DNA from: Verrucomicrobiales bacterium
GTDB lineage: Bacteria; Verrucomicrobiota; Verrucomicrobiia; Verrucomicrobiales; V1-33
Length of the DNA: 54,086 bases
Direction of reading: 5' to 3'
NCBI GenBank assembly: GCA_947460575.1
Contig: CANHIJ010000009.1
Coordinates: 1 to 54,086 of the forward strand
Shown: piece by piece, positions 1 through 54,086 of the stretch
How positions within the stretch are numbered: the first letter of the stretch is position 1
Layout: every line of letters begins with the position of its first letter
The notes under the pieces: generated by a model
What the model saw: the letters and a program-made list of their open reading frames with translations, nothing else
Database searches by the model: none
Told to the model about the DNA's origin: nothing
Made by a program: the position numbers and the translations under genes

Positions 1-492
1 CATAGCGGAGGGGGTGGGCTACTATCTATAAGCCTAAACTTGCGGGTTGACTAGCTTATTCGGCGGGCGCGGAGCGCTAGCGCGGGAGGCTTTCTGGGCG
101 CGCGTGGGTTTTTGGGACTGCGGCGCTGGCACCCCTGCCGGGGTGCGGGCCCCCTTGGGATACGGAACCGGTGGTGTCGCTTCGCTCAACCACCGGCTAC
201 TGGCTGAGATGCCTCCGGCATCATCTTGGACTGCCTCTGGGATCATGCTGGGATGGCTCTGGGATCGCCGCCGGGCGTGTCCACCGGGCATAATTTCGAG
301 GTGCATTTTGGCCGTGGAAGGAACGCGCCTAACAGGTGAGTCTGGAGCGGTGAGAGAAAGCGGACTGCGCCGGGTCCTTAGGGTGCAAAAGGGACCCAGG
401 GACGCATTTCGGCTTCCGGTTTTTGGATAACAAAAAACGGGGCGCTGGCTACTGGGAAAACGCGGCGGGGGCGGGGCGGTTTGGCCCTGGCG
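1..492. other. Intergenic region downstream of menB, carrying a repeat copy
   Basis: No coding gene is supported here. The region contains a palindrome-rich repeat (123-290) whose inverted partner lies at 48347-48560. Between 301 and 440 I see only a weak hairpin (GGGTCC and GGACCC arms near 377-407). Open frames on both strands translate the repeat and have no recognisable protein features. Confidence 0.6.
123..290 (+). repeat. Dispersed palindromic repeat, copy 1
   Basis: This stretch matches the reverse complement of 48347-48560. The first 27 bases, beginning GCGCTGGCACCCCTGCC, are identical. They are followed by a hairpin with CCGGTGGT and ACCACCGG arms around a TCGCTTCGC loop, then a second palindrome, GATGCCTCCGGCATC. 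Similarity continues to a shared end around GTCCACCGG. This copy is about 45 bp shorter than its partner, which has extra internal units. Its placement in intergenic DNA and its hairpins suggest a REP-like or non-autonomous element. Mobility is inference. Confidence 0.7.
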
Positions 493-1305
493 TTAGGGGA
501 CGCGGGGGAACTGGCTGAAGTCGGGGGGGCGCTTTTCGACGAAGGCGTTTTTGCCTTCTTTGGCTTCCTCGCTCATATAGTAGAGGAGGGTGGCATTGCC
601 GGCGAGGTCGAGGAGGCCCATTTGGCCGTCGCAGTCGGCGTTGAGGGCGGACTTGAGGCAGCGGAGGGCGAGGGGGCTGTGCTGGAGGATTTCGCGGCAC
701 CACTTGACGGTTTCGGCTTCGAGGTCGGCGAGGGGGACCACGGCGTTGACGAGGCCCATGTCGAGGGCCTGTTGGGCGTCGTATTGGCGGCAGAGGTACC
801 AGATTTCGCGGGCCTTTTTTTGGCCGACGATGCGGGCGAGGTAGCTAGAGCCGAGGCCGCCGTCGAAGGAGCCGACCTTGGGGCCGGTTTGGCCGAAGCG
901 GGCGTTGTCGGCGGCGATGGTGAGGTCGCAGACGATGTGGAGGACGTGGCCGCCGCCGATGGCGTAGCCGGCGACCATGGCAATGACCGGTTTGGGGAGG
1001 CTGCGAATTTTTTTCTGGAGGTCGAGGACGTTAAGGCGGGGGACGCCGTCGGAGCCGAGGTAGCCGGCGTGGCCGCGGACTTTTTGGTCGCCGCCGGAGC
1101 AGAAGGCCAGATCTCCTTCGCCCGTTAGGATCACGACGCCGACGTGGGGGTCTTCGTGGGCGAGATCGAAGGCGCGGAGGAGTTCGGTGACGGTGAGGGG
1201 GCGGAAGGCGTTGCGGACTTCGGGGCGGTTGATGGTGATTTTGGCGATGCCGTCGGGGCTAACCTGATAGCGGATATCGGTGAATTCTGCGGGGGAGGAC
1301 CACAT
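493..1305 (-). CDS. menB: 1,4-dihydroxy-2-naphthoyl-CoA synthase (MenB)
   Basis: MenB closes the naphthoquinone ring, converting o-succinylbenzoyl-CoA to 1,4-dihydroxy-2-naphthoyl-CoA in menaquinone synthesis; it is a cytoplasmic crotonase-fold enzyme. The 270-residue protein has the usual length. It shows the N-terminal NRPEVRNAF strand, the oxyanion-hole segment [10 protein letters not shown] (about residues 68-77), the AGYAIGGGH turn, and the MenB signature [12 protein letters not shown], which separates it from generic enoyl-CoA hydratases. The C-terminus [14 protein letters not shown] is also typical. The gene starts 35 bp downstream of the speA stop on the same strand, so the two may be cotranscribed although their pathways differ. 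No other men genes are in the window. Confidence 0.93.
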
Positions 1306-1340
1306 GGGAGGGAGGAGCGGGATGGAGATGGAGATGGCGC

Positions 1341-3308
1341 CTAGCCGCTAAAGTAGGTATAGGACTTGAGATTTTTGCGGTAGGCTTTGTAGATGGCGGC
1401 GGCTTGTTCTTCGGAAACTTTCTTTTGGCTAGCGGGGTCCTCGGTGAGGGTTTTGAAGCGCTTGAGGAGGTCGCGGGGGACGTATTCGAGGTAGCTGAGG
1501 ACTTCTTCGGCGGTATCGCCTTCGAGTTGGCGACTGTAGGAGATTTTGCCATTTTTGAGGCGGACCGTGACCACGCTGGTATCGCCGAGGAGGTTGTGGA
1601 GGTCGCCGAGGGTTTCTTGGTAGGCGCCGACGAGGAAGACGCCCATCATGTAGTCGTCGTTGCCGTTGAGGGCGTGGAGAGGGATGGTGGGGGATTGTTT
1701 GCCGGATTCGCCGATGAAGCAATTGAGGACGCCTTCGCAGTCGCAGGTGACGTCGGAGATGACGGCTTGGCGGGTGGGTTTTTCGTTAAGGCGGTGGAGG
1801 GGGGTGACGGGGAAGAATTGGTTGATCGCCCAGACGTCGGGGAGGCTCTGGAACATGGAGAAATTGCCGTAGTAGAAGTCGGCTAGGCGGGTGCGCAGGC
1901 TGACCATTTCGTCGCTGGTGTCGTCGGCGGTGCGCTGGGCGACTTGGGTGAGGACGTGCCAGTAGATGCGGTCGCCGAGGGCGCGCTCGCGGAGGGAGAC
2001 TTGGCCGGTGCGGAAGAGGGTGAGGAGTTCGTCGCGGTAGAAGATGATGTCGGTGTAGGTTTCCTGAGCGCTGGTTTTCTCGAGGTTTTCGAGGACCTCG
2101 AGCATCGACTTGAGGGTATCGCAGGAACCGCGGGGGAGCTTGGGGAGGGGGTCGTCGCTGGCCATGCGGTTGACGTCGAGGATATCAAAAACCAGGACGC
2201 TGTAGTAGGCGACGACGGCGCGACCGGATTCGGTGACGATGTCGGGGTGGTTGACGCCGGCTTCGTCCATGACTTTTTGGACGGACTCGACGAGGTCGGC
2301 GCAGTATTCGCGGAGGCTGTAGGCCATGGAGTTTTCGTCGGCCTGTTTTTTGCCGGAGTAGTCGACGGCGAGGCCGCCGCCGAGGTTGAGGAGGCCCATG
2401 GGGGCGCCTTCTTTGACGAGGTTGACGTAGACGCGAGCGGCTTCTTGGGCGGCGAGGCGGATGGTGGACACCTTGGGGATTTGGGAGCCCTGGTGGTAGT
2501 GAAGCATGCGGAGGCACTTGAGTTTCCCCATGGCCTTGAGGTCGTCGACGACGCGGATGGTTTGGGAGAAATTGAGGCCGAAGGGGGAGCGATCGCCGGC
2601 GGATTCGGCCCAGTGGCCGCTGCCTTTGGTGGAGAGTTTGATGCGGATGCCGAGGGTGGGTTCGATGCCGAGTTTTTGACTGCGCTCCATGACGAGGGCG
2701 AGTTCGGGGGGCATTTCGAGGACGAGGACGACGTTGAGGCCGAGTTGTTTGGATTGGAGGGCGAGGTCGATGAATTCGGCGTCCTTGTAGCCATTGCAGA
2801 TGAGGAGGGCCTCGCGGTCGTGCATGAAGGCGAGGGCGGCGAGGAGTTCGGGTTTGGAGCCGACTTCGATGCCGTAGTGGTATTGGCGGCCGTATTCGGT
2901 GACTTCTTTGACGACCTGTTGTTGTTGATTGACTTTGATAGGGTAGACGCCACGGTAGCGGCCCTTGTAGCCTTGGTTGCGCATTTCCTCGCGGAAGGTT
3001 TCGTTGAGTTCCTTGATGCGGGCGTAGAGGAGGTCGGGGAAGCGGAAGAGGGCGGGGAGGTGGAAGTCCTGATTTTTTTTGACGAGGCCGCGGATGATTT
3101 GGGGGAGGGAGACTTCGGCGAAGTCGCTGTTATTTTGCAGGCGGACGGTGACTTCGCCGGCTTTATCGCCGCTGAAGTAGCCGTTTCCCCAAGCTGGCAG
3201 TCCGTATAAATCCAAGGAATCCTCCACGCTCCAGGGCTCTAGGGCCGGGGCCGGGGCGGGGAGGAGGGGATCGGCGGAGATGGGGGCAGCGGGGAGAGGT
3301 TCTTTCAT
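1341..3308 (-). CDS. speA: Biosynthetic arginine decarboxylase (SpeA)
   Basis: SpeA decarboxylates arginine to agmatine, the first step of the agmatine route to putrescine and polyamines; it is a PLP enzyme of the alanine-racemase-like fold III family. At 655 residues it has the full family length. The PLP lysine lies in YPIKVNQQQ (about residue 124), followed by [14 protein letters not shown], the HYHQGSQIP strand, [11 protein letters not shown] and the C-terminal signature [16 protein letters not shown]. The usual CDSDG motif near the C-terminus is CDCEG here, so the Asp of the CxxxG loop is changed. The ATG start gives a proline-rich leader before the conserved core. It is divergent from mpl across about 165 bp in which I recognise no clear promoter. 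Confidence 0.94.
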
Positions 3309-3472
3309 TTCGGGGTGGAATCAGGGCGGGAAGGGTAGCGCTTTCGCGGGAGATTGAAGGGGAATTTTCGGGATTTTTTCGGCGGGGGGAGGCGGGGGGG
3401 AAGGGCGGGAGTACGGTTCTGGTTGCGCGGTTCGGCGGGAGGCCTTATGCGGAACTTTTGCGATCTAAATCC

Positions 3473-4888
3473 ATGGCAGCGAACCCACTTCACTTTCACT
3501 TTATCGGCATTTGCGGAACCGCGATGGGCGCGGTGGCGGCGGCGATGAAGGAACGCGGGTACACCATTACGGGGAGCGACAGCGCGGTGTATGCCCCGGT
3601 TTCGACGTTTTTGGAGAGCCGGGGGATCGCGATTGCGAGCGGCTACCGGGCCGCTAACATTCCGGAGGAAGCGGACGTGATTGTGGTAGGGAATGCGATT
3701 TCGCGGGGCAACGCGGAATTGGAGGAAGTGCTGAAGCGGAAGTTGCGGTATGTTTCGATGCCGGAGGTATTGAAGGAGCACTTTTTGCGCGGGAAGCGGA
3801 ATTTTGTGGTCAGCGGGACGCACGGCAAGACGACGACGACGTCCTTGTTGGCGTGGCTGCTGGAGGAGGGGGGGAAGAATCCGAGTTATTTGATTGGGGG
3901 AGTGCCGCGGAATTTCAGTGGTGGGGCCCGCTTTGCGGAGAGTGCCTTTTTCGCCTTGGAGGGGGACGAGTACGACACCGCCTTTTTCGACAAGCGCTCC
4001 AAATTTTTGCACTACCTCCCGGAGGCGGTGATCATCAATAACATTGAGTTCGACCACGCGGATATTTTTGAGAACCTGGAAGCGATCAAGAAAAGTTTTC
4101 GGCTGTTGTTGCGGGTGGTGCCGAGCAATGGGGTGATTTACGCGAATGGAGACGACGCCAACTGCCGGGAGGTGGTGGCGGATTCCCCGGCTCCGGTGGT
4201 CACGGTGGGATTTGGGGAGGGGAACGACCGGCGGATTAGCGGAGTGGTGTACGGTGAGGACAGCACGGAGTTTGTGTTGGAGGGAAGCCGCTATCGCTTG
4301 CCGATGAATGGGGAGTACAATGTGCGCAACGCGGCGATGGCGATTTGCGCCGGGCAGTTTGCGGGGTTAGCGCCGGAGGTGATGGCGGCGGCGCTGGAGA
4401 CATTCCGCGGGGTGGCGCGGCGGCAGGAGCTGAGGGGGGAAGTGAAGGGCGTCAAGGTGATCGATGACTTTGGGCACCACCCGACGGCGATCAAGGAGAC
4501 TACGGAGGCGCTGCAGCGGCGCTACGTGGGGTCGGGCGGTCGCCTCCTGACAATCTTTGAGCCGCGCTCGAACACGACGCGGCGGAAGGTTTTCCAGGAG
4601 GAACTGGGGCTGGCGCTGGGGGCGAGCGAGATGGTGATCTTGGCTCCGGTGGCGGATCTGCACAAGATTGCAGAAGGGGATCGGCTGGACATGGGGCAGC
4701 TGGTGGGGGCGATTGGGGCGATGGGGCGCGAGGTTTATTTGGAGCCCGACGTGGAGCATATCGTGGCTCGGGCGGTTTCGCTCGTGAGGGCTGGGGACAG
4801 CATTGCGGTGTTCAGCAATGGGGGATTTGGGAGCATTCACGAAAAGCTGCTGGGAGCGCTGGAGGCGCTACCCGGCGAGGAAAACTGA
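3473..4888 (+). CDS. mpl: UDP-MurNAc:murein tripeptide ligase (Mpl)
   Basis: Mpl joins the recycled peptide L-Ala-gamma-D-Glu-meso-DAP to UDP-MurNAc, returning cell-wall peptides to peptidoglycan synthesis in the cytoplasm. The N-terminal Rossmann segment HFIGICGTAMG, the ATP loop SGTHGKTTTTS, the middle segment NNIEFDHADIF, and the Mpl-type DDFGHHPTAI and FEPRSNTTRR motifs separate it from MurC. I chose the ATG at 3473, 15 bp inside a longer TTG-started frame, because conserved sequence begins right after it. The next gene is 12 bp downstream and encodes an M14-family peptidase that may act on the same murein peptides. Confidence 0.93.
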   Translation: MAANPLHFHFIGICGTAMGAVAAAMKERGYTITGSDSAVYAPVSTFLESRGIAIASGYRAANIPEEADVIVVGNAISRGNAELEEVLKRKLRYVSMPEVLKEHFLRGKRNFVVSGTHGKTTTTSLLAWLLEEGGKNPSYLIGGVPRNFSGGARFAESAFFALEGDEYDTAFFDKRSKFLHYLPEAVIINNIEFDHADIFENLEAIKKSFRLLLRVVPSNGVIYANGDDANCREVVADSPAPVVTVGFGEGNDRRISGVVYGEDSTEFVLEGSRYRLPMNGEYNVRNAAMAICAGQFAGLAPEVMAAALETFRGVARRQELRGEVKGVKVIDDFGHHPTAIKETTEALQRRYVGSGGRLLTIFEPRSNTTRRKVFQEELGLALGASEMVILAPVADLHKIAEGDRLDMGQLVGAIGAMGREVYLEPDVEHIVARAVSLVRAGDSIAVFSNGGFGSIHEKLLGALEALPGEEN

Positions 4889-4900
4889 GCCTTGGGTACC

Positions 4901-5749
4901 ATGACACCATCAGCGCCGCTCCGGCTGCGGGGGCCGGAGGAGGCTTGGCGACACCGCGCCCACGATGTGGGGCACGTGTTGCAGCGCTGGCGGGCGGTGG
5001 CGCGGGTGGCGGGCTTGGAGTGGAGGGTGATTTACGAGACGGGGGGATATCCGGTTTATTTTTTGCGCAGCGGGCGAGCGGGCGAGCGGCCGCTGTATTT
5101 TAGCGCGGGAGTGCACGGGGACGAGGCGGGCGCGGTGCTGGGGCTGCTGGAATGGGCGGAGCGGTCGGGGGCGTATTTGCGGCGGGCGGATTTGATATTG
5201 ATCCCGCTCTTTAATCCGGTGGGACTGGCGATGAACACGCGCGGGGATGCTGAAGGGGCCGACTTAAACCGGCTGTTTGACTGCGCCAGGCACCCGCACA
5301 TTGCGGCGTGGCGCCAAGCCTTGGCGGGCTGCGCGCCGCGCGCCGCGGTTTGTCTGCACGAGGACTACGATGCCCAGGGCCTTTATGGGTACGAGCTGAA
5401 TCGGGACCGGAACCTGCACCTCGCGGAGCAGTGTTTGGCGCAAGCGGAGGGGATCGTGCCGCGCGATCCGCGCCGCCGCATTGAAGGGCGGGCGGCCCAG
5501 CGGGGCGTGATCCGGAGGCGGCGGCTGCCGATGGCGGAGCATTTGCCAGAAGCGGTGGCGCTGTACGAGGCGGGAACCGACTGCGCCTTGACCTTTGAGA
5601 CGCCGTCCGAGGGCTGTTTGCAGGCGCGGAGTCGGGCCCAGAGTTGCTTGTTGGACGCGGTCTGCGCGTGGGATCAGGCCGGAGGGTCGCGGATTGTAAA
5701 AATAAGTCAGGATGATCTGGTTTCGCGCGGGGACTCCCGGAAGGATTAG
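4901..5749 (+). CDS. M14-family zinc carboxypeptidase-like protein, possible murein peptide amidase
   Basis: This 282-residue protein has the M14/AstE-ASPA fold signature. GVHGDEAG supplies the HxxE zinc ligands (about residue 70), DLNRLF follows, VCLHEDYD supplies the third zinc ligand, and TFETPSEG near the C-terminus supplies the likely catalytic Glu. No signal peptide is visible, so it should be cytoplasmic. Because it sits 12 bp after mpl, I infer an MpaA-like role cutting the gamma-D-Glu-DAP bond of recycled murein tripeptide, but aspartoacylase or succinylglutamate desuccinylase activity cannot be excluded from sequence. The first ATG at 4901 is preferred to an upstream TTG at 4892. 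Its stop overlaps the stop of the convergent cupin gene by 4 bp. Confidence 0.75.
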   Translation: MTPSAPLRLRGPEEAWRHRAHDVGHVLQRWRAVARVAGLEWRVIYETGGYPVYFLRSGRAGERPLYFSAGVHGDEAGAVLGLLEWAERSGAYLRRADLILIPLFNPVGLAMNTRGDAEGADLNRLFDCARHPHIAAWRQALAGCAPRAAVCLHEDYDAQGLYGYELNRDRNLHLAEQCLAQAEGIVPRDPRRRIEGRAAQRGVIRRRRLPMAEHLPEAVALYEAGTDCALTFETPSEGCLQARSRAQSCLLDAVCAWDQAGGSRIVKISQDDLVSRGDSRKD

Positions 5750-6111
5750 GGGGTGGCGAAGAAGGTATCGCTGGGGTCGTAGGGAGGGGCGCAGCAGCAG
5801 AGGAAGCGGAGGGGGGAGGTGGCGGTGATTTGGTGCCAGGCTCCTGGGGGGATGAGGATGGCGTCGCCGGGGGCGACGGGTTGGGAAGTGCCGTCGATTT
5901 CCATGAGAGCGGTGCCTTCGAGGAGGAAGTAGAATTCTTCGGAGAGGCGGTGGAAGTGGCGCTGGGTGGCGTGGCCGGTGGGAAGGCTGGCTTCGGCGAG
6001 GGACTGGTGTTGGACGGGGGCGTTGCTGCGGTCGAGGAGGCTGCGGATGGTGGAGCCGTCCTTGGTGGTGAAGGGGGGTTGGCGGTGGAGGTTGAGGATG
6101 GTGGGGGCCAT
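5746..6111 (-). CDS. Small cupin-domain protein
   Basis: This 121-residue single-domain cupin carries motif 1 as GHATQRHFHRLSEEFYFLLEG, which supplies two His, a Glu and the closing Gly, and motif 2 as PGDAILIPPGAWHQI with the final metal-binding His. Such proteins bind a metal and act as small isomerases, dioxygenases or sensors, so the substrate cannot be told. A Cys-rich segment FLCCCAPPYDP follows the barrel. The next gene upstream on this strand (DUF6941-like) is separated by a hairpin terminator, so the cupin is probably transcribed on its own. Confidence 0.8.
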   Translation of the reverse strand: MAPTILNLHRQPPFTTKDGSTIRSLLDRSNAPVQHQSLAEASLPTGHATQRHFHRLSEEFYFLLEGTALMEIDGTSQPVAPGDAILIPPGAWHQITATSPLRFLCCCAPPYDPSDTFFATP

Positions 6112-6140
6112 GGGGATGGGGTTGGCGGTTTAAACGGAAA

Positions 6141-6170
6141 CCGGCCCTCACCTTGGGGGATGAGGGCCGG
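6141..6170 (-). terminator. Rho-independent terminator after the DUF6941-like gene
   Basis: A perfect 10-bp inverted repeat, CCGGCCCTCA and TGAGGGCCGG, encloses a 10-base loop. Read on the minus strand it is followed by a T-rich stretch (TTTCCGTTT). It lies 20 bp beyond the stop of the minus-strand gene at 6191 and ahead of the cupin gene. Confidence 0.8.
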
Positions 6171-6190
6171 CGGGAGGGAAGCGTGGGGAA

Positions 6191-6598
6191 TTAGCCTTGG
6201 GGGGCTTCTTCGACGTGGATGACGCGGAGGGGGATGCTGGCGAGGATTTGGCCGCCGAGGGAGACTTCGAAGGAGAAGAGCCCGGCCTTTTCGAAGCGGA
6301 GGGGTTGGAAGTTGAGGATCATGTTGCGGGTGACGAAGTCGGCGCCTTCGGCGAGTTTGATGTCGATGGCGGCTTCGAGGGGCTGCATGGAGTTGTTGCC
6401 GTCTTCGTCGATGAGGCGAATAGACAGCTTGTGGCTGCCTTCATCGGCTTGGCGGAAACAGATGCGCAGCGCGAGGGCAGCGGCGGGGTGGACCACGGGA
6501 AGGACCCGGGATCCGATGGTGTCGAAAGTGCCGAGGACACACAACTTGGAGTTGTAGTCCATGGCGGAGTCACAAAGGGTTGCTACTTGAATATCCAT
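6191..6598 (-). CDS. Conserved hypothetical protein, DUF6941-like
   Basis: A 135-residue soluble protein without signal peptide or membrane segment. It begins with MDIQVATLCDSA and contains VLGTFDTIG, LRICFRQADEG, LIDEDGN and a closing VIHVEEAPQG. The alternating strands look like a small beta-sandwich. I recognise the pattern as the DUF6941-type proteins common in Verrucomicrobiota, from memory and without a search; function is unknown. I chose the ATG at 6598, 14 codons inside a longer frame, because the conserved start MDIQVA begins there. It follows clpB by 65 bp on the same strand and ends at a strong terminator, so it may be the last gene of a clpB transcript. Confidence 0.72.
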   Translation of the reverse strand: MDIQVATLCDSAMDYNSKLCVLGTFDTIGSRVLPVVHPAAALALRICFRQADEGSHKLSIRLIDEDGNNSMQPLEAAIDIKLAEGADFVTRNMILNFQPLRFEKAGLFSFEVSLGGQILASIPLRVIHVEEAPQG

Positions 6599-6663
6599 AG
6601 GGGCGCGAAGATACTGGTGGAGAGGGGAATGCAAAGGCAATTCGGCGGGAGAGTGGGGGGAAA

Positions 6664-9252
6664 TTAGGGTTGGGGGGGAGCGTTGGATTCGAAGAGAAGG
6701 TTGCCGTCGCGGAGGCGGCCGGTGAGGTGATCGCCTTCGCGGAATTGGCCTTGGAGGAGGGCGAGGCTGAGGGGGTCGAGGAGGTGGCGTTGGATGGCGC
6801 GCTTGAGGGGTCTGGCGCCGTAGACGGGGTCGTAGCCTTGATCGGCGACGTGGAGGAGGGCTTCGTCGGTGAGGGTGAGGTGGATATTTTGTTTTTCGAG
6901 GCGGGAGAGGACGCGCTGGAGTTGGATGCGGACGATATCGGCGAGGTTTTGGTCGTTGAGGCGGTCGAAGATGATGGTTTCGTCGATGCGGTTGAGGAAT
7001 TCGGGGCGGAAGTGGGCGCGGAGGGCCTCGAGGACGCGGGCTTCGCGCTGCTCCTTGTTGTCGAGGTCCATGATGAATTGACTGCCGATATTGGAAGTCA
7101 TGATGAGGACGGTGTTTTTGAAATCGACGGTGCGGCCCTGGCCGTCGGTGATGCGGCCGTCGTCGAGGACTTGGAGGAGGACGTTGAAGACGTCGGGGTG
7201 GGCTTTTTCGACTTCGTCGAAGAGGACGACGCTGTAGGGGCGGCGGCGGACGGCTTCGCTGAGTTGGCCGCCTTCTTCGTAGCCGACGTAGCCTGGGGGG
7301 GCGCCGATGAGGCGGGAGACGGCGTGTTTTTCCATGTATTCGCTCATGTCGATGCGGGTCATGGCGTTTTCGTCGTCGAAGAGGAATTCGGCGAGGGCTT
7401 TAGAGAGTTCGGTTTTACCGACGCCAGTGGGGCCGAGGAAGAGGAACGAGCCGATGGGGCGGTTTTCGTCTTGGAGGCCGGCGCGGGCGCGGCGGACGGC
7501 GTGGGAGACGGCGCGGATGGCTTCGCGCTGGCCGATGACGCGTTCGCCGAGGCGGTCTTCCATGTGGACGAGTTTGGCGCGTTCGCCTTCTTGGAGGCGG
7601 TTGACGGGGATGCCGGTCCAGGAGGCGACGATGCGGGCGATGTCTTCGGGGGTGACTTCTTCGCGGAGGAGGGAGCCCTCGGGTTTGGGGGTGCGCAGGG
7701 AGGCGTCTTCGGAGGCGAGTTGGGCCTCGAGGTTGGGGATGAGGCCGTATTGGATTTCGCCGGCGCGGGCGAAGTCGCCGCGGCGCTGGGCTTGTTCTTG
7801 TTCGGTGCGGAGGTGGTCGAGATCAGCTTTGATTTTGCGGCTGACTTGGACGGCTTCTTTTTCTTTGAGCCAGCGGGCTTTGAGGGTGCTGCTGGATTCC
7901 TTGAGGTCGGCGAGGTGTTTTTCGAGTTTGGCGAGGCGGTCCTGGCTGGCGGGGTCGGTTTCTTTTTTGACGACGAGGCGCTCCATTTCGAGCTGGATGA
8001 TTTCGCGTTCGATGACGTCGATTTCGGTGGGCATGGAATCGAGTTCGATTTTGATGCGGCTGGCGGCTTCGTCGACGAGGTCGATGGCTTTGTCGGGGAG
8101 GAAGCGGTCGGTGATGTAGCGGTGGGAGAGGGTGGCGGCGGCGATGAGGGAGCTGTCTTGGATGCGGACGCCGTGGTGGACTTCGTAGCGTTCTTTGAGG
8201 CCGCGGAGGATGCCGATGGTGTCTGCGACGGAGGGTTCGCCGACGGTGACGGGCTGGAAGCGGCGTTCGAGGGCGGGGTCTTTTTCGATGTATTTGCGGT
8301 ATTCGTCGAGGGTGGTGGCGCCGATGCAGCGGAGTTCGCCGCGGGCGAGTTGGGGTTTGAGGAGGTTGCCGGCGTCCATGGCGCCTTCGCTTTTGCCGGC
8401 GCCGACGATGGTGTGGAGTTCGTCGATGAAGAGGATGATTTGGCCTTCGCTGGAGGTGACTTCTTTGATGAAGGCCTTGAGGCGCTCTTCGAATTCGCCG
8501 CGGTATTTGGCGCCGGCCATCATGCCGCCGAGGTCCATGCTGATGAGGCGTTTGCCCTTGAGGGAGTCGGGGACGTCGCCGGCGACGATGCGGCGGGCGA
8601 GGCCTTCGGCGATGGCGGTTTTGCCGACGCCGGGCTCGCCGATGAGGACGGGGTTATTTTTGCTGCGGCGGCTGAGGACTTGCATGATGCGGCGGATTTC
8701 TTCGTCGCGGCCGATGACGGGGTCGATTTTGCCGGCGCGGGCGCGGGCGGTGAGGTCGGTGCCGTATTTTTCTAAAGTTTGGTATTTGCCTTCGGGGTCT
8801 TGGTCGGTGACGCGCTGGGCGCCGCGGACGGCGGCGAGAGCTTGGCGGGCGGCGGCGTGGGTGAGGCCTTGGGCTTTGAGGAGGTCGGCGAGTTCGCCGG
8901 GTTTGCGGAAGAGGCCGAGGAGGAAGTGTTCGACGCTGAGGTAATCGTCTTTGAGGGCGAGTTGTTCGTCTTCGGCGGCGGTGAGGACGATGCGGAGATC
9001 GTTGGAGGCGCTGAGGCTGGTGCTGCCGCTGACGCTGGGTTGGCGGGCGAGGAATTGGTCGAGGCTGGATTTGAGGGCGTCGGGGGATCCGCCCATTTTT
9101 TCGATGAGGGGGCGGGCGAGGACGCCCTCTTGGCCTAACATGGCGCTGAGGACGTGGGCGGGGCGCAATTCGGGGTGGCCGAGGCGGGTGGCGGAGGACT
9201 GCGCGGAGGACATCGCCTCTTGCATTTTGAGGGTGATTTTTTCCGGATTCAT
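6664..9252 (-). CDS. clpB: ATP-dependent chaperone ClpB
   Basis: ClpB is the hexameric disaggregase that works with DnaK to pull apart heat-aggregated proteins. At 862 residues it has the normal length. It shows the N-domain (about 1-145), NBD1 with Walker A GEPGVGKT near residue 203, a coiled M-domain (about 400-520) rich in Glu, Lys and Leu, and NBD2 with [10 protein letters not shown] near residue 605, [12 protein letters not shown] and a C-terminal [11 protein letters not shown] sensor-2 motif. The M-domain separates it from ClpA and ClpC. I chose the ATG at 9252 ([14 protein letters not shown]) since it matches the usual ClpB start; ATGs at 9282 and 9294 would only add a short leader. 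No CIRCE element was seen upstream. Confidence 0.96.
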
Positions 9253-9445
9253 GGGCGGGGGGGAGCTTGGGTTGCCCGACATCTTACTGCACAAAGTGGT
9301 CCCTGGCAGAAAAATTCGGCAGGCGATTGAGCGCCAGCGGATTGAGAAAACGACGGGGCCCGCCCAAGGGCATTTTTGGCGCGCTGGGGGGCGGCCGCGG
9401 CGCCGTTTTGGCGCAGGGGGGGAGCCTAGCTGGCGCAGGGGGCCG

Positions 9446-10066
9446 TCAGGAGCCGAGGGGGCGGCGCCCGCTGAGGGCGCGGAAGAGGGTGAGGTCGTCG
9501 GCGGAGTCGAGGCCGCCGCCGGCGGGGAGGCCCTGGGCGAGGCGGGAGAGGGCGATGTGGGGAAAGGTTTGGGCGATGGTTTGGCCGAGGAAGTGGGCGG
9601 TGGCTTCGCCTTCGACGTCGGAGCCGGTGGCGAGGATGACTTCGCGGACCTGGCCGACGCGGAGGCGCTGGAGGAGGGAGGGGATGCGGAGGTCGTCGGG
9701 GCCGACGTTGTCGAGGGGGCTGAGGCGGCCGTGGAGGGCGTGGTAGCGGCCGTGGAAGGCGCCGCTGCGCTCGAGGGGGAGGATGTCGGTGGCCTGCTCG
9801 ATGACGCAGAGGGCGGAGTTGTCGCGCGCGGGATCGTCGCAGAGGGGGCAGCCGAGGGTGCGGCTGGCGAAGAAGCCGCAGGAGGGGCAGAGGAGGACGC
9901 CGAGGCTGGCGGCGCCGAGGGCTTGGGCGAGGTCTGCGGAGCAGGAGTCGGGGGAGCGGAGAAGCCAGAGGGCGATGCGCTCGGCGGTGCGGGGGCCGAT
10001 GCTGGGGAGGCGCTTGAGGTGGCCGATGAGGTTTTGGAGTTCGGCTGGGTAGGCGATTTTATTCAC
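9446..10066 (-). CDS. recR: Recombination protein RecR
   Basis: RecR works with RecO (and RecF) to load RecA onto SSB-coated single-stranded gaps. The 206-residue protein has a helix-hairpin-helix near the N-terminus ([16 protein letters not shown]), a zinc finger [17 protein letters not shown] (about residues 60-76), a Toprim domain with the CVIEQATDI strand and [15 protein letters not shown], and the C-terminal [16 protein letters not shown] Walker-B-like segment. Its ATG overlaps the stop of the upstream cyclase-like gene by 4 bp (ATGA), so translation is probably coupled. The 193 bp between its stop and clpB hold no gene I can see. Confidence 0.95.
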
Positions 10067-11373
10067 GGGCGTCGGGGGAGTTTGCGGGCGGCTCCGGGCT
10101 TGCGCCTGGGGAAGGGCAGGGGGTCGGCGCCTAGGGGAAGGGGAGCGCTGGGAGCGCGGGTGGCGGCGCGCTGGGCCTGTTCGGCGGCGCGAGAGACGAA
10201 GTATTCGAGGGGGGGATCGGGGTTGAGGAGGCCGTGGCGGGCGTCGGCGAAGCGGCGCAGGGCGTCTTCCGGGTGGCCGGCGCGGAGGAGGGCGATGGCG
10301 TCGCGGAAGGCTTGGCGGCGGGCGAGGGCTTCGGGGGAGAGGGAGCCGGTGGTGCCGAGGAGCTGGAAGACTTCGAGGGGGCCGCCGCTGGGGGGTTGGA
10401 CGAATTCGAGGGGTCGGTCCTCGCTATTGGAGGCGGCGAAGTGGGTGGCGCTGTCGAGGAGGATGGGGACTTCGAAGGGGGCGGTTTGGGAGGCGAGCCA
10501 GCGGCTGAGTTCGAGGGCGTCGCCGAAGACGGTGTAGGTGGAGCCGACCATTCCGGCGGTGAGCTGGCCGGTGGCGAGGCCGATGCCGGGGGCGACCTGG
10601 GCGCCTTCGAGGGGGGCGGTTTGGGCGAATTCCTGAAGGGCCTGCTGGAGGGCGAGGGCGGCGGAAGCGGCGTTGGCGGCGGCGTCGGGGTTGGGGAGGG
10701 GAAGGCCAAAGAAGGCGCGCACCGCGGAGGCTTCGGAGGGGTCGAGGCAGGCGCCGTGGGCGAGGAGCACGCGGGAAGCGGTGGCGCGGAAGGCAGCGCG
10801 AAATTTGAGGACATCGCGGGCGGGCCACTGCTCGCAGAGGCGGTTTTCGTGGCGGAGTTGGCAGGTGAGGACGGTGGCGAGGCGCTGGTCGGGTCGGAGG
10901 AAGTCGGCGTTTTCTGCGGAGGCGAGGCGGGCGAGGAGGGCGGGCGACACCTGTCCGCGGAGGGAGTTGGAAGGACCTGAAGGAGCGGGGCTGAGGAGGG
11001 CGGTGAGGCTGCCCGCTCCGAGGAGGGCGAGGAGGGCGGGCAAGGGGTCCCAGGCGACTCCGTGGAGGGCGAGGACGAGGCTTTGGGAGAGGGAGAGGAG
11101 GGCGGCGGCGGCGAGGAGGGCGAAGACGCGGCGGCGGGGGCGGACGGCGGAGCCGACCCAGGCGGCGGCGAGGCCGATCAGGAGGGCGGCGGCGCAGGCG
11201 GCGGGGACGGGGACGGGGCGGAGTGGGAGGCTGGGGAGGTGTTGCCAGAGCCAGGGGCCAAGGGGGAGGGCGTGCCCGAGCCAAGTGAGGCTGGCGGCGG
11301 CGGCGGCGGCGAGGGCTCCGCCGACCAGGGCCGGGAGCGGGCCCGCGGAAGGGACAGCGGCGGAGGGGGACAT
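10063..11373 (-). CDS. Membrane protein with degenerate class III adenylate/guanylate cyclase-like domain
   Basis: This 436-residue protein opens with several hydrophobic segments in the first 130 residues and then has a cyclase-like domain. PGIGLATGQLTAGMVGS and YTVFGDALELSRWLAS match the family's IGI..G...G..GS and GD.VN.A.RL motifs. However, the first metal-binding motif (usually FxDIxGFT) reads VLTCQLRHENRL here and the second metal Asp region reads ACLDPSEASAVRAFFG, so the catalytic aspartates are not evident. An inactive cyclase, or a sensor domain derived from one, is likely. The tail (about 395-436) is Pro/Arg-rich. It is cotranscribed with recR, with a predicted promoter at 11416-11444. 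The link to recombination is unexplained. Confidence 0.65.
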   Translation of the reverse strand: MSPSAAVPSAGPLPALVGGALAAAAAASLTWLGHALPLGPWLWQHLPSLPLRPVPVPAACAAALLIGLAAAWVGSAVRPRRRVFALLAAAALLSLSQSLVLALHGVAWDPLPALLALLGAGSLTALLSPAPSGPSNSLRGQVSPALLARLASAENADFLRPDQRLATVLTCQLRHENRLCEQWPARDVLKFRAAFRATASRVLLAHGACLDPSEASAVRAFFGLPLPNPDAAANAASAALALQQALQEFAQTAPLEGAQVAPGIGLATGQLTAGMVGSTYTVFGDALELSRWLASQTAPFEVPILLDSATHFAASNSEDRPLEFVQPPSGGPLEVFQLLGTTGSLSPEALARRQAFRDAIALLRAGHPEDALRRFADARHGLLNPDPPLEYFVSRAAEQAQRAATRAPSAPLPLGADPLPFPRRKPGAARKLPRRP

Positions 11374-11415
11374 GGCGCAGCTAGGGAGAAGGGGAGGTGG
11401 ACACTGAGGAAACTC

Positions 11416-11444
11416 CTTATAAGGCCCCCAGGGGGATCAGGCAA
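11416..11444 (-). promoter_or_regulatory. Predicted sigma70-like promoter for the cyclase-like gene and recR
   Basis: On the minus strand TTGCCT (11444-11439) is followed after exactly 17 bases by TATAAG (11421-11416). The spacer contains the perfect palindrome CCCCCTGGGGG, a possible operator. The start codon at 11373 would have a leader of roughly 35 bases with no clear Shine-Dalgarno. Prediction from consensus only. Confidence 0.4.
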
Positions 11445-11506
11445 CTGTCTGGGGAGGGATTCTTGGAGGCTGGGACTGACAAGGACCTGTAGGGGAGCTG
11501 GGGGGG

Positions 11507-12367
11507 CTAGGGGAGTGCTAGGTGGGGGCGGAGTTTTACTAGGGTTTTGGGGCCGAGGCCGGGGATGCGGGCGAGGTCGTCGAGGGATTGGAAGGGGCGG
11601 GCTTGGATGATGCGGTTGGCGGTGACTTCGCCGAGGCCGGGGATGCGGAGGAGGGCGGCGAGGGGGGCGCGGTTGAGGTCGAGGGGCAGGGAAGGGGGTG
11701 CTTTGGCGAGGGTGGAGGTGAGATCGGAGTCGTCGTCGCGCTGGAGTTTGCGTTCGGCGGGGAGGGATTCCCAATTTGTTTTAGCCCAGATGCCGAGGCC
11801 GAGTTTGGCGGCGCGGAGTTCGAGGTCGCGGAGGGAGTCGCGGTAGGCGTTCTGGGAAGAGCCGTCGGGGGTTTGGCGGGAGACGCCGAAGGATCTGGCG
11901 AGGCCTTGGCGGACGAGGAGTTCGGCGAGGTCTTGACCGCCTTGGGTGGTGACGAAGGCGTAGATGCGCTGGAATTTGCTGTTGCCGCGGGCGTCGGCGA
12001 AGGCGGTGTGGAGGGAGAAGGGTTGGCGGAGGGCGCGAGCGGTTTCGGCGGCGGCGAGGCGGCCGAAGGATTGGGCGAGTTCGGTGGAGGCGGCGGGGGA
12101 GCCGCTGGCGATGCCGAAGTAGCGGCGCTGTTCGCGGAGGCGTCGGGCGTCGGTTTCGTCGTTGGCGTGGCTTTCGAGGCAGTCGGCGCCGTAGAGGCGG
12201 ACGGTGTATTGGGTGCCGTCGGGGGTTTGGACGCGGAAGCTGTCGCCGTCGGCCCAGTCGGTGGGGAGGAAGCGGCACTGGGGGAGGAGTTGGAGGGGGC
12301 GTTCGGCGGCGGGGGCGGGGAGGAGGGCGAGGAGGAGGAGGGCGAGGGCGGCGCGGAGGGGAGGCAT
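11507..12367 (-). CDS. Secreted thermonuclease-like protein with C-terminal helix-hairpin-helix
   Basis: The 286-residue protein has a signal peptide (MPPLRAALALLLLALLPAPAAE), a staphylococcal-nuclease-like domain (about 30-180) and a ComEA-type helix-hairpin-helix module at the end (LNRAPLAALLRIPGLGEVTANRII, then LARIPGLGPKTLVKL). The three catalytic positions of SNase appear kept: Arg in VRLYGAD, Glu in CLES and Arg in FQRIYAFV. It should cut nucleic acid outside the cytoplasm, with the HhH binding DNA nonspecifically; a role in DNA uptake or scavenging is inference. I chose the ATG at 12367, far inside a long frame, because the signal peptide starts there. The upstream glycosylase gene ends 11 bp before it. 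Confidence 0.8.
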   Translation of the reverse strand: MPPLRAALALLLLALLPAPAAERPLQLLPQCRFLPTDWADGDSFRVQTPDGTQYTVRLYGADCLESHANDETDARRLREQRRYFGIASGSPAASTELAQSFGRLAAAETARALRQPFSLHTAFADARGNSKFQRIYAFVTTQGGQDLAELLVRQGLARSFGVSRQTPDGSSQNAYRDSLRDLELRAAKLGLGIWAKTNWESLPAERKLQRDDDSDLTSTLAKAPPSLPLDLNRAPLAALLRIPGLGEVTANRIIQARPFQSLDDLARIPGLGPKTLVKLRPHLALP

Positions 12368-12378
12368 GGGTGGGGATT

Positions 12379-13233
12379 TTAGGCGAGGGCGTTGGAGAGG
12401 CGGGCGTAGTGGAAGAGGAATTGCTGGGCGTAGCCGCCGGCGGGGCCGAAGTGGGAGCGGGCGAAATCGCGGAGGGTGCGGGCGGTGGTTTCGGGCTGGT
12501 GGGGGAAGTAGAGTTGGCGCAGGACGCGTTCGACCCAGACGTCGACGGGGAAAGCGGCAAGGCGTTGCCAGCCGAAGAGGAGGGCACAGTTGGCGATTTT
12601 TTCGCCGACGCCGTGAAGTTGGCAGAGGGCGGCGCGGGCTTGGGGGTCGGGGAGGGAGGCGATGGCGTCGAGGTTGAAGTGGCCGTGGGCGATGGCGGAG
12701 GCGGTGCGATGGAGGAAGGGGGCGCGGTATCCGAGGCCGCAGGAGCGGAGGGCGGCTTCGCCGGCGGCGGCGAGGGCTTGGGGGCTTGGGTAGGCGGCTT
12801 GGAGGGGGAGGCCGGGGGCAGGGCGGGGTTGGCCGAAGCGGTGGCGGAGGGTAAGGGAGATTTTGCGGATGTGGGGGACCTGTTTGAGGGAGGAGGTGAT
12901 GAAGGTGGCGAGGCATTCCCAGGGGGGCTGGCGGATGAGGCGGAGGCCTGGGCACCAGTCCATGGCGCGGCGGAGGGGGAGGTCGTCGGGCGGGAAGGTG
13001 GCGGCGAGGGCGGGGAGGTCGTGGTCGAGGCCGAGGTAGTGGCTGACGAGGGCGGCGCGGCCGGGGGTGACGAGGAGGAGCTGGGGGCTGGGTTGGGCGA
13101 TCCAGACGGGGACGTCGCCGATGAGGCCGGCCCAGCCGTCCTGGTGGGGATGCCAGTGAAAGACTTGGCCGCTTTGGAGGGTGGCCCCGAGGTCGAAGGG
13201 GTAGTCGGGGAGGGGGAGGGGGGAGGACTTCAC
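12379..13233 (-). CDS. OGG1-type 8-oxoguanine DNA glycosylase/lyase
   Basis: This base-excision repair enzyme removes oxidised guanine and nicks the strand. The 284-residue protein has the N-terminal OGG domain (YPFDLGATLQSGQVFHWH), the FITSSLKQVPHIRKI helix equivalent to the FICSSNNN helix of OGG1, and the HhH-GPD core. LHGVGEKIANCALLF carries the catalytic Lys, and FPVDVWVERVL carries the conserved Asp after the hairpin. It lacks the C-terminal iron-sulfur cysteines of MutY and Nth. The eukaryotic-type OGG1 form is patchy among bacteria. It lies between corA (17 bp) and the secreted nuclease (11 bp) on one strand. Confidence 0.85.
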   Translation of the reverse strand: MKSSPLPLPDYPFDLGATLQSGQVFHWHPHQDGWAGLIGDVPVWIAQPSPQLLLVTPGRAALVSHYLGLDHDLPALAATFPPDDLPLRRAMDWCPGLRLIRQPPWECLATFITSSLKQVPHIRKISLTLRHRFGQPRPAPGLPLQAAYPSPQALAAAGEAALRSCGLGYRAPFLHRTASAIAHGHFNLDAIASLPDPQARAALCQLHGVGEKIANCALLFGWQRLAAFPVDVWVERVLRQLYFPHQPETTARTLRDFARSHFGPAGGYAQQFLFHYARLSNALA

Positions 13234-13250
13234 GGCTGGGGAGAGCGGGT

Positions 13251-14342
13251 TTAGAGCCAGCGGCGCTGGCGGAAGTAGGAGAGCATGCCGAGGCCCAGGG
13301 CGATGAAGAGGACCCAGACGGCGGGGTAGGCCCAGTGGGCGTGGAGTTCGGGCATGTGGTCGAAATTCATGCCGTAGACGCCGGCGATGAAGGTGAGGGG
13401 GAGGAAGATAGTGCTGATGGCGGCGAGGACCTTCATGACCTCGTTGAGGCGCTGGCTGAGGACGGCCTGGTGGTATTCCCGGATGCTGGTGACGGCTTCG
13501 CGGAGGTGGTCGGCGGTTTCGATGGCGCGCCAGGCGTGGTCGTAGAGGTCACGCAGGAAGGGGGTGAGGGCGGGGGTGGTGAGGCCGCCTTCGTGGTGTT
13601 GGAGGCCGACGGCGACTTCGCGGAGGGGGCGGAGGAGGCGGTAAATGAAATTGGTGTGGGCGCGCAGTTGGTGGATTTCGGGGAGGTCGACGCGGGAGTC
13701 GGGGAGGGTGAGGGCTTCGTCGAGGCGGGCGACTTCTTCTTCGAGGTCGTCGAGGGCGACGAGGTAGTGGTCGAGGAGGGCGTCGAGGAGGGCCCAGGCG
13801 AGGTAGTCGGGGCCTTGGAGGCGGAGGCGGCCTTTGCCTTGGCGGAGGCGGAGGAGGACGGGGTCGAAGATGGGGGAGGGGGCTTCTTGGAAGCTGAGGA
13901 GGACGCGCTTGGTGAGGATGAGGCAGAAGTGTTGGACTTCGAAGCGGTCGTCGGAGGGGGTGGGGCGGCAGGTGAGGATTTTGGCGGTGATGAAGAGGTA
14001 GTCGCCGAAGTCCTCGAGTTTGGGGCCTTGGTTGGAGTTGAGGATATCGTCCTGGACGAGGGGGTGGATGTGGTAGGCATCGAGGACGCTGCGGATGCGA
14101 GCGGCGTCGTGGAGTCCGGTGGTGCGGACCCAGGTGGGGCTATCGGCGCCTTCGAAGGCGAGGCATTGGGGGCCGTCGAGGACGGATTGTTCGCGGACCT
14201 CATGGTGGCCGTAGTCGAGCACGGTGATGGAGACCTCGGGGACGCGGCGTTCGCCGACGAAGGCGCCGGTGCCGGGGACGGCGGCGGGGGGGCGGGAGTC
14301 GCGCCGGTGGCGGTGGCGGCGGGATTTGGGGGAGGAAGCCAT
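13251..14342 (-). CDS. corA: CorA-family magnesium/cobalt transporter
   Basis: CorA forms a homopentameric channel for Mg2+ entry across the inner membrane. The 363-residue protein has the soluble N-terminal domain, a long stalk helix (VTSIREYHQAVLSQRLNEVMKVLAAISTIFLPLTFIAGV) and two C-terminal membrane segments joined by the selectivity motif YGMNF (near residue 323), ending in a basic tail (FRQRRWL). The start at 14342 (MASSPKSRRHRHRR) gives a basic N-terminal tail; a longer open frame upstream is Pro/Arg-rich shadow and was not used. It sits 35 bp after the transglutaminase gene in the minus-strand run. Confidence 0.92.
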   Translation of the reverse strand: MASSPKSRRHRHRRDSRPPAAVPGTGAFVGERRVPEVSITVLDYGHHEVREQSVLDGPQCLAFEGADSPTWVRTTGLHDAARIRSVLDAYHIHPLVQDDILNSNQGPKLEDFGDYLFITAKILTCRPTPSDDRFEVQHFCLILTKRVLLSFQEAPSPIFDPVLLRLRQGKGRLRLQGPDYLAWALLDALLDHYLVALDDLEEEVARLDEALTLPDSRVDLPEIHQLRAHTNFIYRLLRPLREVAVGLQHHEGGLTTPALTPFLRDLYDHAWRAIETADHLREAVTSIREYHQAVLSQRLNEVMKVLAAISTIFLPLTFIAGVYGMNFDHMPELHAHWAYPAVWVLFIALGLGMLSYFRQRRWL

Positions 14343-14377
14343 GAGGCAAAAGGGGCGCGCGGTGGGGCGGGGGGGGA

Positions 14378-16570
14378 TTAGGATTTTGGCTCGGGTGGCT
14401 GGAGGGCGGCGGCGAAGGATTGGAGGTTGAGGAAGAGGGAGGCCTCGCGGGCGGAGTCGCGGGGGGAGTCTTCGTAGCGGGTGGCGCAATAGTAGAGAAT
14501 GAGGGGATGAATGAGGGCGGAGGGGAGGCCGGCGCGGTCGAGGGCGCGGTGGTGTTCGAGGGGGGTGCGGCCCTCGGGTTTGGGGTGACCGGCGGCGGCG
14601 CAGAGGCGGAGGAATTCGAGGAAGTAGGGGGGGGCTTGGTCGAGGGCGGCGCGGGCGGCGGCGGCGGCGGCCGCAGGATCGGGGGGGGGGCGGCGCAGCC
14701 AAAGGCGGGCGGCGAAGAGGAGGGCGAGCCCGAGAAGGGCCAGGGGAGCGAAGGGCAGGTAGGTGGCGAGCCAGGGCTGCTGCTGTTGGGCCCAGTTGAG
14801 GAATGGGGAGAGGAAGGAGAGGGAGGGAAGGGTGCCGATGGACTCAGGAGGGAGGGCGGCGGGAGCGGCGGGGGCAAAGGATTGGGAGTCGGGGAGGGGG
14901 GGGCTTGGGGTGCGGAGAGGCGGGGGTGGAAGCGGGGGCGGGGCGGCGATATGCTCCGCGGGGGTGAAATCACAGAGGGTCCAGCCATAGTCTTGGAGGA
15001 AAATTTCGGTCCAGGCGTGGGCGTGGCGATCGCGCAGGACGATGAGGGAGGTGGCGGGGTCGCGCTCGCGGGAGGCGAAGCCGTAGGCGACGCGGGTGGG
15101 GATGCCGACTTGGCGGAGGAGGAGGGCGGCGGCAGAGGCGTAGAAGTCGCAGTGGCCACGGCGTTCGTCGAAGAGGAAATTTTCCAGGGGCGGGAGGTCA
15201 TGGGGGTTGCGCATGACCGAGCTGTAGGTGCAATTTTTAGCGAAGAAGGCGTGGAGGGCGGTGAGACGGTCGTCGAGGAGGGAGGCTTTTGGGAAGATGG
15301 AGGCGGCGAGGGGTTGGAGGCGGAGGCCGAGTTCGCCGGTGGCGGGGCGGGAGTGGATGGGGTCGTCTGGGGAGGCGGAGGCGAGGAAGGAGGGGTTGGG
15401 GAGGGATTGGTAGAGGGAGGGAGCGGAGCTGGCGCGGTAGCGGATTTGGCCGGTGGCGGTGGACTGGAAGGTGTCGCCGGGGAGGGAGTAGATGCGGGGG
15501 AGTTGGATGGAGGCGAGGCCTGGGAGGGTGGGGAGGGCGGCTCGGTCGGCGGAGAAGGCGAAGACTTCGTGGGAGAAGAGGGGGAGGGAGGGGTGCGGGG
15601 GAGGGAGGGTGACTTGGCCATCGCTGGCGCCGTCGCTGGCGTCATCGATCCAGTGGCCACCGGAGGAGTGGGGGGACCACTGGTTGTTGTCGAATTGGTT
15701 GAGAGTGTGGCTGCGGAGGTAGATCGGGCCTTGGGCGAGAAGGGCGTCGGCGTCGGCCGGTTCGAGTTTGAGGAGGAAGCGGGGGGCGTCGGTGGGCTGA
15801 AGGTTGGAGCGGGCGGGGAGCGGGTGCTGGCCGCTGCGGGCGGATTCGTCGATGCCGAGGCGGGTGGCCTCATCTGGGGAGGAGGGGGAGGGACTGCGGG
15901 GGGCGCGCGGTTGGGGGGGGGCGTCGTTGAGGGCGGCGGATTCGAGTTTCCAATGCGGGGAGACGCGGCAGAGGAACTGCGCTGCGGGGGGCAGCAGGGC
16001 CTGGTAGAGAAGTCCGAAGAGGACCAGGCCGAGGATGGGACCTAGCCAGGGGCGGCGCGAGGGGGAAGCGGCGGCGGGGCGCAGGCGGGGGATGCGGGAA
16101 GCTTCCCAGGCGGCCAAGGCGGTGAGCAGGACCAGCAGGGCCAAACTGGCGGTGGCGGCTGGGGAGAAGGCAGGGGCCAATCCGCGGGCCAAGAGGAGGA
16201 CCAGGCCCATGGAGCTGTAAAAGGCGATCGTGAAGACGAGGGCGCGGCTGCGCGGCGGGCTGGGATCGGCGGCGTCGGGGCGCTGTTCGACCAAGGCCTG
16301 AGTGGCGGCCAGGAAGTGGGGGACGGCGATGAAGCAGAGCAGCAGGGGAGCCAGGGCCTGTTGATACTGTAGGGGGCCAGCAACGGCGAGGGCGCCGGCC
16401 GTCAGCAGGCGCACCGCTTCCATAGCCGCGCGGGAGCCCTGCGGCATCTGGCTGTAGACGAGGAGGCCGATGCCAACGGCCATAAGCAGGAAGACCTGAC
16501 CTGTTAGAGCCCAGGCCAGCGAGCCCTCCAGAAACAAGAGGAAGCCGTAGAGGAGGAAAGCGGCGTTCAT
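14378..16570 (-). CDS. TgpA-like membrane transglutaminase-domain protein
   Basis: This 730-residue membrane protein follows the TgpA plan. About six hydrophobic segments fill the first 200 residues. A periplasmic DUF3488-like stretch leads to a transglutaminase core with Cys in RRGHCDFYASAA (about 473), His in RHAHAWTEIF (about 517) and an Asp in LCDFTPAEH. A Pro-rich linker, another membrane segment (LATYLPFAPLALLGLALLFA) and a C-terminal DUF4129-like tail (YFLEFLRLCAAAGH) follow. The intact triad suggests activity, but the substrate is unknown. Its ATG overlaps the DUF58 stop by 4 bp (16567-16570), showing a tight pair. The MoxR ATPase that often accompanies this pair is absent here. Confidence 0.85.
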   Translation of the reverse strand: MNAAFLLYGFLLFLEGSLAWALTGQVFLLMAVGIGLLVYSQMPQGSRAAMEAVRLLTAGALAVAGPLQYQQALAPLLLCFIAVPHFLAATQALVEQRPDAADPSPPRSRALVFTIAFYSSMGLVLLLARGLAPAFSPAATASLALLVLLTALAAWEASRIPRLRPAAASPSRRPWLGPILGLVLFGLLYQALLPPAAQFLCRVSPHWKLESAALNDAPPQPRAPRSPSPSSPDEATRLGIDESARSGQHPLPARSNLQPTDAPRFLLKLEPADADALLAQGPIYLRSHTLNQFDNNQWSPHSSGGHWIDDASDGASDGQVTLPPPHPSLPLFSHEVFAFSADRAALPTLPGLASIQLPRIYSLPGDTFQSTATGQIRYRASSAPSLYQSLPNPSFLASASPDDPIHSRPATGELGLRLQPLAASIFPKASLLDDRLTALHAFFAKNCTYSSVMRNPHDLPPLENFLFDERRGHCDFYASAAALLLRQVGIPTRVAYGFASRERDPATSLIVLRDRHAHAWTEIFLQDYGWTLCDFTPAEHIAAPPPLPPPPLRTPSPPLPDSQSFAPAAPAALPPESIGTLPSLSFLSPFLNWAQQQQPWLATYLPFAPLALLGLALLFAARLWLRRPPPDPAAAAAAARAALDQAPPYFLEFLRLCAAAGHPKPEGRTPLEHHRALDRAGLPSALIHPLILYYCATRYEDSPRDSAREASLFLNLQSFAAALQPPEPKS

Positions 16571-17781
16571 GGGGCGGTGGAGGCGAAGCGGAGGCTGGGG
16601 CGCTTGACGCGCAGTTCGTGGAGGCTGAGGCAGGTCACGGCGAAGGGCAATTCGGGGAGGCGCGATTCCCATTGGCTGAGGGGGGCTTCGCTGAGGAGAA
16701 AGACGCGGGTGCCGGTCTCGGTGGTGGCCAGGGCGCGCAGCAGGGGGGCGGCGTCGCTGCTAGGCTGGCAGCGGGCCGCGGCGAGGAGGTTGAGGGCGGG
16801 CTCGAGGGACGAGCCGAGCGGGACTTGGAGGGTGCGCCATTGGCCAAAGGAGGCGGTCAAATCCAGGGGGATGCCGCGGTCGCGGCAGTGGAGCAGCAGG
16901 CCGCAGAGCAGTTCCAAAGCGCTCTCAAAGGCGTCGGGGCTATCCTGAGGCGCGCCCTCGAGGCGGAGGCTGTGGAAGAAGATGCTGTATTTTTCGGGAA
17001 GGCGGCGGTCGAATTGGCGCACCATGAGGCGCCCGGCGCGGGCGGTGGCGGGCCAGTGGATGAGCTTGAGGCGATCGCCCGGCTGGAAGGCGCGGATGCC
17101 GTGAAAATCGCCCGCCCAGTCGCGGCGGGAGCTTTCTTCCTCCTCGGCGTCGAGCAGGGCGGCGTCCTGGGCGTCCTCGAGGGCGCGCGGCGTCACCGGT
17201 CGGGGGAAGATAGTCATGGAGAGGCTGTCGCGGAGGATTCGCTCGGCGCGCCAGAGTCCGAGGGGGAAGGAGGAAGTGAGGACGGCGTGGGCGCGGTGGC
17301 GGGAGCCGCGGCGGAGGATGCGGGATTCAAAGGAGCGGGAGGCGCAGCCGCCCGCGGGGACGTGGGTGGTGTCGAAGCCGCGCTCGGAGGGTCCGGCGAT
17401 GCTGTCCTCGATTTCGACGGCAAAGCTGGGCCGGGGTCCGTCCTGAAAGAGTTCTAGGGAGAAGGGGAAGAGTTGTCCGGCGAAGGCCCCGGGGGGGTGG
17501 AGGCGGACGACGCGGAGGCCGCTGAGGTTGCGGGCGGCGAGGGGCCAGGTCAGGGCGAGGAGGACTGGGCCGAGGAGGCCGACCTGGACGGCGGCGGGTT
17601 CGGGCAAGAGGGCTCCCACGAAGACGGCGGCGAGGGAGAGGAGCAGGAGGACGGCACCGCGGCCGGTGAGGCGGGTGCGCGCCGGGCCGAGGGAGTCGCG
17701 GCGGCGGGCGGCGGGATCCGGGGCGTCCGGCGCGGCTCTGGGGAGAGGGAGGGCGGCGGAGCTGCTGGGAGGGATTTTCAT
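16567..17781 (-). CDS. DUF58 domain protein
   Basis: The 404-residue protein has two hydrophobic segments at about 40-85 (RGAVLLLLSLAAVFVGALLP and VQVGLLGPVLLALTWPLAA), then a beta-rich region and the DUF58 core. The core shows the signature FHGIRAFQPGDRLKLIHWPATARAGRLMVRQFD (about 230-262) and a von Willebrand A-like remainder. DUF58 proteins usually pair with MoxR AAA+ ATPases and transglutaminases in envelope or enzyme-maturation functions that are poorly understood. Here it overlaps the transglutaminase start by 4 bp and is the first gene of the minus-strand run reaching to 11507. Confidence 0.86.
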   Translation of the reverse strand: MKIPPSSSAALPLPRAAPDAPDPAARRRDSLGPARTRLTGRGAVLLLLSLAAVFVGALLPEPAAVQVGLLGPVLLALTWPLAARNLSGLRVVRLHPPGAFAGQLFPFSLELFQDGPRPSFAVEIEDSIAGPSERGFDTTHVPAGGCASRSFESRILRRGSRHRAHAVLTSSFPLGLWRAERILRDSLSMTIFPRPVTPRALEDAQDAALLDAEEEESSRRDWAGDFHGIRAFQPGDRLKLIHWPATARAGRLMVRQFDRRLPEKYSIFFHSLRLEGAPQDSPDAFESALELLCGLLLHCRDRGIPLDLTASFGQWRTLQVPLGSSLEPALNLLAAARCQPSSDAAPLLRALATTETGTRVFLLSEAPLSQWESRLPELPFAVTCLSLHELRVKRPSLRFASTAP

Positions 17782-18022
17782 GGGGGCGGCGTTTGGGGGC
17801 CTGGGCTGCGGGGCTCGGGAGGAAAGCGGGGGCGAAGGCCCAAGGGAATGCTTAGCGAGAGGCTGGGGGGAAGGCTAGGCGAAAGGTTCAGCAAACAGCT
17901 TAGGCTAAAGCAGGGGGCGCGGGGTTTCTGGGGAGAAAGCGGCGGCGGGGCTTGCCCTGGAGCGCGGGGGCGTGATAGATCTGGTCTGTCCCTCGATAGG
18001 GGGGCGCAAAACCTCTGTGATT

Positions 18023-21000
18023 ATGGCAAAAAATTCTCCTCTGGCATTCATTAGTTTGTATTTGGCGCTGAGCGGCAGCTGGGCACCGGCGCAGCTGGTG
18101 ATCAACGAGTTTATGGCCAACAACTTGTCGAGCGTGGACGTGGATGAGGACACGCAGCACGAGGATTGGATCGAGATCCAGAACAATGGGAGCAGCGCGG
18201 CGAGCTTGAATGGGTGGTATTTGACGGACGACGCGGGGGAGCTGCGCAAGTGGCAATTTCCGGTGAGCGCGCCGACGGTGACGGTGGCCGCGGGGGCGCG
18301 GCTCGTGGTGTGGGCTTCGGGGAAGAACCGGCGCGCGGTGGCTACTAAATTGCACACCAACTTCAAGCTGAACAGCCAGGGGGAATTTTTGGCCTTGGTG
18401 GGGCCGGATGGGGCCAGCGTGGCGGACAGTTATAGTCCGGCATATCCGGCGCAGTTTCCTAACGGCACGTATGGGCGGGTGCCGGTCATTGCGACCCGGG
18501 TGCTCTTGCCCGAGGGAAGCGCGGGCAAGGCGCTGGCGCCCGTGAGCGAGGCCGATTTTGCGGCGCGTTTTGCGGGGTGGAACAGTGCGCTAAACTTTGA
18601 CGATAGTGGCTGGCAGGCGGGGTCGGTGGGTTTTGGATTCGGCAGTCCGTTCGAGGAATGGATTGGGCCGGGCGGCGACTTGTCCGCGATGATGAAGGGG
18701 ATCACGCCGACTTGTTTCCTGCGCTATCGCTTTGACTACGCGGCGGGGGATCCGGTGACGGCGATGCGAATTAAGACGAAGTTTGATGACGGCTATGCGT
18801 GTTATTTAAATGGGACCCTGGTGGGCTCGAGCGGGGCGCCGACGCCGCTGGGGTGGAATTCGGCGGCCACCGGGGAGCGGGTGGACTCGGCGGCGCTGAC
18901 GGCGGTGGCAGTGGCGCCGCTGAACGGGGCGGCCCTGCTGGCGCCAGGCCCTAACTTGTTGGCAGTGGCCCTGCTCAATGCCGCGGCCACGGAGGTGAGC
19001 GGCACGCCGCCGGTGGAGAGCACCAATGCGCTGCTGCGGACCCAATTGGAGGTGGATGTGCGCACTGGCTATGAAAACGGCTACCTCACGACGGCTACCC
19101 GCGGGGCGGTCAATACGGCGATGAAGCTGGCGGTGGGCCCGGCGATCAGTCAGACGACCGCTCGGCCGCCACAGCCCAGCGGAGGAGCTAACAGTGCGCC
19201 GCTGTTGATTGCGGCGGCGGTGGGAACCACTCTGCGGCCGCTCGCGGAGGTGTCCCCGGTGACGCTGCGGTGGCGGCGGATGTATGCGGCGGAAAATACC
19301 GTGATCATGTTGGACGATGGGACCTTGGGCGACGCGGTGGCGGGAGATGGGATTTACACCGCCAGCGTGCCCACGACTAGCCTATTGCCTGGGGAAATGA
19401 TTCGCTGGCGGGTGGTGGCCAAAGACAACAGCGCCGCCCCGATTTATGCGTACGACCCGCCGTATCCAGGTTTTTCGGCCACCGCGCCACCGGGAACCCT
19501 GCCCACGGTTTCGCCCACCATCGAGGCCGAACAATACTACGGCACGATGGCGCTGCCGACCTTGGTGGGGAATCCGGGTTTGCCAGTGCTCTATTGGTTT
19601 TTCACGGGGGCGGACAACACGGGGAGCGACGTGGGGACGCGGGGGTCGTTTTTCTGGCAGCCGCTGCCGCGGGACGAGGCCCCGCCCGGCTATGTGCCTC
19701 CCAAACCGCGGTTTTACGACAACGTCCTAGCCAATCTGCACGGCCAGTCCTCGGCGGGCTTCCCCAAAAAAAGCCACGACTTGAGCTTTGCCAAGGACAA
19801 CCGCTTCCTGTGGAAGGACGGCAGCCCGGAGGCGTCGGGGGTGAACTTGCTGGGGAACTACGCCGACAAGAGCAAGGTGCGCAATCCGACGGCCTGGTGG
19901 GTGTGGGAAAAATCTGGTCACATCGCCTCGCACTACGACACCCCGGTGCGGGTGCAGCAGAACAACGCTTTTAAGGGCATCTACGACTTGGTGGAGAATG
20001 CCAACTCTGCCTGGTTAGAGCGGGAGGGCCTGGACCCGGCGGGGGCGCTCTACAAGATGTACAACTCCTTGGACTCGGCCTCCAGCCCGGGGGCGGAGAA
20101 GAAGAATCCCGACGACACCAACACCGCGGATCTCAACGCCTTGATCAATGGGCTAGCGCCGAGCCAGAGCTTGACAATGCGGCTGCGCTATCTCTACGAC
20201 AACGTCAACGTGGCGGCCCTAGTTAACTGCCTAGCGACCCACTCGTTGATTTTGAATCGCGATTTCGGGCACAAAAATTTTTACATGTTCCGGGACACCA
20301 ATGGGACCATGGAGTGGAGCATTTTGCCCTGGGACCAAGATCTCAGCCAGGGGCACACCTGGACCGGGGCGCAGAACTACTTTGACGACGACATGCACAG
20401 CCAGGCGGCGCTGCAGATTGGGGTGACCAATCGGCTGATTGAGATGGTGTACGCCACCCCGGAGTTGAACCACATGTTTGTGCGCCGCCTGCGCAGCCTA
20501 GCGGACCAATTTTTCGTCTCCGCCACGGAAAGCAACGGCCCGATGGCCCAGCACATCAATGCCCTGATCGCCCAAATCGACCCCGATCCCAACAATACCG
20601 CGGCGGGGACGGACGACGCCGACTTAGAAGCCAAGGCCTGGGGGTTCTGGATGGATGGATCCGCCAACAAAATTGCCTACACGGACAGCCGGATGGCCTA
20701 CAACACGGCGCGGGTCCAAGCGGCCCGCATCACCACCGCCAACCCCATCCCGCCCAATCCCGGGGGGCCCGCCTACGACGACGGCACCACCACCCTCTTG
20801 CCCTTCCTGCCGGGGCGGCGGGCTTTGTTTTATCGCAACCCGGCCCCCACCAGCCCGGGACTCAACGGGATCACCCTGGCGAGCCAGACCTTTCCGGGCA
20901 GCCAAGTGGTGGAGCCCAATCTCGCGATCGAGCAAGTCACCCCCGCGCCCACCGCGGGAGTGTATCAAAACCAGGAGTACTTCGTCCTGCGCAACCCTAA

Positions 21001-22285
21001 CAGCTATGGAGTTGACATTTCGGGCTGGAAATTGGGGGGGGACATTGCGATGGTTTTCCAGGGGGGGACGGTGATTCCGGGGCTGGGGACGAAGACGACG
21101 CAGACGGCGAATGCGGGCTACGTGAACCAGTTGGTGGTGGCGAATCGGCCGCAGGGGATTCGGACGCGCAGCAGCAGTCCGATGGCCGCGCAGTACCGGC
21201 AGGTGGCGGGCCCGTATGCACACCAGCTTTCGGGGCGGGGCGGGGTGATCACCTTGAGTCGGCCCAACGATCCGCTCAATCCCAGCGCGGGGTATACCTT
21301 GGTGCAGTCGGCGGCGTACAGCGGGACGCCCACGGCGAGCCAGGAGGCGCTGCGCATCAGCGAAATCAACTTTCGGCCGACGGCGGCGACGGCGGCGGAG
21401 CTGGCGGTGTTGCCGGGCATGGTGGGGGGGGACTTTGAATTCATCGAACTGATAAACAGCGGGGCGAACGCCTTGGATTTAGGGAAAGCCTATTTTGAAG
21501 AAGGGGTGGAGTTTACCTTTCCGGCCCCCTTTATGCTTAATCCTGGGGAGCGCTGTTTAGTGGTGGCGAGCCAGAGTGCCTTTCAGATTCGCTATGGGGA
21601 GAGCCACCGCATTGCGGGTGAGTTTCAGGGTTCGCTGGACAATGGGGGGGAGAAGCTGCGGCTGCTGGACTCGATAGGGGAGCAGGTTCTGGAATTCAGC
21701 TACGACGACGATTGGTATCCGGTACCTGCGGGGCAGAGCCGGAGTTTGGTGCTGCGCCAGCCGATGCCGGGGTATGAGCAATTTGGCGAGCACGGGAGTT
21801 GGCAGTTGAGCAGCGGGGCCCAGGGCAGCCCTGGCGCGGGGGACGGCGCGGCCTCGGTAGTGTACGAGGGCTGGCGCTACGACTATTTTAGCGACGCGGA
21901 GTTGCCGACGGCGCAGGAGCCGGGGTTGGCGGCCGCGCCGGAGGCGGATCCGGACCAGGACGGGTGGCGGAACTTTGAGGAATACGCCTTTGGCAGCGCG
22001 CCCACCGACGCGTCCTCCGGGGTGAAGGTGGCGGGGGGAACGCTGCGGGTAGGGGGCGAGAGCTTCCTGACGCTGAGCTTCGTGCGGCCGAGCCAGGCGA
22101 TTGACGTGCGCTATGCGGTGGAGTGCAGCGGGTCGCTGGAGGCGGCGGCGGTCTGGCGGGAGGAAGCGGTGGCGGTGGGAGTTCCGGAAGCGCTGCCTGG
22201 GGGGCTAGAGCGGGTGACCTATCGGGACACCGCGCCGATGGGGGGCGCGGGGCGGCGGTTCTTGCGGGCGCGGGCGCGGAAATAG
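18023..22285 (+). CDS. Secreted CotH-kinase/lamin-tail multidomain protein
   Basis: A 1420-residue exported protein. The signal peptide (ending APAQ near residue 24) is followed by a lamin-tail domain (LVINEFMANN to about 115), a galactose-binding-like region and a CotH kinase domain (about 515-830). The CotH region shows the KDNRFLWKDG, NRDFGHKNFYMFRD and PWDQDLSQG motifs, the last supplying the metal-binding Asp residues. A second lamin-tail segment (EYFVLRNPNSYGVDISGW, about 980) and a third (LRISEINFRP, about 1110) follow, then a C-terminal DPDQDGWRNFEEYAFG module also present in the nuclease at 40030-43185. A surface protein that phosphorylates or modifies other secreted proteins is likely; the target is unknown. 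The ATG at 18023 was chosen for its signal peptide. Third-position base bias switches abruptly near 19400 and 21030. Confidence 0.85.
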   Translation: MAKNSPLAFISLYLALSGSWAPAQLVINEFMANNLSSVDVDEDTQHEDWIEIQNNGSSAASLNGWYLTDDAGELRKWQFPVSAPTVTVAAGARLVVWASGKNRRAVATKLHTNFKLNSQGEFLALVGPDGASVADSYSPAYPAQFPNGTYGRVPVIATRVLLPEGSAGKALAPVSEADFAARFAGWNSALNFDDSGWQAGSVGFGFGSPFEEWIGPGGDLSAMMKGITPTCFLRYRFDYAAGDPVTAMRIKTKFDDGYACYLNGTLVGSSGAPTPLGWNSAATGERVDSAALTAVAVAPLNGAALLAPGPNLLAVALLNAAATEVSGTPPVESTNALLRTQLEVDVRTGYENGYLTTATRGAVNTAMKLAVGPAISQTTARPPQPSGGANSAPLLIAAAVGTTLRPLAEVSPVTLRWRRMYAAENTVIMLDDGTLGDAVAGDGIYTASVPTTSLLPGEMIRWRVVAKDNSAAPIYAYDPPYPGFSATAPPGTLPTVSPTIEAEQYYGTMALPTLVGNPGLPVLYWFFTGADNTGSDVGTRGSFFWQPLPRDEAPPGYVPPKPRFYDNVLANLHGQSSAGFPKKSHDLSFAKDNRFLWKDGSPEASGVNLLGNYADKSKVRNPTAWWVWEKSGHIASHYDTPVRVQQNNAFKGIYDLVENANSAWLEREGLDPAGALYKMYNSLDSASSPGAEKKNPDDTNTADLNALINGLAPSQSLTMRLRYLYDNVNVAALVNCLATHSLILNRDFGHKNFYMFRDTNGTMEWSILPWDQDLSQGHTWTGAQNYFDDDMHSQAALQIGVTNRLIEMVYATPELNHMFVRRLRSLADQFFVSATESNGPMAQHINALIAQIDPDPNNTAAGTDDADLEAKAWGFWMDGSANKIAYTDSRMAYNTARVQAARITTANPIPPNPGGPAYDDGTTTLLPFLPGRRALFYRNPAPTSPGLNGITLASQTFPGSQVVEPNLAIEQVTPAPTAGVYQNQEYFVLRNPNSYGVDISGWKLGGDIAMVFQGGTVIPGLGTKTTQTANAGYVNQLVVANRPQGIRTRSSSPMAAQYRQVAGPYAHQLSGRGGVITLSRPNDPLNPSAGYTLVQSAAYSGTPTASQEALRISEINFRPTAATAAELAVLPGMVGGDFEFIELINSGANALDLGKAYFEEGVEFTFPAPFMLNPGERCLVVASQSAFQIRYGESHRIAGEFQGSLDNGGEKLRLLDSIGEQVLEFSYDDDWYPVPAGQSRSLVLRQPMPGYEQFGEHGSWQLSSGAQGSPGAGDGAASVVYEGWRYDYFSDAELPTAQEPGLAAAPEADPDQDGWRNFEEYAFGSAPTDASSGVKVAGGTLRVGGESFLTLSFVRPSQAIDVRYAVECSGSLEAAAVWREEAVAVGVPEALPGGLERVTYRDTAPMGGAGRRFLRARARK

Positions 22286-22336
22286 CGCTGGGGGATTGAT
22301 AGGCAATCGATAGTAAAAATAGAAGTTCCCAGCGGG

Positions 22337-22371
22337 GCGGGCGGGGAAGGGAGGGCGCCTTTTCCGCCCGC
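22337..22371. terminator. Probable bidirectional terminator
   Basis: A 12-bp stem (left arm GCGGGCGGGGAA, right arm TTTTCCGCCCGC, two G-T wobbles, 11-base loop) sits between the stop of the + strand CotH gene (22285) and the stop of the - strand gene at 22377. T and A tracts at the stem base could serve either direction. Confidence 0.5.
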
Positions 22372-22376
22372 TGAGC

Positions 22377-23033
22377 TCAGATGGCTAGGATGGGCACTTC
22401 GGTGGGGCCGTCGCCGGAGATGTGGAGTATTTTGCCAGCGGAGTCGAAGACGACGAGGCGCTCCTTGGTGAATTGGAGTCCTTCGGTGGCGGTGGCGGCG
22501 AAGTTTTCAGAGAAAGTGAGTTTGAGGGTGACCACCTTGACCTCTTGAAAGGCGCGGCCGTCGAGGGAAAACTGGGCGTGGGCCTGGACGGAGGCGCGGT
22601 AGTCGAGGTGGCTGGAGGGCTGGGTGTAGCGCTTAAAGGATTGCTGGGCGTATTGGGCGACGATTTTGGTGTAGTAGGCGAGGGCCTGGTTGGTGAGGGC
22701 GAAGGGAATGCGGAGGCCGAGTTCCTCCTTGTACCACCAAACCTTGGGGTCGGCGGGGGGAGCGCTGGGGTCGGCGGGGGAGGCCGCGGGGGGCCGTTTA
22801 TCGGGCGAGGGCAAGGCGGCTTCGGCGGCGGCGATGAGGGCGGCCTGCGCGGCGTCGGGGGCTTCGCGGTGGACCGCGGCGCGGTGTTGGGCGGGGTTGG
22901 GGGGAAAGTCCTTCGGTTCGGCGCCTGGGACGACGGCGGCGGAGGCGCTGGCGGCGCTGGCGATTCCGGCGAGGAAGGCGCAGGCGAGGCGGCGCCACGG
23001 GGCGGCGGATTGGGGGGCGAGGGGCAATTTCAT
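22377..23033 (-). CDS. Secreted hypothetical protein
   Basis: A 218-residue protein with a signal peptide (MKLPL to ASASA, about residue 34), an Ala/Pro-rich linker (about 35-95) and a compact domain at about 95-218. The domain contains KVWWYKEELGLRIPFALTNQALAYYTKIVAQYAQQSFKRY and ends FTKERLVVFDSAGKILHISGDGPTEVPILAI. I do not recognise the family. The ATG at 23033 was chosen because it begins the signal peptide; the longer frame extends 54 codons upstream into the divergent promoter region. It is divergent from the TPR gene at 23204 and convergent with the CotH gene. Confidence 0.7.
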   Translation of the reverse strand: MKLPLAPQSAAPWRRLACAFLAGIASAASASAAVVPGAEPKDFPPNPAQHRAAVHREAPDAAQAALIAAAEAALPSPDKRPPAASPADPSAPPADPKVWWYKEELGLRIPFALTNQALAYYTKIVAQYAQQSFKRYTQPSSHLDYRASVQAHAQFSLDGRAFQEVKVVTLKLTFSENFAATATEGLQFTKERLVVFDSAGKILHISGDGPTEVPILAI

Positions 23034-23203
23034 AGGGTGCAGAGCGGGTTGTGGAGTTACCATGCCATGGAGCGGCGGACTTGGAGGTAAGTTTTGTGTA
23101 AAAGTGGAGCGGGCCGCGGCCGGAGCAAAAAATGGCCTTGGAACTTGGGGCCAAACGAGGCCACCAGTTGGGGCGGACAACCTTTTTGATTTCATTTAAG
23201 CTC

Positions 23204-24145
23204 ATGGCCAAGCCCCCGAAACGCACCCAGCCCACCCAGCCCGGGGCATCTCCTGTGCCTCCAGAGTTGCTCGATCTTCGGAAGATAATAGCCCTGGAGG
23301 AGCAGATCATCGGGCAGTTCTCGCCGGACCAGGAGATCGACCCGCTGGATCGGGCCGAGGATTTAGTGCACGAGGCCATGGAGGCCAGGACGGTGAAGCG
23401 CAAGCAGGCCCTGCTGCGTGAGGCCTTGGCGCAGGACCCGGAAAACATCAAAGCGCTGCAAATGACATTGGACCTCACTCCGATGTCGGAGGGGGAGCGG
23501 CTGGGCCATTTGCGGGAGATTGTGCTCATCGCGGCGGCGCACGTGGGCGAGGATGGCTTTCAGGACCTGGTGCCGCATTTTTGGGGATTCTACGAAACCA
23601 AGCTGTACTTGCGGTCGCTGGAGCGCGTGGCGGAGGCCCTGCGCGGGGCGGGCCTGGTGGAGGAGGCGATTGTGGAATACGAGGAGATGCTGCGCTTGAA
23701 TGTGGGGGACAACCAGGGCGCGCGCTATTCACTGCTCCCCCTGCTGCTGAGGCAGCACCAGCTGGAGAAGGCCAAAAGTTTGCTCGATCGCTTTCCGGGC
23801 GAACGGAAATGGAACGCAGTTTTTGCCTGGAGTGCGGTGCTGGAGCGGGTGTTGGCGGGGGAGGAGGCGGAGGCCGTGATGGCCTTGGCGGCGGCGCGGC
23901 AACAAAACATCCACGTGGAGAAGTATGTGAACGGGCTGCGCAAGCTGCCCAAAAATCTGCCGAGCCACTATAGCCCAGGCAGCAAGGAAGAGGCGATCTG
24001 CTACGGAGAACCCCTGGCACAGGCCTGGCGACAACACCCCGGGGCCCTGGCCTGGCTGGCTCGGCAAACCACGCCCGGCAAGGCCGCTCAGCGGGGCGCC
24101 AACGGACAATCCTCGGGCGTCCCGCGCTCGGCCGCGAGACGTTAG
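23204..24145 (+). CDS. ST7-like tetratricopeptide protein
   Basis: The 313-residue soluble protein is mainly alpha-helical with TPR-type pairs (LLREALAQDPENIKAL; ALRGAGLVEEAIVEYEEMLRLN). The diagnostic stretch is NVGDNQGARYSLLPLLLRQ, then YSPGSKEEAICYGEPLAQAWRQHPGALAWL. This resembles the bacterial ST7-family TPR proteins that often follow SEC-C or DUF2384-like domains; none is seen here. The role is probably protein binding, with partner unknown. The C-terminal 30 residues are low complexity. The ATG at 23204 is chosen over an upstream start because the leader before it lacks protein-like composition. Its stop overlaps the convergent OppD-like stop by 4 bp. Confidence 0.72.
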   Translation: MAKPPKRTQPTQPGASPVPPELLDLRKIIALEEQIIGQFSPDQEIDPLDRAEDLVHEAMEARTVKRKQALLREALAQDPENIKALQMTLDLTPMSEGERLGHLREIVLIAAAHVGEDGFQDLVPHFWGFYETKLYLRSLERVAEALRGAGLVEEAIVEYEEMLRLNVGDNQGARYSLLPLLLRQHQLEKAKSLLDRFPGERKWNAVFAWSAVLERVLAGEEAEAVMALAAARQQNIHVEKYVNGLRKLPKNLPSHYSPGSKEEAICYGEPLAQAWRQHPGALAWLARQTTPGKAAQRGANGQSSGVPRSAARR

Positions 24146-24963
24146 GAATCGGCGATGGTGGCGAGGCGGCGGCGCTTTTGGCCGAGCTGGGGAATGCAGT
24201 CGATGAGGGCCCGGGTGTAGGGGTGCTGGGGGTCGCGGAGGACTTGGTCGGCGGGGCCGGTTTCGACAAGTTGGCCGCGATACATGACGGCGACGTGATC
24301 GGCCAAACCGCGGATGATGCCAAAGTTGTGGGTGATGATGAGGACGGCCATGCCGTACTTCTGCTTGAGGGCCGCGAGGAGTTCGATGACCTGCTTTTGA
24401 ATCGTGACGTCGAGGGCGGTGGTGGGTTCGTCGGCGACCAGGAGATCGGGGCGGCCCGCCAGGGCCATGGCGATCATGACGCGCTGTTGCATGCCGCCGC
24501 TGAGTTGGTGCGGGTAGTCGTTGAGGCGGCGGGCGGGGTCCTCGATTCCGACCTCGCGGAGCCAGTGGAGGCACTCGGCTTCGGGGTCGGCGACATCGGG
24601 CCGGTGGGTGGCGAGGACTTCGCGGAGTTGGGAGCGAATGCTGAAGACGGGATTGAGGGCGCTGGAGGGTTCTTGGAAGATGTACGCGATGCGGCGGCCG
24701 CGGAGGGCGCGGAGGGCGGGGCCCGTGAGGGTGAGGACTTCGGCGCCGTCGAGCTTGACCGATCCGCTAATCACGGCGGGGGGCTCGGGGAGAAGCCGGG
24801 CCAGGGCCAGCGCACTGACACTTTTTCCGCTGCCGCTCTCGCCCACCATGGCGAGGGCTTGGCCGCGCTCCAGGGTGAAGCTGAGGGAGCGCACCGCCTG
24901 GCTGAGGGCGCCGCGCGGAGAGCGGAAGGCGATGGAAAGGTCGGTGACTTCCAGCAAGGGCAT
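24142..24963 (-). CDS. OppD/DppD-type ABC transporter ATPase
   Basis: A 273-residue ATP-binding subunit of the peptide/nickel class. It has Walker A GESGSGKS (about 41-48), Q-loop [14 protein letters not shown], signature [15 protein letters not shown], Walker [15 protein letters not shown] and an H-loop in IITHNFGI. The C-terminal [15 protein letters not shown] segment is typical of OppD/DppD. It energises uptake of oligopeptides or similar compounds with permease subunits, but no permease, binding protein or second ATPase is adjacent. The YejF/OppF half must be elsewhere, or this is an orphan. It lies 8 bp after the coiled-coil gene. Confidence 0.86.
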
Positions 24964-24971
24964 GTCGGGTG

Positions 24972-26150
24972 TCAGGTGGGGGCGGTTTCTGGCTGAGTCT
25001 CTGGTTGAGCTTCGGGCTGAGTCTCTGGTTGAGCTTCGGCCTGGGCTTCGGCCTGGGCTTCTGGTTGAGCTTCTGGCTGAGCTTCGGGCTGAGCTTCTAG
25101 CTGAGCTTCTGGCTGAGCCTCGGGCTGGGCTTCGACTGGAGCCTCTGGCTGAGCCTGAGCCTGGGCCTGAAGTTTAGATTGGAGGGCTTTGAGTTGGAAC
25201 CATTTGGCGCCCAGGGCGAGGCGGGCTTGTTCTGGCCAAGTGGGGAGGAGGGAGGAGTCGCCGGGGAGGTCGGCGAGGATTTCGCGGAGGCGGGAGAGGG
25301 GGGTGGAGGCGAGGCTTTCCCAAGAGCGGCAGGAGGCGGCGGCGAGGGCTTCGCTGGCGGCGGGGCTCAGGCCGAGGAGGAGGGTGAGGTCGTCCGGGAG
25401 GACGGGTTTGCCGAGGATGGCGCTGGCGCTGGAGAGGGCGGCGTTGGGGTCGACCTCGGGGGCGGGGGTAGTTTCGGCGCCGAGGAGGTTGAGGGCTTGG
25501 CCGGGGAGGGGAGCGGAAGAGGCGATGGTGCGGGGGGGGCGGGCCGTGGAGGCGAGGGCGCGGGCTTGGATGGCGCTGATTTCGGCGTTGCGCTCGGCGA
25601 GTTGGGCTTCGACGGCGCGGAGGCGGGTGCGGACGGAATCGACCTCGGATTCGAGGCGCTTGATGCCTTCGTTGGTGGGTTCGGCGAGGGTTTGGAGGCG
25701 TTGGATTTCGCGGCGGGCGGCGGCGAGTTCGTTTTCGAGGGCAATGGCGCGGGCCTGGATTTTTTTGCCGGCGTCGTTAGCCTGGGATTGGAGATTGGTT
25801 TGGACGTCGCGGGATTTGCGGAGTTGGACGTCTTGGGCGGCGAGGTCCGCGCGAGTCGAGTCGAGTTCGGCTTGGAGGGCCTGAAGTTGTGCTAGGGGGG
25901 CGGTGGCGGAGCGGAGGGATTGGAGCTCGGCCTGGGAAGTTTGGAGGGCGGCCTCGCTGGAGCGGAGGCGGGTTTCGAGGTCGCGGAGGCGCTGGCGCTC
26001 GCTGGGGGAGGCGGCGCTGGTTTTGGGGGCAGCGGCGGGAAGGGCCGCAGGAGCGGCTTTTTTGCCGCGGAGCCACCAGCCGATGAGGGCAAAGGCGGCC
26101 GCGCAGGGCAAGAGGAAGGGAAGCAGCTGGGAGAATTGCGGAGTGGTCAT
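24972..26150 (-). CDS. Membrane-anchored coiled-coil protein with Gln-Pro-Glu-Ala repeat tail
   Basis: The 392-residue protein has one N-terminal membrane segment (LLPFLLPCAAAFALIGWWL), a long coiled coil (about 48-200) rich in Glu, Arg, Leu and Gln, and a helix-hairpin-helix-like segment (VLPDDLTLLLGLSPAASEAL, about 250-290). It ends in about 60 residues of tetrapeptide repeat based on AQPE. The tail is encoded by a degenerate 12-bp tandem repeat. The plan is that of an inner-membrane-tethered spacer or scaffold; I do not recognise a family beyond this. It lies 74 bp after trpF and 8 bp before the OppD-like gene, so it may be cotranscribed with both. Confidence 0.7.
   Translation of the reverse strand: MTTPQFSQLLPFLLPCAAAFALIGWWLRGKKAAPAALPAAAPKTSAASPSERQRLRDLETRLRSSEAALQTSQAELQSLRSATAPLAQLQALQAELDSTRADLAAQDVQLRKSRDVQTNLQSQANDAGKKIQARAIALENELAAARREIQRLQTLAEPTNEGIKRLESEVDSVRTRLRAVEAQLAERNAEISAIQARALASTARPPRTIASSAPLPGQALNLLGAETTPAPEVDPNAALSSASAILGKPVLPDDLTLLLGLSPAASEALAAASCRSWESLASTPLSRLREILADLPGDSSLLPTWPEQARLALGAKWFQLKALQSKLQAQAQAQPEAPVEAQPEAQPEAQLEAQPEAQPEAQPEAQAEAQAEAQPETQPEAQPETQPETAPT
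24985..25170 (-). repeat. 12-bp tandem repeat coding AQPE units
   Basis: Units resembling GCTTCGGGCTGA or GCTTCTGGCTGA on the + strand recur about 15 times in frame, coding Ala-Gln-Pro-Glu with Pro/Ala and Ala/Thr variants. The repeat lies wholly within the coiled-coil gene and keeps frame for any whole-unit change. Confidence 0.85.
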
Positions 26151-26224
26151 AGAGGAAATGGGGTCCGGGCAGAAGAGGAGGGCGGCCAGGATGGCACAAA
26201 TTTCTGGGAAGGCACGCAGATTTA

Positions 26225-26890
26225 TCAGGGAGGGGAGCTCGGGAAATGGGCGGCGCGGAGGAAAGCGCGGACTTTGGCGAGGTCCTTGAGGCCGGGGGCG
26301 GATTCGACTCCGCTGGCGACATCAACCGCGGCGGGGCGGGTGGCGTGGATGGCGGCGGCGAGGTTTTCCGGAGTGAGTCCGCCGCTGAGGATGAGGGGTT
26401 TGGGGGCGATGGCGGCGATGATGGAGGCGGCGCGGGCCCAATCGATGGTGTGGCCGGTGCCTCCGTAGACGCCGGGCGCGAAAGCGTCGAGGAGGAGGGC
26501 ATCGGCGGGCCAGGCGAGCAGGGAGGCGGCGGTGGTGTCGGGAAGGAGGGGGAGGGCCTTGACGAGGGGCAAGCCAAACGCGCGGGCGCGGGCCAGGAAA
26601 TCCGGGGGTTCGTCGCCGTGGAATTGGAGAGCGTCAATCAGGCCGCTGGTGGCGATTGCTTGGACTTGGTCCATGGGGGCGTTGACCAGGACGGCGACGC
26701 GGGCCAGGGAGGGGGGGAGTTGCCCCAGCCAGAGGGACGCCTCCTCCCAGGGGTGAAAGCGCTTAGATTGAGGGAAGAAATTGATGCCGATGGCGTCGGC
26801 GCCGAGATCGGCGCAGGCGAGGGCTTGGGAGAGGGAGGTGAGACCGCAGATTTTAGCGAGAACGCGGAGGGGGGAGGGGCGAGGAAACAT
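26225..26890 (-). CDS. trpF: Phosphoribosylanthranilate isomerase (TrpF)
   Basis: TrpF converts N-(5-phosphoribosyl)anthranilate to CdRP, the third step of tryptophan synthesis. It is a (beta-alpha)8 barrel of 221 residues, the usual size. The catalytic Cys lies in KICGLT (near residue 15) and the catalytic Asp in LLLDAFAPGVYGGTGHTIDW. The phosphate-binding loops GGLTPEN and DVASGVE complete the family pattern. No other trp gene is nearby; it stands between htrA (71 bp upstream) and the coiled-coil gene, so the tryptophan genes are dispersed in this genome. Confidence 0.94.
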   Translation of the reverse strand: MFPRPSPLRVLAKICGLTSLSQALACADLGADAIGINFFPQSKRFHPWEEASLWLGQLPPSLARVAVLVNAPMDQVQAIATSGLIDALQFHGDEPPDFLARARAFGLPLVKALPLLPDTTAASLLAWPADALLLDAFAPGVYGGTGHTIDWARAASIIAAIAPKPLILSGGLTPENLAAAIHATRPAAVDVASGVESAPGLKDLAKVRAFLRAAHFPSSPP

Positions 26891-26961
26891 GAGAAAAATA
26901 ACCGCGCCCAGGCGGGGAGCTGGGGCGGGGAGCTGAGGGGTTGGGCGGCGGCGGGAGGTCC

Positions 26962-28434
26962 TTATTGTTCGAGAACGAAGAGGCTAGTGGCGTTGCCGCG
27001 GCGGATATGGAGCATGGAGGAACCGTTGCGGGATTCGGCGAGGGCGGTGGCGGCGTCTTCGGGGCTGGCGGGTTGGCGGCCGTTGATGCGGACGATGACG
27101 TCGCCGGGCTCGAGTCCGGCGTTGGCGGCGGGAGTATTGGGATCGACGGCGGTGATGAGGAGGCCGCCGCTGCTGAGTTTGAGGGCGGCGCGGTCGGCTT
27201 CGGGGACGGGGGCTAGTTTCATGCCCACGACGGTGCCGGAGGCGGCGGGGGCCGCCGCGCTGGCGGGGGATTCGGGGAGGAAATTATTAGGTCGCTCGCC
27301 GAGGATGAGGCGAATTTCCTTTTTTTGTTCGTCGCGGATGAGGTTGAGGGTGATGGACTTGCCTGGGGGGCGCTGGGCGATTTCGCGGAGGAGTTCTTCT
27401 TCGCTGAGGACGTCTTTGCCGTCGATTTGGAAGATGAGGTCTTGGTCGAGGAGTCCGGCGCGGGCGGCGGGGCCATTTTCGACTACGCGGGCGACGATGG
27501 CGCCGCCTTTAAGGCCGAAGTAGGCGGCGACGCGGCGGTTGATGGTGGCGAGGCTGACGCCGAGGAAGCCGCGGGGGCGGGAGAGGGCATCGGCGGCGGC
27601 GACGGCGTTGTTGATGGGGATGGCGAAGCCGATGCCCATATTGCCGCCGGTGCGGGTGTAGATGGCGGTGTTGATGCCGACGACGCGGCCGTCGGCATCG
27701 ACGAGGGGGCCGCCGGAATTGCCGGGGTTGATGGAGGCGTCGGTTTGGAGGAGTTCTTGTTTTTCCATGCCGGAGACGACCTCGTCGTTGCGGCGGGCGC
27801 TGATGATGCCCATGGTGACGGTTTTATCGATGCCGAAGGGGGCGCCGAGGGCGAAGGCGACGTCGCCGACTTTGACCTGGTTGCTGTCGGCGAGGGTAGC
27901 TTTGGGGAGGTTTTTGGCTTCGACTTTGAGGACCGCGACGTCGGATTCGTTGGAGAAGTCGACCAGTTTGGCTTCGAGATAGGTTTCGCGGCCGGGGACT
28001 TGGACGCGGATTTTGATGAGGCTGAGGGGGACTTCGCCTTCTTGGGGGATGACGACGTGGCGGTTGGTGAGGATGTAGCCGTCGCTGGTGACGATGACGC
28101 CGGTGCCGAGGCCGAGTTGCTGCCAGCGGTCGGCGGAGTCGGCGTCTGGGGCATCGGGGATGGCGGGGAGGCCGAAGAAAAAGCGGAGGGCGGCCTCGTC
28201 TTGGCTGAGGCGGCGGCGCTGTTGGCGAGGTTGATCGACGCCGGTCATGATGGTGACAACGGCGGGTTGGACCTTGTCGAGCATGGGGGCGTAGCTCTTC
28301 ATCATGGGAGCGGCGCGGTCGACGGGGGTGCGGTCGACGGTGAGGGAATTGCGGAAGGGCCCGACGGCGTCCTGGGCGGGGGCAGGGAGGGCGAGGAAGA
28401 GCGCGGGAAGGAGCAGGAGGGCGAGGGGCTTCAT
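26962..28434 (-). CDS. htrA: HtrA/DegP-family periplasmic serine protease
   Basis: A periplasmic quality-control protease of 490 residues with a signal peptide (MKPLALLLLPALFLALPAPAQ). The trypsin-like domain has the His in LTNRHVV (about 125), the Asp in ESDVAVLK (about 163) and the Ser in NPGNSGGPLVDADG (about 240). Two PDZ domains follow, at about 275-365 (LGVSLATINRRVAAYFGLKGGAIVARV) and 395-490 (TAVDPNTPAANAGLEPGDVIVRING). I chose the ATG at 28434, 27 codons inside the frame, since it opens the signal peptide. It is divergent from the DUF1080-ThuA gene across about 150 bp. Confidence 0.92.
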   Translation of the reverse strand: MKPLALLLLPALFLALPAPAQDAVGPFRNSLTVDRTPVDRAAPMMKSYAPMLDKVQPAVVTIMTGVDQPRQQRRRLSQDEAALRFFFGLPAIPDAPDADSADRWQQLGLGTGVIVTSDGYILTNRHVVIPQEGEVPLSLIKIRVQVPGRETYLEAKLVDFSNESDVAVLKVEAKNLPKATLADSNQVKVGDVAFALGAPFGIDKTVTMGIISARRNDEVVSGMEKQELLQTDASINPGNSGGPLVDADGRVVGINTAIYTRTGGNMGIGFAIPINNAVAAADALSRPRGFLGVSLATINRRVAAYFGLKGGAIVARVVENGPAARAGLLDQDLIFQIDGKDVLSEEELLREIAQRPPGKSITLNLIRDEQKKEIRLILGERPNNFLPESPASAAAPAASGTVVGMKLAPVPEADRAALKLSSGGLLITAVDPNTPAANAGLEPGDVIVRINGRQPASPEDAATALAESRNGSSMLHIRRGNATSLFVLEQ

Positions 28435-28496
28435 AATGAGGGCGGGGGAGGGGGCGATAGGATGCGCCCAAAAAGCGGATCCGGCCCCGGCATTTG

Positions 28497-28514
28497 TGCA
28501 GGGAAAATCCTGCA
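28497..28514. promoter_or_regulatory. Inverted repeat in the htrA / DUF1080-ThuA divergent spacer
   Basis: A perfect 6-bp inverted repeat, TGCAGG and CCTGCA, with a 6-base AT-rich centre (GAAAAT) lies in the 154-bp spacer between two divergent genes. The size fits an operator for a dimeric regulator of either gene. No regulator is encoded nearby. Confidence 0.35.
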
Positions 28515-28588
28515 TTGGCGCAGGGGTTGGACTGATAAACTGCCGGGACAGGAACGTATAGGCTGGCGAAACCGAGCCTCGTATTCCT

Positions 28589-30100
28589 ATGCCTTCTGCC
28601 TCCTTCCTCCGATCCAGTTTACTGTTGCTGGCGATTGCGCTGGCCCCCGCCCGCGCTCAAGAACCGCTTTCCCTCTTCAACGGAACGACGCTGGAGGGCT
28701 GGGATGGGGATCCTCGCTTCTGGAAAGTGCAGGACGGCTGCATCACCGGCCAGACCACGGCGGAAGTGCCCACCGAGGCCAATACCTTCCTGGTGTGGAC
28801 GCTGGGGGAAGTGGATGACTTTGAATTGACCGCCGAGTACAAAATCGAGAGCGGCAACTCGGGGATTCAGGTGCGGAGCTTTCGCCTGCCGGACCGGCCG
28901 TGGGGCATTGGCGGCTACCAGGCCGATTTTGAAGCGGGAGATCGCTACAGCGGGATCATCTACGGAGAGAATTTTCGGGGAATTTTGGCCGATCGCGGGC
29001 AGCAGACCAAGATTGGGGAAGACCACCAACCGGCCGTGACCGGAAAGACGGGCGAGGCCGAGGCCCTGCAGAAGGCGGTCAAAAAGGGGGACTGGAATCA
29101 ATATCGCATCGTCGCCAAAGGGTTTACCCTGCAAAACTACATCAATGGACAATTGATGGCCGAGGCCACTGACGCCGACACCCAGATGCGCCGCCGCGGT
29201 GGATTGTTAGCGCTGCAGATGCACGCGGGGCCGCCCATGAAAGTGCAGTTCCGCAACTTGAAATTGAAGCGCCTGCCGCTGACCGACGGGAAAAAGGTCG
29301 TCTTCATCGCGGGCAATCCGAGCCACGGCCCGGGGGACCACGAGCACCGCGCGGGCTCGATGCTGCTGGCCAATTCGCTCAATGAATCGAGCGGCGGGAA
29401 GATTTTGGCGGCGGTCTACAACAACGGCTGGCCGCAAGACCCCTCAGCTCTATCCAATGCCGACGCCATCGTGATGTACTCCGACGGCGGAGGCGGGCAT
29501 ATGGTCAATCCGCGGTTAGCAGATGTTGAAGCGGCGCACCAGCGCGGGGTGGGCGTGGGGTGCATCCACTACGCGGTGGAAATTCCCAAGGGGCCGGGGG
29601 GCGATCATTTCCTTCGCTGGATTGGGGGCTATTTTGAGATGGATTGGTCGGTGAATCCGCACTGGGACGCGGAGTTCAAGGCCTTCCCGACCCATCCGGC
29701 GGCGGCGGGCTTGGCGCCTTTTAAAATCAACGACGAGTGGTACTACCACATGCGCTTCCGGGAAAATATGCAGGGAGTGACTCCGCTGCTCACGGCGGTG
29801 GCGCCCAAAGAGACCATGAACCGCCCGGATGGTCCGCACAGCGGAAATCCAGCGGTGCGGGAAGCGGTGGCCAAGGGCGAGCCGCAGCATGTGGCCTGGG
29901 TCTCGGAAAACGCCAACGGAAGCCGCGGCTTTGGGTTTACCGGCGGGCACTTTCACCGCAACTGGCAAAACGAGACCTTCCGCCGCACCGTGCTCAATGC
30001 GATCGCCTGGATCGCCAAAGCCGACGTGCCGACGGGTGGGATGGTTTCGCGGCCTCCCACGGACGAAGAAATGGCCGCCAACCTCGACCTCAAAAAGTAA
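28589..30100 (+). CDS. Secreted DUF1080 (3-keto-disaccharide hydrolase) - ThuA fusion
   Basis: The 503-residue protein has a signal peptide (ending APARAQ, about 24), a DUF1080 concanavalin-like domain (about 26-235) and a ThuA-like domain (about 240-480). The DUF1080 part shows LFNGTTLEGWDG, SGNSGIQVRSF and LLALQMHAGPPMKVQFRNLKLKRL. The ThuA part shows VFIAGNPSHGPGDHEHRAG, YSDGGGGH, GVGCIHYAVE and GFGFTGGHFHRNW. DUF1080 proteins are 3-keto-O-glycoside or 3-keto-disaccharide hydrolases, and ThuA proteins process 3-keto sugars or are amidotransferase-like. A fused exported enzyme acting on 3-keto glycosides is the best reading. The Tat-signal Gfo/Idh gene follows after 93 bp. Confidence 0.88.
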   Translation: MPSASFLRSSLLLLAIALAPARAQEPLSLFNGTTLEGWDGDPRFWKVQDGCITGQTTAEVPTEANTFLVWTLGEVDDFELTAEYKIESGNSGIQVRSFRLPDRPWGIGGYQADFEAGDRYSGIIYGENFRGILADRGQQTKIGEDHQPAVTGKTGEAEALQKAVKKGDWNQYRIVAKGFTLQNYINGQLMAEATDADTQMRRRGGLLALQMHAGPPMKVQFRNLKLKRLPLTDGKKVVFIAGNPSHGPGDHEHRAGSMLLANSLNESSGGKILAAVYNNGWPQDPSALSNADAIVMYSDGGGGHMVNPRLADVEAAHQRGVGVGCIHYAVEIPKGPGGDHFLRWIGGYFEMDWSVNPHWDAEFKAFPTHPAAAGLAPFKINDEWYYHMRFRENMQGVTPLLTAVAPKETMNRPDGPHSGNPAVREAVAKGEPQHVAWVSENANGSRGFGFTGGHFHRNWQNETFRRTVLNAIAWIAKADVPTGGMVSRPPTDEEMAANLDLKK

Positions 30101-30193
30101 CCTTCCCGCGGCGCTTTGATATTGTGCTCGGGGGGAGTTTTCCCCAAGCTGAGCCGCGCCGTTCTTTTTTCACACCCTAATAACCTAAATTCT

Positions 30194-31537
30194 ATGCCGA
30201 CTCCTGATTCCACCCTATCTGAATCCACCACAAACCGCCGCACTTTCATCGGGGGAGCCGCCGTGGCGGCGGCCGCGATCAATCTGCCAATCTCGGCCTG
30301 CGCGCAGGTGGCGGGGAGCGACGAGTTGAAGCTGGCGCTGATCGGCTGCGGCGGGCGCGGCTCAGGCGCCGCGGACCAGGCGCTGAGCAGCGGCGGCACC
30401 CGGGTGGTGGCCATGGCGGACGCCTTTTCGGATCGGCTCGAGCCCTGCCACTCCACGCTTCAGGCCAAGCACGGGGCCAAGGTGGATGTGCCTGACAACC
30501 GCAAGTTCATTGGCTTGGAAGCCTACCAAGAGGCCATTCAGCACGCCGACGTGGTCTTGTTGACGACCCCTCCCGGGTTCCGCCCCATGATGTTCAAAGC
30601 CGCGGTGGAAGCCGGCAAGCACATCTTCATGGAGAAGCCGGTGGCGACGGATTCCCCGGGCTGCCGCCTGGTGATGGAGTATGCCAAGAAGGCCGAGGAA
30701 AAGAACCTCAAAGTCGTCGTGGGCCTGCAGCGCCGCTATCAAAAAAATTACCTGGCGGCCAAAGAGCAAGTCAAGCAGGGCTTGATCGGCGACGTGGTGG
30801 CGGCCCAGTGCTACTGGAACAACGCCGGCATTTGGCTGGTCGACCGCAAGCCCGAGTGGTCGGAAATGTACTACCAGATCAAAAACTGGTACCACTTCGC
30901 CTGGGTCGGAGGCGACCACATTTTGGAGCAGCACATTCACAACATCGACGTCATCAACTGGTTCATGGATGACGCCCACCCCGTGGCGGCCCAGGGCATG
31001 GGCGGGCGCGAAACCCGCACCGACCGCAAGACCGGCCAAATTTTCGACCACCACTACGTGGAGTACGCCTACCCCAATGGGGTCATCATGAACAGCCAGT
31101 GCCGCCACCAGCCGAACTGCTGGAACAGCGTCAGCGAAACCATCATCGGCTCCAAGGGCACGCTCTACTTCAGCGACGGCGGCACCATGATCAAGGACCG
31201 TGCGGGCAAGACTATCTGGCGCTACCGGAACAACGACGCCGACGGCAACCCCTACCAAAACGAGCACGACGAGCTCTACAAGGCCATCCGCGGCAACACC
31301 AAACTCAACAATGCCGCCTATGGCGCCCAGAGCACCTTTACTGCCTTGCTCGGCCGCTACGCTACCTACTCCGGCAAGATGGTCCAGTGGGACGAGGCGC
31401 TCGCCTGGAACAACAGCGAAATGCCTGAAAAGTTAGACTTCGCCACCCCGACCCGCTTTGGCCCAGACAAGGACGGCCTCTATCCAGTGCCCGTCCCCGG
31501 CAAGTTCGATCCCTCCAAGCCCTTGGGCTACGCCTGA
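30194..31537 (+). CDS. Tat-exported Gfo/Idh/MocA oxidoreductase
   Basis: A 447-residue NAD(P)-dependent oxidoreductase with a twin-arginine signal (NRRTFIGGAAVAAAA, about residues 14-28). The Rossmann domain has LALIGCGGRGSG (about 50-60) and the family motif MEKPVATD (near 147). A C-terminal alpha/beta domain contains EQHIHNIDVINWFMDD, with the His and Asp expected at the active site. Verrucomicrobial relatives are thought to oxidise sugars at C3, feeding DUF1080-type hydrolases; the adjacent gene encodes exactly that. A Tat signal implies export with the cofactor already bound. The ATG at 30194 places the RR motif near the N-terminus. A strong terminator follows. Confidence 0.9.
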   Translation: MPTPDSTLSESTTNRRTFIGGAAVAAAAINLPISACAQVAGSDELKLALIGCGGRGSGAADQALSSGGTRVVAMADAFSDRLEPCHSTLQAKHGAKVDVPDNRKFIGLEAYQEAIQHADVVLLTTPPGFRPMMFKAAVEAGKHIFMEKPVATDSPGCRLVMEYAKKAEEKNLKVVVGLQRRYQKNYLAAKEQVKQGLIGDVVAAQCYWNNAGIWLVDRKPEWSEMYYQIKNWYHFAWVGGDHILEQHIHNIDVINWFMDDAHPVAAQGMGGRETRTDRKTGQIFDHHYVEYAYPNGVIMNSQCRHQPNCWNSVSETIIGSKGTLYFSDGGTMIKDRAGKTIWRYRNNDADGNPYQNEHDELYKAIRGNTKLNNAAYGAQSTFTALLGRYATYSGKMVQWDEALAWNNSEMPEKLDFATPTRFGPDKDGLYPVPVPGKFDPSKPLGYA

Positions 31538-31571
31538 TCGCAGGCTAAGCTAACATAGCACAACACGCCGT

Positions 31572-31601
31572 GAGCGCGGCCCACTCAGGGGGGCCGCGCT
31601 C
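31572..31601 (+). terminator. Rho-independent terminator after the Gfo/Idh/MocA gene
   Basis: GAGCGCGGCC and GGCCGCGCTC form a perfect 10-bp stem with a 10-base loop, followed by TTTCATT. It lies 35 bp past the stop at 31537 and closes the DUF1080-ThuA/oxidoreductase transcript. Confidence 0.82.
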
Positions 31602-31675
31602 TTTCATTGCAGCCGAACCCGGCCTGGGGCCTGCGGCTCATTTTTTGTTATTAAAAAACTAGGATCTTATTTAAG

Positions 31676-32275
31676 ATGAATCGATCGGCGGGCGACTTTG
31701 CGGCGGCTTTGATCGGGGGCGGGCGATCGCGGCGCATGGGTCGGGACAAGGGGCAGCTGCGGGATGGGGCGGGGCGGGAATTGTGGCGGCGGCAACTGGA
31801 TTTGCTGCGCGGGCTGGGGACGGGGGAGTTGCTGCTTTCCTGCCGCGCGGAGCAGGGCTATGCGGTGGAGGAGGGGCTGCGCCTGGTGTGGGACGAGTGG
31901 GAGGACGGAGGGCCCTTGGGGGGGATCGTGGGCTGCCTGGAGGCCATGGCCGCGCCGCGCCTCCTGGTGCTGCCAGTGGACCTGCCCAACATGACTAAGG
32001 AAGTGCTAGAATTCTTGCTAGAATCAGCGAGCGCTGGTGAGAGAGGAGCGGTGTTTCGGCGCGGCGGGTTTTTGGAGCCCATGGCGGCGGTGTATCCCCG
32101 GGCTATGGCCGAGGCGGGGCGGCGGCGCCTAGCGGCGGGGGACGGTGCGCTGCGCGACTGGATCGCGGAGGCGGGCGGGGCCATGGCGGTGCTGGACTTG
32201 CCGGAGCGTTGGGCGGGGGCCTTTGCCAATGTCAACGACGCCGCGGCCTGGCAAGCTTGGTTGGCGGGGGAATGA
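31676..32275 (+). CDS. mobA: MobA-like molybdenum cofactor guanylyltransferase
   Basis: A 199-residue nucleotidyltransferase-fold protein. It opens with the nucleotide-binding loop IGGGRSRRMGRDKGQL (about 13-28), then has DGGPLGGIVGCLEAM and VLPVDLPNM, whose Asp binds metal, and closes FANVNDAAAWQAW, a typical MobA ending. MobA attaches GMP to molybdopterin to form bis-MGD for oxidoreductases. No other molybdenum cofactor gene is nearby, so the alternative is a related NTP transferase acting in the sugar pathway of the next genes; the MobA-like loop and ending favour MobA. The ATG at 31676 is the only start that keeps the loop. Confidence 0.8.
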   Translation: MNRSAGDFAAALIGGGRSRRMGRDKGQLRDGAGRELWRRQLDLLRGLGTGELLLSCRAEQGYAVEEGLRLVWDEWEDGGPLGGIVGCLEAMAAPRLLVLPVDLPNMTKEVLEFLLESASAGERGAVFRRGGFLEPMAAVYPRAMAEAGRRRLAAGDGALRDWIAEAGGAMAVLDLPERWAGAFANVNDAAAWQAWLAGE

Positions 32276-32338
32276 AAAGCGGCGGGCGCTTGCCATTTGG
32301 GATTGCCAGGGGGGGAGCGACGGTGAAGGGATCGTTTT

Positions 32339-33472
32339 ATGGCAGCCACGCACCCGCTCTTTACAGCTTATCCGGTCGAGGATTTCCGCCGCCGCGAAGC
32401 GGCTTTATTAGAAGCGGCGGCTGGGGTGATGCGCGGGGGGCACTATATTTTAGGCGGCGAGGTGGAGCGCTTCGAAACCGAGTGGGCGGCCTGGTGCGGG
32501 GTGGGCCACGCCATTGGGGTGGCCAATGGCACCGACGCCATTGAGTTGTTATTGAGGGGGCTGGGAATTGGATTGGGCGACGCCGTGGCGGTGCCTTCGC
32601 ACACCGCGGTGGCGAGCATTTCGGCGATCCGGCGGGCGGGGGCGGATCCGGTGTACGTGGATGTGGACCCGGCCAGTTTCACGCTGCGCCCGGACAGCTT
32701 GGAGGCGGCGCTGCGGGGGCCTGCGGGGGGGCGCTTGAAGGCGGTGCTGGCGGTGCACATTTACGGGCATCCCGCGGACCTGGAGGGCCTCGCGGCGATC
32801 TGCCAGCGGGCGGGCCTGGTCTTGCTGGAGGATGGGGCGCAGTCGCACGGGGCGACTCTGCACGGTCGGCGGGTGGGCTCGCTGGCGCGGGGGGCGGCTT
32901 TTAGTTTTTATCCTACCAAGAATCTGGGAGCGATCGGAGATGGGGGAGCGATCACAACGGATGACGCGGGCTTGGCGGAGCGCATCCGGGAGATCCGGCA
33001 GTATGGCTGGCGGGAGCGCTATTTGAGTGCGGTGGAGGGGGTGAACAGCCGCTTGGATGAATTGCAGGCGGCGCTCTTGCGGATCAAGTTGGTAGATCTA
33101 GCGGAGAGCGTGGAGCGGCGGCAAGCGCTCGCGGCGCGGTATCGGGCGGGCTTAGCCGGGCACCCTTGGGTAGCGCTTCCCGCGGTGCGGCAGGGTTGCC
33201 GCCATGCCTTTCATTTGCACGTGATCCGCTCGCCGCGGCGGGACGAATTGATGGCCCACTTGTTAGATCAGGGCATCCCGGTGGCGCGGCACTATCCGGC
33301 GGCGGTGCACCAGCAACCAGGCTACGCGGGCTTCGCGGCCCAGTCGCCTCCGCTAGGGGAAACGGAGCGCGCGGTGGCGGAGATTCTCAGTTTGCCGCTG
33401 CATCCCTGGCTGAGCGTGGAGGCGATTGACCTCACGATTGATGCGCTGCAGGCCTGGCCAGGAGGCGGCTAG
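32339..33472 (+). CDS. DegT/DnrJ/EryC1/StrS-family sugar aminotransferase
   Basis: A 377-residue PLP enzyme that adds an amino group to a nucleotide-linked keto sugar. The catalytic Lys lies in FYPTKNLGAIGDGGA (about 196). Other family marks are GGEVERFETEWAAW, GVANGTDAIELLLRGLG, HIYGHPADLEGL, LLEDGAQSHGA and the C-terminal GIPVARHYPAAVHQQPGY. Together with the QdtA-like ketoisomerase at 34516 it resembles the FdtB/QdtB step making a dTDP-3-amino-3,6-dideoxyhexose. A GAAGGG Shine-Dalgarno-like stretch precedes the start. RmlA and RmlB, which would make the precursor, are not in the window. Confidence 0.88.
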   Translation: MAATHPLFTAYPVEDFRRREAALLEAAAGVMRGGHYILGGEVERFETEWAAWCGVGHAIGVANGTDAIELLLRGLGIGLGDAVAVPSHTAVASISAIRRAGADPVYVDVDPASFTLRPDSLEAALRGPAGGRLKAVLAVHIYGHPADLEGLAAICQRAGLVLLEDGAQSHGATLHGRRVGSLARGAAFSFYPTKNLGAIGDGGAITTDDAGLAERIREIRQYGWRERYLSAVEGVNSRLDELQAALLRIKLVDLAESVERRQALAARYRAGLAGHPWVALPAVRQGCRHAFHLHVIRSPRRDELMAHLLDQGIPVARHYPAAVHQQPGYAGFAAQSPPLGETERAVAEILSLPLHPWLSVEAIDLTIDALQAWPGGG

Positions 33473-33532
33473 TTTTTTTATTTTGGACTGGCATGGGAGG
33501 CCACCTGCCTTACAAAGGAAGCCCGCCTCCGC

Positions 33533-34519
33533 ATGCCTCTCCCTAAAGTCCTCGATTCCGACCGCCCGGCTCCGCGGGTGAGTTTTGTGATTCCGCTGTA
33601 TTTTACGGGGCGGGGGGTTGATGGCCTGCTGGAGGCTTTCCGCGAGCTGGAGGTGGCGGGCGGCTTCAACTTGGTGTTGGTGAATGACGGCAGCACGGAT
33701 GGGACGTGGGACACGGTGGAGGCGGCCCTGGCGACCCTGCCGTTTGAGGTGGTGCTGGTCGATTTGGCGCGGAATTATGGCGAGCACCACGCGGTGCTGG
33801 AAGGCTTGCGGCACGCGAACGGTCAATACGCTATCACTTTGGACGACGACCTGCAAAATCCTCCTGGGGAAGCGCTGCGCCTCCTGGAGCACGCCGAGGC
33901 GAGCGGGGCCGAGGTGGTGTATTCTTACTATGCGGAGAAGCGGCACAGTTGGTTTCGCAACCTGGGGAGCCGCCTGACCAATGCGGTAGCGACCGCGCTG
34001 CTAAGCAAGCCCCCAGAGTTATACCTTTCGAGTTTCCGCTGCCTGCACCGCGACCTGGTCGGCCGCGTGGTGCGCTACGAGGGTCCGTTTCCCTACATTG
34101 ACGGGTTGATCCTGGGAGCTACGAACCGGATTGAGCGGCTGTTGGTGGCGCACGCCAGCCGGGCGGACGGCGCGAGCGGCTATACCCTGCGCAAGCTGCT
34201 CCGGCTGTGGATGAACCTTTTTTTCAACTTCAGCATCATGCCGCTGCGATTAGCTAGTGTGCTCGGATTGGGGCTGTGCGGTTTTGGGATGTTGATGGTG
34301 GGGTTGGTGGTGGCGGAGCACTACCTGAGCGGCCCGCAGCAGCGGGGCTGGGCGTCGCTGATGGCGGCGATTTCCATTTTTTCGGGGAGCCAGCTGCTCA
34401 TCTTGGGGCTGCTTGGGGAGTACGTGGGGCGGGCCTATTTGACCCTGTCGGGCAAGCCGCAGTGCCTCGTGCGGCAAACCCTGCGCCATGCCCCTGGGGG
34501 TCGGGAGGTGGCGCGGTGA
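33533..34519 (+). CDS. Membrane-linked family 2 glycosyltransferase
   Basis: A 328-residue GT2 enzyme of the polyprenyl-phosphate sugar transferase type. The GT-A domain has VSFVIPLYFTGRGVDGL, LVLVNDGSTDGTWD and the metal motif LDDDLQNPP (about 103-111). Two membrane segments follow near 242-262 (LASVLGLGLCGFGMLMVGLVV) and 278-300 (SLMAAISIFSGSQLLILGLLGEY). It probably transfers a sugar from a nucleotide donor to undecaprenyl phosphate or a similar lipid carrier at the inner membrane. The ketoisomerase GTG start overlaps its stop (34516-34519), which suggests both act on the same glycan pathway. Confidence 0.88.
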   Translation: MPLPKVLDSDRPAPRVSFVIPLYFTGRGVDGLLEAFRELEVAGGFNLVLVNDGSTDGTWDTVEAALATLPFEVVLVDLARNYGEHHAVLEGLRHANGQYAITLDDDLQNPPGEALRLLEHAEASGAEVVYSYYAEKRHSWFRNLGSRLTNAVATALLSKPPELYLSSFRCLHRDLVGRVVRYEGPFPYIDGLILGATNRIERLLVAHASRADGASGYTLRKLLRLWMNLFFNFSIMPLRLASVLGLGLCGFGMLMVGLVVAEHYLSGPQQRGWASLMAAISIFSGSQLLILGLLGEYVGRAYLTLSGKPQCLVRQTLRHAPGGREVAR

Positions 34520-34974
34520 GCGCGGGCCAGCAGGAGGCGGGGGAAGCGGCTTCGGTGCAGGAGACGGCGGTGCGTGGCGTTAAGCTCTATCAATTGCCCC
34601 TATTTCAAGACCACCGGGGAAGCCTCACGGTCGGAGAGTTTGGGGCCTTTCTGCCCTTCGTGCCGCAGCGCTATTTTATCACCTATCAAGTGCCGGGCGC
34701 CCACGTCCGCGGGGAGCACGCCCACCGGGAGTGCACTCAATGGCTCACCTGCGTGCGGGGAGGCTGCACGGTGTTGGTGGACGACGGGGTGCGGCGCGAG
34801 ACCTTTCGCCTGGACAATCCGCGCTGCGGGCTGCTCGTGCCGCCCATGGTGTGGGCGGCGGAGTACGATCACACCGAGGACTCGGTGCTGGTGGTTTTCG
34901 CTTCGCACCACTACGACGGGGGCGACTACGTGCGGGATTATGCGGAATTTCAGCGGCTCGCGGCAGGGGCCTGA
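34516..34974 (+). CDS. QdtA/FdtA-like sugar 3,4-ketoisomerase (WxcM-type cupin)
   Basis: A 152-residue cupin-like protein with the family pattern: FQDHRGSLTVGEFG near the start, RYFITYQVPGAHVRGEHAHRECTQWLTCVRGGCTVLVDDG with the two conserved His residues, and LDNPRCGLLVPPMVWAAEYDHTEDSVLVVFASHHYD. Such enzymes isomerise dTDP-4-keto-6-deoxyglucose to the 3-keto sugar that the neighbouring DegT-family enzyme would aminate. The start is a GTG overlapping the glycosyltransferase stop; conserved sequence begins about 25 residues later, so a later start is possible. The order aminotransferase, glycosyltransferase, ketoisomerase suggests an amino-deoxysugar surface glycan. Confidence 0.85.
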   Translation: MSAGQQEAGEAASVQETAVRGVKLYQLPLFQDHRGSLTVGEFGAFLPFVPQRYFITYQVPGAHVRGEHAHRECTQWLTCVRGGCTVLVDDGVRRETFRLDNPRCGLLVPPMVWAAEYDHTEDSVLVVFASHHYDGGDYVRDYAEFQRLAAGA

Positions 34975-35025
34975 GGGCGGGGAAATGCGCTTGCTCTGGG
35001 GCGCGGGACAAGGTCAGTGAAATGT

Positions 35026-35655
35026 ATGATCTTCCTATCTGCCCGCTCGCCGCGCCTAGCCACCCGCACCCTGGCGGGGGCGGCTTTGCTGTTGACCTTC
35101 TCCTGCGAAAAAAAGGAAGTGGCAGCGCCACCCGCCGCGGCCCCTCAGGCGGCCCAGGTGCAGAGCGCGCCAGCGGCGAATGCGCCGACCGCGGTGGAGC
35201 CTGCCGCGGCGGCGCAAGTTCCGTCGGGCGGGGCGCGGTTGGAGGAGTTCAAGGGAGCGATTAAGGAAATCAAGGCCTTCATGGAGGCCAACCAGCGGAG
35301 CGCAGATGCGGCGACTGGGCTGGCCAATTTGCGGGAACTGGTGAAGCGGGCCTCGGCCGTTTCCACGGAGGGGCTGCCGGAGGATTTGGCCTCGGCCTAT
35401 ACCGGGATGACCGGGGTGATGCAGCGGGTCCAGACCACCCTCGACAGCCTGCCGGTGCCTGTAGAGCAACTGCAAAACTATCTGGGCCAGGAAACCGCCA
35501 AGGGCGCCGCAGAGGCCCAGGAAGTGGCGGCCAAAATCACGGCCTTCAAAAACGCCATGGACGCGCTCCAAACAGAGGGCGAAACCGCCGCCGCTACCCT
35601 CAAGCAGGCGGGTGCCAAGTACGGCGTCGAATCCATCGACCTCGGGGCCCCCTGA
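35026..35655 (+). CDS. Putative lipoprotein, hypothetical
   Basis: A 209-residue protein with a basic, hydrophobic N-terminus (RLATRTLAGAALLLTFSCEKKE). The Cys near residue 27 is a possible lipid attachment site, though TFSC is an imperfect lipobox. An Ala/Pro-rich linker (about 35-70) leads to an all-helical region (about 72-200: LEEFKGAIKEIKAFMEANQ, LANLRELVKRASAV, VEQLQNYLGQ). I do not recognise a family. Its stop is 4 bp from the acpS stop on the other strand. The ATG at 35026 is preferred over a GTG at 35017; the exact start is uncertain. Confidence 0.65.
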   Translation: MIFLSARSPRLATRTLAGAALLLTFSCEKKEVAAPPAAAPQAAQVQSAPAANAPTAVEPAAAAQVPSGGARLEEFKGAIKEIKAFMEANQRSADAATGLANLRELVKRASAVSTEGLPEDLASAYTGMTGVMQRVQTTLDSLPVPVEQLQNYLGQETAKGAAEAQEVAAKITAFKNAMDALQTEGETAAATLKQAGAKYGVESIDLGAP

Positions 35656-35659
35656 GGAT

Positions 35660-36064
35660 TCACGCCGGGCCGCGCTGCGCTAAAACCATCGCGGCGGCGT
35701 AATGTTGAGTATGTGTTAGGCTGAGGCGGAATGCGGTGATGCCTTGAGCGGCCGCGGTGGCGGCGGCCTGGCCGTGCAGCTGGACGTGGGGGGCGCCGCG
35801 GGCGTCGTGAACGACTTCGATCTCGCGGAAGGCGGCGGCTTCGCCGAGGCCGGTGCCGAAGGCCTTGGCCACCGCTTCCTTGGCGGCGAAGCGGGCCGCG
35901 AAGCGGGGCACGGGATCGCGGTGGGAGCGGCAGTAGGCGACCTCGGCCTCGGTGAAGGCGCGGCGCAGGAAGGCTTCGCCGCCGCGCTCCAGGGCGCTCG
36001 CCATGCGGGCATTTTCTACGAGGTCGATGCCGGGGAAGAGTTCAGGAGAGGAAGGCGGAGGCAT
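35660..36064 (-). CDS. acpS: Holo-[acyl-carrier-protein] synthase (AcpS)
   Basis: AcpS transfers 4'-phosphopantetheine from CoA to the serine of acyl carrier protein, activating fatty acid synthesis in the cytoplasm. The 134-residue protein has the metal-binding start GIDLVENARM, the ARFAAKEAVAKAFGTGLGE motif with the catalytic Glu and Lys, and the C-terminal LSLTHTQHYAAAMV strand. The family often reads LSHD/E where this one reads LTHTQ. The ATG at 36064 was chosen, 7 codons inside the frame. Divergent from the Nudix gene, convergent with the lipoprotein gene. Confidence 0.92.
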   Translation of the reverse strand: MPPPSSPELFPGIDLVENARMASALERGGEAFLRRAFTEAEVAYCRSHRDPVPRFAARFAAKEAVAKAFGTGLGEAAAFREIEVVHDARGAPHVQLHGQAAATAAAQGITAFRLSLTHTQHYAAAMVLAQRGPA

Positions 36065-36165
36065 GTGGGGGCCGGGACATGGCACGGGATGGGGGGAGAA
36101 GCACGGAGAAATGGGGCCGGGGCTGCGCTTGCGCGGGGGCCATCGCTTTCCTCAGTTGGGGAAAG

Positions 36166-36732
36166 ATGAAGGCGCACCAACGATTTCGACACTGCCCGAG
36201 CTGCGGCGAGGCTTTTCCTGGGGGCGCGGCCGCGGATCCGCTGCGCTGCGGGGCCTGTGGGTTTGTCTATTATTTTGGCCCCACCTGTGCCACCGCGGCC
36301 CTGCTGATTGACGCGGCGGGCCGGGCGCTCTTTATCCGGCGGGCCAAGGCGCCCGCAGAGGGCCAACTGGGGATGCCAGGGGGCTTTATCGGCGAAGGCG
36401 AAACCGCGGAAGAGGCGGTGCGGCGCGAGTTTGTCGAAGAAGTGGGCTTTGCCCCCGAGGAGCTAGACTTCCTCTGTTCCTATCCAAATTCTTACGATTA
36501 CAAAGGAGTGACCTATCCAGTGCTGGACTTTTTCTTTGTGGCCCGGGCGCGCGGCGACGAGGAACCGCAGGCGCTCGACGGAGTGGCTAGCGTGCATTGG
36601 CTCGACCCGCTGGCGGTGGACCCAGCGGAAATCGCGTTTCCCTCGATGGTGCAAGCGCTGGAGTGCTACCGGCGGCGGCGGGATCCGGCGCGGCCCGGTT
36701 TTCTCTTGCCGGAAGGGGCAATGCGGGATTGA
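36166..36732 (+). CDS. Nudix hydrolase with N-terminal zinc ribbon
   Basis: The 188-residue protein has a zinc ribbon (CPSCGEAF and LRCGACGF, about 9-36) and a full Nudix box starting GGFIGEGETAEEAVRREF and running into VEEVGF. It hydrolyses a nucleoside diphosphate linked to another group; NADH pyrophosphatase NudC carries a similar ribbon, but the NudC SQPWPFPxS motif is absent, so the substrate is open. A GGGGAAAG stretch precedes the ATG at 36166. The lpxI gene begins 8 bp after the stop, so the two are probably cotranscribed. Confidence 0.88.
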   Translation: MKAHQRFRHCPSCGEAFPGGAAADPLRCGACGFVYYFGPTCATAALLIDAAGRALFIRRAKAPAEGQLGMPGGFIGEGETAEEAVRREFVEEVGFAPEELDFLCSYPNSYDYKGVTYPVLDFFFVARARGDEEPQALDGVASVHWLDPLAVDPAEIAFPSMVQALECYRRRRDPARPGFLLPEGAMRD

Positions 36733-36740
36733 ACAAAGCT

Positions 36741-37553
36741 ATGCAGAACATTCCGGAAACCCTTGGCATCATCGCCGGCAGCGGCGCCTACCCTGCGGCA
36801 ATGGCGGCGGGGGCGCGGCGCGCGGGAGTGGCGCGGGTGGCCGTCGCAGCCTTTGTAGGGGAGACTGATCCGGCGCTAGAGGCTGGGGTGGAGGCTTGGG
36901 AGTGGCTCAAGGTCGGCCACTTGGGAAAACTGAGCAAATTTCTGCGCCGCGAGGGAGTCAGCCAGGCGGTGATGTGCGGCCAGATCGCGCCGAAGAATCT
37001 TTTCGCCCTCAGCCCGGACTTGCGGCTGCTCATGATGTTGGCGCGGCTTAAGGAGCGCAATGCGGAGACCTTATTTGGGGGCATCGCCGACGAGCTCGCC
37101 AAGGACGGCATCACGCTGCTCTCGGCGGTGAGCTTTTTGCAGGACCACCTCCCTGCCGCGGGCCACCTCTGCGGGCCGACGCGGCGGGCCAAGGATTTGG
37201 CCGATGTCGACTTTGGCTTAAAAATAGCGCGCGAGTGCAGTCGGCTCGACATCGGGCAAACCGTGGTGGTGCGGCGCGGCACGGTGCTGGCGGTGGAGGC
37301 CTTTGAGGGGACTAACGAATGCATCCAGCGCGGCGGCCAGCTGGGCAAGGGCCGGGCCACCGTGGTTAAGGTGAGCAAGCCCCAGCAAGATTTTCGCTTC
37401 GACGTCCCCGTAGTGGGCCCGCAGACCATTGCAGCCGCAGGAGCGGCGGGGGTCGCGGTGGTCGCGATCGAGGCCGGCCGCACCCTCTGGCTCGAGCCGG
37501 AGGCCACCGCCCGGCTCTGCGAGCAGTGGGGGGTCACCCTGGTGGCGGTTTGA
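36741..37553 (+). CDS. lpxI: UDP-2,3-diacylglucosamine pyrophosphatase (LpxI)
   Basis: LpxI cleaves UDP-2,3-diacylglucosamine to lipid X and UMP in lipid A synthesis, replacing the unrelated LpxH. The 270-residue protein matches the DUF1009 family: LGIIAGSGAYPAAMA at the start, VGHLGKLSKFLRREGV, MCGQIAPKNLF, and a C-terminal half with DIGQTVVVRRGTVLAVEAFEGTNECIQRGG, KVSKPQQDFRFDVPVVG and AGVAVVAIEAGRTLWLE. Its presence implies that the cell makes a lipid A outer membrane. It directly follows the Nudix gene. Downstream lies a 500-bp non-coding stretch holding a palindromic repeat. Confidence 0.93.
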   Translation: MQNIPETLGIIAGSGAYPAAMAAGARRAGVARVAVAAFVGETDPALEAGVEAWEWLKVGHLGKLSKFLRREGVSQAVMCGQIAPKNLFALSPDLRLLMMLARLKERNAETLFGGIADELAKDGITLLSAVSFLQDHLPAAGHLCGPTRRAKDLADVDFGLKIARECSRLDIGQTVVVRRGTVLAVEAFEGTNECIQRGGQLGKGRATVVKVSKPQQDFRFDVPVVGPQTIAAAGAAGVAVVAIEAGRTLWLEPEATARLCEQWGVTLVAV

Positions 37554-38069
37554 GAAAGCGGCCCGCCGCGCCCGCCCGGCCTAGCGCGACGTCATTTTCC
37601 GCCCCTCCATTTAACTGGTAAGGCCCGCCGGGGCCGACATCTCAAGCGGGGGAGGGGCTGCCGCCCCAAGGGCCTGGCGGTCGGCGGTCGGCGGAATTTA
37701 AATACACGAGCGCATTGGGAAGCGCTAGTTGGAAATAGCGTCGCTTGAGGGGAATTTAACCGCCACGCCATCTCCTGAACAACGCTTGCACAAGTTGCGG
37801 AGCAAGCACGAGTCCCGGCGGGCGGCGGGCCACATTCATCGCGCTGCGGCGCTCCTGCAGAGTGCACTGGGTTGCTGCTAACTGTACCCAGGGCGTTGCC
37901 CTGGGCTGGAATGCAAAGCCCCGTTGGGGCTTGGGCAGCAAAATGACCTGGAACGCACATGAGCTGACCAATGGCGGTGCCTATGGGCGGCACCTGCCCT
38001 GAAGGGGCCTCGCATGACAGGGCGTCACTTGCTGGTGCGGCGCGATCGCGGGTGGCGCCGCCATTTGGT
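37554..38069. other. Intergenic region between lpxI and dnaX, with palindromic repeat
   Basis: No supported gene in this 516-bp gap between two convergent genes. It has several short palindromes near the lpxI end (GGCCC and GGGCC arms near 37620) and the repeat at 37752-38036. Longer open frames here translate the repeat and are rejected. Confidence 0.65.
37752..38036. repeat. Palindrome-rich intergenic repeat, second family
   Basis: Two adjacent hairpins with GTT loops mark the element: CCCAGGGC and GCCCTGGG (37887-37905), then AAGCCCC and GGGGCTT (37916-37932). They follow GCGCTGCGGCGCTCCTGCAG, and smaller inverted repeats flank them. From memory, elements with this hairpin pair recur in intergenic DNA of Verrucomicrobiota and some related phyla, where they are often misannotated as short proteins. 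There is only one copy in this window. Confidence 0.6.
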
Positions 38070-39935
38070 TTAGGGGCGCTTGGTGATGGTGGCTTCGAAG
38101 AGGCGGAGGGCTTCTTTGATGAGGGGGTCGTTTTGAAATTCGGCTTCATCGAAGCTGGCGGGTGCAGCCTTGGGGGCGGGCGCGGGGGTAGGCGGCGCGG
38201 CCGGAGCGCTGGCGGCGGGGGTGGGATCGAGGACGATGGCTTGGCTGAGGAGGTCGGCGCGGAGCTCCATTTTGGCGAGGAGGCGGCGCCCGGCCAAGCG
38301 GCTGAGGATTTCCTCTAAGGCGGCGCGGATGGAGGGCCGCTCCAGGGTTTGCACCGCCATGGGTTGGTCGGCGGGGGCTCCCAAATAAAAGTGGCGCTCG
38401 TCCTCGGAGAGAAAGTGCAGTTCGGCGGCATAGCTGGACTGGAGGGCAAATTTTTTGGTGAACTCGGCCTGGGTGGCTCGCCAGAGGGCCTCGCCTTGCA
38501 GTGCGGGGAGAGCCGCGGCAGGGGGAGCGGCGGGGAGCGGGGCCGCGGCAGTTTCCGAGGGAATGGGGCGCGACTCGGCGGGAGCCGTGGGAGCGGGAGG
38601 CTCGGCGGGAGCGAGGGGCTCGGCGGCGGCCAAATTGGCGCGGACTTGATCGCGCAGCGAGCCCAAGGAGAGGGAGGGGTCGGGGGCGGCGGGGGCGAGG
38701 GGAGTGCGCGGGGGGGCTCTGTCGAGGGGGGCTTGAGGGGAAGGGGAGGGGCGAGCGGCGGCGGGGCGGGCGGGCGCTTTTTCGGCGGGGGGCGCAGCGC
38801 CGCCGAGGGAAAGGCGGAGGGCGTTGACGACGGCGCTGAGGCTGACTTCGCCGAGGGTTTGGGCGGCCTTGATGAAAGCGATTTCGCAGTAGAGCCGCTT
38901 GTTGGGGGCCCACTTCATGTTGACCTCGGCTTCGGCGAATTGGTCGATGAGGAGCATCAACTTCTCGTTGTCCTGCAATTCCGCTTGTTCGGCTAGGCTG
39001 AGGGCGAATTCTGGCGGGAGGTCCTGGGAGGCGGCGGCGGGGTCGACGCGGTGGACGAGGAGGTTGCGGAAGTGGAAGATGAGATCCGCGATGAGGCGGG
39101 AGAGGTCCTTGCCGGATTCGGCTTGGTGGTGGAGTTGGCTGAGGGCGCTAGCGGTTTCGTTGCGCAAGAGAGCGCCACCGAGGTCGGAGATGGTGCGGTG
39201 GCTAGTGAAGCCGAAGATGTCGAGGACGTCCTGTTCGCGGATGTGGTGGCCACAGAAGGCCACCATTTGATCGAGCATGGACTGGGCGTCGCGCATGCCT
39301 CCGTCGGCTCCGGTGGCCAGGGCGTGGGCGGCGAGGGGGTCGAGGACGAGATTTTCCAGCTCGGCGATGTGGAGGAGATGCTGCCCGATGATGGGGGTGG
39401 GGATGCGGCGCAGATCGAAGCGCTGGCAGCGGCTCAGGATGGTGGGGAGAATTTTGTGGGCTTCAGTGGTGGCGAAGATGAACTTTACGTGGGGCGGGGG
39501 TTCCTCCAGGGTTTTGAGCAGGGCATTGAAGGCCGAGGCGGAGAGCATGTGGACCTCATCGATGTAGTAGATGCGGAAATTCCCCACCGCGGGGGCATAG
39601 CTGACGGTTTCGCGGAGGGAGCGGATGTCGTCGACGCTGTTGTTGGAGGCGCCGTCGATTTCGGTGACGTCGAGGCTGCGGCCTTCGGCGATCTCGACGC
39701 AGATGGAATCGTTGGGGTCGAAATCGACCTTGGGGCCGCCGGGGCAGTTGAGGGCCTTGGCGAAGATGCGGGCGGTGGAGGTTTTTCCCGTGCCGCGGGG
39801 GCCCACGAAGAGGTAGGCGTGGGCGAGGCGGTTTTGGGCAATGGCGTTGCGCAGGGTGCGGACCACGTGGTCCTGGCCGAGCACGTCGTCGAAGGTTTGG
39901 GGGCGGTATTTTCGGGCGAAGACCTGATAGTTCAC
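38070..39935 (-). CDS. dnaX: DNA polymerase III subunit gamma/tau (DnaX)
   Basis: DnaX is the AAA+ motor of the clamp loader that places the sliding clamp on DNA. The 621-residue protein starts at a GTG (39935) as MNYQVFARKYRPQTFDDVLGQ, the standard family opening. It has Walker A GPRGTGKTSTAR (about 45), YIDEVHMLS Walker B, LEEPPPHVKFIFATTE and a sensor segment. The region after LNCPGG normally holds a four-cysteine zinc site but here reads PKVDFDPNDSICVEIAEGRS, so the zinc site is lost. A Pro/Ala-rich linker (about 375-480) leads to a tau-like tail ending FEATITKRP. No frameshift motif for a short gamma form was identified. Confidence 0.94.
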   Translation of the reverse strand: MNYQVFARKYRPQTFDDVLGQDHVVRTLRNAIAQNRLAHAYLFVGPRGTGKTSTARIFAKALNCPGGPKVDFDPNDSICVEIAEGRSLDVTEIDGASNNSVDDIRSLRETVSYAPAVGNFRIYYIDEVHMLSASAFNALLKTLEEPPPHVKFIFATTEAHKILPTILSRCQRFDLRRIPTPIIGQHLLHIAELENLVLDPLAAHALATGADGGMRDAQSMLDQMVAFCGHHIREQDVLDIFGFTSHRTISDLGGALLRNETASALSQLHHQAESGKDLSRLIADLIFHFRNLLVHRVDPAAASQDLPPEFALSLAEQAELQDNEKLMLLIDQFAEAEVNMKWAPNKRLYCEIAFIKAAQTLGEVSLSAVVNALRLSLGGAAPPAEKAPARPAAARPSPSPQAPLDRAPPRTPLAPAAPDPSLSLGSLRDQVRANLAAAEPLAPAEPPAPTAPAESRPIPSETAAAPLPAAPPAAALPALQGEALWRATQAEFTKKFALQSSYAAELHFLSEDERHFYLGAPADQPMAVQTLERPSIRAALEEILSRLAGRRLLAKMELRADLLSQAIVLDPTPAASAPAAPPTPAPAPKAAPASFDEAEFQNDPLIKEALRLFEATITKRP

Positions 39936-40029
39936 GCCAGAAGGGAAGCCGAAGGTGGCCAGTCGGCAAGGGGGAGAAATGGGTGGAAAAATGGGCCAGA
40001 CGCGGGAAGTGCGGGGCGCGTTCCGGTCG

Positions 40030-43000
40030 TCAGGGCCGGGCGACGCGGAGGCGCCAGAAGCGGCGGGGTGCGGCGGGCTCCGGTGGCGGCCACTGCCAGA
40101 GGGTGCGCTGGGGGCCGAAGGCGGCGGGCTGGACTTCTGGGGCGGGGAGCCAGGGGCCAGCGAGGTCGCCGCGCTCCCAGCTGATCCGGAGCCAGGGGTC
40201 GGGATTGAGCGTGAGGGCGGATGGGGGGAATGCCGCAGAATCGGAAGGGGCGTCGCCCCGAGTGGGATCAGTGATTTGGGCGAATTCCAGCAGGTTGGGG
40301 CGGCCGTCGGCGTCGGGGTCGCTGTTGGGGGCGCGGGCGATGGCGCGGAGGCCGTGGGATTCGGCCCAGGCGAGGTAGGGGTCGGTGGGGAGGGGAGGCA
40401 GGCCGAGGCCTGCGAGGGAAGCGCCGGAGTTGAGGGTGGCGAAGCGGGCATTGGGGAGGTCGAAGCCGGTGCTGCCGGTGGCGATTTCGGGGCGCAGGGC
40501 GAGGTTTTGATCGGCGGAGGAAGGCTGGCCGGGACCGGCGCTCCAGGCGCTGCCGGGATCTTGGCCGATGCGGCCGAAGACGTCGCTGCGCACGCCGTCG
40601 GCGACAATTTCGAGGGCGTCGTCGCCATTGAAGTCGAGGTTGCTGCCTTTGAGGAAAACGGCTTGGCCTGCGGGGTTGCAAAAGAGGGTGTGGGGATCGG
40701 CTTCAGCGAAGGAGGGGGACGGGGAGGGGAGAAGTCCCGCGGCGACGAGGGCTTCGCCGACGGCGGCTTCTCCGACCACGACCACCTGACCGGCTGGGAG
40801 GAGGGCCGGGCTGTTGGCGGGGACTACGAGGAGGGTTTGCGCCAGCTTGGTGGGACTGAGAGAGCCGTTGGTGTAGCGGAGCACCTCCCAGCGGAGCCGG
40901 GCCAGATCGAGCGTTTCACCGCTGGCGTTGTAGAGCTCCAGGGCCCGGGATCCATTTTCACCGGGGCCGGGGGACGCTGGGGGCTCAATGTATTGGCTAA
41001 AAAGCAGTTGGCCCGAAGCCTCGGCGCTGCGCACCGCCAGGCTGGCATAGGCGGGGGCGTAGCCCGCGGCGCGGGCGCGCAGGGCGATGGCGCGGCGCGG
41101 CTCGACCAAGGGCGAAAAGGGCACCCGGAGGGGCACCGCGGCGCTGGGTTGGGCCGACGTCAAGGTGACCCCATCCAGGGCAAACTGCACTCGCTGGTCG
41201 CGCCAGCTCTCCAAGTGAACGGTGACGGGGGCCGCGGGCGGCGGCTGCAGGGAGACCGTGGCCCAAGGCGCGAACTCGGCGGACTCGTCGAGTTCGCTGG
41301 GCGACACCGTCAAGCGGAGCGATGGGGCCGGGGAGCGGTCGATGTCCAGGAAAACGGCGTAGTGGTCCGACGCGATTTCGCTGAGTTCCGGCCGGGGCAA
41401 GCTCCGGCGCTTGGGCAAGCCATCGGCTTGGGATTCCCTACGGCTGTTGTAGACTTCGCCGCGGGCTTGGCCGTTGGCTTGGAGCCGCTGGGGGAGGAAA
41501 AAGTAGTCGAAGCGGGCGTCGAAAAGATTAAACGTGGCGCCAGTCGATCCATCGGCTTGAAAGAGGGTCGGGGCGAAGAGGCCTGCGGGATTGAAGCCCT
41601 GATGGGGGTAGACGCTGGAGGCGGGGGCAAAGGGCGGCGCGCTGTAGGGCAGGACAAGCCCCGGCGGAGTCGCCAGGTCGGAACCCAGCTGATAGGACTG
41701 CGGCAGGCTGGCACCGGCGGCGAGGAGGTAGCTGGAAGTGGCGTAGCTGAGGGCCGGAAGGTAAAGGGTATCGACGGCGTTGCAGTCGCCGCCGAGGACC
41801 ACGTCGTCGCTTTCCGGGCGCAGGCCCGCTTGGGCGAGGAATTCGCGGATGCGGTAGGCTTCCACCGCCTTGCGAAAGCGGTCGGCGTCGCCCGTGCCCG
41901 CTTTGAGGTGGACATTGACCACGTGGAGGTCGGGGCCTGGGAGGTCGAGGGTCGTGAAGAGGGGAAAGCGGGTCAATTCCTGGCGGCCCGCCACGCCGCG
42001 GCCGATTTGGACGCGGCGGACGATGGGGTAGCGGCTGGCGGTGAAGAGGCAGGCGCCGTCGCCGAAGTCGCCGGGGCGGTAGGTCTGCCCGGCGAAGGCC
42101 TCGCCTTCCGCGGCCCAGAAGGCCGCTCCCCCCGGGAAGCCCACCTGCTCCAGCAGCGCCCGGGCGTCGCCGAAGTCGCCGCCATTGGACACTTCCTGGA
42201 GCAAGAGCACGTCGGGGCTGAGGCGCTCCACCACTTCGCGCACCGCGGCGAATTCGGCACTTCCCGGGGCCCCCAGGCCAAGGCGCACGTTGAGCGTGAC
42301 CAGCCGCAGCGCGTTGGGGGCGCTCCGCGCCGGGCGGTCGGCGTCCACGATCTGCAGTCCGGCGCCTGCCAAGCCCATGCTGGCATCGCCGGCCCACACC
42401 GCCGCCTCGGCAAAGCCGTCCGGAATCCCGTCCAGCGGAGCGCGGACCGAAAACTGGACCGATCCGCTGGCCAGGACCCGCACCGAGGTCGGCAATTCCA
42501 GGGGACCCTCCGCCCGGAGGGCCACCTCCACCGGCTGAGGGGGCGCGGGGCTGAGGCGGAACGTGCCCACGGCAGATTCCCCCTCCCGGAGCAGGCCGGG
42601 GCTGAAGCTCAGAGCGCTCCGGGGGGCCACGGCGCCGAAGACTTGCCCCGCGTTCAGGGTCCCCGGCGAGGCCGGGAAGGGGCCCTGCCAGGTGAAATCT
42701 CCCGCCGCCGCGCCCGCGCCGCGCAGCTGCAAGGAGTGGCCCACCGGGGTGCTGGCGCTCTCCCCGACCCCCAGGTTTGACAAAAAAAGGCCGTCGGCGG
42801 CCCCGCCCAGCGCGGCAAAACTCCCGTCGTAGGCAAACCACTGCAGCACCTGGGCCGAGCTGCGCGCCACCAGGGCCACGCCGTCGGGATCCCCATTTTG
42901 TAGGCCTGCGAGGGCAAACCAGCGGGCCCCAAAACCGCCCCCGGCCTCGTCTGGGAGGCGACCGCTCAGGGGCACCACGAGGTAGACCGCCCGGCTGCTC

Positions 43001-43185
43001 CCATTGTAAAAAACCAAGTCGTAGGCCGCCAAATCCGTGCCCGCGGGCCCGGCGATTTCCACGCCCTCTCCCGCGTCGCTGCCCGAGTTGTCGTAGTGCA
43101 GCTCGTTGATGAAGGGCTCCGCGGCCGCCAGGCGCGCCGTCCCCGCCAAAAAGCCGATCAAAAGTGCCCAGGAAAAGCGCCGCAT
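40030..43185 (-). CDS. Secreted lamin-tail endonuclease/exonuclease/phosphatase protein
   Basis: A 1051-residue exported nuclease-like protein. It has a signal peptide (MRRFSWALLIGFLAGTARLA), an N-terminal lamin-tail domain (FINELHYDNSGSDAGEGVEI), and an endonuclease/exonuclease/phosphatase domain at about 290-615. That domain shows LVTLNVRLGLG, LLLQEV with the metal-binding Glu, VVNVHLKAG, GGDCNAVD and a closing SDHYAVFLDID. A second lamin-tail segment is near 720-900, and a C-terminal DPDADGRPNLLEF module (about 957) ends RRFWRLRVARP. The set resembles extracellular nucleases of the ExeM type. The ATG at 43185 follows a GGGGGGAG stretch. The strand bias of the DNA reverses inside this gene. 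dnaX lies 94 bp downstream. Confidence 0.87.
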   Translation of the reverse strand: MRRFSWALLIGFLAGTARLAAAEPFINELHYDNSGSDAGEGVEIAGPAGTDLAAYDLVFYNGSSRAVYLVVPLSGRLPDEAGGGFGARWFALAGLQNGDPDGVALVARSSAQVLQWFAYDGSFAALGGAADGLFLSNLGVGESASTPVGHSLQLRGAGAAAGDFTWQGPFPASPGTLNAGQVFGAVAPRSALSFSPGLLREGESAVGTFRLSPAPPQPVEVALRAEGPLELPTSVRVLASGSVQFSVRAPLDGIPDGFAEAAVWAGDASMGLAGAGLQIVDADRPARSAPNALRLVTLNVRLGLGAPGSAEFAAVREVVERLSPDVLLLQEVSNGGDFGDARALLEQVGFPGGAAFWAAEGEAFAGQTYRPGDFGDGACLFTASRYPIVRRVQIGRGVAGRQELTRFPLFTTLDLPGPDLHVVNVHLKAGTGDADRFRKAVEAYRIREFLAQAGLRPESDDVVLGGDCNAVDTLYLPALSYATSSYLLAAGASLPQSYQLGSDLATPPGLVLPYSAPPFAPASSVYPHQGFNPAGLFAPTLFQADGSTGATFNLFDARFDYFFLPQRLQANGQARGEVYNSRRESQADGLPKRRSLPRPELSEIASDHYAVFLDIDRSPAPSLRLTVSPSELDESAEFAPWATVSLQPPPAAPVTVHLESWRDQRVQFALDGVTLTSAQPSAAVPLRVPFSPLVEPRRAIALRARAAGYAPAYASLAVRSAEASGQLLFSQYIEPPASPGPGENGSRALELYNASGETLDLARLRWEVLRYTNGSLSPTKLAQTLLVVPANSPALLPAGQVVVVGEAAVGEALVAAGLLPSPSPSFAEADPHTLFCNPAGQAVFLKGSNLDFNGDDALEIVADGVRSDVFGRIGQDPGSAWSAGPGQPSSADQNLALRPEIATGSTGFDLPNARFATLNSGASLAGLGLPPLPTDPYLAWAESHGLRAIARAPNSDPDADGRPNLLEFAQITDPTRGDAPSDSAAFPPSALTLNPDPWLRISWERGDLAGPWLPAPEVQPAAFGPQRTLWQWPPPEPAAPRRFWRLRVARP

Positions 43186-43491
43186 CGCTCCCCCCCATAG
43201 CCCAGATCTGGCCCCAAGCCAAGCGGGGGCCGCCAAAATCCACCGCCCCCAGCCGCGGCAGCGCCACATGGAGCGGAGATTAAAATTTTCCGCGCGGCCG
43301 GGCGCGGAGGCCTCCGCCGCCCTAGCATTTAGTGGGCCGCGGCCGCCAGCCTTGATTTTACGGGGCTTGCGGCCGCGGCGGGCCGAGGCAACTCCTTTTT
43401 TAAGGCAAAACGGGGCGCCGCGGGGCCGGGCGATTTCCGCCCTGGGCGAGCCCATCGGGCCCCTCGGAGCGACGAAAAATGTAAATTCCCC

Positions 43492-43521
43492 TTGAGTGAC
43501 CCACTGAATATTGTGTATGGA
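43492..43521 (+). promoter_or_regulatory. Predicted nrdBA promoter
   Basis: TTGAGT (43492-43497) and TATGGA (43516-43521) are spaced by 18 bases, and the first NrdR-like box fills the spacer. Both hexamers are imperfect. The coincidence with the boxes raises confidence. Confidence 0.4.
43501..43516 (+). promoter_or_regulatory. NrdR-box-like site 1
   Basis: CCACTGAATATTGTGT matches the NrdR-box form ACACAATATATTGTGT at 13 of 16 positions (counting A/T at the degenerate ones). It lies between the predicted -35 and -10 of the nrdBA promoter, where NrdR would block RNA polymerase when dATP is high. Confidence 0.6.
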
Positions 43522-43531
43522 GTCCGCCGGT

Positions 43532-43547
43532 CGTCAATCTGTAGTGG
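43532..43547 (+). promoter_or_regulatory. NrdR-box-like site 2
   Basis: CGTCAATCTGTAGTGG matches the NrdR-box form at 10 of 16 positions and begins exactly 31 bp after the first box, about three helical turns, which is the spacing typical of paired NrdR boxes. It is a weaker match, supported mainly by its spacing. Confidence 0.45.
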
Positions 43548-43732
43548 GTACCCCCAAAAATCCCTTATGCCTCCGATTCCTTGCCTTGATGCCTAAAAAC
43601 AGCCTCTAGAGCACTCCCGGCCGCCCGCCAGGAACGTAGCCAACAAGTAGAACCGCCGCCGAAACTCCACCGATCGCCCCCCCGCGCCGCCCTCCGCCCC
43701 CGCCCCTTTTCAACCCCTTCACTCCTCATCTC

Positions 43733-44815
43733 ATGGAAATCCCCTTCACCATCGGCAACAAAACCTTCCTCCTCGACCGCGCCAAGGCCGAAGCCGCCTT
43801 CGAGGGCAAGAGGGTCATCAACGGCCGCCAAAGCGCCGCCTTCAACCTCCTGCCCCTCAAGTACCAGTGGGCCTACGAGATCTACCGCACCATGAAGGCC
43901 AACCACTGGGAGCCGGAAGACATTGGCATGCAAAAAGACGTGGAGCAGTGGCGCTCCCAACAGATCACCGACAACGAGCGCTGGATCATCCGCATGGGGA
44001 TCGGGTATTTCTCGGCCGCCGAGGGCATCGTGGGGGACAACATCCAGCACGTGGTGCGGGAGTTGGTGACGGCGCCAGAGTTGAAGCTGGTGCTCGGCCG
44101 CCACGCCCACGAGGAAAACATCCACGCCGACAGTCTATTGTACATGATCTCCAGCCTGGGCATCAACCCCCACGAATGCGAGGCCATGTTTGAGCAAATC
44201 CCCACCATTTTGCGCAAAAATGAGTTCGTCACCCGCACCTCCAAGCTGCTGCGCCGGGACCTCGACCTCACCTTGCCAGAAAATAAGCGCCTCCTCGCCA
44301 AGAACATTTTCCTCTTTGGCCAGTGCATGGAAGGCACCCAGTTTTACGGGCTCTTTGGGATGATCCTGAGCCTCTACCGGCAAAACAAGTTCCCCGGGAT
44401 CGGCCAAATGTTCCGCTACACCCTGCGCGACGAATCCAACCACATCGAGGTTTTCCGCAACCTCTTCATGGACCTCATCGAGGAAAATAAGGAGATCTGG
44501 ACTCCAGAGTTCCGCGAGGAATTGCGCGACCTGATGCGCGAAGCGGTCACTTTGGAAAAGGAATTCATCCGCGACTGCCTCCCCGTAAACAGCGTGGGCC
44601 TCACCGTGGATGAATTTACCAATTACATCGACTACATCGCCGACCGCCGCCTCGAAGGGGTGGGCCTGGAGCCCCTCAACGCCGCCATCAGCAACCCGCT
44701 GCCCTGGCTGGCGGAGATGATGGACATCAAGAAGGAGCAAAATTTCTTCGAGGGACGCGTCACCGACTACCAAAAGTCCTCCTCCTTGGCCACGGTTTCC
44801 GAAGACGAATACTAG
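43733..44815 (+). CDS. nrdB: Class I ribonucleotide reductase small subunit, predicted subclass Ic (NrdB)
   Basis: NrdB carries the metal cofactor that generates the oxidising equivalent for reduction of ribonucleotides to deoxyribonucleotides. The 360-residue protein keeps all six metal ligands: Glu97 (FSAAEGIV), Glu128 and His131 (EENIHAD), Glu200 (CMEGTQFY), Glu234 and His237 (RDESNHIE). At the position of the radical Tyr (four after His131) it has Leu135, and the first ligand is Glu rather than Asp. Both are features of the chlamydial subclass Ic, which uses a Mn/Fe centre instead of a tyrosyl radical. Tyr137 aligns with the Chlamydia Tyr129 in the electron path. The C-terminus TVSEDEY resembles the tail that binds NrdA. 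nrdA follows after 73 bp. Confidence 0.95.
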   Translation: MEIPFTIGNKTFLLDRAKAEAAFEGKRVINGRQSAAFNLLPLKYQWAYEIYRTMKANHWEPEDIGMQKDVEQWRSQQITDNERWIIRMGIGYFSAAEGIVGDNIQHVVRELVTAPELKLVLGRHAHEENIHADSLLYMISSLGINPHECEAMFEQIPTILRKNEFVTRTSKLLRRDLDLTLPENKRLLAKNIFLFGQCMEGTQFYGLFGMILSLYRQNKFPGIGQMFRYTLRDESNHIEVFRNLFMDLIEENKEIWTPEFREELRDLMREAVTLEKEFIRDCLPVNSVGLTVDEFTNYIDYIADRRLEGVGLEPLNAAISNPLPWLAEMMDIKKEQNFFEGRVTDYQKSSSLATVSEDEY

Positions 44816-44888
44816 GTCGCCCCCCGCGCTTTCCCCAGCTGGGGATCCCCGCACTTTTCGCAATTCCGCTACTTTCGCCCATCCCGCC

Positions 44889-47800
44889 ATGATCGCCCGC
44901 TCCCACATCGACGAGGACCTCCAGCTCAAGCATTTCGCCCGCTCCGGGGCCGACACCAAGCCCCGATTCGACTGGACGCCCCCGGGAGGCGCCGCCAGCG
45001 CCCCGGCCAGCGCCCTCAGCGGGGAATCGCGCAGTTACACCACCGGAGACATCGCCACCCTCATCGGCGACGCCCTCACCGACTTGATGCTCTCGCGCCA
45101 GGAACCGGAAATTTTTACGGAAAAAAACCGCCGCCTGGTGACCCAAATCGCCAGTTTAGTCTCCACCGAATTGGCGGGCCGCAGCCGCAGCGAAAGCGAG
45201 CGCGCCGACGTCAGCCCCAACGACATCACCCGCCTCATCGAGCGGGCCTTGGTCCGCCACAACGCCTACGATTTGGCCCGCTCCATCATCACCCGCCACC
45301 AGACCGCCGACGGCCGCGAGGCGGAATCCGACGCCTTCCAGCTCACCAGTGCGGCCCCCGCCTGCCGGGTGATCCGCCGCAACGGCCACGTGGTCAATTG
45401 GAACTCTAACAAGATCGAAATCGCGATTCGCAAGGCCTTCCTCAGCGAGCAAATGGACGCCGATCCCGCGGTCGAAATCGCCCGCATCCTCTCGGTGCGC
45501 CTGCGCGACGAGGGCCGCCAACTCGTCCACATCGAAGACCTCCAAGACCTCGTGCAAGAGGAGTTGATGAAGGCGGGGCACTATAAGGTCGCCGCCTCCT
45601 ACGTGCTCTACCGCGCCCACCGCGCCGAAGTCCGCAAGCTTTCCGCCGAAGGCACCCGCCAGGAAGCCATCGAGCGCCAGGAACACATGATCCTGGTCAA
45701 GCACGAGGACGGCTCCACCTTCCTCTGGGACGGCCTCGAGCTGCGCCGCCGCATCGAGTTCGCCCGCCTCGGCCTCGACCTCTGCCTCAGCGCGGAGCAA
45801 ATCGAAAATGAATTGCGCCGCTCGTTCTTCGCCGAAATGACGCTCGAGGACCTCAACCGCACCGTCATTCTCAACGCCAAGGTCCTCATCGAGCGCGACG
45901 CCGACTTCGCCAAGTTCGCCGCCCGGATCATGCTCAGCTATATTTACGAAGAAGTGCTGGGCTGGAACGTGCTCGCCGACGGCCTGGAAGGCCTAGCCGA
46001 TTGCCACCGCCGCGCCTTCCGCAGCTACTTGGCGCGCGGCGTCGCCATCAACCGCCTCAGCCCCAAGCTGCTCGACTACGACCTCGACAAACTCGCCGCC
46101 GCCCTGGACCCGGCCGCCGACATGGATTTCGACTTCCTCGGCATCCAGACCCTCTACGATCGCTACCTCATCATCGACAAGACGGCCAAAAAACACCGCC
46201 GCCTCGAAACCCCCCAGTTTTTCTGGATGCGCGTCGCCATGGGCCTCTTCGTGGGCGGCGAGGCCTCCTCGCAAATCGAACACGTTATCGCCCTCTATCA
46301 ACTCTACAAGGGCCGCCGCTTCTGCTCGAGCACCCCCACGCTTTTCAATAGCGGCACCAAACATAGCCAGCTTTCCTCCTGCTATCTCTATAAAGTCGAC
46401 GACTCCATCGAGTCCATCATGATCCGCGGGATCGCCGAAAACGCCTTCCTCTCCAAGTGGGCCGGCGGCCTCGGCGGCTCGTGGACCGCAGTGCGCGGCA
46501 CCGGCAGCTACATCCAAGGCACCAACGGCGAAAGCCAAGGCGTCATCCCCTTTCTCAAACTCCACAACGACCAACTCATCGCCGTTAACCAGGGCGGCAA
46601 GCGCCGCGGCTCCGGCTGCGCCTACCTCGAAACTTGGCACAACGACATCCGCGAATTCATCGAGCTGCGCAAAAATACCGGGGACGACCGCCGTCGCACC
46701 CACGACATGAATACCGCGAACTGGATTCCCGATCTCTTCATGAAGCGGCTCGAGGCCCGCCAAAATTGGACCCTCTTCCGCTCCAACGAATGCCCCGACC
46801 TCCACGAGCTCTACGGCCGCGCCTTTGAAGAAAAATACCTCGAATACGAAGCCCAAGCCGCCCGCGGCGAAGTCCACGCCGAAAGCGTCCGCGCCCTCGA
46901 CCTCTGGCTCGACATGCTCCGCATGATCTTCGAAACCGGCCACCCCTGGATCACTTTCAAAGACCCCTGCAACGTCCGCTCCCCCCAAGACCACTGCGGC
47001 GTCATCCACAGCAGCAATCTCTGCACCGAAATCACTCTCAATACCTCCGCCGACGAAACCGCGGTCTGCAATCTCGGCTCCATCATCCTCGAAAATCACC
47101 TCGACGCCCAAGGCCAAATCGATCACCCCAAGCTGCGCGCCACCATCCGCACCGCCGTCCGCGCCCTCGACAACGTCATCGATATCAACTTCTACCCCAC
47201 CGAAGCCGCCGCCCGCGCCAACCGCCGCCACCGCCCCATCGGCCTCGGCGTCATGGGCCTCGCCAACTGCCTCTACCTGCGCAACCTCTCCTTCGCCAGC
47301 CAGGAAGCGGTAGACTTCAACGACGAAATCATGGAGGCCGTGGCCCTCTACGCCTACGAAGCCTCCAGCGACCTCGCCGCCGAGCGCGGCGCCTATTCAA
47401 GCTACCCCGGCTCCAAGTGGTCCCGCGGCATCCTCCCCCAAGATACCCTCGCCCTCCTCGAAGCAGAACGCGGCGAAAAACTCGAAGTCCCCCGCATTAG
47501 CCGCCTCGACTGGACCGAAGTCCGCGCCAAAATCGCCCGCCAAGGCATGCGCAATAGCAACGTCCTAGCCATCGCCCCTACCGCGACCATTTCCAATATC
47601 ATGGGGTCCACCCCCTGCATCGAACCCCAATTCAAAAACCTCTACGTAAAGAGCAATCTCAGCGGCGAATTCATCATGCTCAACGAATTCCTCGTCCGCG
47701 ACCTCAAGGCCCGCCGCCTCTGGTCCCAGGAAATGCTCGATAAGCTCAAATACTACGACGGCGAACTCAGCGAAATCGACGAGATCCCCCAAGACCTCAA

Positions 47801-48143
47801 AGACAAATACCGCACCGCCTTCGCCATCGACTACCAATGGCTCATCGACGCCGCCGCCTGCCGCCAAAAGTGGATCGACCAATCCCAAAGCCTCAACCTC
47901 TTCCTCCCCGCCGCCGACCTCAAGGTCCTCAGCCACATGTACCGCGCCGCCTGGCGCGCCGGCCTAAAAACCACCTACTACCTGCGCACCCTCAGCGCCT
48001 CTAACGTCGAAAAAGCCACCATCTCCGTCAAAAAAGACGTCCGCATCACCGCCGACGAAATCAAAATCTACAGCGAAGCCGAAATCCAAGCCTGTTCCAT
48101 CGAAGCCCGCCGCAACGGCGTCGAGTGCGAAGCCTGCCAGTGA
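44889..48143 (+). CDS. nrdA: Class I ribonucleotide reductase large subunit with multiple ATP-cones (NrdA)
   Basis: The catalytic and allosteric subunit of ribonucleotide reductase, 1084 residues, unusually long because of the N-terminal extension. A degenerate ATP-cone-like stretch (about 50-140) is followed by a clear one (VIRRNGHVVNWNSNKIEIAI to YVLYRAHRAEV, about 160-250) and a third (MILVKHEDGSTFLWDG to MLSYIYEEV, about 268-360). The core has LSSCYL (about 495), SSNLCTEITLNTS (about 710), AVCNLGS, the TTYYLRTL tyrosine pair (about 1027) and a C-terminal CEAC redox pair. Chlamydial NrdA also has multiple cones. The 73-bp gap after nrdB holds the perfect palindrome CCCCAGCTGGGG (44833-44844). 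Codons end mostly in C here. Confidence 0.95.
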   Translation: MIARSHIDEDLQLKHFARSGADTKPRFDWTPPGGAASAPASALSGESRSYTTGDIATLIGDALTDLMLSRQEPEIFTEKNRRLVTQIASLVSTELAGRSRSESERADVSPNDITRLIERALVRHNAYDLARSIITRHQTADGREAESDAFQLTSAAPACRVIRRNGHVVNWNSNKIEIAIRKAFLSEQMDADPAVEIARILSVRLRDEGRQLVHIEDLQDLVQEELMKAGHYKVAASYVLYRAHRAEVRKLSAEGTRQEAIERQEHMILVKHEDGSTFLWDGLELRRRIEFARLGLDLCLSAEQIENELRRSFFAEMTLEDLNRTVILNAKVLIERDADFAKFAARIMLSYIYEEVLGWNVLADGLEGLADCHRRAFRSYLARGVAINRLSPKLLDYDLDKLAAALDPAADMDFDFLGIQTLYDRYLIIDKTAKKHRRLETPQFFWMRVAMGLFVGGEASSQIEHVIALYQLYKGRRFCSSTPTLFNSGTKHSQLSSCYLYKVDDSIESIMIRGIAENAFLSKWAGGLGGSWTAVRGTGSYIQGTNGESQGVIPFLKLHNDQLIAVNQGGKRRGSGCAYLETWHNDIREFIELRKNTGDDRRRTHDMNTANWIPDLFMKRLEARQNWTLFRSNECPDLHELYGRAFEEKYLEYEAQAARGEVHAESVRALDLWLDMLRMIFETGHPWITFKDPCNVRSPQDHCGVIHSSNLCTEITLNTSADETAVCNLGSIILENHLDAQGQIDHPKLRATIRTAVRALDNVIDINFYPTEAAARANRRHRPIGLGVMGLANCLYLRNLSFASQEAVDFNDEIMEAVALYAYEASSDLAAERGAYSSYPGSKWSRGILPQDTLALLEAERGEKLEVPRISRLDWTEVRAKIARQGMRNSNVLAIAPTATISNIMGSTPCIEPQFKNLYVKSNLSGEFIMLNEFLVRDLKARRLWSQEMLDKLKYYDGELSEIDEIPQDLKDKYRTAFAIDYQWLIDAAACRQKWIDQSQSLNLFLPAADLKVLSHMYRAAWRAGLKTTYYLRTLSASNVEKATISVKKDVRITADEIKIYSEAEIQACSIEARRNGVECEACQ

Positions 48144-48591
48144 CCCCAGAACGAAAGCGCGGCCTCCCCCGCCCACACCATAGCCCATTCAAAAGGCCCC
48201 TTGGTCACTGCTTAACCTAAAACCAGGGGTTGCCACGCGACTATGAGGCCTTTTTTGGATAAAGATGGGGGTTGATCCATTTTTTTCGTCTCAATAGACG
48301 CACCTTTTGGGTGGGTCCCTTTCGCGGACAAAAGCCTCCCATAGCGTGACCGGTGGACTCGTCAGGCGGCGATGCCGAGGGCAGCCCCGGATGATGCCCA
48401 GAGGCAGCCCAGGATAATGCCGGAGACAGCCCCCGGAGATGCCCAGAGGCAGCCCAGGATGATGCCGGAGGCATCCCAGCGGGTAGCCGGTGGTGAGCGA
48501 AGCGACACCACCGGATCCCCGTCGTGGCGTCACCCGCACCCCGGCAGGGGTGCCAGCGCTTTGAGCCCTGGGAGATGAAGGGGCGGGCCGG
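48144..48591. other. Intergenic region between nrdA and mnmM, with repeat copy
   Basis: Convergent gap of about 450 bp with no supported gene. 48181-48256 includes AAAAGGCC and GGCCTTTT arms about 48 bases apart and a run of T, possibly a weak terminator for nrdA. 48347-48560 is the second copy of the dispersed repeat. The open frames are translations of the repeat. Confidence 0.6.
48347..48560 (-). repeat. Dispersed palindromic repeat, copy 2 (inverted relative to 123-290)
   Basis: The reverse complement matches 123-290 from end to end, including the GCGCTGGCACC start, the CCGGTGGT/ACCACCGG hairpin and the GATGCCTCCGGCATC palindrome. This copy carries extra internal sequence: two near-identical 32-base segments (starting GATGCCCAGAGGCAGCCC) begin at 48393 and 48438, 45 bp apart. 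Confidence 0.72.
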
Positions 48592-49191
48592 TCAGATTTC
48601 CCAATCCGGCCCCGATTCGGGCGACGCTTTTTCGATCGCCAGGACCGCTGGGGGGGCCTGGCGGGCATTGAGGGTGCGGTATTCGGTGACCTGCCACTGG
48701 CGGGAGGGCAGGCCGGAGGCGAAGTCCCGCAGCACCTGGGCCTCCTCGGCGCCCCCGGGATGGCCGGGATAGAGGACTACGAGGAGGAGGCCGCCGGGGC
48801 GCAGCCACTCCAGCGCGGCGCGCACCGCGGGGAGCGTAGTTTCGGGGCGCGTGATCACGGATTTGTCGCCCCCCGGGAGGTATCCCAAGTTAAAAACGGC
48901 GGCGGCCAAGCGCCCCTGGGCCTGCTCGGGAAGCCGCTCGGCCAGGGCCGCGTGGCTGTCCTCGATCAAGTGGTAGCAGCCTTCCGGCACGCCCCAGCGC
49001 TGCAAGAGGCGCCGGGTGGCCGCGATCGCCGCCGCCTGGACGTCAAATCCAAAAACTTTGCCGTCCGGCCCAATCAACTGGGCCAAAAAGTGGGTGTCGT
49101 GGCCATTTCCCGCGGTGGCGTCGAGGGCCAGGTCCCCCGGCAAAAGGCGTTCGCGGAGCAGGGCGTGGCAGTATTCGACAGCGGACAACAT
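48592..49191 (-). CDS. mnmM: MnmM (YtqB)-like tRNA-modifying methyltransferase
   Basis: A 199-residue SAM-dependent methyltransferase. SAM motif I is DATAGNGHDTHFLAQL (about 22-37). The family signatures NLGYLPGGDKSVITRPETT and VLYPGHPGGAEEAQVL match YtqB/MnmM, which makes mnm5s2U at the wobble position of tRNA from the nm5 intermediate. The alternative is a related rRNA methylase, but the GYLPGGDK motif favours MnmM. The ATG at 49191 is preferred to a TTG six bases upstream. The next gene is divergent. Confidence 0.82.
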   Translation of the reverse strand: MLSAVEYCHALLRERLLPGDLALDATAGNGHDTHFLAQLIGPDGKVFGFDVQAAAIAATRRLLQRWGVPEGCYHLIEDSHAALAERLPEQAQGRLAAAVFNLGYLPGGDKSVITRPETTLPAVRAALEWLRPGGLLLVVLYPGHPGGAEEAQVLRDFASGLPSRQWQVTEYRTLNARQAPPAVLAIEKASPESGPDWEI

Positions 49192-49358
49192 GGGCAAAAA
49201 AAGGCAACAGGGCAGGGGAGCCTAGAGCGCTGGGCCGGAGGCGCACCCGAAAACTGCCCCCCGCGCGAGGGGGCTCAAGCGCGCGGTTGCCGCGCCCCGC
49301 AAGGAGGAGCCAAGATAAGTAGCATCGACCCCTCCTGCGCCCGCCATTCCCGCACCCC

Positions 49359-52358
49359 ATGCCCTCTTTCCTATCAAAAACCCTTTTGGCGCTGGCAGCC
49401 CTGCTGCCAACGGCTTCGGCCCAATACCCCGCGTGGCCGCACGCGGGTTCGCTGTTTGTTGTCACCACCCAGGACGGGGCGGCTCTGCCCGCGGCGGCCG
49501 CGGAGCTGGGGTTTCCTCTGCTGGTGAGGCTAGACCAGGACTGGTTCGACTTCAGCCAAACCCAGCCCGGCGGGGCGGACCTGCGCTTTTCCTGCGGCGG
49601 CCAGCCGCTCTCCTATCAAATCGAAGAGTGGTCGCCCGCCGACGGCCGCGCCGCGATCTGGGTGCGCCTCCCCGCGATCAAGGGCGACGCCCAGCTGGAA
49701 CTGCGCCTCCATTGGGGCCTGGCGGGGGCGGTGAGTGAATCCCGTGGCCAGGCGGTGTTCAATGAGTCTAACGGGTACCTAGCCGTCTTTCATTTGGACG
49801 ACCCCACTCGGGACGAGACCCAGGCCCTCCAGGCCAAGGACCTGGGCACCACCGCGGCCCCCGGGGTCATCGGGCAGGGCAGGCACTTCGCTGGGGACCA
49901 GGGCATCGACGCCGGCGACCAGATCACCACCTTTCCCATCGGCGCCGCCCCGCACTCCACCGAGCTGTGGTTCCGCGCCGAGCGCTCGGGCGACCGCATC
50001 GCCTGCTGGGGCAGCGACGGCCCGAAGATGATGGTGCAGTTCATCCTCGGCAAACCTCCCCGCATGGTGATGGATTGTTATGGATCCGGCTCCAGCGTTG
50101 CCGCGCCCAGCCCCGTGCCCCTCCATGAATGGGTTCATGTGGTGCACACCTGCCAACCCGGGGACTCCCGGGTCTATGTGAACGGCGCGCTCGACGCGGT
50201 TTCCACCGCTGCCGACAACCCGTTAGCAATGACGCGGCCCGCCAAGCTCTCCTTGGGGGGCTGGGGGAATTATGTCTTCCGCGGCGACATGGACGAAATG
50301 CGCGTCTCCAAGGTCGCGCGGTCCGCCGACTGGGTGCGGCTGCAATATGAAAACCAAAAACCCCATCAACGCTTGGTCGGCCCGCTCGTGCAGCCGGGCG
50401 GCGTGTTTGCCACCTCGGTATCCGCCCTCACCCTAACTGAGGGTCAAGTGGCGACCATCGCCGCCCAGGCCGGCGGGGCCCGCAAAATCTATTGGATCAC
50501 CAAGCGCGGCGGCATCGAGACCGTGGCCGCGACCGATCGCTTCCACTTCACCCTGAATGTCGGCCGAGTCGCGGGGGACGAGTCCTTGACCCTGCAATGC
50601 CGCGCCGTCTTTGCCGAGGAGGTGAAAACCATCGACATCCCCGTGGCCATCCACGAGGCCCTGCCAGATCCGATTTTCGCGCTGGAGGCCCCAGCGACCT
50701 GGGACGGGCGCTGTACCATCGAAGTCCGGCCGCAGGTTTCTAACATTTCAGCACTGCAAGGGCAGGGGGTCGGCGCCTTGCAGTACCGCTGGAAGGTAGA
50801 CGGTCCCGCGGTGATCAGCCAAAGCACCTCCGACCGGCTGCTGCTGCGGCGCGCCCTGGGCAGCGGCCCCCTCACTATTTCCTGCACGGCCAGCAATGGC
50901 GGCTCGGAGGTGACCCAAACCCAGCGCCTGGAGGTCGCCGAACCGGCCCAGGACACCTGGGTCGAGCGCGTCCCCGAACCCCAGGAAAAGCCCGTGGACG
51001 GGCAATTTTATGCCCGCGGCGACGACAACCAGGGCACGCTTTTTTACCTCGGGGCGCTCGACGAACCCGCCGACGCCGTCTTTCTCAAGCTCTACGCCGA
51101 CGACCAGTTGATTCACACCGAAACCCAAAAGCCGCAGGCCGACCGCAGCTACGCGCTGGCGGTCAAGCTCCGCGCCGGTTTGATCACCTACAAAATAGCA
51201 TTTGGCACCCTGAGCGGCCAGGTGGCCACGGTGCGCCACGCGGTGGGAAATCTGCTCTGCGGCGACGCCTATCTCATCGAGGGGCAGTCCAACGCCGTGG
51301 GCTACAACTACGAAAATACCCAGGCGCGCCGCGATCTCACCCACACCGACAGCCCGTGGATCCGCAGTTTCGGCGGCAATGGCGAAGCCGACGGCGACCC
51401 CCTCGCGGGCGGCTGGGGCAACGCGCGGGTCGAGCGCATCCACCCCGGCGACCCAGACCGGATCCACTTCATCAGCGCCTGGGGCATGGCCCTAGCCAAA
51501 AAACTCGTCGCCGACGTCAAGATTCCTATCTGCATTCTCAACGGAGCCGTGGGCGGTACCCGCATCGACGAACACCTGCCGCGCCGTCCCGGCGAATCCC
51601 TCCCGCAGCGCGCCATCTATGAAAATCTCCAGCGCCGCGTCGCCGCTGCCAAGCTCACTCACGGCCTGCGCGGTCTCCTCTGGCACCAGGGCGAAGCCGA
51701 CCAAGGCTTCGATGGCCCCAATAATTGTTTTGGCTGCGAGACCTATCAACAATACTGGCTAGACCTCACCGCGGCTTGGAAACAGGACTATCCCAATCTG
51801 CGGCACTACTATCTCTTCCAAATCTACCCCAACGCCTGCTCCCAAGGGGGAAACCGCCACAGCGACAAACTCCGCGAGGTCCAGCGCCAGCTCTCCCGCC
51901 GCTTCGCCAGCCTCAGCGTCATGCCCACCCTCCACCTCGCCAGCGGCTCCCATTGCCACTTCCAAACCGACGACTACGAAAAAATGGGCTGGTCCATGGC
52001 CCCCTTGCTCGAGCGCGACGTCTCCGGAAAAGTTTTCCCCGCCTCCGTGGCCGCTCCCGACCTCCAGGCGGCCCGCTTCACCAGCGAAGCGAGAGACGAA
52101 ATCGCGCTCGAGTTCGACCAACCGATGGCCTGGGATGACGCCATTGCCGCCCAATTCCAACTCGACGGAATCCCCCTCGCGCTGCGCTCCGGATCCGCCG
52201 CAGGCCGCGCCATCAAGCTCCGCCTGTCCGCCCCCTCAGCAGCCCAAACGATCACCTATGTGGTCGATAAAAAGTGGGACCCGAGCCACCTCTTATTCGG
52301 CCAAAACGGCATCGCGGCCCTGACCTTTTTTGAAGTCCCGATCCGCGGAAACCGCTGA
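49359..52358 (+). CDS. Secreted DUF2341-LamG-sialate O-acetylesterase-like protein
   Basis: The 999-residue exported protein has a signal peptide (MPSFLSKTLLALAALLPTASAQ), a DUF2341-like region (GFPLLVRLDQDWFDF, about 50-120), a LamG/concanavalin-like domain (HSTELWFRAE to MDEMRVSKVARSADWVRLQYENQKPHQRL, about 205-345) and immunoglobulin-like segments (about 360-560). A SASA-type esterase domain (about 630-900) has the Ser motif IEGQSNAVGYN (about 642), LLWHQGEADQG (about 774) and HCHFQTDDYEKMG with the Asp/His pair (about 864). It likely removes acetyl groups from sialic acids or acetylated polysaccharides outside the cell. It lacks the DPDxDG C-terminal module. It ends 19 bp from a convergent oxidoreductase gene. 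Confidence 0.85.
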   Translation: MPSFLSKTLLALAALLPTASAQYPAWPHAGSLFVVTTQDGAALPAAAAELGFPLLVRLDQDWFDFSQTQPGGADLRFSCGGQPLSYQIEEWSPADGRAAIWVRLPAIKGDAQLELRLHWGLAGAVSESRGQAVFNESNGYLAVFHLDDPTRDETQALQAKDLGTTAAPGVIGQGRHFAGDQGIDAGDQITTFPIGAAPHSTELWFRAERSGDRIACWGSDGPKMMVQFILGKPPRMVMDCYGSGSSVAAPSPVPLHEWVHVVHTCQPGDSRVYVNGALDAVSTAADNPLAMTRPAKLSLGGWGNYVFRGDMDEMRVSKVARSADWVRLQYENQKPHQRLVGPLVQPGGVFATSVSALTLTEGQVATIAAQAGGARKIYWITKRGGIETVAATDRFHFTLNVGRVAGDESLTLQCRAVFAEEVKTIDIPVAIHEALPDPIFALEAPATWDGRCTIEVRPQVSNISALQGQGVGALQYRWKVDGPAVISQSTSDRLLLRRALGSGPLTISCTASNGGSEVTQTQRLEVAEPAQDTWVERVPEPQEKPVDGQFYARGDDNQGTLFYLGALDEPADAVFLKLYADDQLIHTETQKPQADRSYALAVKLRAGLITYKIAFGTLSGQVATVRHAVGNLLCGDAYLIEGQSNAVGYNYENTQARRDLTHTDSPWIRSFGGNGEADGDPLAGGWGNARVERIHPGDPDRIHFISAWGMALAKKLVADVKIPICILNGAVGGTRIDEHLPRRPGESLPQRAIYENLQRRVAAAKLTHGLRGLLWHQGEADQGFDGPNNCFGCETYQQYWLDLTAAWKQDYPNLRHYYLFQIYPNACSQGGNRHSDKLREVQRQLSRRFASLSVMPTLHLASGSHCHFQTDDYEKMGWSMAPLLERDVSGKVFPASVAAPDLQAARFTSEARDEIALEFDQPMAWDDAIAAQFQLDGIPLALRSGSAAGRAIKLRLSAPSAAQTITYVVDKKWDPSHLLFGQNGIAALTFFEVPIRGNR

Positions 52359-52377
52359 GCCCCCCGCTCTGGGCCCC

Positions 52378-53451
52378 TCAATTGCCCGCCACGTCGGCCT
52401 CCAGGGGCAGGGGAGCCCCGTCGACCAAGTGGTCCGCCAGTTGCCTCGCGTAGCGCGGCCCGTGCAGCACCCCCTTGGAGCCCAGCCCATTAAAGAAGGC
52501 TAGGGTGGGGTGCACCGGATGCCGCCCCAGGCGGGCCAAACTTTGGTGGATGATCGGCCGCACGGCGGCTTCCTGACCGACCACGCGCCAGGGCACCCGG
52601 AGCAGGCGGCTCAGCCGCTCCTCCAGCAGGGCCCGCGCGGCCTCGGTGGGCTGCTCGTCCAGTTGGTCCCAGCCGTAGGTCGAGCCGGTCCGAAACGTGC
52701 CCGCGCCATCCACCGGCAGCAGCCAGCCCCCGGCATTAACGATGCGGCGCTCCGCGGCTAGCGCCGGCGCTTCAATGGTCAAAATTTCTCCCTTGGCGCA
52801 CTTCCAGGCGATCCACGGAAACCACGGATTGCTCCGGGCCGCCGCGCCCTCGCAGAAAATCACCGCCGCCGCCGCCGACCCATCCTCCAGCCGCACGCCC
52901 CAGCGCTCCGGCACCAGGGCCGCCGCATTCACCGCGCGCCGCTGCAGCAGCCCGCGCTCCGCAAACCACGCCGCGCTGTCCTCTAGCCAAGCCCGCGTCT
53001 CCAGCCACCCGCTCGTGACCATCTCAAATCCCCGCCCGCTGCCCTGAAAAAGCGCCAAATCCACCAGCGGCTCCGCCCGCTCCGGCGCCACGTGCCCCGC
53101 AAAATCCGCCGCCGCGCACTTGACCGCAAAGCGCCGCGGTTCCTCCTCGCCCCGGAAAAGCCGCACCTGCGCCCGCCGGTGAAAATGCGCCCGCCCCAAG
53201 ACCCGCGCCACCGCCCCATAACTCGCCCAGGCCTCCTCCAAAAAAGCCCCCACCTCCGACCCCAGCGCCAGCCGCTTGCCCGTAATCGGAGTCACAATCC
53301 CCGCCGCCACCTTCGACGAACTCACCGCCGCCCCCTCGTCCACCAGCAACACCCGCTGCCCGCGCCGCACCAACTCCCACCCCAACAGCGTTCCCGCCAA
53401 ACCTTGCCCCACAATCACCATCGGAGCCCCCGCGCGCACTGCATTCAACAT
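52378..53451 (-). CDS. FAD-dependent amino-acid-oxidase-fold oxidoreductase
   Basis: A 357-residue DAO-fold enzyme. The FAD-binding loop is VIVGQGLAGTLLGWELVRRGQRVLLVDEG (about 12-40), followed by SSSKVAAGIVTPITGKRLALG, AKGEILTIEAP and the closing FFNGLGSKGVLHGPRYA, which contacts FAD. These place it in a DAO subfamily near glycine oxidase ThiO and the oxidase half of MnmC; the substrate is unknown. A partner role for MnmM, one gene away, is possible but unproven. The ATG at 53451 begins just before the FAD loop. Coding DNA is G-rich on its own strand, unlike the minus-strand genes before 40 kb. Confidence 0.8.
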   Translation of the reverse strand: MLNAVRAGAPMVIVGQGLAGTLLGWELVRRGQRVLLVDEGAAVSSSKVAAGIVTPITGKRLALGSEVGAFLEEAWASYGAVARVLGRAHFHRRAQVRLFRGEEEPRRFAVKCAAADFAGHVAPERAEPLVDLALFQGSGRGFEMVTSGWLETRAWLEDSAAWFAERGLLQRRAVNAAALVPERWGVRLEDGSAAAAVIFCEGAAARSNPWFPWIAWKCAKGEILTIEAPALAAERRIVNAGGWLLPVDGAGTFRTGSTYGWDQLDEQPTEAARALLEERLSRLLRVPWRVVGQEAAVRPIIHQSLARLGRHPVHPTLAFFNGLGSKGVLHGPRYARQLADHLVDGAPLPLEADVAGN

Positions 53452-53520
53452 CCCACCTCATCCCACCACCACCCCCCGCGCGAAAGCGCAATCCCACCCC
53501 CCTCCTCCCTCCCATTATTA

Positions 53521-53548
53521 ACTTCCGACAATGTATGTCATGTAAAAT
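53521..53548 (+). promoter_or_regulatory. dif-like XerCD recombination site
   Basis: The 28 bases split as left arm ACTTCCGACAA, centre TGTATG and right arm TCATGTAAAAT. Against the Bacillus subtilis dif site as I remember it, 22 of 28 positions match (9/11, 4/6 and 9/11). The right arm also matches 9 of 11 bases of the Escherichia coli XerD arm. The site is AT-rich amid very GC-rich DNA. It lies about 10 kb beyond the point where G/C strand bias reverses, in keeping with a terminus location. Confidence 0.6.
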
Positions 53549-53801
53549 ACAAAGCAGCAAAACCCCCAAAGAATCGCCCAGCCCCATCCCCATCGTAAGT
53601 GAGGTCCACCAGCTTCGTCCCCTCCCGCGGCACCGCCTTCAGGTTGCTCACCACCGGATCCCCCGCCTGCCCTGGCAGCGCCCCCAAGATCAAAACAGCG
53701 GCGCACAGCGCCGCCCCGCGGCCCGAGAAAGCACTGACAAAAAGCGAGGACACGAGAAGCTGAAAGGAGAGAAGGCTCAGAGGATTGAAAAAAAGAAACA
53801 T
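53538..53801 (-). pseudogene. Truncated N-terminus of a secreted SUMF1-type protein (remnant)
   Basis: An 87-residue frame begins with hydrophobic, signal-peptide-like sequence (CAAVLILGALPGQAGD) and continues DPVVSNLKAVPREGTKLVDLTYDGDG. The pattern VSNxxAxxRxGTKLVDxxYD opens many verrucomicrobial formylglycine-generating-enzyme-like (SUMF1) proteins, where a domain of several hundred residues follows. Here homology-like sequence stops near 53575 and the frame ends inside the dif-like site, so the body is missing. It could instead be a short independent protein. The true start is uncertain (53801, or an internal start). Confidence 0.5.
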
Positions 53802-54086
53802 TCAAAAGCGCCAGAGCGCCGCGCCCCCAACCCTTCTGCCAAGAGGATCCCAGATCGCCGCCCCCCCTTCCCTAAAGCGTCCTCACAGCCTCGTCGAGCC
53901 GTTCCATCCCACCGCTCGATATCCACTCTCCAACACTCTCCTCAGCGCCCCCTGGCGCCACCGCCGCCAGCACCCCCGTTCCACTCCCTCCGCTACGCCT
54001 CTTCGTTCGTCCCTCACTCCGGGCTCCGCTGCGTTCGCTCCACTTCTCGCGCTCCGCGTTGCTTGCTGTTAGGGAACTGAACTGCG

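Follow-up and report, generated by a model that had tools for sequence, protein, structure and literature searches.

The 28-mer at positions 53521–53548 of the window (the 54,086-nt stretch analysed here, which is the whole of contig C9 in a draft genome of 216 contigs and 4.21 Mb, 89.6% complete) is almost certainly the chromosomal dif of this uncultured Verrucomicrobiales bacterium. dif is the place where accidentally fused chromosome copies are separated before cell division. The site had been called a probable dif in the initial annotation, a reading that its uniqueness, its conservation and the convergence of octamers on it now support. What is demonstrated is the sequence itself, these three properties, the skew switch that complete relatives have at the homologous site, and the presence of genes for all three proteins (XerC-like, XerD-like, and FtsK). 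It is a known kind of element, in a little-studied lineage.

The site has the layout of known dif sequences, with two 11-bp arms around a 6-bp centre (Table 1). A recount against the Bacillus subtilis dif agrees with the 22/28 identity first reported, with 9/11 in each arm, and gives 4/6 in the centre; identity to the Escherichia coli dif is 19/28 overall. The reference sequences are what we take to be the B. subtilis and E. coli sites. The runner-up match to B. subtilis dif anywhere in the window is 16/28.

Table 1. Features at and around the dif site; positions are those of the window.
Feature	Position	Strand	Sequence	Remarks
dif core, 28 bp	53521..53548	+	ACTTCCGACAATGTATGTCATGTAAAAT	22/28 vs. 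B. subtilis dif; unique in assembled genome; conserved in order
Presumed XerC-binding arm	53521..53531	+	ACTTCCGACAA	Assigned from the register of the E. coli and B. subtilis sites; binding presumed from these
Central 6-bp region, presumed place of strand exchange	53532..53537	+	TGTATG	In register with known dif; TRTATG in relatives
Presumed XerD-binding arm	53538..53548	+	TCATGTAAAAT	9/11 vs. right arm of B. subtilis and of E. coli dif
Triplet outside XerC arm	53518..53520	+	TTA	(A/T)TA in relatives, giving a 31-bp conserved unit
Nearest KOPS-like octamer on left, directed at dif	52405..52412	+	GGGNAGGG	
Nearest KOPS-like octamer on right, directed at dif	53865..53872	-	CCCTTCCC (as read on + strand)	
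Left neighbour, FAD-dependent oxidoreductase (DAO)	52378..53451	-		Pfam DAO; start 69 bp from site
Right neighbour, 54-codon 5′ fragment of dispersed multi-copy gene family	53577..53738	-		Truncated close to dif

Within the assembled 4.2 Mb (a draft, about 90% complete) the site is single, as a chromosomal dif should be, and it is the best match in the genome, as had been predicted for it: 53521–53548 is the only copy at up to 3 mismatches. A dif profile (28 columns, from 28 distinct sites of the order, the one under study among them) likewise has it as its single match in the draft (E = 2.9e-7), with no other in the assembled genome to E = 10.

The expectation that the site would be conserved in relatives is also borne out. 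The identical 28-mer is present in the congeners G001 and G004, and a third congener, G003, differs at two positions; the centre is kept as TRTATG among relatives. Of the order's 289 genomes, 72 have a near-identical site by a degenerate consensus with up to 3 mismatches allowed, one copy in each except G118, where there are two, one lying right at a contig end; the reversed pattern, run as a control, has none in the same 289 genomes. Profile matches at E ≤ 1 occur in 91 of 113 relatives. Across the phylum, 20 of 194 genomes have a match at E ≤ 0.001, fifteen of the same order and five of the same class; the profile fades outside the order, and is therefore order-level, not phylum-wide.

Around the site, little else is shared. 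When this genome is compared with G003, G004, or G006, the only nucleotide similarity near the site is a stretch of 32–37 bp covering dif, the flanks being non-homologous, which points to a short element held constant amid changing surroundings. G001 retains the left flank (about 81% identity, from -1149 to +46), and does not retain the right one.

The octamer GGGNAGGG is the consensus of the KOPS sequences that orient E. coli FtsK. An unbiased scan of 11 genomes for octamers with polarity towards the site ranked GGGCAGGG first (87 towards, 9 away), which fits this consensus. The polarity of GGGCAGGG is 99:10, vs. 2937:1115 for composition-matched permutations of its letters (Fisher p = 5e-6). 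The change point of GGGNAGGG polarity includes the site in 12 of 13 genomes, this one among them, with a switch interval of -1116 to +344 bp relative to the site here, -304 to +856 bp in G003, and -1123 to +1231 bp in G001. For two of the 12 (G067 and G032) another interval scores equally well, and in G006 the convergence rests on only 3 octamers; the exception, without convergence, is G009 (3/9 octamers). In the window, 46 octamers to the left of the site are forward and 1 is reverse; only 538 bp lie to its right, so that convergence in this genome depends on one right-hand octamer.

Octamer polarity was used in place of plain GC skew, which was too noisy: around dif in 13 genomes, there is a clear switch in G001, and a weak one or none in most others. 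GC skew over positions 1–42000 of the window is very strongly positive, reaching +0.48 per 2 kb at 61–71% GC, and far stronger than that around dif in most relatives.

A further expectation was that the site would lie at the cumulative GC-skew maximum opposite dnaA and the origin, of which the terminus part stands in relatives and the dnaA part does not. In three complete relatives (G025, G051, and G103, the single-contig genomes in which skew was sampled around the whole chromosome), the skew, from positive to negative, and the GGGNAGGG polarity both switch between the samples flanking the profile's dif. On the 2.65-Mb circle of G025, the opposite skew switch, taken as the origin, is near 0.93 Mb, about 1.33 Mb from dif, almost exactly half-way around. 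Within the window, the cumulative skew peaks 11.4 kb to the left (upstream) of the site, or about 0.3% of the genome away; octamers within this 11.4-kb stretch are still directed at the site, so the reversal of skew there is probably local. dif and skew shift points are correlated, but need not coincide (Kono et al., PMC3025954).

dnaA was dropped as an origin marker, since dif is not opposite to it in complete relatives. This was seen on G025:C1, G021:C1, G034:C1, G080:C1, G058:C1 (presumed Akkermansia), and G051:C1; in G025, whose skew origin is near 0.93 Mb, dnaA is at base 31 and only about 0.39 Mb separates it from dif.

Judging by protein models, the genome encodes the probable cognate recombinases, one XerC-like and one XerD-like, and an FtsK with a gamma domain. 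There are two full-length tyrosine recombinases, the catalytic motif regions being readable in both. The first has its best scores with the PRK00283 subfamily, where it passes the cut-off, and, among Xer equivalogs, with XerD; the other, among these equivalogs, scores best with XerC. The XerC-like and XerD-like scores are both under the NCBIfam equivalog cut-offs, as is likewise the case for the XerD model in 10 of 14 control genomes. The FtsK gamma domain, in a 1108-aa frame, scores 90 bits, well above cut-off, and is homologous to solved FtsK gamma domains. At L046:1501-1686 it reads GYGRAARMMD, vs. GYNRAARMIE in Pseudomonas aeruginosa, yet the GGGNAGGG octamers are kept.

On a different reading, the 28-mer would be a dif-like attachment site belonging to a mobile element that uses Xer and has integrated here (a phage, an integrative element, or a plasmid), or else a cer-type site for plasmid resolution. 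Xer-dependent elements do carry dif-like sites, and the right-hand surroundings could be taken as a trace of one: the gene fragment there ends abruptly, no more than about 45 bp from dif, and a dispersed repeat closes the contig. The N-terminus of the fragment has nine further matches in the genome (ten in all), several in frames of over 1000 aa, with the motif DPVVSNLKAVPREGTKLVDLTYD. The terminal repeat (53949–54086) also occurs in contigs C116, C157, C50, C119, C44, and C185 at 80–100% identity, which probably explains the assembly break beside dif. The attachment-site reading is nevertheless improbable: the site is present once per genome, at the switch of skew and octamers in relatives, and is conserved across unrelated flanks, while the window holds ribonucleotide reductase (large- and small-chain) and other housekeeping genes. 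Other genes to the left of the site include those for a sialic-acid-specific acetylesterase-like protein and a putative rRNA methylase. An integrative element should comprise genes for recombination, with a second dif-like site marking its boundary. No recombinase was found among the six proteins scanned in the last 14 kb of the window, no integrase was seen adjoining the site, and there is no second dif-like site bounding an element in the window or the assembled genome. A scan of IMG/VR viral contigs for exact and degenerate dif gave no match.

It is very unlikely that the 28-mer is instead conserved as a promoter, operator, or terminator of a neighbouring gene, or for some other reason. Lying upstream of the DAO gene, 69 bp from its start, it would be suitably placed for such a function, but the site persists while its flanks change (G003 and G004 keep it without homologous flanking DNA), and its location follows octamer convergence rather than any gene. 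Coincidence, with an AT-rich sequence in GC-rich intergenic DNA happening to look like dif, was a fair concern while a single reference sequence was compared with the window by eye; it can be dismissed, as had been asserted at the outset: matches of at least 22/28 are expected 1.7e-6 times per window and 1.3e-4 times per 4.2 Mb (first-order Markov model of the window, both strands counted), and conservation in relatives with unrelated flanks refutes it.

Taking the 28-mer as the chromosomal dif, its operation can be outlined; Xer binding, strand exchange, and FtsK activation we infer from E. coli and B. subtilis. When recombination has left sister chromosomes joined as a dimer, FtsK located at the division septum would pump DNA, directed to dif by the GGGNAGGG octamers on both replichores, and would so bring the two dif copies together, with XerC presumably on the left arm of each and XerD on the right. 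The gamma domain would then activate XerD, and XerC and XerD together would separate the chromosomes by exchanging strands about the 6-bp centre.

A newly seen detail is the conserved (A/T)TA directly before the XerC arm, which by its sequence conservation may extend the site to a 31-bp unit. Positions -3 to -1 are 88, 94, and 98% conserved, on a par with the 28-bp core, in 50 rows (45 distinct loci, as five rows repeat the same locus) with otherwise unrelated flanks. These positions were outside the search patterns used to pick the matches, so their conservation is not a selection effect. The triplet is missing, from junctions read directly, in the presumed Akkermansia genomes and in G103; in g5, presumed to be Akkermansia, the homologous site is ACTTCGCATAATATATGTAATGCAAAAT, without ATA. 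The presumed Akkermansia genomes belong to family f2, and G001 and G004 to f1. One could conjecture, although we would lean somewhat against it as a whole, that the functional dif is 31 bp in f1 (the family of this genome), f3, and f4, and not in f2, with the triplet contacted by XerC or needed for asymmetry; and that FtsK in these lineages is oriented by the E. coli octamer GGGNAGGG, despite differences, in this genome, within the aligned recognition region of the gamma domain.

The results show where the region of the replication terminus lies in the genome of an uncultured member of the Verrucomicrobiales. They add an order-level dif consensus, evidence for convergence of GGGNAGGG in the order, and the possible 31-bp unit, and GGGNAGGG-directed FtsK guidance probably extends to the Verrucomicrobiota. 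With the dif profile, which is usable for much of the order, termini can be located in fragmented genomes whose GC skew is too noisy; in the relatives examined, dnaA does not mark the origin well, and for termini the profile offers an alternative.

Known systems close to it include the sites in Akkermansia muciniphila, Opitutus terrae, and Methylacidiphilum infernorum, of the same phylum, for which Kono et al. (2011, PMC3025954) predicted dif using profiles from Firmicutes and Proteobacteria. The remark in the initial annotation that verrucomicrobial dif sites are little described is thus fair in substance, with the qualification that this work made predictions for all three Verrucomicrobia then available; apart from it, literature searches turned up no work devoted to dif or KOPS in Verrucomicrobia.

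The B. subtilis dif (Firmicutes, CodV/RipX) is alike in its 28-bp length, its 11-6-11 layout, and its 22/28 identity, with both arms at 9/11; of the six mismatched positions, the arms have four and the centre two, and it also differs from the relatives of the present site, which add the conserved (A/T)TA before the XerC arm. With the E. coli dif, the likeness is in the right arm (9/11) and the centre (5/6), while the left arm matches at just 5/11. The same octamer consensus as that of E. coli KOPS, GGGNAGGG, converges on the Verrucomicrobiales site, and an FtsK gamma domain is likewise shared, whereas the gamma domain here differs from the E. coli system, the stretch aligned with P. aeruginosa GYNRAAR reading GYGRAAR.
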